A DNA stretch of 34,424 nt from Planctomycetales bacterium. GTDB lineage: Bacteria > Planctomycetota > Planctomycetia > Pirellulales > S012-138. The position numbers and the translations under genes are program-made. The stretch lies in assembly GCA_015488215.1 (NCBI GenBank), contig WFOE01000191.1, positions 1 to 34,424 on the forward strand, read 5' to 3'. Every line of letters begins with the position of its first letter. Position 1 is the stretch's first letter. Under the pieces are notes generated by a model. The model was not told the DNA's origin and did no database searches. It was given only the letters and a program-made list of their open reading frames with translations. Shown here in pieces: positions 1-34,424 of the stretch.

Positions 1-25
1 AGCGTCAGATGTGTATAAGAGACAG
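1..25 (+). other. Nextera transposon adapter (sequencing artefact)
   Basis: The first 25 bases match the 3' part of the Illumina Nextera read-1 adapter and end with the 19-bp Tn5 mosaic end, AGATGTGTATAAGAGACAG (positions 7-25). This is library DNA left at a contig edge, so genomic sequence begins at about base 26. The short open frame that starts inside it should not be annotated. Confidence 0.96.
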
Positions 26-74
26 GGGGAGAAGATTCCGCTCCACTGCAAGAACAAACGCAATTCTCGCACAC

Positions 75-173
75 GGCGAGCCGGGCGCTTCAGCTCCCGG
101 AGGAAAGCAACGAACAAGCGTTTTTCGCCGGTTCTTCGGCTCTCCCCGGACTGAAGTCCGGGGCTCGCCGAAG
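75..173. repeat. REPIN-like pair of inverted palindromes, locus 1
   Basis: Two palindromes lie in opposite orientation, separated by 43 nt. The right one (144-163) is CCCCGGACTGAAGTCCGGGG, with 9-bp arms, followed by CTCGCC; outer arms CTTCGGC (134-140) and GCCGAAG (167-173) extend it. The left one (81-100) has a CTTCAG centre with imperfect arms and is preceded by GGCGAG, the complement of CTCGCC. The same architecture recurs at 11306-11392. The rest of 26-269 contains no gene that I can support. It lies downstream of fliS. Confidence 0.75.
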
Positions 174-269
174 CACCGAACAGATCCGTCTGCTGATTTG
201 CTCCAAAACTACTGCTCAGGTACTTAGGCCGGAGTTGGCCGTTCTTGCGCTGGGTCGAGGGCGTCAGCT

Positions 270-842
270 TCAGGCTTCCAAGGAAAACCCTTCGGCCGGA
301 GGCTCGACGTCGGGACTTTGCTGCTCCAGCGGAGGCGGCGGCACTTGCGCTGCGTGGGGACCGGGCGACGCAGACGGCAGCTCGGCTTGCGGCGGTGCGG
401 GCTGCTCTTCGTGCCGAACCTCAAGACGGTCGTCGCTGCCGGTGCCGCGCTGCGCGGCCAATTGGCGGCAGACCTGCTGCCAGGTTTCCTCCTCGATTTG
501 CAGCACCCGCAGGGCATCTGCCAGGGCTTTTTCGTCCCGGTTGAGCTGGGCCGTAACCAGCGAACGGAACACGAACATGTAAACCGCCGCCACCTTCGAT
601 ACCAGCGGCTGGTTCTGTTCCGGCTTGAGCGAAGCGAGCATCTCGCCCACGATTTCTTGAGCACGAATTAGGCTTTCGGTGGCCGCTTCGGGCTGTTGGG
701 CTTGCCACTGCGCCTGCCCCTGGCGGATGAAACGAATGGCCCCCTGGATGAGCATCAGATGCAGTTTTTCCGGCGGAGCGGTCAGCACTTCGCTTTCCAG
801 GTAGTGGTCCGCGGCAGCCTGATATCCGGTGGTGGCGTCCAT
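270..842 (-). CDS. fliS: Flagellar export chaperone FliS
   Basis: The product, 190 aa, matches FliS, the cytoplasmic chaperone that binds the C-terminus of flagellin and delivers it to the flagellar type III export gate. The N-terminal half shows the family pattern: YQAAADHYLESEVLTAPPEK, then LMLIQGAIRFI, then a helical bundle to about residue 125. FliS is usually about 130 aa; here a Pro/Ala/Glu-rich tail of about 55 residues follows and looks disordered. The gene starts 73 nt after fliD on the same strand, so the two probably form one transcript. The ATG at 842 is chosen because the conserved helix begins directly after it; its ribosome binding site is weak. Confidence 0.92.
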   Translation of the reverse strand: MDATTGYQAAADHYLESEVLTAPPEKLHLMLIQGAIRFIRQGQAQWQAQQPEAATESLIRAQEIVGEMLASLKPEQNQPLVSKVAAVYMFVFRSLVTAQLNRDEKALADALRVLQIEEETWQQVCRQLAAQRGTGSDDRLEVRHEEQPAPPQAELPSASPGPHAAQVPPPPLEQQSPDVEPPAEGFSLEA

Positions 843-915
843 GTCGCAGGCCTATGGGCAAAAGGGAAAAAGAGCCGGAACGGAGATACTCCCCCGCGGC
901 GCGACCCCGGCGGGA

Positions 916-3900
916 TTACAGCCCGGGGATGACGCTTCCGCCGCCGGCCAATGGAGTTATCGGCACGATCGACTGGATGAATTGCAGATTGCTCTGCATT
1001 TCGGCAATGGATTCTTCCATGCGTATGAACTGGCGCAGCAGCCGCTGGCGCAACCGTTCCAGGCGTTGGTTGAGGAACTCGATGCGGGACTCCCGGCTTT
1101 CGATCCGCCGCTGGAAGGTCTGGATGCGGTTGGACATCAGCGAGTTGTCGGCCCCGATGAGCTGTTCGAGCAACTGATCCAACCGCTTGGAAAAGCCGTT
1201 TTCCTCGTCGGCAAAGAAGCTGCGCACAGCTTCGGGATCCTCGGCCACTTTGGCTTGCAGCTTGCTTTTGTCCAGTTCCAGCGTGCCGTCATCCTTGAGG
1301 CTGATGCCCAGGCTTTCCAGCGACTCGATTGGTCCCGTCCCCAAAAATCGCCCGCTGAAGAATTGCAGCAGCTCGCTATCCAGCCGCAGCACGGCCCCGT
1401 CGGCAAATAGCAGCCCTCGTTGGCCCGTCTCGGGATCGAAGGCGGTCACTTCCTGCAACTTTTTGCGGAACTGATTGTAGTTTTCCACCAGCGACTCCAC
1501 AGCGGTGACCAGCACCGCGTCGCTGGGTTCTACCGAGACGGTTACCGGGGCGGTAGTGGCCTGGTTCAGTTCCAGCCGTACGCCGTCGATTACCTCGTCG
1601 AACGTGTTGTCCGCCGAGGTAACGAAGGGAGCCGCCCCCGTGGGACTGTAGTCGCCCAGCACCAGCACGGCGTCCTGGGCCCGAGCGGTGGTGAACATTT
1701 GCAGGGGGGCTTGCCGGGTATCGACCAGCAGTTCCCCCCGGCGGCCCGTCTGCAGGCTGTTCAACGAGAGCTTGTACGGGTTGACCGACCCCCCGGTGTT
1801 GAACACGGAAGCCGAAACCCCGGCGTCCAGCTCGTTGATTTTGTGTACCAGGTCGCGGAGCGAATCGTCCGGGTCCAGTTCGATGACGAAGGTCTGGCGG
1901 CCGTCGATGCGTTGTTCGGTCTGCCCGTTGACCACCTGCGTGGTGCCTTCGCCCAGGATGCGCAGGTCGCGGGCGGTGCTGCTCCCTTGTTCCAGCACGC
2001 GCAGGGTGGAGTTGCCGCCGAGCGTATCGACCAGCACGATGCCGTCGCCGGTGTCGTTGATTCGGGCCTCCACGCCCGGAACCAGCAACGAGATGCGGTC
2101 CAGCACGTCGCCCACGGTCTGGATGTTCGGCTTGTTCAGATCGACCGAATAGCCGGAGCCTTGGGAATTGAACACGCGTATCTTGCCCAGCGTCACGCCG
2201 CGTCCGCCGTTGAGTTCGGCAAGCGGCGTGCTGCGGCTGATGAGCTGGCGGTTGAGCGAACCGCCGTCCACTTCACTCTGGTTGGCGTTGATTTCGATTC
2301 CCAACAGTTGGGCCGTGTTGGTCGCATCGGCGTTGGCCACCACCAGCGGGCCGGAAGTGGAGCCGGTGGTATCGACCAGGCGGATTCCGTTTCGGGCCGG
2401 GTTCAGCTCGGCGCGGATGCCCACTCCAGCGGCGTTGATGACGTTCAGGATGTCTTCGAACGTTTCGGCCGAGGAAAGGTCCACGGTGGCGGAGTTCCCC
2501 GCCCGATCGGTCAGCGAAATCTGCCCCAGCGTGAAGCCTTGCCCGCCGTTGAGCGTGCTGACCAGCGAGGTTTTCAGCCCGCCGAGCAGCCGCCGGCTCT
2601 GAAGCGTGCCGGTGGTGCTCTGGCCGGCCAGGCCCAACTGCTCGGCCACCGGCGAGTCGAACAGGGCCGAAACCTTGAACGGGTTGCCCAGGTCGGTGCT
2701 CAGGTCCGTGAGCACGATGCGGTCGCCGTCGGCGGAGATTTCGGCTTTGATCTTGCCCGGGGCGGCACGCTCGATGCTCTCCAGCACGTCGCCCAGGGTG
2801 CGTTCGTAGGGGACCTCGTCGGGCAGTTCCAGCGTGGCCGTATCGGCCACGTCCACCAGGCCGGTGCCGTTGGAGCCTTCGGGCAGCGCGGCGGTAAAAA
2901 GCGTGCTGACGGCCGGATCGCCGTTGATGGCATCGACCACCTGCTGGGCGGTGGTGTTTCCCGCGTCGATCTTTACCTCGAGCACCTTCGTGTTGCTGTC
3001 GTAGCTGACCAGCTCGTTTCCGGCCGTCACGTTCGGGTCGTCGACAAACTGGACCGTAACCCCCTCGTAGCCGGGACCGCTGTTCAGGGCCGAAACCAAC
3101 ACCTGGGCATCTAGCCCTCCGGCGGCGTTGGTGGTCCCTTGTGCGTGCAGCGAAACATTGTTGATGGGCCGCAGATCCACCTGGACCGAAGTGCCGTCGC
3201 GGAACTCGATTTGCAGGTCGGCCAAGGCGTCGTCGATGTCCACGCCCAGGGCGTCGTTGAGTTGCTCCAGCCGCAGTGTGGGGTCCAGCCGCAGCACGTC
3301 CTGGCCCAGCGCTTCGTCGGCGGCCACGTCGATTCCGGCCAAGCCGAGGCTTTGGGCCGTGGTTCCGCCGTCCAGTTCTTCCACCTTGAGATTGCTGACC
3401 GTCTGGCCCGACAGGTCCACTAGCTTGAAGCGGTCGCCTTGGACTTCGGCGCGGACCTGGAGCGTGGGATTCTGGTTGATGGCCTCCAGCACGTCGTCCA
3501 CCGTGCGGGCGAAGCGGAGGTCCACGTCGGCGGAGTTTCCGGCCCGGTCCGTGATGCGGATTCGCCCCGGCACAAAGCCGCTACCGCCCTGGAGCAACCC
3601 CAGATCGACGGCCTGATCCACAAATCCTCCGAAGCGGAAAGTGAACGTACCGCCGCCGAGCGGATCGTCCGCGCTGGCCACGCCGGAGCTGAGCAACTGC
3701 TGGGCCTGGGCTTTACGCAGCGGGGTGAACTGGTGAAGTCCCAGGGCGGGAGTGCCTGTGGCCGTGGCCGAGAGAGCGTCGGGCAGGCTGCTGGTGACTT
3801 TGCGTTGTTCGAAGGTGGTGTCCTGCCCCAAGGTTCTGGCGGCCACCTGCACGCTGGTGAGCAGGGCGGTCAGTTGCGTAGCGGCCACCTGCTGTTGTTT

Positions 3901-4023
3901 TTCCAGGGCGACAATTTGCTGCAACCGATCGCGCGGCCGGGCCTGGAGGGCCACTAACTGGTTGACCGTCTCGACGATCGGGAACCCGCTTACCAGTCCG
4001 GTGCTGGCGTTGATGCGTCCCAT
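916..4023 (-). CDS. fliD: Flagellar filament cap protein FliD, expanded (1035 aa)
   Basis: FliD (HAP2) caps the growing filament and folds incoming flagellin. The N-terminus (MGRINASTGLVSGFPIVETV, then a coiled-coil segment to about residue 65) and the C-terminal coiled coil (LRQRLLRQFIRMEESIAEMQ) are typical. At 1035 aa it is roughly twice the usual 450-500 aa. The extra length is middle sequence with at least four flagellin-hook-IN-like modules of the form [V/I]DL...T[VF].D[VI]L..I...G[IV].A.......I.L.D, near residues 145-215, 400-455, 490-560 and 600-670. Start: an in-frame ATG at 4113 would add 30 unrelated residues, so I use the ATG at 4023 where homology begins. No clear Shine-Dalgarno is visible. 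It is followed by fliS. Confidence 0.93.
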   Translation of the reverse strand: MGRINASTGLVSGFPIVETVNQLVALQARPRDRLQQIVALEKQQQVAATQLTALLTSVQVAARTLGQDTTFEQRKVTSSLPDALSATATGTPALGLHQFTPLRKAQAQQLLSSGVASADDPLGGGTFTFRFGGFVDQAVDLGLLQGGSGFVPGRIRITDRAGNSADVDLRFARTVDDVLEAINQNPTLQVRAEVQGDRFKLVDLSGQTVSNLKVEELDGGTTAQSLGLAGIDVAADEALGQDVLRLDPTLRLEQLNDALGVDIDDALADLQIEFRDGTSVQVDLRPINNVSLHAQGTTNAAGGLDAQVLVSALNSGPGYEGVTVQFVDDPNVTAGNELVSYDSNTKVLEVKIDAGNTTAQQVVDAINGDPAVSTLFTAALPEGSNGTGLVDVADTATLELPDEVPYERTLGDVLESIERAAPGKIKAEISADGDRIVLTDLSTDLGNPFKVSALFDSPVAEQLGLAGQSTTGTLQSRRLLGGLKTSLVSTLNGGQGFTLGQISLTDRAGNSATVDLSSAETFEDILNVINAAGVGIRAELNPARNGIRLVDTTGSTSGPLVVANADATNTAQLLGIEINANQSEVDGGSLNRQLISRSTPLAELNGGRGVTLGKIRVFNSQGSGYSVDLNKPNIQTVGDVLDRISLLVPGVEARINDTGDGIVLVDTLGGNSTLRVLEQGSSTARDLRILGEGTTQVVNGQTEQRIDGRQTFVIELDPDDSLRDLVHKINELDAGVSASVFNTGGSVNPYKLSLNSLQTGRRGELLVDTRQAPLQMFTTARAQDAVLVLGDYSPTGAAPFVTSADNTFDEVIDGVRLELNQATTAPVTVSVEPSDAVLVTAVESLVENYNQFRKKLQEVTAFDPETGQRGLLFADGAVLRLDSELLQFFSGRFLGTGPIESLESLGISLKDDGTLELDKSKLQAKVAEDPEAVRSFFADEENGFSKRLDQLLEQLIGADNSLMSNRIQTFQRRIESRESRIEFLNQRLERLRQRLLRQFIRMEESIAEMQSNLQFIQSIVPITPLAGGGSVIPGL

Positions 4024-4389
4024 GGCGTTCCGCGGTAGAGGGGAAAACGGAGGCTCCGGAGCGGCCTTGCAGCAAACGCGATTGCTGGCACCGCAAGGGA
4101 CTGGCCTTGCCAACCATAGCTCCGCTCGGCGCGCAAGGCCCCGCTTCGGCTAGCTAGCCCATCGGCATTCCCGGCAGCGAATCTCCAGCGGCGTTCGCGT
4201 GGCGCAAAGCGTAGCGGTTGGGTGGGCTTTTCCTCGGCGTGGCCGTCCAAGTGGCGAAAGTTCCGGTTTTGCGGATTTTTCCCCCCTTGCCGATTTTTTG
4301 GGCTATGGTTGGTTTAGAGTGGTAACACCGCTGCCTGCGGTACCAGCGGTGATACTTGGGTTCCTGCTACCTAGGGATGGAGAAACGAC
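4024..4389. other. Divergent intergenic region with a stem-loop
   Basis: These 366 bases separate fliD (minus) from the plus-strand gene at 4390 and must hold both promoters. The clearest element is a perfect 8-bp inverted repeat, CACCGCTG (4326-4333) and CAGCGGTG (4344-4351), with a 10-nt loop. After one A/A mismatch the pairing continues for three more base pairs (4322-4355). It sits about 35 nt before the downstream start and could be a leader hairpin or an operator. I see no convincing sigma-28 or sigma-54 flagellar promoter, and no gene. Confidence 0.45.
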
Positions 4390-4764
4390 GTGTCCATCAG
4401 CTCGGACTTCCGCACCACGGGCCGCATGACCTGCCAGGAACTGGCCGCCCGGATCGAACGCCTGTATCCGGAAGCCGATCCCCGCGAGGTAGCCCGGCTG
4501 TGCCTGCTGCTGGCCACTTACGTGCCGGAGCTGGAGGAGCTTCGGGACGAGCAGCGGTTGTACCAGGCGTGGCGCGAAATCGGCCTGCGGCTCCAGGCGG
4601 CCACCGACCAGCACACGGCCATGACCGAGGAGCTGGAACAACTGGCCCGCACCCCCACCACCTGTTTCACGCCCGAGCAGATTCAGACGCTCATCCGGGC
4701 CATCAAAGTGCAGAGCCAGGTGTTGCAGCTTTACGTGGGCTTGCCGGGCCAGACGACCAAGTGA
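4390..4764 (+). CDS. Small helical protein of unknown function
   Basis: I do not recognise this 124-aa protein. It is predicted soluble, acidic and mostly helical, with no signal peptide, membrane segment or cysteine-rich motif. The segment IERLYPEADPREVARLCLLL followed by Glu/Leu-rich helices suggests a helical bundle or coiled coil. Start: GTG at 4390, with GGAG (4380-4383) six bases upstream. It is transcribed divergently from fliD and followed by more than 400 nt without a gene, so it may be a single-gene unit. A flagellar role is possible from location only. Codon use resembles the neighbours and the frame is open throughout. Confidence 0.72.
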   Translation: MSISSDFRTTGRMTCQELAARIERLYPEADPREVARLCLLLATYVPELEELRDEQRLYQAWREIGLRLQAATDQHTAMTEELEQLARTPTTCFTPEQIQTLIRAIKVQSQVLQLYVGLPGQTTK

Positions 4765-5208
4765 ACTGCAAAAGCACCGTCCCAACGAGCACAACGTCAA
4801 CGCGGTTTTCCCCTGTTGCCCCTGTACTCCACGTCCGGCTCTCCTCGGACTTCTGTTCGAGGAGAGTTTGTTTTTGTCGCATGTTTCTTTCCTCGCAGCA
4901 GAAGCCCCGGTGCAAGTGGCAAGTCCATTCCAGCCCGGTGCGGAAGCTCCCCGCTCAGGACGCAAGCCCCAAGACGCAAAGCCACTTGTCGTCGAAAACA
5001 GTCGCTCAAGCCTCCATCCCTCCCAGCCTCCACGCCTACCGAAGCCGGCGGCCCCCCGGGAGGGAAGCCAATCTCGCGTTTGCCCAAGAGTGAGATGCCG
5101 CTCGTTGAGCACCGCCCGGCGTGAAACGTGTGCTTGTGTCTGTTTCGAGGGGTATGGTTTCTCAACCTACGATTACAATGGGTTCCCGTTCTCCGGCGAT
5201 TGGACCGG
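4765..5208. repeat. Intergenic region with a degenerate palindrome
   Basis: This stretch of about 440 bases contains no gene that I can support. At 4839-4866 it holds an inverted repeat with perfect 9-bp arms, CTCTCCTCG and CGAGGAGAG, around a 10-nt loop. Its left half (CGGCTCTCC, then CGGACT) matches the REPIN-like palindrome at 134-173, and on the minus strand it reads through as the phantom peptide SPRTEVRGE. I take it to be a degenerate member of that family. An open frame runs from a GTG at 5128 into the next gene, but its early part lacks coding character. Confidence 0.5.
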
Positions 5209-7317
5209 ATGAAGAATCGCCACGGCCGCTGGAACACCGCGTTTGTTTTGAGCCTTACCCCGTCGATGAACCTATCCGGCAAAAGCTGGCAGATTCTTGT
5301 GCCGCTGGTGGCCGTATTGTTTGCGGCCCAGCAGGCGGTTTCGGCCCAGCAGCCCCCGCCTGCCTCGGATGCTGCCAGGGGGCTTGAGCAGCAGATGGCC
5401 CTGTACCGGCAGCTTCTGCCCCGAGAGCTGAAACACTGTACGGCCCGGCGGCACGCCCGGTTGGAACAGCTTGCCCGGCGGGTCGAAGCCGCTGCGGCGG
5501 CGCTGGCCGAGCCGGTGCCTGAGCAGAACCTTGCCGCAGCTTTGCGGCGGGCCGAAGCCCTGCTTGTCTGTTACGCCCAACTGGACCAGATGGCCGAGCA
5601 GGTGCTGGGACTGCGACGTGACGTGGCCGCTGTGGCCGACCCGCAGCAGCGAAAAGAACGGGCCCGCCACTGGCTGCAAGTCGCCGGCAACGTGCTGGAG
5701 CTACAAGGCCGGGTGCGTTTCCACCTGTTGCTGGGACTGGATGAAACGGCCGCCGTGGCCCAGGCACACGACGCCGATCGGCGCCGCCTGGTGGAACTGC
5801 TCCTGCGACACCAAAGCGCCGAAGGGGCGCGGGTGATGGCCCTGGATTTGAACGATCCGCCCGAACCGATTCCGGGAGTGGCCCCTTGTAGCTGGGAAAC
5901 CCGGCGGCAGATTCTCCGCTTGATTCGGCTCACCGGGGAGGTGGAAGCGTTCGGCCACGTGTTGCGGCTGATTCGCAACGAGCAGGCCCCCGTGGAAATC
6001 CGCCTGCTGGGCTTGGAGACGCTGCGCCGTCTGGGGGTGCCGCAGCCTCCGGACCCGGAGAGTGCCGAGTCGGGGCTGCCTCGCCCGGCCGTCACCCCCG
6101 CGGAACTGCTGGCTCTCTTGCGTCGCGTGCCGCCGCGAAGAGTGCCGCTCCGGCTGCGGGGCCGGTACCGGGAACTGCTGGCCTGGCTTGCTCGCCGCAC
6201 GGAACGAGGGATCGAGCCGCAGGAAGGCTTTCCCCTGGGCCGCGTGGTGGTCCGCCCCGGCGATTGGCTGCTGATGCGCAACCCTTCCCCTTACAACTTG
6301 TTTACCGATTTGGCTCCGGGGCTATTCACCCACGTGGGTGTGGTTACTTGGCGGCGCGGCTCGGACGGCCGCGGGCGCATCGTCGTGGTCGATTTTCCGG
6401 AACGCGGCACCCGGGTGCCCGCCACCAACGTGGAAATCTATGTGCTGCGCACGCTGCACTACGTGCTGCTGCGCCACCCGCACCCGGAAATACAGCACCG
6501 CATGGCCCAAGTGGCCCGGGACGTGATTGGCAATCCGTTTGTGTTCGATCTGAACTTTCGCACCTCGCTGGTCAAGCAGCTTCGAGGAAAACCGCTGCGG
6601 GGGCGCAAGCTCGAAACCTACTGTGCCGGGTTGTTGTTGCTGTGTGCGCAGGAGACGGGCCGCCCCCTGGAAGAGTTCTTTCCCATTACCGAACAGATGG
6701 CTCCCGGCCACACGGCCGAAAACCTGGCTCGGCTGGGCATTCGCCTGGGGCGCGGGTTCGTTTCGCCCACCGGGGCTTTGTTTTCCCCCACGATGCAACT
6801 TGCCGGTCGCCGCCGGCCGCTTTACGACCCGTTGCGCGAAATCCAACAGGCGGTTTACGTTCACTTTGCCCGGCAGTTGCAGCAACGGCGGCTCGCCTTG
6901 CGTCCGGAGAGCGTGCAGCAGGTGCGCATCAAGCTGGCCCAGGCCGCCCAGGGCAACCCGGCTCTGGCCGCGCTGCTGGCCCGGTTGCACGGCGTGGACC
7001 CTTCGATGGATTTGCTTTCCGCGGCGCGGACGGCCGCCGTGGTGGAGACGTTGGACAAGATTGCCTACGAAAACAGTCGCCAGTTCGCCGCCGCCTGGGC
7101 CGCGCTGTTGGACCCTCCGGCGGAGAACGCCGCGGAGGAAGAACTCGCCCGGCGGCAGCACTTGCGCAAACGGCACCGGGCGTTGCTTGTTCAATGGGAA
7201 CAAGGGCAACTGTCGCTTTTCCAGCTTCGCCGCCGCCTGGTGGAATACTACATCCGTCGCGGCCAGGAGGAAGTGCAGCAGCGGTTTTTCCGGCAGGGGG
7301 CCGAAACTGCTGAATAA
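5209..7317 (+). CDS. Secreted protein with permuted papain-like (YiiX/NlpC-P60-like) domain
   Basis: A protein of about 702 aa with three parts. First is a signal peptide: hydrophobic ILVPLVAVLFAAQQAVSA, with probable cleavage before QQPPP. Second is an alpha-helical region to about residue 345. Third is a permuted papain-fold domain with the YiiX-type order: PGDWLLMRN, then FTHVGVV with the catalytic-type His at about 375, then ETYCAGLLLL with the Cys at about 472. In this superfamily His precedes Cys, and members act as peptidases, amidases or lipid acyl hydrolases; the substrate here is unknown. About 190 helical residues follow. Start: ATG at 5209 or ATG at 5266, the latter giving a more standard signal peptide; neither has a strong ribosome binding site. 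Confidence 0.72.
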   Translation: MKNRHGRWNTAFVLSLTPSMNLSGKSWQILVPLVAVLFAAQQAVSAQQPPPASDAARGLEQQMALYRQLLPRELKHCTARRHARLEQLARRVEAAAAALAEPVPEQNLAAALRRAEALLVCYAQLDQMAEQVLGLRRDVAAVADPQQRKERARHWLQVAGNVLELQGRVRFHLLLGLDETAAVAQAHDADRRRLVELLLRHQSAEGARVMALDLNDPPEPIPGVAPCSWETRRQILRLIRLTGEVEAFGHVLRLIRNEQAPVEIRLLGLETLRRLGVPQPPDPESAESGLPRPAVTPAELLALLRRVPPRRVPLRLRGRYRELLAWLARRTERGIEPQEGFPLGRVVVRPGDWLLMRNPSPYNLFTDLAPGLFTHVGVVTWRRGSDGRGRIVVVDFPERGTRVPATNVEIYVLRTLHYVLLRHPHPEIQHRMAQVARDVIGNPFVFDLNFRTSLVKQLRGKPLRGRKLETYCAGLLLLCAQETGRPLEEFFPITEQMAPGHTAENLARLGIRLGRGFVSPTGALFSPTMQLAGRRRPLYDPLREIQQAVYVHFARQLQQRRLALRPESVQQVRIKLAQAAQGNPALAALLARLHGVDPSMDLLSAARTAAVVETLDKIAYENSRQFAAAWAALLDPPAENAAEEELARRQHLRKRHRALLVQWEQGQLSLFQLRRRLVEYYIRRGQEEVQQRFFRQGAETAE

Positions 7318-7346
7318 CCACCCCGGAGGAGGGGCGGGTTTTTCTT
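7318..7346 (+). terminator. Likely intrinsic terminator after the papain-like gene
   Basis: CCACCCC (7318-7324) and GGGGCGG (7331-7337) pair with a single A/C mismatch around the loop GGAGGA. Five T residues follow at 7339-7343, then CTT. It begins directly after the stop codon of the gene ending at 7317, where a terminator is expected. Confidence 0.55.
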
Positions 7347-7437
7347 CCTGCCGGGGGTTGCCCTCAGGTGGAAGCTGCGGCATGGTAAGTGGTTTTGAGC
7401 CCGGCGTCAGGGTTCCCCCAAGCCAGAGCCGTTCGAC

Positions 7438-7815
7438 ATGGCCGCATTCGATTGCCACGTGTTCGTTTGCTGCAATTGCCGCCAGGGCAATCACCCGCGC
7501 GGATGTTGCGACCCGCAAGGCACCCGCGCGCTGTTGACTGCCCTGAAGGAAGAACTGGCCCGGCGGAAAGCCCCCCGCCGGGTTCGTATCAACCTGGCCG
7601 GCTGTCTGGACCAGTGCGAATACGGCCCCGCCCTGGTTATCTATCCGCAGGGCATCTGGTACGGCCGGGTCCAGTTGTCCGATGTGCCTCGTATCGTAGA
7701 GCACACGATTCTGGAAGGCCGCGTGCTGCAAGAACTGGTCATCCCGGAAGAGTGCCTGAACACCCGGGGCCGTGTGCCCTGGTCGTTTCGTTGCCAAGGG
7801 GAGAACGGGCCATGA
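7438..7815 (+). CDS. Thioredoxin-like [2Fe-2S] ferredoxin
   Basis: A 125-aa protein of the thioredoxin-fold [2Fe-2S] ferredoxin family, related to NuoE and the Aquifex-type ferredoxin. The opening CHVFVCCNCRQGNHPRGCCD and the later NLAGCLDQCEYGP are diagnostic. By family comparison the cluster ligands are C11, C24, C56 and C60, with spacing C-x12-C and C-x3-C; C6, C12, C14 and C23 are extra. It carries electrons in the cytoplasm, and the partner is unknown. Its TGA stop overlaps the start codon of trkA (ATGA, 7812-7815), so the two are probably translationally coupled, which is unusual for a potassium channel regulator. Confidence 0.9.
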   Translation: MAAFDCHVFVCCNCRQGNHPRGCCDPQGTRALLTALKEELARRKAPRRVRINLAGCLDQCEYGPALVIYPQGIWYGRVQLSDVPRIVEHTILEGRVLQELVIPEECLNTRGRVPWSFRCQGENGP

Positions 7816-9164
7816 AGATTCTGGTCTTGGGTGCCGGCACGGTGGGACGGTCGATTGCCACCATGCTTTGCGACCAGAAGCACGACGTGACGGTGGTCGA
7901 TTCGGACCCAGAACACGTCAAGGCGGTCAACGAGCAGTTGGACGTGCGGGCCATTACCGGCTCGGCTTCGCACAGCAGCGTGTTGTTCCAGGCCGGAGCG
8001 ATGGATGCCGACGTGTGCCTGGCCGTCACGGGTGTGGACGAAGTCAACCTGGTCGCCGCCAGTCTGGCCAAGGAGATGGGGGCTCGGCGGGCCATCGCCC
8101 GCATCTACGCTTCGGTGTTTCGGGACCTGAGCACCTTCGATTACCACAACCACTTCAAGATTGACCGCATGCTGTCGCTGGAACACCTTTCGGCCATGAA
8201 TCTGGCCCGAGGAATCCGGTCCGACAGCTCGGTCATCCTGGAAAACCTGGCCCGGGGCGATTTGGAAGTGCGCGAACTGACCGTCGGCGAACATCGCCGC
8301 CTGGTGGGCAAGCCGCTGCGGGAGTGGAAAATGGCCCGCGAGGTCCGCGTGGCGGCCATCACCCGCAACGGACAGACTTTCATCGCCCGGGGGGATCATC
8401 ACGTGGAACCCGGGGACCGCATAACGCTCATCGGCGACCACGACGCCATCGAGGAATTGGCCAAAGCACTGGAAAAAGAGGTGACCAGCAAGGTGCGGGT
8501 GGTCATCGCCGGCGGCGGAGAAACCGGCTACCACCTGGCCCAAATCCTGCAAAGCCAGCGGTACCGAGTCACGTTGATCGAACAGGACGAACAACGGGCC
8601 AAGTTCCTGGGGCGCCAGTTGTCCGACGGACCAATCACCGTTGTGCAAGCCGACGCCACGCAGCGCGCCCATCTGGAAGAAGAACGGGTGGCCGACGCCG
8701 ACGTATTTGCCGCCTGCACCGGCGACGATGAAAACAACATCATCGCTTGTGTGGAAGCCAAGGACATCGGCGCGCGGCGCACCATGGCCATCGTCAGCCG
8801 CCCGGATTACGCTTCCATCGTCAAAAAGCTGGGCATCGACCATACCGTCAGTCCCCGCCAGGTGATGGCCGACGAAGTTCGCGCCCTGCTCAACGAAGGG
8901 GCGCTAATCTACCGCCGCCCGATTGGCATGGGGCATCTGTTCGTGCTGGAGTACATCGTGCTGGAAGGGGCTCCGGTTACCCAAGGGACCATCGCCCAGC
9001 TCCCACTGCCCGAGCAATGCCTGTTGGCGGCCGTGGTACGGCAAAGTTTCGTCCGCGTGCTGACCGGCGAGGATCGTCTGGAAGTGGGCGATTCGGCCGT
9101 GGTGCTGGCGGCCGACTCGGCTCTGCCGGAGCTGAACGATCTGTTCACCCCCCAAGACGACTGA
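7812..9164 (+). CDS. trkA: Trk potassium uptake system NAD-binding protein TrkA
   Basis: A 450-aa peripheral membrane regulator of Trk/Ktr potassium transporters. It has the standard tandem RCK_N-RCK_C-RCK_N-RCK_C layout. The first Rossmann motif is ILVLGAGTVG at residues 3-12, with VVDSD as the acidic ribose-binding end. The second is VVIAGGGETGYHLAQIL at about residue 231. Length is close to E. coli TrkA (458 aa). The start is the ATG at 7812, overlapping the ferredoxin stop by 4 nt; the longer open frame upstream lacks homology. No trkH or trkG membrane subunit is in the window. Confidence 0.95.
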   Translation: MKILVLGAGTVGRSIATMLCDQKHDVTVVDSDPEHVKAVNEQLDVRAITGSASHSSVLFQAGAMDADVCLAVTGVDEVNLVAASLAKEMGARRAIARIYASVFRDLSTFDYHNHFKIDRMLSLEHLSAMNLARGIRSDSSVILENLARGDLEVRELTVGEHRRLVGKPLREWKMAREVRVAAITRNGQTFIARGDHHVEPGDRITLIGDHDAIEELAKALEKEVTSKVRVVIAGGGETGYHLAQILQSQRYRVTLIEQDEQRAKFLGRQLSDGPITVVQADATQRAHLEEERVADADVFAACTGDDENNIIACVEAKDIGARRTMAIVSRPDYASIVKKLGIDHTVSPRQVMADEVRALLNEGALIYRRPIGMGHLFVLEYIVLEGAPVTQGTIAQLPLPEQCLLAAVVRQSFVRVLTGEDRLEVGDSAVVLAADSALPELNDLFTPQDD

Positions 9165-9212
9165 ACGCTCAAACCGGCGCTGTCGAACGCTCTCAGCGGA
9201 AAGGGCCAGCCC

Positions 9213-10160
9213 ATGCAACCAACCCTTTACGGTTCCATCGCCTGGCGGCATCCGCTCGGCGTGGGACAAGTAATCCAGTGGGCACGGGAGTTCCACTGGC
9301 CGGTAATCGACCTGCGGGGAATGAGTCTGGATGCTCCCGGCGGGGAGGAAAAACGCACGCTCCCCTGGGGCTACGACATGCTCGGCCCGCGACACGTCCG
9401 CCCCAGCGCCCGGCAACAGCTCCGGCAACAGATTGCCGAGGCGGGTCTGGAGCTGCTGTGCCTCTACTGCCCCGTGCCGGTCAATCTGCCCGGAGAGTTC
9501 GGCCGCCGCTGTCGGGAGCTTGCCCGGCAGTACGTCCAACTGGCTGCCGAGCTGGGCGCCCGGTGGCTGCGGCCAATCAACAACACCACCTGGCGGCCCG
9601 ACGCTTCGCCCATGTCTTCCCAGGAGGCGTTCGACCGCACCGCCCAGGGACTACGGGAACTGGCCAGTGCCGCTGCCGAAAACGACCTGGGGCTGCTGCT
9701 GGAAAACAACGAAAACACCGTAACCAGTTGCGCCGACGAGTTGCTCCAGATGCAACAGGCCCTGGAAGGCACATGCCGCGTAGGTCTGTGCCTGGATGGG
9801 GCCAACGCCTACTTCCAGCAGCTCGACCCGGCCGAAGAGCTGCGCCGTCTGGGTGACCGGATCGATGTTATTCACGTGAAAAACGTCCGCCGCCACGAAC
9901 AGGGACGCTGGGACTACATGCCCCGGGGAGAGTTCAGCTACGAGTGGACTCCGCTGGACCAAGGCGACCTGGACTGGCACGCGTTGCTGGCCCAGGCCCA
10001 CGCCCAGGGGTTCGACGGCCCGGTGGTCTATGAATACGTCAATCCCTTCAAAGGAATGCCGCTTGCGTACTGGGACTCGCTGCCCGAACCGGCCCAAGCC
10101 GCCCGCGAACAAGGCGAGTTCCTGCGGCGGGTGATTGCCTCGATTGAATCGGGCAAGTAA
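9213..10160 (+). CDS. Sugar phosphate isomerase/epimerase-like TIM-barrel protein
   Basis: A 315-aa protein of the xylose isomerase-like TIM-barrel superfamily (AP_endonuc_2). The order of motifs fits: LLLENNENT (metal-ligand type Glu), then VGLCLDGANAY (Asp), then DVIHVKNVRR (His plus Lys), and finally VVYEYVNPF (Glu) near the C-terminus. Members isomerise or epimerise sugars and inositol derivatives or act as dehydratases, and the substrate cannot be read from sequence. The start is the ATG at 9213, 48 nt after trkA on the same strand, with a weak purine-rich AAAGGG upstream. It may be co-transcribed with trkA, but the functions are not obviously linked. Confidence 0.85.
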   Translation: MQPTLYGSIAWRHPLGVGQVIQWAREFHWPVIDLRGMSLDAPGGEEKRTLPWGYDMLGPRHVRPSARQQLRQQIAEAGLELLCLYCPVPVNLPGEFGRRCRELARQYVQLAAELGARWLRPINNTTWRPDASPMSSQEAFDRTAQGLRELASAAAENDLGLLLENNENTVTSCADELLQMQQALEGTCRVGLCLDGANAYFQQLDPAEELRRLGDRIDVIHVKNVRRHEQGRWDYMPRGEFSYEWTPLDQGDLDWHALLAQAHAQGFDGPVVYEYVNPFKGMPLAYWDSLPEPAQAAREQGEFLRRVIASIESGK

Positions 10161-10237
10161 AGACGTGCCGTGCAACGGGTTGCCGAGTCGTCTGGTCCCC
10201 GCAGCCTGGCACGATTACATTAAGAGCGTATCACAAA

Positions 10238-10298
10238 CCCTCCGGCGTTGTTCCAATTCTCCGGCGTGGCGGTTGCGACCGGAAGTTTTGTGACAGCC
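10238..10298. repeat. Dispersed 61-bp repeat, copy A
   Basis: Without gaps this 61-bp block matches 29506-29566 at 51 of 61 positions (about 84%). It includes the 10-base core CCGGAAGTTT near its end. Both copies are intergenic, downstream of plus-strand genes. On the minus strand both read as similar peptides (KLPVATATPENWN here, KLPAANATPEAWN in the other copy). The remaining bases up to 10436 hold a nested hairpin (GGCTAA 10370-10375 with TTAGCC 10389-10394) before the next gene. Confidence 0.8.
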
Positions 10299-10436
10299 CG
10301 GAAAGGTGGTTTTCCGCCGTGTGGCTCAAGTCGCTTCCGATGCGGCTGTGTCGGAACGGCCAACAACGCGGCTAAAGCGGCGGAGCCGTTAGCCTGGCAG
10401 CAATCGGGTTTTTTCCCTGGAGTGTAAGGGTTGGAC

Positions 10437-11000
10437 GTGTCAGCAACCAGTTCCCGCGATCGACAAGAGCCGGACTTTTGGGACACCCTCACCGCCGGCG
10501 TGTTGGCCTGGCTGGTGCCGGGAGCCGGGCACTGGTTCCAGGGACGCCGGCACAAAGCCATCCTGTTCTTCTGGACGATTAGCGGATTGTTTGTTTTCGG
10601 GATGGTGTTAGGCCAGGGGCGGGTCGTTTATGCCAAGTGGCATCCGCGGCAGGAACGGCGTTTTATCTACCTGTGCCAGATTGGGGTCGGGCTGCCCAGT
10701 CTGCCGGCTTTGGTGGCTGCCCGGCGTGCCGCAGCCAACAAACAAACGCTTATCGGCAATCTCAAATGGTACATGCCCCCGGATCGGGCGGAATTGAACC
10801 AGTTGTATCACACGCTCAACCGGCGTTTCGAGCTAGGAACGCTGTTTACGGCCATCGCCGGGCTACTGAACCTGCTGGTCATCTACGACGTGCTGGCCGG
10901 CCCAGCTTACGGCAATCGGCCGCCTCCGTTGCAGGAGAGGAAAAAACCGGCCGAACCCTTGAAACAGCCGGACGACCCAAAGGCAAAAACACAACCGTAG
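10437..11000 (+). CDS. DUF6677-like planctomycete membrane protein
   Basis: A protein of about 187 aa with three or four likely membrane segments: near the N-terminus (TLTAGVLAWLVPGAGHWFQG), then AILFFWTISGLFVFGMVLGQ, a weaker one, and LGTLFTAIAGLLNLLVIYDV. The tail is polar and Pro/Lys-rich and probably cytoplasmic. The opening motif and size suggest DUF6677, a family I associate with Planctomycetes; its function is unknown. Start: AAGGG (10426-10430) sits six bases before GTG at 10437. The TTG at 10431 is too close to that ribosome binding site. The next gene is a tiny membrane protein 71 nt downstream, and the two probably form one unit. Confidence 0.8.
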   Translation: MSATSSRDRQEPDFWDTLTAGVLAWLVPGAGHWFQGRRHKAILFFWTISGLFVFGMVLGQGRVVYAKWHPRQERRFIYLCQIGVGLPSLPALVAARRAAANKQTLIGNLKWYMPPDRAELNQLYHTLNRRFELGTLFTAIAGLLNLLVIYDVLAGPAYGNRPPPLQERKKPAEPLKQPDDPKAKTQP

Positions 11001-11071
11001 GCCAAGCCGGCCGCATGCAGGGCTTGTCCGGCCGCACGGGCTTCACCTCCGGCTGCTAAGGAGAACACGCC

Positions 11072-11251
11072 TTGCTGGAGTTCATTTACTTGCTCATCCT
11101 GGTGGCCGCCATCAGCGCGGTTTACGCCGGCACCCGCTACGAAGCGATGGATGCCATTCTGGTCCATTGGGTGAAAACGGCCATGTGGTTCGGCGGAGCC
11201 CTGCTTGTGGTGCATGTGCTGCTATATGGGATTTCGCTCTGGGCCGGTTGA
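11072..11251 (+). CDS. Small membrane protein (59 aa)
   Basis: A short gene easily missed because of its TTG start and length. AAGGAG (11058-11063) lies eight bases before TTG at 11072, the best Shine-Dalgarno in this area. The product has two hydrophobic segments, EFIYLLILVAAISAVYAG at the N-terminus and WFGGALLVVHVLLYGISLW at the C-terminus, joined by about 18 polar residues (TRYEAMDAILVHWVKT). This predicts a two-pass inner membrane hairpin. It follows the DUF6677-like gene on the same strand, which suggests a shared membrane role. I know no function for it. Confidence 0.7.
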   Translation: MLEFIYLLILVAAISAVYAGTRYEAMDAILVHWVKTAMWFGGALLVVHVLLYGISLWAG

Positions 11252-11305
11252 GTACCCAATCAATCGTCTTTGAGCCTGTCCGGAGACGATTCAATTCGGC
11301 GCTTC

Positions 11306-11392
11306 GGCGAGCCCCGGACTTCAGTCGGGGGAGGTCCGAAGAAAAGTGCTTGCGGTTGGTTTTCCTCCGCCAGCTCAAGCTGGCGGCTCGCC
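11306..11392. repeat. REPIN-like pair of inverted palindromes, locus 2
   Basis: Two palindromes in opposite orientation, 35 nt apart. The left one (11312-11331, preceded by GGCGAG) is the reverse complement of the palindrome at 144-163 with one arm change; with flanks (11302-11341) it matches 134-173 at 37 of 40 positions. The right one (11367-11386) is CCGCCAGCTCAAGCTGGCGG followed by CTCGCC. Its arm sequence differs, yet both arms changed together, and the 9-2-9 geometry and CTSAAG centre are kept. It lies between the 59-aa gene and deoC. Confidence 0.75.
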
Positions 11393-11502
11393 GGCGTACT
11401 GGCACCGGGCCTGATCAAAAACAAAATGGTTATCCACTTAGCAAACGGAAGGCAAATCTGGCTCCCGCCGGTAAATCCCCTCGGAAAGGACCCGTACCAG
11501 CC

Positions 11503-12201
11503 ATGTCCATCGCACGCCATATCGACCATTCGCTGTTGCATCCCACGCTGACCGACGAGCAGATTCGCCAAGGCTGCCGTTTGGCTCGACGGCTGGAAGT
11601 GGCCAGTGTCTGCGTCCAACCGGCGGCTGTGCCGCTGGCGGCTGAGGAGCTGGCCGGTTCCCCGGTGGCGGTGGGCACGGTGGTCGGTTTTCCTCAGGGA
11701 GCCCACGCCACGGCCACCAAGGTCTATGAAGCCGAACTGGCTTGCCGCCAAGGAGCCACCGAGCTGGACATGGTAATCCACATCGGCAAAGCCCTCTCGG
11801 GCCACTGGGACTACGTGGCCCAGGATATCCGCGAGGTGGTCCAAGCGGCCCATGCCCGAGAGGCTCTGGTCAAGGTCATCTTCGAGAACGACTTTCTCCC
11901 TTCGGATGAGATCAAAATCCGGCTCTGTCGGATTTGCGAGGAGGCGGGAGCCGACTACGTGAAGACTTCCACCGGTTTCGGCTTCGTCAAGCAGCCCGAC
12001 GGCCACTACGCCTACCGCGGTGCGACGGAACACGACGTGCAACTGATGCGTGCCCATTGCTCGCCGCGGGTGAAAGTCAAGGCCGCCGGAGGTATTCGCA
12101 CCTACGAACAAGCTCGGCGGTTCGTCCAGTTGGGGGCTGAGCGAATCGGCGCCTCGGCCACCGAAACGATTGTGGCCCAGGAAGCCCAACAGCGGGGCTA
12201 G
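11503..12201 (+). CDS. deoC: Deoxyribose-phosphate aldolase
   Basis: A 232-aa class I aldolase that cleaves 2-deoxy-D-ribose 5-phosphate to glyceraldehyde 3-phosphate and acetaldehyde during deoxynucleoside catabolism. Visible motifs are IDHSLLHPTLTDEQI at the start, VVGFPQGAH, ELDMVIHIG, VKVIFEND, the Schiff-base Lys in ADYVKTSTGFG (K154), and the second active-site Lys in VKVKAAGGIRT (K193). The length is normal for the family. Start: ATG at 11503 begins the homology; the longer open frame upstream runs through the REPIN-like repeats. It converges with the dehydrogenase gene, leaving only 28 nt between stops. Confidence 0.95.
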   Translation: MSIARHIDHSLLHPTLTDEQIRQGCRLARRLEVASVCVQPAAVPLAAEELAGSPVAVGTVVGFPQGAHATATKVYEAELACRQGATELDMVIHIGKALSGHWDYVAQDIREVVQAAHAREALVKVIFENDFLPSDEIKIRLCRICEEAGADYVKTSTGFGFVKQPDGHYAYRGATEHDVQLMRAHCSPRVKVKAAGGIRTYEQARRFVQLGAERIGASATETIVAQEAQQRG

Positions 12202-12229
12202 GCCCAACTGCAACAAGACCACAACGCAC

Positions 12230-13234
12230 TCAGCCGTCGGAGGTTCGCTGCCAGGACCAGCCGGAGCGCAACTGGTCGTTGACCACGCAACCTTCGGGCC
12301 AGCGGCCCTGATACAGGTCCACGATGCACTGGGCGGCCAGGTTGCCCATGGCGCGCACGCTTTCTTCGTCCAGTCCGGCCATGTGCGGCAACAGCAGGGC
12401 GTTGTCCAGTTGCAGCAAGGGGGAGTCGGTCGGCAGCGGCTCTTGCTCGAAGACGTCCAGCCCCGCTCCCAGCAAATGCCCACTGCGGAGGGCTTCCGCC
12501 AGCGCCGCTTCGTCGACCAGGGACCCTCGGGCGGTGTTGATGAGCACTGAGCGGGGCTTCATCAGCGCCAGGGTTTCGCGGTTAATCAGGTGGTGCGTTT
12601 CCTTGGTGGCCGGACAGTGGAGGCTCACGATGTCGGCAGTGCGGAGCAGCTCTTCCAACGTGGAGCAGAGCTGGACCTGGTGTTGCCGTGCCCACTCCGG
12701 ATCGGCAAACGGATCAAAGGCGATGACCCGGGCTCCCAACGCCTGACAGCGGGGAACCACCGCACGGCCGATGCGCCCCAGCCCCACCAGACCCACGGTC
12801 TTGCCGGCGAATCGGGGCCAGGGAGTTTTGGTCCAGCGGCCCGTCTGCACTTGTTTGTATCGCCAGGGCAACCCGCGATAGACGCCCAACATGAGCATCA
12901 GCGTGTGTTCGGCCACCGAATGTTCGTTAGTGCCGGGAGTGATGGTTACGGCCACGCCCAGTTCGGTAGCTGCCGGGACGTCGATGGCGTCGTAGCCCAC
13001 GCCCATGCGGGCAATTACCCGCAGCGGGGTCCCTTGCATCACTTCGGCCGTGTAAGGTTCCACGCTGGCCAGGATTGCTTCCACCTGCTCCACATAGCGG
13101 CGGAGGCGTTGGGGATCGCGCAGGTCGTCGTTCGGGTCGGGAAACAGCGGCTCGAAGCCGGCCTGGCGCAGAATCTGCAAACATTCGGCTTTTCCATCCC
13201 AGAGCAGCGTGGGGGTGCAAAGCACCTTGGGCAT
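12230..13234 (-). CDS. D-isomer-specific 2-hydroxyacid dehydrogenase
   Basis: A 334-aa NAD-dependent D-2-hydroxyacid dehydrogenase of the phosphoglycerate dehydrogenase/glyoxylate reductase group. Visible features are the substrate loop ARMGVGYDAID (about 75-85), TPGTNEHSVAEHT, the Rossmann motif VGLVGLGRIGRAVV (147-160), and the catalytic triad: R236 in NTARGSLVDE, E265 in DVFEQEP and H284 in LLPHMAG. No ACT domain is present, so it is not the full-length serine-pathway SerA. Start: ATG at 13234, preceded on the minus strand by AAAGG at nine bases; the upstream extension to 13330 looks non-coding. It is the last gene of a minus-strand group with the M81 protein and an aminotransferase. Confidence 0.92.
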   Translation of the reverse strand: MPKVLCTPTLLWDGKAECLQILRQAGFEPLFPDPNDDLRDPQRLRRYVEQVEAILASVEPYTAEVMQGTPLRVIARMGVGYDAIDVPAATELGVAVTITPGTNEHSVAEHTLMLMLGVYRGLPWRYKQVQTGRWTKTPWPRFAGKTVGLVGLGRIGRAVVPRCQALGARVIAFDPFADPEWARQHQVQLCSTLEELLRTADIVSLHCPATKETHHLINRETLALMKPRSVLINTARGSLVDEAALAEALRSGHLLGAGLDVFEQEPLPTDSPLLQLDNALLLPHMAGLDEESVRAMGNLAAQCIVDLYQGRWPEGCVVNDQLRSGWSWQRTSDG

Positions 13235-13390
13235 CGGCGGGACCTTTCTGCGGGAAGCGGTAGGAATTCGCGTCGGAGGTAGCAACTTGCTTTTGTGGCT
13301 AAAGATGGCGCAAAGCCGCCAGCTTTGCAACCGGGGGGAGAGCGGCTGGCGACGTGGAGGGTTGTTTCTGCGCCCAAGCGGGCCGAAGTC

Positions 13391-14941
13391 TCAGAGCCCC
13401 TGGGCTTCTTCCCGGTCAGGGTAACCCGGCTCCAGTTGCTGCGGTTCGTCCAGCGGGAACACGGGACGGCGTAGCCGCCGGTAAGGAAAGCGGTCCAGGC
13501 GGCTGGAACACGGCCCGGGCGTATCGACCGTAAAGCTGGCCGCGGCAATCGGGTCGTAGGCTCGGCGGTGCGCCACCGCGGCCTTCACGACGACGAACCG
13601 CCGCTGGGTCGGCTCGATGCCCTGGCTGCGCAACTGGCCCAAGTCGAACGGAGGGGTTTTGCGCGAAGTAACCAGCAGCCACACGTCGCGATGCCGTAGC
13701 GTGACGCACGGGCCCATGTCCACTTCCAACCCGGCCATCGAAGCCAGGTGGCTGTGGGCATCTTCCAGCCGAAAGCGGCCCCGGCTGCGGTGGACCAGTT
13801 CCACATCCAGTTCCAGCGGACCGGCCGAAAACGGTCCCGGCTCCGGGCCCAGCCGCACGTGGAAAGGTTCTCCCGGCGGGTAATTCCAACAGCGGGCCAC
13901 GGCTTGCGGATCGTTAATGACCGCGGCCAGGTCCGTTACCCCGTGTCGCAACAGCGCCTGCACCACGGCGGTACTGTTGCCCGGTGCGCCGCCGCCGATA
14001 TTGTCCGACGGTTCGACGATGAGCACCGGACGGCCCGGCGTGGCTAGAATCTGCCCAATCACTTCTTCCAGCGCCGAGGGCACCCGATAGCCCTGGCGGC
14101 GCTGGTCCAGGGCCGTTTGGGCCAGGCGGCGAAGCTGCTGCCGGGCCGGTTCGACCGAGCCGAACACCGCGGCCGAAAAACTCACACCGGTCCAGGGCGT
14201 ATCGGCAAAGGAATAGCCTCCCAGCACGTTCACCACCGCCACGTTGGAACCGTCCACTTCCATCTGCCGGGCCATTTGGGCCAGGGTGCGCATCGGCTCG
14301 TCGTCGGTGCCGGTTCCGGTGGGAGGCCAGACGACCGGAGCGGGTTGCCAGAGATAGCAAGGCTTGCGGCCGGTGCGAAAAATCCGCTGCAACAGCTCCA
14401 CGGCCCGAACGCCTGTTTCGGCCGCGTCGGTGTGCGGGTTGTGGCGATAGGCCACCAGGGCGGTGGCGCCGCGTGCCATTTCGGGAGAGTGGTTCGCGTG
14501 CAGGTCCAACACGCCCACCAGGGGGAGTTTCTCCACGCCGGCCAGGCTGCGCAGCCGCAGGAGCAGCTCCCCTTCCACGTCGGGCGTGTTCTGGCAAGCC
14601 ATCGCCCCGTGCAGCACCAGCAGCACGCCGTCCAGCGGTCCGGCGTGTTGAACCGTGCGGCGCAGTTGCTGCCAACAGAACTCCAGCACGTCGTCCTGCA
14701 CCGTGCCGCTGGGCGTAGCCCGAAGGTCCACAGCGGGAACCCACTGCCAGCCCAGGCGACTGCCTTCTTCCAGAGCCGCCCCCAGCGGGGAGCCGTCCCC
14801 TTGGGCTTCGAGCAGCTCCTGCCCCACCCGGACCTGGAACGCTTCCAGGGGGGTCGTCTCCGGCAGGAAGGTGTGCGTTTCGTGGAACAGCCCGGCCACC
14901 AGCACGCGAGGGCGGTCGGGAACGGATGCCTGGGCACTCAT
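13391..14941 (-). CDS. M81 family metallopeptidase (MlrC / microcystinase C-like)
   Basis: A 516-aa protein of the M81 (DUF1485, MlrC) family, zinc-dependent enzymes first known from degradation of microcystin fragments. Motifs include GLFHETHTFLP (17-27), LVLHGAM, VGVLDLHANHS (D146 and H148) and AYRHNPHTD (H170). The D-x-H pair and the His 22 residues further match the metal ligands reported for MlrC. Later come EPSDNIGGGAPGNST and AVAHRRAYDP, also typical. The real substrate is probably not microcystin; a small peptide or amide is more likely. Start: ATG at 14941 with GAGGTG seven bases upstream. It lies 49 nt after the aminotransferase, so co-transcription is likely. Confidence 0.88.
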   Translation of the reverse strand: MSAQASVPDRPRVLVAGLFHETHTFLPETTPLEAFQVRVGQELLEAQGDGSPLGAALEEGSRLGWQWVPAVDLRATPSGTVQDDVLEFCWQQLRRTVQHAGPLDGVLLVLHGAMACQNTPDVEGELLLRLRSLAGVEKLPLVGVLDLHANHSPEMARGATALVAYRHNPHTDAAETGVRAVELLQRIFRTGRKPCYLWQPAPVVWPPTGTGTDDEPMRTLAQMARQMEVDGSNVAVVNVLGGYSFADTPWTGVSFSAAVFGSVEPARQQLRRLAQTALDQRRQGYRVPSALEEVIGQILATPGRPVLIVEPSDNIGGGAPGNSTAVVQALLRHGVTDLAAVINDPQAVARCWNYPPGEPFHVRLGPEPGPFSAGPLELDVELVHRSRGRFRLEDAHSHLASMAGLEVDMGPCVTLRHRDVWLLVTSRKTPPFDLGQLRSQGIEPTQRRFVVVKAAVAHRRAYDPIAAASFTVDTPGPCSSRLDRFPYRRLRRPVFPLDEPQQLEPGYPDREEAQGL

Positions 14942-14990
14942 CGAAGGCACCTCGGCCAAGGGGAAGGGCAGGAAAACGGGAATCCGCCGC

Positions 14991-16304
14991 CTACAACGCT
15001 CGCAGCACCTCGTAGGCCGTTCGAGCCGCCTGTTCGATGTGTTCCGGTTCGTGGGCGGCCGACAGGTACCAGATACCCCGGCCAATCAGCCGCACGCCGT
15101 GATCATGCATCCCGGCCACAAAACGGGCGTACTTGGCCGTGTCGTATTGCAACGTGTCGCGGTAGTGGCGAACCCGATCCAGCGGGGTAAAGCCGGCGTG
15201 AAACATCGGGCCGGGGCCTTGCAGCAGCAGGGGGTGCCCGGCTCGCCGCGAGGCGTCGGCCAACTGGTCCATAAGTTGTCGGCCCAACTCGAACAACCGG
15301 GCGTGGACCTGCCCCTGCTCCAACTGGTCCAGGGTGGCCAGGGCCGCAGCCACACTGGGCACGCCGGAGTTCATCGTGCCGGCGTGGATTACCTGGCCCC
15401 GGGCCAGCGGTTCCATCACTTCGGCTTTACCGGCCAGTGCACTGATGGGGAACCCGTTGGCCAGCGCCTTGCCGAACACGGCCAAGTCGGGCGTGACGTC
15501 GTAGTAGCGTTGGGCCCCGCCCAGGTCGATGCGAAAACCGGTGATTACCTCGTCGAAGATGAGCACTGCCCCCAGCTCGTCGCACAACCGGCGCAGCAGG
15601 ACCAGAAAGCCCGGCTCGGGCACGATGCACCCGTTGTTGCACATGATCGGCTCGCAGATCACGGTAGCCAGTTGCTCGCCGTGGCGGCGAAGCAGGTTTT
15701 CTACGATTTGCGGCTGGTTCCAGGGCAGGATGAGCAAGCGGCTGGCCTCCTCGTCCGGCACGCCGCGGCTCCAAGGTACGGGCCGGGGGGCTTCCAGCGG
15801 GCCGGCAGCTTCCGCATCCGGGGTCGTGATGCTCCAGGCCACGTTGTCGAACCAGCCGTGGTAGTGGCCCTCGAACTTGGCTACCAGGGGGCGCCCGGTC
15901 CAGCCGCGTGCCAGGCGGATGGCTGCATGGACCGCCTCGCTGCCGGAGAGGGAAAACCGCAACAGCTCGGCTCCCGGCACCAACTGCACAATCCGTTCGG
16001 CTAGCTCCAGCTCCGCTTCGTGCTGCCCGGCGTAAATCTGGCCCTGGGCCGTAGCCTGGGCCACCCGGGCCAGCAGTTCCGGCGGGCTGTGGCCCAGGAT
16101 GAGCGGGCCCTGGCTCAGCGTGAAGTCCAGATAGCGATTGCCGTCGGCGTCCCAGATCCAGGGGCCTTCTCCCCGGGTGTAGAACAACGGGTGCGGATAG
16201 CCGTAAGCCCGGAACTGGCTCGACACTCCCCCGGCCAGCACACGGCGGGCACGCTGATACAGTTTGGCGCTTTGTTGATACCGTTTCCGGGATGGGGCGC
16301 TCAT
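14991..16304 (-). CDS. Class III PLP aminotransferase, glutamate-1-semialdehyde aminomutase-like
   Basis: A 437-aa fold-type I, class III pyridoxal-phosphate enzyme. Motifs are GGVSSQFRAY, LSGSEAVHAAIRLAR (phosphate-binding GSEA), FEGHYHGWFD (145-153), LIFDEVITGFR (D251) and the PLP Lys in DLAVFGKALANGFP (K279). The GGVSSQFR start and the overall pattern resemble HemL, glutamate-1-semialdehyde 2,1-aminomutase. Its position in an operon with an M81 enzyme and a 2-hydroxyacid dehydrogenase argues for a catabolic aminotransferase instead, so I give no gene symbol. Start: ATG at 16304, with a weak AAGG ten bases upstream. A TATAAT at 16350-16355 may be its promoter. Confidence 0.85.
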   Translation of the reverse strand: MSAPSRKRYQQSAKLYQRARRVLAGGVSSQFRAYGYPHPLFYTRGEGPWIWDADGNRYLDFTLSQGPLILGHSPPELLARVAQATAQGQIYAGQHEAELELAERIVQLVPGAELLRFSLSGSEAVHAAIRLARGWTGRPLVAKFEGHYHGWFDNVAWSITTPDAEAAGPLEAPRPVPWSRGVPDEEASRLLILPWNQPQIVENLLRRHGEQLATVICEPIMCNNGCIVPEPGFLVLLRRLCDELGAVLIFDEVITGFRIDLGGAQRYYDVTPDLAVFGKALANGFPISALAGKAEVMEPLARGQVIHAGTMNSGVPSVAAALATLDQLEQGQVHARLFELGRQLMDQLADASRRAGHPLLLQGPGPMFHAGFTPLDRVRHYRDTLQYDTAKYARFVAGMHDHGVRLIGRGIWYLSAAHEPEHIEQAARTAYEVLRAL

Positions 16305-16349
16305 CGCAAGGGACCTTTTGCTCTGGAGGGCGGAGCGGCTTCCGGGCCG

Positions 16350-16355
16350 ATTATA
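16350..16355 (-). promoter_or_regulatory. Putative -10 box for the aminotransferase operon
   Basis: Read on the minus strand this is a perfect TATAAT, 45 nt before the ATG at 16304. No good -35 hexamer is visible at 16-18 nt; instead an A-tract lies just upstream. It would drive the aminotransferase, M81 and dehydrogenase genes. Confidence 0.45.
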
Positions 16356-16544
16356 CGGTTTTTTTCTCTGGCTGCCCGCAGGTTCGGCCGGCGGACGCGG
16401 TGTGGGAAAACCAGGCCATTCCCCTGAGAGGGGCTATGTCAAACTGTGGGCACCCCCCAAGCTAGGGAGATCACGCCGCGTTTTTGTCGCATTTTGGATC
16501 GGATACCCTATCCCACCTCAAGGGGGGAAGGCTACCCATACGAT

Positions 16545-16721
16545 GGCTACGAACGTGTAGCCAGCGGAACAGTAACTACAGCACCTTGTGAAGCAGGCAG
16601 CGAGCACCTCAGTTACTGTTCCGCGTTTGCTTAGCAAACGGGCGGAACAGAGTGGAGCAGTGGCCCGTTTTGAATAGACCCAAGCCGCCGGGAGTTTCTG
16701 ACTGCCGGCGGCTCTTTTTTT
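16545..16721 (+). ncRNA. Candidate structured RNA with mutually exclusive hairpins
   Basis: The 477 nt between the aminotransferase and the peroxiredoxin-like gene carry no convincing gene, but the right half is densely structured. Hairpins: GGCTAC/GTAGCC (16545-16562), a perfect 14-bp stem pairing 16564-16577 with 16611-16624 around a 33-nt loop, CGTTTGC-tta-GCAAACG (16624-16640), and AAACGGGC (16636-16643) with GCCCGTTT (16663-16670). The last two share bases and exclude each other. The right arm of the 14-bp stem can also pair for 9 bp with a second GCGGAACAG at 16642-16650. An intrinsic terminator closes the unit, giving plus-strand polarity. I match it to no known RNA family; it lacks the RNase P, SRP, tmRNA and tRNA hallmarks. 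Bases 16305-16544 show only the -10 box and small hairpins. Confidence 0.42.
16683..16721 (+). terminator. Intrinsic terminator
   Basis: AGCCGCCGG (16683-16691) pairs perfectly with CCGGCGGCT (16705-16713) around a 13-nt loop, followed by C and seven T residues (16715-16721). The T-run is only on the plus-strand side, so it ends a rightward transcript. No plus-strand protein gene precedes it, which is the main support for the RNA called at 16545-16721. Confidence 0.8.
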
Positions 16722-16781
16722 CACCTGCATGTGGCATTATGGAGGCCAAGCCGGATGCGCCCCAGTAAGCGGGCTGCTCGC

Positions 16782-17339
16782 CTACTGGCCCTGGGAGCCG
16801 CCACTCAAATCGCGTAGCACCTGGCGGATTTGCTCGTGGTCGGGCATCTGAGCCTGGTTGCGAGGGCGATGGGCCCAGCGAAGCACTCCCTGGGTATCGA
16901 CGACGAACGTGCCGGGCATCTGCCGCACGTTGCCCTGGGGACGGCCCAGTCCGCCCCGCAGCACCGCCTTGAGCCCCGCCCACCACACGGCCGGACCGGC
17001 AATCTGCCACCAGGAACCGGCCCCCAGACCGAAGGCGCGGTATCCTTTTCGTTCCGGATCGGCCAGCAAGTCGAACGGGAGGCGAAACTGCCGGTGGAAC
17101 TGGCCGGTGGGTTCCACGCCCGCCGGCGAGATGACCACCACCTGGCCGCCGCTTTGCCGGAACTGGTCGTATTCCTCACGCACGCGGACCACGTGCTCGC
17201 GGCAAAACGGTCAGCCCAAATGACGCACGAAAAACAGCACGGCCGGTTCGTGCTGCCAGTAACGGGCAAGCGGCACCGGTTCGCCAAGCTGGTTCGCCAG
17301 CGTTACTTCCGGCACTTGTTCTCCAAGTTCGAGCGGCAT
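16782..17339 (-). CDS. Peroxiredoxin-like selenoprotein (AhpC-TSA_2 type, UxxC), in-frame TGA
   Basis: A 185-aa thioredoxin-fold protein read through one in-frame TGA at 17211-17213. Before the TGA comes VLFFVRHLG, after it PFCREHV, so the motif is U43-P-F-C46 where AhpC-TSA_2 relatives have CxFC. Downstream parts also fit the family: VVVISPAG, FRLPFDLLADPERKGYRAFG, and MPGTFVVDTQGVLRWAHR. Homology on both sides in one frame argues against a pseudogene. A SECIS-like hairpin follows (17177-17199). The expected role is peroxide or disulfide reduction in the cytoplasm, with Sec as the attacking residue. Start: ATG at 17339, inside a 28-bp tandem duplication. A standard caller would report only a truncated GTG frame from 17192 lacking the active site. 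It diverges from another TGA-containing gene. Confidence 0.87.
17177..17199 (-). promoter_or_regulatory. Putative bacterial SECIS element of the peroxiredoxin-like gene
   Basis: On the minus strand GCACG (17196-17192) and CGUGC (17184-17180) pair around the loop UGGUCCG. Beyond an A/G mismatch, G-U and C-G pairs extend the stem. The loop contains GGUC, as in the E. coli fdhF SECIS. Twenty nt separate the UGA from GGUC, within the usual bacterial range, and the element lies inside the coding region as expected. Confidence 0.75.
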
Positions 17340-17380
17340 GGGAGCAATCTCTAAGTTCGAGCGGCATGGGAGCAATCTCT
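17325..17380. repeat. Perfect 28-bp tandem duplication over a start codon
   Basis: Bases 17325-17352 are repeated exactly at 17353-17380. Each unit contains the minus-strand ATG and first codons of the peroxiredoxin-like gene (MPLEL). As 28 is not a multiple of three, the outer ATG (17367) reads a different frame and cannot yield the protein; only the ATG at 17339 does. Translation from the outer copy would be a decoy. It could be recent slippage or an assembly error. Confidence 0.92.
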
Positions 17381-17436
17381 GCCAAGCAGGCAAGGGGAAA
17401 ACCAAGAACACTGCGAAAGAGCAAACGCCTGGACCA

Positions 17437-17464
17437 TTGGCCTGGGCGTCGGATGCACTATACT
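17437..17464 (+). promoter_or_regulatory. Putative promoter of the AhpD-like selenoprotein gene
   Basis: TTGGCC (17437-17442) and TATACT (17459-17464) are separated by 16 bp and lie 70 nt before the ATG at 17535. The hexamers are acceptable sigma-70-type matches in GC-rich DNA. The same bases include TATAGT on the minus strand, but I find no matching -35 for the divergent gene. Confidence 0.45.
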
Positions 17465-17534
17465 CGGGAACGTGCTCGGCTGGCCACACCGTGGCGAGCC
17501 GGTTTGTCCCTGCTTTTTTTCACGGAGGTTTGCC

Positions 17535-18047
17535 ATGCCTTATGTCCCCCCGCTGCAAGACGACCAGGCTCCCGAAGCCGCCCAGCAGATGTTCCAGGCC
17601 ATCCAGCAGCAGCTTGGTGCGGTGCCGAACATCTTTCGTACCATGGCCCATCAGCCCGCCGTGCTGGAAGCGACGCTGAAGATGAACGCCGCCGTGGGCC
17701 ACGACTTGCCGGAGCTGCTGCGAGAGCTGGCCTATTTGAAAGCGTCGCTCGTCAACCAATGCCATTACTGAGTGCATTACCATAAGCTCCTCGGTCAGAG
17801 GGCTGGATTGACGGACGAACAGCTCGAAGCTCTGGAACAAGGCAACGACGAGCCGTTCGACCCGCTGCAACGACTGGTAATTCGCTACGCCGAGCAGGTA
17901 ACACGCACCACGCATCCGGAGCCGGAAGTGGCCCAAGCCTTGTGTGAGCAGCTCTCCCCGGCCCAGATGGTCGTGTTGGCCGCCACGGTGGCCTTGGCCA
18001 ATTTCACCAACCGTTTCAACCACGGGCTGGACGTGCAATTGCCCTGA
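17535..18047 (+). CDS. AhpD/CMD-like selenoprotein (CxxU), in-frame TGA
   Basis: A 170-aa carboxymuconolactone decarboxylase/AhpD-like helical protein read through one in-frame TGA at 17769-17771. The sequence around it is KASLVNQC-H-Y-U-VHYH, so the family's redox CxxC (C76-x-x-C79) is C76-H-Y-U79, with the proton-relay type His at 83. After the TGA, the second part (GLTDEQLEAL, then LQRLVIRYAEQVT, QMVVLAATVALANFTNRFNH) is the normal C-terminal half of the family, in the same frame. Start: ATG at 17535 with GGAGG seven bases upstream. A SECIS-like hairpin lies at 17785-17804. The role is presumably a thiol/selenol disulfide reductase for a peroxiredoxin, perhaps the divergent neighbour. Ordinary gene calling would split it in two. 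Confidence 0.88.
17785..17804 (+). promoter_or_regulatory. Putative bacterial SECIS element of the AhpD-like gene
   Basis: CUCCUC-type and GAGGG-type arms (17788-17792 and 17798-17802) pair around the loop GGUCA. After a bulged C at 17787, two more pairs close the stem (17785-17786 with 17803-17804). The loop carries GGUC, and 21 nt separate it from the UGA. The loop motif and spacing almost equal those of the hairpin in the neighbouring gene. Confidence 0.75.
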
Positions 18048-18143
18048 ACTGAAGTCAGTCGGCAAGTGACGTTGCCAGTGTTGCGATTGCTGTCTCCCGG
18101 CGAAGCACAGCCTTGGAGAGTGTTTTGCCGGGGAGGGAAGGGG

Positions 18144-18149
18144 TATAAT
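18144..18149 (+). promoter_or_regulatory. Putative -10 box upstream of the PIN-TRAM gene
   Basis: A perfect TATAAT lies about 147 nt before the ATG at 18296, in the 248-nt gap after the AhpD-like gene. No strong -35 is visible (TGTTTT at 17-bp spacing is poor). The implied leader contains a small hairpin, TGCGCC with GGCGCA near 18245-18262. Confidence 0.4.
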
Positions 18150-18295
18150 TGAACTGTGGCCGGGAAAACGAGCGGGCTGAGCCGCGCGCTTTGCATTCAC
18201 CACGCCGCGGCGATACGCTATTGCTAGAGCCGGAACAGAGACATTGCGCCCCTTGCGGCGCATCCTTAAGACATGCCCCCGGGGCTAAGAGTGCC

Positions 18296-19489
18296 ATGGT
18301 GCAGAGGCCGGATTCGTTGATGGGCAATTTGCCCTTGTGGATTCTGCGATTTGTCTTACTGCTGATCGCAGGAGCGATCGGCATCTATGCCATGTACACC
18401 GTGCCGGCCGTCTCCGGCAAAGGCCTCTGGCAACTGGTAGCGTTCGCAGTGGTAATGCTCATTGCGCTGCTGACTATCGCGCTGGACATCCTGGTCCATC
18501 CCAAAAAGCTGGACACGATCTCAGCGGTCTATTTCGGCCTGATTGTGGGGTTGTTTCTGACCTATGTGGCCGGGCTGGCCCTGGCGCCGTTTCTGGACCT
18601 GATCGATCCGCCCACCACGTTGCCAACCGGGGGCACCAGTGGGATGCCCAACCCGCTACGGCACCCGATGTCCACCCCGTTGCGGAACGTGATTCAGTTG
18701 GTGCTGGGCATGGTGCTGTGCTACGTATGCATCAGTTTCTTGCTCCAGACGAAGAACGATTTCCGCTTCATCATCCCTTACGTGGAGTTTGCCAAGGAGG
18801 TGAAGGGAACCCGGCCCGTGGTGCTTGACACCTCCGTGGTCATCGACGGCCGGATTGCCGACGTGGTGGAAACGAAGATTCTGGACGATCCGCTCATCAT
18901 GCCCCGGTTCGTTCTGGCCGAGCTCCATTCCATTGCCGACAGCGCCGACCGCCTGCGCCGTTCGCGGGGGCGGCGGGGGCTGGATATCCTCAACCGGCTT
19001 CGCAACAACCCGGAAGTCGAACTGCAAATCTACGACCGGGAACTGCCCGAATGGCACGACCAGCCGGTGGACATGAAACTGGTGCTGATGGCCAAGCACC
19101 TGAACGCCCGCATCATCACCAATGATTTCAACCTGAATAAAGTGGCCCGGCTGCACGGCGTGGAGGTCATCAATCTGAACGACCTGGCCAACGCCCTCAA
19201 GCCGGCTTATCTGCCCGGCGAAGAGCTGGAAGTGTACCTGGTCCGCCCCGGCGAAGAAGACAGCCAGGGAGTCGGCTATCTGGAAGACGGCACGATGGTG
19301 GTCGTCGAAGGGGGGCGGGAATACCTGCATCGTCAGGTGCGGGCGGTGGTAACCAGCACGCTGCAAACCAGCGCGGGGCGGATGATCTTCGGCAAGTTCA
19401 AAGAAGCTCTGGGCAACGGGAGCCACGCGCCCCGCGAATCCACCGCCGGCCGACAGCATGCCTCCAGACGGCCTTCGCGCAAAAGCTGA
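18296..19489 (+). CDS. YacL-like PIN-TRAM membrane protein
   Basis: About 397 aa with the architecture of Bacillus YacL. Four hydrophobic N-terminal helices come first (LWILRFVLLLIAGAIGIYAM; LVAFAVVMLIALLTIALDIL; AVYFGLIVGLFLTYVAGLAL; VIQLVLGMVLCYVCISFLL). A PIN nuclease domain follows, with VVLDTSVVIDGRIADV (D178), PRFVLAELHSIAD (Glu) and IITNDFNLNKVA (D277) as metal ligands. A C-terminal TRAM RNA-binding domain begins near LPGEELEVYLVRPG, and the end is basic. It is a probable membrane-anchored RNase of unknown target. Start: ATG at 18296; ATG at 18320 is an alternative just before the first helix. In other bacteria yacL is often next to ispD; here the next gene is dxr, also in isoprenoid synthesis. 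Confidence 0.9.
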   Translation: MVQRPDSLMGNLPLWILRFVLLLIAGAIGIYAMYTVPAVSGKGLWQLVAFAVVMLIALLTIALDILVHPKKLDTISAVYFGLIVGLFLTYVAGLALAPFLDLIDPPTTLPTGGTSGMPNPLRHPMSTPLRNVIQLVLGMVLCYVCISFLLQTKNDFRFIIPYVEFAKEVKGTRPVVLDTSVVIDGRIADVVETKILDDPLIMPRFVLAELHSIADSADRLRRSRGRRGLDILNRLRNNPEVELQIYDRELPEWHDQPVDMKLVLMAKHLNARIITNDFNLNKVARLHGVEVINLNDLANALKPAYLPGEELEVYLVRPGEEDSQGVGYLEDGTMVVVEGGREYLHRQVRAVVTSTLQTSAGRMIFGKFKEALGNGSHAPRESTAGRQHASRRPSRKS

Positions 19490-19728
19490 GCGGGGGCTCG
19501 GCGGGGGGAGGGAAGCTGCTTGCCGTATCGCCTGAGCTGTTCTGCGGTACGAAGGCTCACGCTCCTGTCGAAAGGCATCGGTGGCTCTTCACGGCGGTCG
19601 GGCGTTCCCTATCGCCAGCGGCCCGCGTTGCATTTAGACTTGGACTGTTCGGCATCGGGTAAAAGCGTTCCTCGGGAGGGAGACGGCACGTATCGGCCCG
19701 GTCTCCTCCTCGGCCGCTTGTGTTGTTC

Positions 19729-20916
19729 ATGGCGTTGAACCAATCGGCTCATCCATCGGACCTGCCGCCGCGCCGCGTGGCCGTGTTGGGCTCCACCGGC
19801 AGCATCGGGCGCAGCGCCCTGGAAGTGATTGCCGCTTCCAGGGGGCACTTGCGTTGTGTGGCCCTCAGCGCCCACAGCCGCACCGAGGCGCTGTTGGAAC
19901 AAGCCCGGCGGTTCCGCCCTCGCTGGGTGGTGCTGACCGACTCCCAAAAGGCCACCGCGGAGTTCCGCCGTGGGCTTCCGCCCGGTACGCAACTGCTCTG
20001 TGGTCAGGAGGGCGTGGCCGAAGTGGTCCGGCACGCCCAGGTGGACGTGGTGCTGGCGGCCGTGGTCGGAGCGGCCGGGCTACTTGGAACCTGGGAAGCG
20101 GTTCAAGCCGGAAAAATCGTCGCCCTGGCCAACAAGGAAAGTCTGGTGGCCGCCGGCGGGCTGCTCTCCGCCGCCGCAAAAAAAACCGGCGCCCAGGTGT
20201 TGCCGGTGGATAGCGAACACAGCGGGCTGTTCCAGGCGTTGCAATCGGGACGGCGGGACGAGGTAGAGCGGCTCGTGCTCACCGCCAGCGGCGGACCGTT
20301 TCTGAACACGCCGCTGGAACATCTGCCCCAGGTTACGGTGGAAGAGGCGCTGCAGCATCCCACCTGGCAAATGGGCCGCAAGATTACGGTCGATTCGGCC
20401 ACGATGATGAACAAGGCCCTGGAAGTGATCGAAGCCCGCTGGCTGTTCGAACTGCCCCCTGAGCAGATTCAGGTGATGATCCATCCCCAGTCGATGATTC
20501 ACGCCCTGGTGGAGTTTGCCGACGGATCGGTGCTGGCCCAGGTTTCGCCACCGGATATGAAGCTGCCCATCCAGTACGCGCTTTACTATCCGCGGCGCGT
20601 GCCGGGCGTGGCCGAGCGGATGGACTGGACTCGCCGCTGGCACTGGGAGCTTTTCCCTCCCGACCCGGAGCGGTTCCCCGCGTTGGAGCTGGGGCACCAA
20701 GTGGCCGCCCGGGGCGGAACGGCCGGGGCGGTGCTCAACGCGGCCAACGAAGTGGCCGTGGAGCGGTTCTTGCAGGGGGAGATTCGTTTCACCGATATTG
20801 TTCCCTTGTGTCGGGCTGTGTTAGAAAGTCACGCTTTCCAGCCCCAAGTTGACCTGGACACCATTCTGCGCCTGGACCGCTGGGCGCGCGAGGAGGCCCG
20901 CCGGTGGAAACCCTGA
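19729..20916 (+). CDS. dxr: 1-deoxy-D-xylulose 5-phosphate reductoisomerase
   Basis: A 395-aa DXR (IspC), which converts DXP to 2-C-methyl-D-erythritol 4-phosphate with NADPH, the committed step of the MEP isoprenoid pathway. Motifs are VAVLGSTGSIGRSAL (NADPH site, 17-31), ALANKESLVAAG, PVDSEHSGLFQAL (metal-binding Asp and Glu), LTASGGPF, and the flexible-loop and substrate region PTWQMGRKITVDSATMMNKA with EVIEARWLF, MIHPQSMIHALVEF and LNAANEVAVERF. Length is normal. Start: ATG at 19729; a GTG at 19720 would add three residues. It overlaps rseP by 13 nt, so the two are probably translationally coupled; the dxr-rseP order is widespread in bacteria. Confidence 0.97.
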   Translation: MALNQSAHPSDLPPRRVAVLGSTGSIGRSALEVIAASRGHLRCVALSAHSRTEALLEQARRFRPRWVVLTDSQKATAEFRRGLPPGTQLLCGQEGVAEVVRHAQVDVVLAAVVGAAGLLGTWEAVQAGKIVALANKESLVAAGGLLSAAAKKTGAQVLPVDSEHSGLFQALQSGRRDEVERLVLTASGGPFLNTPLEHLPQVTVEEALQHPTWQMGRKITVDSATMMNKALEVIEARWLFELPPEQIQVMIHPQSMIHALVEFADGSVLAQVSPPDMKLPIQYALYYPRRVPGVAERMDWTRRWHWELFPPDPERFPALELGHQVAARGGTAGAVLNAANEVAVERFLQGEIRFTDIVPLCRAVLESHAFQPQVDLDTILRLDRWAREEARRWKP

Positions 20917-23036
20917 TCCTGTTGGCCGGACTGCTGGACCCGCAAAGCTGGCTCAACGCCCTGTGGGTGGCCGTGGGACTGGGAGTGGTCATTTTCATCC
21001 ACGAACTGGGCCACTTCCTGGCGGCCAAGGCCTGCGGGGTGAAAGTGGAAAAGTTCATGATCGGCTTCGACATCGGCGGCTGGAAGCTCTCCTGGCGCTG
21101 GGGCGAAACCGAATACGGCATCGGCATCCTCCCCCTGGGCGGATACGTCAAGATGCTCGGCCAGGAGGACAATCCCTACCGCATCCGCGAGGAAATGGAA
21201 CGCGCCCGGCGGCAATCCGGCGACCCGAACGCCGCGGACGAGACGCCGAAGGAAGGGGCCGAGCCCCTCTCGGAACAGGACTCCCCGGCGGCCACGGCCC
21301 TGGATCCCCGAAGCTACCTGGCCAAGCCCATTCCGGCCCGGATGCTCATCATCTCCGCCGGCGTGATTATGAACGTGCTGCTGGCCTTTGTGCTTTCCAC
21401 CTGGGCGTTCAACCTGGGGGTGCCCTATCCGCCCGCGGTGGTCGGCCAGCCGGTCCCCGGCGGAGCCGCCTGGGAAGCCGATCTGCGTCCTGGCGACGAG
21501 ATTATCCGCGTCAACGACGTGGAAAACCCCCAGTTCCGCGATTTGCAACACGCCGTGGCCTTCGGCGATCCGGAACAGGGAGTCGAGCTTGTGATCCGCC
21601 GCCCGGGCCGCAAGGAACCGTTCGCCGTGAGGATCAAGCCCAAACAGGTGCCGGGAGCCCCAATCCCGCTGCTGGGGCTTACTTCGGCTTCGGACCTGGT
21701 GCTAGCCGACGTACCGGTCATCCCCGGCACCCCGGCGGCCGATGCCACGCCGGAGTTCGCCCCCGGGGATCGCGTGGTGGCCATCAACGGCCAGCCGGTG
21801 GAAAACTATGCCGACCTGCAAGCCGCACTGGTGCGCCATACCGACGAGACGATCCGCGTGGAAGTGGAACGAGCCGCCGACCGCACCCAACAGGCCGGAC
21901 AACGCGTACCGATCAAGGTGGCTCCCAACCGGATGCGGCGCGTGGGGCTGGTGATGGCTCTGGGGGAAATCGTCGCCGTGCGGAAAAACTCTCCGGCGGC
22001 CCAGGCCCGCGCCCGCGGCGTGCCGGACGATTTTCCCGTGGGTCTGCGCCCCGGCGATCTGATTGTGGAAATCCGCAACCAGCAGGACGACCAGCCGCTG
22101 GAGCTGGACCCCGTTACGCTGCCGGAACAACTGCGCCGCCTGGCCGGCCAGGCCATTACCGTGGTGGTCAGCCGCCAGGGGAACCAGGAGCTGGAGTTCC
22201 CCAACATCGTGCTGGAACCGCCGCGGTGGGTGGACTTGAGCCCCTCGCTTGGCTCGCCGATTGGAGCACCGGGCCTGGGCATCTGCTACCGGGTGGTCAA
22301 TCGCGTCGTAGGCGTTGTACCCGGTTCCCCGGCTGCTCGCAACGGTTCGTTCGCTCCCGGCAAAGACGAAATCACCCGGGTGGAAATCCGCCAGCCGCCG
22401 CAAGAAGTGGAGCAAGCCGACTCGCGCTGGCTGCCAGCGCCGGAGGTGACCATCCCGTTGGGTAAAGAAAACCCCAACTGGCCCCAGGTCTTTCTGGCCA
22501 TGCAGGACAGCCTGCCCGGGGCTCGATTGGTGCTCTACGTGCAAGGGCGCGACGAGCCGGTGGAGCTGGAAATCGAAGAATCCTCCCAGTGGCACTACTA
22601 CCAGCGGGGATTCATCTTCCGCCCCTTGCAATACGTGCGCAAAGCGAGCAGCTTCGGCGAAAGCCTCCGGCTGGGACTGCAAGAAACCTGGCAACAGCTT
22701 ACCGTGGTCATCCGCTTTTTGCAGAACATCGGCCGGTTGGGCAAGCAGATTGGCGGCCCAATCACCATCTTCCGCCAGGCCGCGGTCCATGCGGAACGCG
22801 GGTTTGTGGATTTCATCCTGTTCCTGGCCCTGCTCAGCGCCAATCTGGCGGTGCTCAACTCGCTGCCCATTCCGGTGCTGGATGGGGGCCACTTCGTCTT
22901 CCTGCTCTACGAAGGAATCCGCGGCAAGCCGGTCAGCGAACGGGTCTATATCACCATCACGCTGTTGGGCTTTTTCTTCATCCTGGGCCTGATTGTGCTG
23001 GTGACCGCCATGGACATTTCCCGGCTGTTCCAGTAG
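20904..23036 (+). CDS. rseP: RIP metalloprotease RseP (site-2 protease) with several PDZ modules
   Basis: A 710-aa intramembrane zinc protease that releases anti-sigma factors or clears signal peptides. The first helix carries the HExxH motif in VVIFIHELGHFLAAKACGV (H33, E34, H37). The C-terminal motif LPIPVLDGGHFVF supplies the third ligand D660. GFDIGGWKL and GILPLGGYVKM are typical. E. coli RseP has 450 aa and two PDZ domains. Here the periplasmic part shows about four PDZ-like modules, near residues 173-245, 270-330, 356-435 and 469-530, each with a [P/A]G-D-I/V-I core such as LRPGDEIIRVND or FAPGDRVVAING. Start: GTG at 20904, with GAGGAGG seven bases upstream. It overlaps dxr. Confidence 0.95.
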   Translation: METLILLAGLLDPQSWLNALWVAVGLGVVIFIHELGHFLAAKACGVKVEKFMIGFDIGGWKLSWRWGETEYGIGILPLGGYVKMLGQEDNPYRIREEMERARRQSGDPNAADETPKEGAEPLSEQDSPAATALDPRSYLAKPIPARMLIISAGVIMNVLLAFVLSTWAFNLGVPYPPAVVGQPVPGGAAWEADLRPGDEIIRVNDVENPQFRDLQHAVAFGDPEQGVELVIRRPGRKEPFAVRIKPKQVPGAPIPLLGLTSASDLVLADVPVIPGTPAADATPEFAPGDRVVAINGQPVENYADLQAALVRHTDETIRVEVERAADRTQQAGQRVPIKVAPNRMRRVGLVMALGEIVAVRKNSPAAQARARGVPDDFPVGLRPGDLIVEIRNQQDDQPLELDPVTLPEQLRRLAGQAITVVVSRQGNQELEFPNIVLEPPRWVDLSPSLGSPIGAPGLGICYRVVNRVVGVVPGSPAARNGSFAPGKDEITRVEIRQPPQEVEQADSRWLPAPEVTIPLGKENPNWPQVFLAMQDSLPGARLVLYVQGRDEPVELEIEESSQWHYYQRGFIFRPLQYVRKASSFGESLRLGLQETWQQLTVVIRFLQNIGRLGKQIGGPITIFRQAAVHAERGFVDFILFLALLSANLAVLNSLPIPVLDGGHFVFLLYEGIRGKPVSERVYITITLLGFFFILGLIVLVTAMDISRLFQ

Positions 23037-23097
23037 AGCAGGGTCGCCGCTGCTGCAGCAGAAGGTTCCAGCAAGAGGGAAGCCCCGGAGAACGCCT

Positions 23098-23838
23098 GTG
23101 CCGTCGGCTGTGATCGCCCCCCAGAGCGTGCAAGCGGTGATCTTCGACGCGGTGGGAACCATCCTGGCCCCCGAACCGGACGTAGCCACGGCGTACTTTC
23201 AGCACGGGCAAGCCCTGGGATCCGAGCTTTCGCCCCAAGAAGTCCACCGCCGGTTCCATCAGGTGTTTTCCCGTGTGTTCGGCTCCGCTCCGCTGGAACC
23301 CTGTAGCGAACAGACCGAGCGCAACTTGTGGCACCGCGTGGTGGTCGAAGTGTTCGCCGACCAGGACGTGGACCACCAGCGGCTGTTCGCCCGGCTGTGG
23401 GAACATTTTGCCCAGCCCCAACACTGGCGCCTGCTTCCGGGGGTGGTGGAACTGTGGCCGCAACTGGCCCGAGCCGGCTACCGTCTGGCCGTGGCGTCCA
23501 ACTTCGACCGGCGGCTGGAGTCGATCTGCCGGGCATTGCCGCCGCTGGAGCTGGCCCGGGAAGTGTTCACCTGCTCGGTTCTCGGGGTGCGCAAACCGGC
23601 GGTGCGTTTCTTCCGCGAGATCGCCCGGCGGCTCCGACTCCCCCCGGAAGCCTGCCTGATGGTCGGCGATACGCTCCCGGCCGACGTGCTTCCGGCTCGC
23701 CAGGCCGGGTTCCAGGCCGTGTGGCTGTGCCCGCAACCGGCCCGCTGCTCAAGCCAGCAGGCCGCAAGCGGTTCTCAGGGGAAGGTGCCTGCAATCCGGC
23801 AACTGACGGAGCTTGCCGACCTGTTGGGCCTGGAGTAG
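23098..23838 (+). CDS. HAD-superfamily hydrolase
   Basis: A 246-aa haloacid dehalogenase-like hydrolase. Motif I is AVIFDAVGTIL with nucleophile D17. The usual second Asp is replaced by Val (V19), as in some non-phosphatase or atypical HADs, so phosphatase activity is uncertain. Motif II is LAVASNFDRR, motif III the Lys in VLGVRKPAVRFF, and motif IV CLMVGDTLPADVLPARQAGF. A helical cap lies between motifs I and II. The end, after AVWLCPQP, is low in conservation. Start: GTG at 23098 with GGAG seven bases upstream. It lies 61 nt after rseP on the same strand and may be the last gene of the dxr-rseP unit. The substrate is unknown. Confidence 0.88.
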   Translation: MPSAVIAPQSVQAVIFDAVGTILAPEPDVATAYFQHGQALGSELSPQEVHRRFHQVFSRVFGSAPLEPCSEQTERNLWHRVVVEVFADQDVDHQRLFARLWEHFAQPQHWRLLPGVVELWPQLARAGYRLAVASNFDRRLESICRALPPLELAREVFTCSVLGVRKPAVRFFREIARRLRLPPEACLMVGDTLPADVLPARQAGFQAVWLCPQPARCSSQQAASGSQGKVPAIRQLTELADLLGLE

Positions 23839-23888
23839 CTCGCCCGCCGGGACCCCTCAGCCCCAAAGTTCCCAGCAAGCGGAAATGG

Positions 23889-23917
23889 TTGATTCTGCAC
23901 GGGAATACCAGTATATT
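23889..23917 (+). promoter_or_regulatory. Sigma-70-like promoter for the PSCyt1-DUF1501 unit
   Basis: TTGATT (23889-23894) and TATATT (23912-23917) are separated by exactly 17 bp, in a locally AT-richer stretch about 70 nt before the ATG at 23987. This is the best full promoter match in the window. It would drive the cytochrome-like gene and probably the DUF1501 gene. Confidence 0.6.
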
Positions 23918-23986
23918 ACACCCCGACTCTGGTTGTAAGATAACTTGCACTGAATCCTACCTGTTGCTGCTCCGGCCGGAGAAGAG

Positions 23987-26950
23987 ATGAGCATGTATTG
24001 CTTTCTGCCAACGCCATGCAAACGGCTAGCGGGACGGGCTTTCGTTGCGTGGGGACGAGCTCCTGACAGCTTGGCCGCAGGAAGCTGGTTGCTGGGGCTG
24101 GTTCTGGCCGTAGGGATTGCCGGGCCGCTGGAAGCCCAGCCGGCCAGCCGGCCCAAGGTGGATTTTCAGAAGGACGTGGCCCCGATTCTGCGCCGGCACT
24201 GTCTTTCCTGCCACAACAAGGAGGAGCAAAAGGGCGAGCTTTCGATGGCCACGCCAGAGGACTTGCTCGACGGCGGCTATGTCGTCCCGGGAGACGTGGA
24301 CTCCAGTGCCGTGTTCGAGCTGCTGGTGGCCGCTCCCGGCGAGCCGCGGCCTGCCATGCCCAAGACGGGAAAACCACTTACCCAGAAGGAGATCGATACG
24401 CTCCGCCGCTGGGTAGCCGCCGGGGCCCCTTGGCCCAAAGGCATGGAGCTGACGCCGCTGCGGGGCGATGCCAACTGGTGGGCCTACCAGCCGCTTTGGG
24501 AAGGGGACCCGCCCCAGGTGCCCGAGGCTCCGCCCGCGTGGCGCAAAAATCCCATCGACCGCTTCGTCTATGCCCGGCTGCAAGCCGCGGGGCTGAAACC
24601 CAGCCCTCCAACGGACCGCCGCACGTGGCTGCGCCGGGTTACCTACGACCTGACCGGGCTGCCGCCCACGCCCGAGGAACTGGACGCCTTTTTGAATGAC
24701 CGCTCCCCCCAGGCGTTTGAAAAAGTGGTCGATCGCCTGCTGGCTTCGCCGGCTTACGGGGAGCACTGGGGGCGGCATTGGCTGGACGTGGTCCGCTTTG
24801 GCGAAAGCAACGGCTTTGAACGCAACATCATCATCAACACGCTCTGGCCGTATCGCGATTACGTGATTGCTTCGTTCAACCAGGACAAGCCGTTCAATCG
24901 TTTTATCATCGAGCAACTAGCCGGGGACGTGCTGGATCCCCACAACCCCAAGGTGGCCGTGGGCACCGCCTTTCTGGTCTGCGGGCCTTACGACAACGTA
25001 GGCAATCAGGACCCGGTGCAAGCGGCCATCATCCGGGCCAACACGCTGGATGAGATCATTCGGGCCACGGGCGAAGCGTTCCTGGGTACGACGATGGGCT
25101 GTGCCCGCTGCCACGAGCACAAGTTCGATCCCATCGAACAGACCGACTACTACGCCTGGTACGCCACGTTCGCCGGGGTGTTTCATGGAGAACGCGAAAT
25201 CGCCAGCCCCCAGCAGCGGGAAGCCCGCCTGCAGAAGCTGCGGCCGCTATGGAACGAAAAGGGACGCCTGCAACGGCAGCGCGACCAACTGGTGGGCCGC
25301 GTGCTGGCCCGGGCGGAAAAGAAACGCACAAGCTACGAAGCCGCCTGGACCCGAGAGCCGGTGAGCCGCTATGGGACCGAGGAACGCTTTCCCCCGGTGG
25401 AAGCCCGCTACGTGCGTTTGCGCGTGTTGGGGCTCGATACGAACCCGGCGGCCCGCACCGGCTTTCGGATTGACGAGTTTGAAGTCTGGACCGCCGGCCC
25501 GCAGAGTCGCAACGTGGCTTTGCTTTCGGCCGGAGCCACCGCCGAGGGCAAGAGCCGGGCGGCGGAAGACTTTGCCGACGCCTACACGGCCCAGCGGGCC
25601 ATCGACGGCGACTTCGGCACCCGGTGGATTGCCGCCGGTCCGGAACTGGTCATCACGCTGGCCCAGCCCCAGCGGATCCAGCGTATCGTCTTTTCCAGCG
25701 ACCGGCCGCGGGCGTTGCCTCCCACGCACGGCTACACCACGTTTGTGAGCGAGTACGTGATTGAAGTTTCGCTGGACGGGAAGCGTTGGGCCACGGTGGC
25801 CGACAGCCGCTCCCGTCGCCCGGTCAACCAGCCCCATCTCCGCCACCGGCTGCTGCAAGCCGAAATGACCGCGGAAGAACGCCGACAACTGGAACAACTG
25901 GAAACCCGCTTGGCCCAGGTGCAGCGGGCCATTGCGGCCGTGCCGCCGCTTCCGCGGTGGTGGGTGGGGCAGATGCGAAGTGCCCCGGGCCCCTTCCACG
26001 TGTTTGCCGGCGGCGACCCGCAAAAGAAAGCCGACCCGGTCGTGCCCCGGAGCATCGCCGTGTTGGAACGCACCGCGGGCAAGTACCAGCTTGACGCCAA
26101 AGCTCCCGAGGGCCAGCGCCGCCTGGCGCTTGCCCGCTGGATTGCCTCGGACCGCAACGCCCTTACGCTGCGGGTGCTGGCCAACCGGGTGTGGCACTAC
26201 CACTTCGGCCGGGGGATCGTGGCCACGCCGAGCGACTTTGGCATGATGGGCGCCCGGCCCACCCATCCCAAGCTGCTGGACTGGCTGGCTGGCCAGTTGC
26301 GCAAAAGCGGCTGGCGTCTGAAACCGCTGCACCGGATGATTGTGCTTTCGCAAACGTACCGGCAAAGCTCGGCCTACCGGCCCGAGGCCGCCCGGGTCGA
26401 TGGCACCACGGAGCTGCTTTGGCGTTTTCCGCCCAGGCGACTTACGGCCGAGGAGATTCGCGACACGATGCTTTCCGTGGCCGGAGTGTTGGACCGCCGG
26501 ATGGGCGGACCGGGATTTCGGCTCTATCGCTACTTGCAGGACAACGTGGCCACCTACGTGCCGCTGGATCGCCCCGGGCCGGAGACGTATCGCCGCGCGG
26601 TCTATCACCAGAACGCCAGAGCGGCCAGAGTGGACGTGCTGAGCGATTTCGACGCCCCCGATCCGGCCTTCGCCTGCCCGCGACGGGCGCAGACCACCAG
26701 CCCCTTGCAGGCTCTGACGATGATGAACCACCAGTTCGTGCTGGACGTGGCCGAACACTGGGCCGGGCGCCTGCGCCGCGAAGCGGGCCAGGGGCCGGAA
26801 GCCCAAGCCCGGCGGGCGTTCCTGCTGCTGTTTGCCCGGGAACCGGACCGGGAAGAGTTGCAGCGTTCCGCGGAGCTGATCCGGCGTTACGGTTTGCGGG
26901 CGTTCTGCCGGGCGCTTTTCAACAGCAACGAGATGATCTACCTGGACTGA
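23987..26950 (+). CDS. PSCyt1/DUF1549/DUF1553 cytochrome-like protein
   Basis: A 987-aa exported protein of the planctomycete PSCyt1-PSCyt2-PSD1 type. After a signal or anchor (AGSWLLGLVLAVGIAGPLEA) comes a cytochrome c-like domain with heme motif C72-LS-C75-H76 in ILRRHCLSCHNKEE and KTGKPLTQKEIDTLRRWVAAG. Next is DUF1549: NPIDRFVYARLQAAGL, LTGLPPTPEELDAFL, and a second CxxCH, C372-AR-C375-H376, in MGCARCHEHKFDPI. A discoidin (F5/8 type C)-like module follows at about 470-610 (YVRLRVLGLDT, AIDGDFGTRW). A DUF1553 domain ends the protein (RVLANRVWHYHFGRGIV, TSPLQALTMMNHQF). Electron transfer linked to polysaccharide attack in the periplasm is proposed for the family; this is not shown here. Start: ATG at 23987 with GGAG upstream. 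Confidence 0.93.
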   Translation: MSMYCFLPTPCKRLAGRAFVAWGRAPDSLAAGSWLLGLVLAVGIAGPLEAQPASRPKVDFQKDVAPILRRHCLSCHNKEEQKGELSMATPEDLLDGGYVVPGDVDSSAVFELLVAAPGEPRPAMPKTGKPLTQKEIDTLRRWVAAGAPWPKGMELTPLRGDANWWAYQPLWEGDPPQVPEAPPAWRKNPIDRFVYARLQAAGLKPSPPTDRRTWLRRVTYDLTGLPPTPEELDAFLNDRSPQAFEKVVDRLLASPAYGEHWGRHWLDVVRFGESNGFERNIIINTLWPYRDYVIASFNQDKPFNRFIIEQLAGDVLDPHNPKVAVGTAFLVCGPYDNVGNQDPVQAAIIRANTLDEIIRATGEAFLGTTMGCARCHEHKFDPIEQTDYYAWYATFAGVFHGEREIASPQQREARLQKLRPLWNEKGRLQRQRDQLVGRVLARAEKKRTSYEAAWTREPVSRYGTEERFPPVEARYVRLRVLGLDTNPAARTGFRIDEFEVWTAGPQSRNVALLSAGATAEGKSRAAEDFADAYTAQRAIDGDFGTRWIAAGPELVITLAQPQRIQRIVFSSDRPRALPPTHGYTTFVSEYVIEVSLDGKRWATVADSRSRRPVNQPHLRHRLLQAEMTAEERRQLEQLETRLAQVQRAIAAVPPLPRWWVGQMRSAPGPFHVFAGGDPQKKADPVVPRSIAVLERTAGKYQLDAKAPEGQRRLALARWIASDRNALTLRVLANRVWHYHFGRGIVATPSDFGMMGARPTHPKLLDWLAGQLRKSGWRLKPLHRMIVLSQTYRQSSAYRPEAARVDGTTELLWRFPPRRLTAEEIRDTMLSVAGVLDRRMGGPGFRLYRYLQDNVATYVPLDRPGPETYRRAVYHQNARAARVDVLSDFDAPDPAFACPRRAQTTSPLQALTMMNHQFVLDVAEHWAGRLRREAGQGPEAQARRAFLLLFAREPDREELQRSAELIRRYGLRAFCRALFNSNEMIYLD

Positions 26951-27041
26951 ACGCGTCCGGCTCGCCGTGCCACCCATAACGCAAGCTCGCCGTCCGGTTG
27001 ATACACGAACTGCGTCACCAATCCGAGAAGGAGCTTCAGCC

Positions 27042-28496
27042 ATGGCGGAAAAGTCCTCCCCTGCCGCCCGTTGCATGGCCCGGGTGCTTTCCCGCCGGGG
27101 ATTTCTGGACGATATGTTCACCGGCCTGATGGGCATTGGGCTTTTGGACCTGCTGGCCCGCGATGTGCCTGCGGCCCAGTGGGTGCCGGGCCAGGGGATG
27201 CCGCATTTTCCGGCCAAGGCCAAGCGGGTGTTGCAGATTTTCTGTCCCGGTGCCGCCTCGCACATGGACCTGTGGGACTACAAGCCGGAGCTATTCCGTC
27301 GGGACGGGCAGCCGCTTCCCGGGGAAGAAAACCTGATTTCCTTCCAGGGCAAGAACGGCCCGCTGATGGCTCCCCCCTGGCCGTTCAAACCGGCTGGGGA
27401 GTGCGGCAAGTACATCTCCACCATGTTGCCGCACCTGGCCAAGCATGTGGACGACATCGCCTTCATCCATTCGATGACCAGCAAGAGCAACACGCACGGC
27501 CCGGCCTGCGTGTTCATGAACACCGGCCAGACGGCCGAAGGGTTCCCCAGCGCCGGGGCCTGGGTCAGCTACGCCCTGGGCAGCGAAAACCGGAACCTGC
27601 CCACCTATGTGGCCATCCCCGACATCCGGGGCGAACCGCCCAACGGCAAAGCGAACTGGTCGGCCGGGTTTCTGCCCGCCCGGCACCAGGGTATCGTGAT
27701 GGCCGCCCATCGTCCGGTGCGGAACTTGGCCACGCCGGAGAGCATTTCCATCGAAGAAGAGCTGGCCACGCGGCGGTTTTTGAACTTCCTGAACCGCAAG
27801 CACCTTGAGCAGCGGCCCGGCAACTCCGAACTGCAAGCCCGCGTGGCCGCCTACGAGCTGGCTGCGCGAATGCAGCTTTCGGCCCCCGAGGTGGCCAATC
27901 TGGCCGCCGAGCCGGCTTCGGTCCACAAGCTCTACGGCACCGAAGACCCCAACCGGCTCAAAGCCGCCTATGCCCGAAACTGCCTGCTGGCCCGGCGATT
28001 GCTGGAACGGGGCGTGCGCTATGTGACGCTGTACTGCGCCTCGCGGGCTTCGGGGGTGGATGGGCTGCTGAACTGGGACGCCCATAAAACCCTCAAGGCC
28101 GATTACCAGCGTCACTGTCCCATCCTCGACCAGCCCACCGCCGCGCTGTTGACCGACTTGAAGCAGCGCGGGCTGCTGGACGAAACCGTGGTGATCTGGA
28201 CCACCGAGTTCGGCCGCATGCCCACCCGGCAAGAAGGTACCCGAGGACGCGACCACAACCCGGACGGGTTCACCTGCTGGATGATGGGCGCGGGAGTCAA
28301 AGGGGGCACCAGCTACGGGGCCACCGACCCGTTCGGCCGCCGCGCCGTGGAAAACGTGACCACCGTCTGGGACTTTTATGCCACGGTGCTTCATCTGCTG
28401 GGACTGGATCACACCCGGGTTACCTACTACTACAACGGCCTGGATCGCCGCTTGACGGACGTGGCCGGACACGTGATTCACGACATCCTGGCTTGA
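27042..28496 (+). CDS. DUF1501 domain-containing protein with twin-arginine signal
   Basis: A 484-aa DUF1501 protein. The N-terminus LSRRGFLDDMFTGLMGIGLLDLL is a Tat-type signal (RRGFL followed by a hydrophobic stretch), so a folded, probably metal-containing protein is exported. DUF1501 belongs to the alkaline phosphatase/sulfatase-like superfamily: FCPGAASHMDLWD near the start, SNTHGPACVFMNTGQ, VIWTTEFGRMPTR, and the metal-ligand-like GRDHNPDGFTCWMMGAGVKGG near the C-terminus. Its substrate is unknown. It sits 91 nt after the PSCyt1/DUF1549 gene, the conserved partner in Planctomycetes, and the two are expected to act together. Start: ATG at 27042 with AAGGAG eight bases upstream; the earlier frame from 26967 is not needed. 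Confidence 0.94.
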   Translation: MAEKSSPAARCMARVLSRRGFLDDMFTGLMGIGLLDLLARDVPAAQWVPGQGMPHFPAKAKRVLQIFCPGAASHMDLWDYKPELFRRDGQPLPGEENLISFQGKNGPLMAPPWPFKPAGECGKYISTMLPHLAKHVDDIAFIHSMTSKSNTHGPACVFMNTGQTAEGFPSAGAWVSYALGSENRNLPTYVAIPDIRGEPPNGKANWSAGFLPARHQGIVMAAHRPVRNLATPESISIEEELATRRFLNFLNRKHLEQRPGNSELQARVAAYELAARMQLSAPEVANLAAEPASVHKLYGTEDPNRLKAAYARNCLLARRLLERGVRYVTLYCASRASGVDGLLNWDAHKTLKADYQRHCPILDQPTAALLTDLKQRGLLDETVVIWTTEFGRMPTRQEGTRGRDHNPDGFTCWMMGAGVKGGTSYGATDPFGRRAVENVTTVWDFYATVLHLLGLDHTRVTYYYNGLDRRLTDVAGHVIHDILA

Positions 28497-28754
28497 TTCC
28501 GTGCCCCGAAAAGCTCGTCGGCCTGCGCTGCGTTGCTGTTGCTAGCGGCAAGGGGAAATCGTCGAGCATAGCGGCGTTTTTTGCCGTCCCGGGTTTCCGG
28601 CCGGGTTGGTGTTTGGTTTCTCTGCGGCCACCGGAGGTCGCATCTGCTGCTGGTGCGAGCTTTGGCCCAAACCGCTCTTGTTTCCCGGGGGGCGTTTCGG
28701 CTAAGGGAAGCTGTCACGGCGTAGGTGGTTTCCCTTTCCCTTTCCGGCAAGCGG

Positions 28755-29501
28755 ATGGCGATGGCAGCACTGGTTTCTGCGGGACGAAGGCGAACCGGCC
28801 GCGCGGTGCTAGCAGCATGCTGCTTGGGGCTGATAGCCACTCTGGCGGCCGGTTGCGTGCAGCGGCGGCTGATCGTGCGCAGCAATCCGCCCGGGGCGCG
28901 CGTTATCGTCGATGACACCTACGAAATGGGCGTGACGCCCGTGGCGTTCAACTACACCTACTACGGGACACGGAAAATCAAACTGGTGCGCGACGGCTAC
29001 GAGACGATGACCGTTTACCAGTACATCCCGCCGCCGTGGTATCAGTACCCGGTGCTGGACTTCATCACGGAGAATCTGATCCCCTGGGAGATTCGGGACG
29101 AAAGGGTCGTGCAGTTCCAGATGGTTCCACAGGCGGTGGTGCCCACGGAGCAAGTGCTCCGCCGGGCCGAGCAACTGCGCCGCAGTGCCCACGGCGGGCG
29201 GTTGCCTGTGCCGGTGGGAGCCGGTGTTGCTGGCCAGTCTCAGGGAACCGGAGCCGCGGTTCCGGCTCCCCCCGCGCCGACAGGCTCACCTTCGGGTGGC
29301 CGACCTGCCGGGCCCGGTTCTTTTCCTCCGCCAAGCGGCTCCGGCCAGGTGCCGGGAGCTGCAGCGCCGGGCCTTGGAACTCCCGGGGCCGACACGTCGC
29401 CTACCGTGCCACAGCCGCCGGGCCAGCAGGGCGGTGCGCCTAATCCCTATCTGCCTCCAGGCGGGTTTGCTCCGCCGCCGGCTGCGAGACCGGGAAACTA
29501 A
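28755..29501 (+). CDS. PEGA-domain lipoprotein
   Basis: A protein of about 248 aa. Signal II: basic RRRTGR, a hydrophobic stretch, then the lipobox LAAG-C34. A PEGA domain follows directly: RRLIVRSNPPGARVIVDDTY, then MGVTPVAFNYTYYGTRKIKL, a beta-rich surface-associated fold. WYQYPVLDFITENLIPWEI comes next, and the last 90 residues are Pro/Gly/Ala-rich and probably disordered. It is anchored at the outer or cytoplasmic membrane and may bind polysaccharide or protein partners; the function is unknown. Start: ATG at 28755 is preferred; GTG at 28725 and ATG at 28761 are possible and no ribosome binding site decides. The 258 nt upstream hold no gene that I can support. Confidence 0.8.
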   Translation: MAMAALVSAGRRRTGRAVLAACCLGLIATLAAGCVQRRLIVRSNPPGARVIVDDTYEMGVTPVAFNYTYYGTRKIKLVRDGYETMTVYQYIPPPWYQYPVLDFITENLIPWEIRDERVVQFQMVPQAVVPTEQVLRRAEQLRRSAHGGRLPVPVGAGVAGQSQGTGAAVPAPPAPTGSPSGGRPAGPGSFPPPSGSGQVPGAAAPGLGTPGADTSPTVPQPPGQQGGAPNPYLPPGGFAPPPAARPGN

Positions 29502-29505
29502 GAAC

Positions 29506-29566
29506 CCCTCCGTCGCTGTTCCAAGCCTCAGGTGTGGCGTTTGCAGCCGGAAGTTTTGGGACAGCC
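29506..29566. repeat. Dispersed 61-bp repeat, copy B
   Basis: This block matches 10238-10298 with 10 mismatches and no gaps. It starts five bases after the stop of the PEGA lipoprotein gene. The 356-nt stretch 29502-29857 otherwise holds a palindrome at 29649 and the ribosome binding site of the next gene, and no gene. Confidence 0.8.
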
Positions 29567-29648
29567 AGTGGAATCGGCGGTCCTGGCCCCAACGCCGCCA
29601 CGCTCCGGAACAAGCCACATTCCCCGGCAGTAAAGTCTCCCTGGCAAG

Positions 29649-29668
29649 CCCCAGGCTGAAGTCTGGTG
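29649..29668. repeat. Single CTGAAG-centred palindrome
   Basis: A degenerate relative of the REPIN-like palindromes: arms CCCCAGGCT and AGTCTGGTG around GA, with one G-T wobble and one mismatch. The CTGAAG centre is kept, but no CTCGCC flank follows (GCATCT instead), and no inverted partner is visible nearby. Confidence 0.5.
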
Positions 29669-29857
29669 GCATCTCTGCATTGATCGAGTGGAGGGCAGAG
29701 GGAAACCTGTGGGAACCAGCCGAGGCGGATCGGCGTCGAAAACCAAGGACGGTTCCTCTCCTTGGGCGTTTTCCGTGGCCAGCCGGTGGCCTTCTGGGGT
29801 ATAACCGGAGATAGCCGCGAGCAACGACGCATAACACCGGCCGGAGGAGTTCCGGGA

Positions 29858-32800
29858 GTGTCCGCTTCCGCCCCGCAAGACGAATCCACACCCATGCCCA
29901 CCCGCTTGTTGGTTTACCGAAGGACGCCAAGCCGCGGCAGCGCCGGTTTGCCTAAGTGGGGCTGCTTCCTGGCGACGTTGCTATGGCTGCTGGGAGCCGA
30001 GGTGGGCCAGGCCCTCCGGGCCCAAGGGCCTTTCCCGATGGATCCTAGTGGCGTTCCGGCCTCTTCGGCAGTGGCCTTTCCGGAAAACCGCCCGCTGCGG
30101 CGATTGTTGCGCAGTGCAGAACAAGCCGTCGAGGAGAAAAACTTTGCCGAAGCGGTGGGGCTGCTCAGCCGGGTGCTGGCCCATCCGGAAGACTTCTTCT
30201 ACCGGCCGCGCAAGGACGCCGCCACCTACGTGAGCTTGAAATCCGCCGCGCGGCAGATGCTGCTCAAATTGCCGCCGGAAGCCCATGAGCTGTTCCGGCT
30301 CCGCTTCGAAGGGGAGGCCAAACGCTTGCTCCGGCAAGGCTTGGAGCAGGACCGGCCCGAGCTGCTGGCACAAGCGGCCCGGCGGTACTTTCTCACCCGG
30401 GCTGGGACTCGGGCCATCTGGCATCTGGTGCGGCGCCACTTGGATTCCGGCCAGGTGCTGGCGGCCGGTCTGTTGTTGGACCAGATGGCCCAACTGCCCG
30501 AAAAGCTGCGAAACGAGTGGGAACCCGATCTGTCGTTACTGAGGGCCAGTTGCTATTTGCAGCAGGGACAGGCCGCGCAGGCCCAAAAGCTGCTGCTGCC
30601 GTTGAAGCAGCGGTTCCCCGATTTGCAACTGGTTGCGGCCACCGGTCCGGTCCGGCTATGGGAACTGGACGCACCGGCCCGGCAGCAGGCGTTGGTTCAA
30701 CTGGTTTGCTACGGGGCGTCCTCTTTGCCGCCGGAGCGATTCTGGCCCTATCCGGGCGGCACGCCGCAGCGTGTGGCTGCTCCGGGACCTGCCATTGACC
30801 TGGTGCTGCGGCGCTGGCGGGCGGAGTTCTACGACGAGTACTTCGACCCGGAGGCCGGAGCCCTGGAGTTTTCCGAACGGGGGCTTGCCCCCTTGTTGAA
30901 CCGCGTGGTGGCGCAAGCCATTCAGCAAGGGCATAGTATCGTGGCCGGCGAACCGCTAATCGCAGGCGACGTCGTGGTCGTGCGCACGCTGACGCAACTC
31001 ATCGCAGTGGAAACCGAGACAGGGCGCCGGCTTTGGGAACATTCCCGGGACGAAATCGTCCTGCCGCTCCTGGCCCGGGTCGATGGTCGCGTCCAGCAGC
31101 CGGTGCAACCGTTTCCGGGAGGGGCGCCGATTCCGGCTCCCGGGGGTGTCGGCAACGCCGTTCCGGCGCAATTGTTCAGCCGTCGTTTGTTTGCGGATCG
31201 GACCTACCAGACGCTAAGCACCGACGGCGTGGCCGTGTTTTGCGTGGAACGGATTCCGATTCGCCAAAGCCCTCCGGCGCCGGTCCGGCCACCGTTTGCG
31301 CCCCAGGTTCCGCCGATGGTGCGGCAGTGGTTCGTCGAGCTGGGGGATATGGACCGGAACCGGCTGGCCGCTTACGAGCTGCGAACCGGCAAACTGCTTT
31401 GGCAACTGGGCGAAGCGGATGCCCGGCTCCCGGCAGGGCAAGACCTTTATTTCCTGGGACCGCCTTTGCCGCTGGATGACACGCTGTACGTCCTGGCCGA
31501 AAACCGGGGCGAGATCCGTTTGCTGGCACTGGAGACCGTGCCGGGACACCGCACGCCGCCCCGGCTGGTCTGGACGCAACCGCTGGGACACGCCGACGTG
31601 GAACTGGGCCGCTCCCTGCGGCCGTTTTCGGGACTTTCGCCCACGTTTGCCCAAGGCTTGCTGCTCTGTCCCACCGACGCCGGCGTGCTCGTCGCCCTGG
31701 AGCCCATGACGCGCCAGCTTCGCTGGGGGTTCGTGTACCGTGCTTCGGATTCGCGGCGCCGCCCCTACCGACCTCCCCAAGCCAGCTTGTTGAACAATTG
31801 GGTAGACTCGCTAGTTCGGGTGTACGGGTCCTACGCGGTGTTCACCCCTCGGGACGAACCGTGGCTGTACTGCCTGGACGTCTCAAGCGGCCGCCTGCTG
31901 TGGAAACTCCCCCGCGGCGATAGCCGCCTGGTGCTGTCCCTCAGTGCCGAAGGGGTGCTGCTGCAAGGGGACCGCTCGCTGCGACTGATGGACTGGCAAG
32001 GGCGAACCCGATGGTCGATGCGGTTCGCCTCGCGGGGGACCTCGGTGGGCTGCGCGCTGGTGACTGAACGATTCATCCACGTCCCTTTAAGCGACGGCAC
32101 GCTGTTGGCCGTCGATCGCCGCACCGGAGTGGAACGGCCCGAGGCCACGCTCCAGACCCGCTCGGCCAGCGATCCCTTTGCCCAACAGCAGCAGATCGAG
32201 TTGGGGAGTTTCGTCTCTACGGCTGGGGTGGTCCTTTGCCTGGGGCCTTTTGGGCTGGAACGCCTGGAGGACATCGAGCAGCTTCAAACTCGGCTGTCCC
32301 GGCAGTTGAAGCAACATCCCGAGGATGTGGACACGCTGCTGTTGGCCGCCGGGGTCCAACGCCGGTTAAAGCAATGGGATGGGGCTCTGGAGTTACTCCA
32401 GCGGGCATACGACTTGGACCCGGCGGTGCCTGTCCACCAAACGCTGACGGCCACGCTGCTGGAAGCTTTGGAAGCCGATTTCCCGCGGTACCGGCACCAC
32501 TTGCCGCAGCTTCGCCGCTTGCTGAAAGACCCGCAGCAGCGGGCCAGGATGCTACGAATCTGCGCCTTGGGATACCAGCGGCAGGGACAAACCGCTTTGG
32601 CCCTGGGACACTACCTGGAGCTGCTCGCCCTTCCTTCCCTGGAAGAACAGCTCCAGCAAGTGGAACCGGATCGCTGGGTCCGCCAGCGCGTATGGGTGCT
32701 GAGTCAGTTGAACCGGCTGGGCCGGGAACTGTCCGGCCCGGAGCGAGAAAAGCTGGGACAGCGGTTGCAACAGCATTTGCGGCAACTTTCCGCCGGCCCG

Positions 32801-34424
32801 GAGTTGCTGCAATCGGTTCTTCAACTTTTGGGCCAGGAGGACCAGTTGCCCCAACTGCGGCGCCGGTGGATCGAGCAAGCGGCGGCGGTCACCGCTTCCC
32901 AGCGCCTGCGCCGCGACTATCACTTGCTGCGGCTGGCCGAAACCCCTGACCGGGCATTAGCCGGTTGGGCCACGGCCACCTTGGCCCAGGAGTATCGCCG
33001 CCTGGGACTGACCGAAGAAGCCGCCTGGTTCTACCGCTTGCTGAAGGAACGCTTTGCCGACGTGGAGTGCCTGGACGGCAAAACCGGAAGCCAACTGGCA
33101 GCCGAGCTGAAACCCGACGAGGCCGTGTATCGCCGCTTGCACTGGAACGGCTGGCCCAACCGGGCGCTGAAGCTACGGAACAAGCAGGTGGATGCCAGCG
33201 GCCGGCGCGGACAGCGGCAGCGGGAATACGTGTTTGGCCCGCTGGAAGTGGTTTCGCAGGAGCCCTGGGCCAGCCTGGTTCGTTTCCAGGTGGAGTGGGG
33301 GCCGGGCCAGCGACTGGTGGCACGCAACCGGTTCGGTCGCGTGATGTGGACCACGCAGTTGTTGCATCCTCAAACGCGGCAGATTCTTCGCACGTATCCC
33401 GGCACGGTCCTGGCCCAGGGAGGCCACGTGCTGGTGCTGGCCACGGCCGATTCGCTGGTGGCCGTGGATTTGATGGGAAGCGACGTGAGCCCTCCGGGAC
33501 AGATTCTTTGGATGCAGCCGTTTCTCACCTCCCGTTGGGCTTCGCTACCTCATGCTCACGTGCGGATGGTGGAGACCTGGTACCCCTGGGGACAGAAGGT
33601 GCGTGCCTATCAAGCGCCAGGCGTTCCCCCCGTGGTGCTGCGGGGAGTGGTGGCCGGCCCGCGCGTCTTCTTCCAGCAAGACGATGCGCTTGTTGCCCTG
33701 GACCTGTTCACCGGACGCCCGCTCTGGAGACGAACAGGCTTTGTGCCTGGGTGCAATATCTTCGCCGACCGGGAACACGTAATGATTGGCCCGGTGAAAT
33801 GGAACAAAACCGGCCGCCTGGACAGCGCCACGTTCATGCTGCTGGATGCCCAGGACGGATCGGTAATCCATCCCCAGCACCGGGTGGAGGTCAGTTCACT
33901 CACCGTGCGCGGGCTTGCCGGGCTTTCCTACAGCGGTGGCGGTCCGGGAAACGAACTGGCTTACGTGGACCTGCTCACCGGCCGGAAACGATGGCAGCTT
34001 CGGTGGCCGCCTCATACCACGCTTTGCTTGCGCCACCCCTACCTGATGGGACTGACGCCGGAACGGGAGCTTACGATAGTTCACGTACCCTCGGGTAAAG
34101 TAATCGCCAGGGAAAAGCTCCCGTTGCCGCGCGAAGAACGCGTCGGAGAAATCGACTTCCTGGCCCACAGCGACGCCTGGGTGCTGCTGGTGGAAACCCA
34201 TCGCGACGCCGAACACCTTCGCAACCTGCAACGGCTCAAAAACGGCCAGGCTCACCTGATCGGGCGGCAGTTGCTTCACGGGCAACTGGTCGTGCTGGAC
34301 CGCACGACCGGAAAGCTGCGGTGGTGGCGGCCGGTGGAAAACCTGATTCTGGCGCCGTACCAGGCTCCGGACCACCCGCTGCTGGTGTTGGGCAACTCGC
34401 GGATCGTCCGTCGCCGGGTAGGAC
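29858..34424 (+). CDS. Very large PQQ-like beta-propeller / TPR protein (3' end beyond the window)
   Basis: The frame stays open to the window end, at least 1522 codons with no stop. Start: GTG at 29858 with GGAGGAG (29843-29849) eight bases upstream; ATG at 29894 is an in-frame alternative. A hydrophobic segment CFLATLLWLLGAEVGQAL serves as signal or anchor. Next are helical repeats (VEEKNFAEAVGLLSRVL), then WD/PQQ-type propeller strands (LIAVETETGRRLWEHSR, LAAYELRTGKLLWQLG, YCLDVSSGRLLWKL, LLAVDRRTGVERP). A TPR-like stretch follows (GALELLQRAYDLDPA, ALGHYLELLALPSLEEQL), then a second propeller (LVALDLFTGRPLWRR, ELAYVDLLTGRKRWQL, LVVLDRTTGKLRWWR). Recurrent x-T-G-x-x-x-W motifs define the blades. 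It is likely periplasmic or cell-surface, and BamB-like scaffolding is only a guess. It is missing from complete-ORF lists because it lacks a stop here. Confidence 0.88.
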   Translation, partial: MSASAPQDESTPMPTRLLVYRRTPSRGSAGLPKWGCFLATLLWLLGAEVGQALRAQGPFPMDPSGVPASSAVAFPENRPLRRLLRSAEQAVEEKNFAEAVGLLSRVLAHPEDFFYRPRKDAATYVSLKSAARQMLLKLPPEAHELFRLRFEGEAKRLLRQGLEQDRPELLAQAARRYFLTRAGTRAIWHLVRRHLDSGQVLAAGLLLDQMAQLPEKLRNEWEPDLSLLRASCYLQQGQAAQAQKLLLPLKQRFPDLQLVAATGPVRLWELDAPARQQALVQLVCYGASSLPPERFWPYPGGTPQRVAAPGPAIDLVLRRWRAEFYDEYFDPEAGALEFSERGLAPLLNRVVAQAIQQGHSIVAGEPLIAGDVVVVRTLTQLIAVETETGRRLWEHSRDEIVLPLLARVDGRVQQPVQPFPGGAPIPAPGGVGNAVPAQLFSRRLFADRTYQTLSTDGVAVFCVERIPIRQSPPAPVRPPFAPQVPPMVRQWFVELGDMDRNRLAAYELRTGKLLWQLGEADARLPAGQDLYFLGPPLPLDDTLYVLAENRGEIRLLALETVPGHRTPPRLVWTQPLGHADVELGRSLRPFSGLSPTFAQGLLLCPTDAGVLVALEPMTRQLRWGFVYRASDSRRRPYRPPQASLLNNWVDSLVRVYGSYAVFTPRDEPWLYCLDVSSGRLLWKLPRGDSRLVLSLSAEGVLLQGDRSLRLMDWQGRTRWSMRFASRGTSVGCALVTERFIHVPLSDGTLLAVDRRTGVERPEATLQTRSASDPFAQQQQIELGSFVSTAGVVLCLGPFGLERLEDIEQLQTRLSRQLKQHPEDVDTLLLAAGVQRRLKQWDGALELLQRAYDLDPAVPVHQTLTATLLEALEADFPRYRHHLPQLRRLLKDPQQRARMLRICALGYQRQGQTALALGHYLELLALPSLEEQLQQVEPDRWVRQRVWVLSQLNRLGRELSGPEREKLGQRLQQHLRQLSAGPELLQSVLQLLGQEDQLPQLRRRWIEQAAAVTASQRLRRDYHLLRLAETPDRALAGWATATLAQEYRRLGLTEEAAWFYRLLKERFADVECLDGKTGSQLAAELKPDEAVYRRLHWNGWPNRALKLRNKQVDASGRRGQRQREYVFGPLEVVSQEPWASLVRFQVEWGPGQRLVARNRFGRVMWTTQLLHPQTRQILRTYPGTVLAQGGHVLVLATADSLVAVDLMGSDVSPPGQILWMQPFLTSRWASLPHAHVRMVETWYPWGQKVRAYQAPGVPPVVLRGVVAGPRVFFQQDDALVALDLFTGRPLWRRTGFVPGCNIFADREHVMIGPVKWNKTGRLDSATFMLLDAQDGSVIHPQHRVEVSSLTVRGLAGLSYSGGGPGNELAYVDLLTGRKRWQLRWPPHTTLCLRHPYLMGLTPERELTIVHVPSGKVIAREKLPLPREERVGEIDFLAHSDAWVLLVETHRDAEHLRNLQRLKNGQAHLIGRQLLHGQLVVLDRTTGKLRWWRPVENLILAPYQAPDHPLLVLGNSRIVRRRVG

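Follow-up and report, generated by a model that had tools for sequence, protein, structure and literature searches.

A divergent pair of Prx-like and AhpD-like selenoprotein genes conserved within one planctomycete genus

The window that we analyzed, a 34,424-nucleotide stretch of a planctomycete genome, contains two adjacent genes that are transcribed away from each other, each with a single internal in-frame TGA. The first encodes a Prx-like protein (SelL-related redox family) of 185 amino acids and lies on the minus strand at 16782..17339, starting with ATG at 17339-17337 and ending with TAG at 16784-16782. Its TGA (17211..17213, minus strand) is codon 43 and represents Sec43 of a UPFC motif. 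The second gene, on the plus strand at 17535..18047 (ATG at 17535-17537, stop TGA at 18045-18047), encodes an AhpD-like protein of 170 amino acids with the CMD/AhpD fold, near TIGR01926, and its internal TGA (17769..17771, plus strand) is codon 79, Sec79 of a CHYU motif that sits within the series E64-x11-C76-x-Y78-U79-x3-H83. The terminal TGA of this gene is a true stop, as there is a TAG at that position in one relative of the same genus (G002) and the homologs end at the same LP. A preliminary description of this DNA had placed one in-frame TGA on the redox-motif Cys of each gene, and its coordinates proved exact. It had also supposed that standard annotation would truncate one gene and split the other, but under the standard code (table 11) both are split into two ORFs, 17211-17489 and 16782-17192 for the Prx-like gene, and 17472-17771 and 17772-18047 for the AhpD-like gene; the gene calls split at TGA are corrected here.

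The divergent start codons are separated by an intergenic region of 195 bp (17340..17534) in which overlapping, oppositely oriented -10-like hexamers occur around ACTATACT (17457-17464). Two promoter-like sites were found in this region versus 0.2 expected in shuffled sequences, the sites being matches to a consensus only. A 28-bp tandem duplication (17320-17380) spans the Prx-like start codon, and the upstream copy of the ATG is out of frame.

A bacterial selenoprotein gene requires selA, selB, selC and selD, and the genome that holds the window (G000; 4.29 Mb in 303 contigs, 96.5% complete) has all four, the genes for which the preliminary description had proposed a search. The tRNA-Sec gene selC scored 75.3 bits against a gathering score of 47 and has the anticodon TCA, selB and selA adjoin on one contig (C165; 375.6 and 571.2 bits, respectively), and selD scored 372.3 bits. 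The selD gene (C147, loci L016 and L161) itself has an in-frame TGA, in the motif CAGUAGK, and is a selenoprotein gene too. In both relatives from the same genus, G001 and G002, selA was also found, although in G001 it is partial. Across genomes the association between these TGAs and selA is strong but imperfect, the exceptions being three genomes (G320, G123 and G102) that have selA together with Cys forms. In one further genome, G029 (92% complete), the conserved TGA occurs in a Prx-like gene (C226, L031) but no selA match was found; its genus mate G012 has selA, and the gene missing from G029 may have been lost in assembly.

Each of the three genus genomes has both TGAs at the same codons, and one of these genomes (G002) is represented by the public MAG contig JALSGI010000180.1 (Planctomycetota). 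In the comparisons made, omega was 0.08-0.22 on either side of the TGA, with dS of about 0.7-1.7, and the low values after the TGA indicate that the downstream codons are still under selection as protein. Homologs tell the same story, for in both families those that span the motif have Cys or Sec aligned with the TGA. The statement of the preliminary description that frame and homology continue past each TGA, and its expectation that Cys homologs would align with it, were borne out. A tree of Sec and Cys forms requires at least two label changes for the AhpD-like family and at least one for the Prx-like family, and does not give the direction of change, gain or loss of Sec, within the genus.

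Downstream of each TGA we identified a SECIS-like hairpin. In the Prx-like gene it is GCACG-UGGUCCG-CGUGC (17180..17196, minus strand), with an apical loop that starts 19 nt past the UGA, and it folds in all three species. In the AhpD-like gene it is AGC-(U bulge)-CCUC-GGUCA-GAGG-GCU (17785..17804, plus strand), with the apical loop starting 21 nt past the UGA; its bulged U and GGUC loop presumably resemble those of the SECIS of E. coli fdhF. The loops of the genus copies are GGUC, or GGUU in the case of the Prx-like gene of G001. Synonymous positions within the hairpins are conserved as well. At the AhpD-like hairpin all seven of the degenerate codons whose amino acid is conserved are identical in the three species, versus 42 of 109 elsewhere (p=0.0018), and at the Prx-like hairpin the corresponding counts are 6/10 and 9/46 (p=0.016; p=0.017 in a two-species comparison). 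An Rfam search of the window gave no matches, and the hairpins were judged against a published structural model of the bacterial SECIS element (PMC13188914), with which both agree. Their 40-nt folds have energies of -10.1 to -16.0 kcal/mol. Taken together, the Sec machinery, the TGAs in three genomes, the coding constraint on both sides of them, the Cys/Sec homologs and the SECIS-like hairpins make it nearly certain that both are selenoprotein genes.

What kind of peroxiredoxin-like protein is the product of the first gene? It scored 152.1 bits with the model NF040769, "SelL-related redox protein" (143.3 bits in the genome scan), above the cut-off of 120, and the domains PF00578 and PF13911 also match it. 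Among known structures, its AlphaFold2 model (pLDDT 89) matches those of PrxQ/Bcp and AhpE, and the best matches are PrxQ/Bcp-like. When aligned with the PrxQ structure 2cx3, it is Cys46 that corresponds to the peroxidatic Cys, and U43 falls on the Thr/Ser three residues earlier (PxxxTxxC). Since U43 aligns with that residue, Sec occupies the N-terminal position of a thioredoxin-like motif, and in the model a helix starts at residue 44, immediately after it. This differs from classical Sec-containing peroxiredoxins, in which Sec is at the TxxU position, whereas here it is at the N-terminal position of UxxC. The protein is a member of the SelL-related/PrxQ-like group and not an AhpC. Its counterparts in the two genus relatives are 77% and 67% identical to it, the lower value coming from a copy truncated where its contig ends. 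At the TGA position, every SelL-type homolog whose alignment spans the motif has Cys or Sec, and distant matches of the PrxQ/Bcp type have Thr or Ser there, as PxxxTxxC predicts. The family has Sec at the same position in many other planctomycetes, with motifs such as ULPC, UVFC and UTFC; ULPC/UxPC is common in Sec members from this order, and the gene described here differs in having UPFC and in being paired with an AhpD-like gene. One relative, L119 (G157), has UVFS, in which the partner Cys is lost and Sec would act alone.

The AhpD-like protein exceeded the cut-offs of the CMD domain PF02627 (40.9 versus 23) and of TIGR00778 (38.3 versus 27.8). With TIGR01926 (peroxidase-related enzyme) it scored 64 bits, below the cut-off of 81.8, and we therefore describe it as AhpD-like, near TIGR01926. 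Close structural matches of its model (pLDDT 96.5) include the debrominase Bmp8, SMU.961 and the AhpD of S. pneumoniae. The spacing of the AhpD proton relay, E-x11-C-x-Y-C-x3-H with either Tyr or His as the third residue, is reproduced by E64, C76, Y78, U79 and H83. The relay residues of PA0269 are Glu36, Cys48, Tyr50, Cys51 and His55 (PMC3141380), and the five positions of the two proteins agree in identity and spacing, except that Sec replaces the second Cys. Identity to the proteins of the two genus relatives is 87% and 75%, and the closest homologs beyond the genus, at 42-51% identity, mostly have Cys. Sec also occurs in this family in several other planctomycetes (for instance, CHYU in G202 and CDYU in G243). 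In two relatives, L097 (G333) and L103 (G287), the motif is SRYU, the partner Cys having been lost, and Sec would act alone.

In each genome of the genus the two genes are head to head and both have their TGA, with spacings of 195 bp in the window, 116 bp, and 781 bp in G002. Their surroundings are different. In the window the pair is flanked by a class III aminotransferase gene on the left and a gene for a PIN/TRAM protein on the right; in G002 there is trigger factor on the left, with a tRNA-like stretch between recognized by eye, and on the right an ORF of repeat type, unrelated and also judged by eye; in G001 the right side has an unassigned ORF and a thiamine-binding-family gene, and on the left the contig ends inside the Prx-like gene. 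A tblastn search with the window's neighbors against the other genus contigs gave nothing convincing. From these differing flanks and the absence of flank similarity in that search it follows that, in three species, the pair stayed together while its surroundings changed. The pairing is a feature of three genomes in one genus. Outside the genus, neither the 392 genomes sampled across the phylum nor the loci fetched for 397 genomes from the order gave a locus with both families, although many planctomycetes carry one or the other; flanks of 1.5-3 kb were fetched for these comparisons, and matches without fetched loci were judged by their listed contig positions. The preliminary description had raised the recurrence of the divergent pair in other planctomycetes, and among the genomes sampled the pair was seen within the genus only.

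Considering these observations, we favor, at a probability of about 0.4, the explanation that the two genes form a co-regulated pair of selenoenzymes that are reduced independently of each other. They would be transcribed divergently from the common 195-bp region and would have been retained side by side because they are induced jointly, oxidative stress being the probable trigger. Family knowledge suggests that the reactions are reduction of peroxides and/or disulfides via selenenylsulfides. In the Prx-like protein, Sec43, at the start of the active-site helix, would most likely be the nucleophile that attacks a peroxide or disulfide, and Cys46 would then close a selenenylsulfide with it. The AhpD-like protein would most likely cycle between reduced Cys76/Sec79 and the selenenylsulfide, reducing a peroxide or an oxidized partner with the assistance of a Glu64-Tyr78-His83 proton relay. 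General cellular reductants could reduce each protein, and the independent occurrence of the two families in other planctomycetes argues that neither needs the other as its reductant. We infer the substrates, co-regulation and reductants of the pair, and the idea of a shared promoter is weakened by the 781 bp between the genes in G002.

Could the AhpD-like selenoprotein instead be the dedicated reductant of its neighbor? The preliminary description had proposed a dedicated peroxide or disulfide module parallel to AhpC-AhpD, with Sec on both partners; in such a relay, functionally akin to the mycobacterial system, the AhpD-like protein would re-reduce the selenenylsulfide of the Prx-like protein. 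That part of it which concerns gene content and arrangement has stood, and a relay is possible but, we consider, the less probable reading. In its favor are the retention of the pair in three species despite differing neighbors and of the full E-x11-C-x-Y-U-x3-H relay of AhpD in the AhpD-like protein, to which can be added a second case, reported from marine metagenomes, in which selenoprotein genes of the Prx-like and AhpD-like kinds adjoin. Against it, the Prx-like partner is not AhpC, its Sec occupies the thioredoxin-like position and not the peroxidatic one, the two families are not near each other beyond the genus in the sampled planctomycetes even though many of these have one of them, and the presence of debrominase Bmp8 among the PDB neighbors of the AhpD-like protein indicates that the fold serves other substrates too. 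The likeness to the mycobacterial system consists in a Prx-fold protein together with an AhpD-fold protein that has the same catalytic relay residues; the differences are the nature of the Prx partner, Sec on both proteins, and divergent transcription. The stronger proposition, that this planctomycete genus has an all-selenium counterpart of AhpC-AhpD, a self-contained peroxide/disulfide module with Sec on both the Prx-fold partner and the AhpD-fold reductase and electrons flowing from selenium to selenium, seems unlikely to us. The pair makes selenium-to-selenium electron transfer between two small bacterial redox proteins testable.

We also consider it unlikely that the adjacency reflects merely shared ancestry or joint transfer of genes with unrelated roles and regulation. 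Such a history would fit the restriction of the pair to one genus with homologs unlinked elsewhere, the range of spacings (116 to 781 bp), and the other candidate Sec redox genes of the same genome, which sit singly on other contigs; it accords poorly with a pair that remained intact at a synonymous divergence near 1 while its flanks were replaced. The remaining notion, that the TGAs are real stops (in pseudogenes or through sequencing errors) or reflect a genome-wide reassignment, has next to no credibility and no observation in its favor, as identical TGAs in three independent genomes dispose of sequencing error, TGA still terminates genes, including the AhpD-like gene with its TAG counterpart in G002, and constraint downstream, SECIS hairpins and a full Sec machinery speak against real stops.

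Neither family is new. Selenoproteins of the UxxC Prx-like and CxxU AhpD-like kinds appear in the Sargasso Sea (PMC1088965) and GOS (PMC2398784) surveys, and a 2026 catalog includes UxxC Prx-like and TIGR01926 CxxU selenoprotein families (PMC13188914). The genes described here share with the Prx-like selenoproteins (NF040769) the UxxC motif, PF00578/PF13911 and a score above the cut-off, and with the AhpD-like/peroxidase-related selenoproteins (TIGR01926, PF02627) the domain, fold, CxxU motif and proton-relay residues. The 2008 GOS paper also has one read with neighboring Prx-like 1 and AhpD-like 2 selenoprotein genes (PMC2398784), which a review presents as operonic clustering of unknown function. 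The same two kinds of selenoprotein genes are side by side there and here, the difference being a single read there and, here, a divergent pair in three genomes of one genus whose flanks were compared. Because both families had been cataloged and the read reported, what is added is new members and a divergent pair conserved in three species rather than a new kind of protein, and an isolated metagenomic hint from a single read becomes a conserved pair in a definable genus, with coordinates, SECIS elements and Cys-only counterparts.

The organism itself looks rich in selenoproteins. We sampled the other selenoproteins of the genome by family searches and kept only those U-containing frames that coincided with family matches, a listing of all frames being mostly noise. 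Candidates were found on C263 (L155), C225 (L153, TGA at 1451, minus strand) and C16 (L154, TGA at 1227, minus strand), the product types among them being a peroxiredoxin of the Bcp type (TGGU motif, signal-like N-terminus), a UGPC protein that is Trx/Prx-like, and a redoxin whose motif is LTUPPF. A second AhpD-like gene lies on C287 (L156, minus strand, TGA at 2113); its motif is CYYU, and its TGA is followed by a hairpin in which GACCUCC pairs with GGAGGUC around a GGUC loop.
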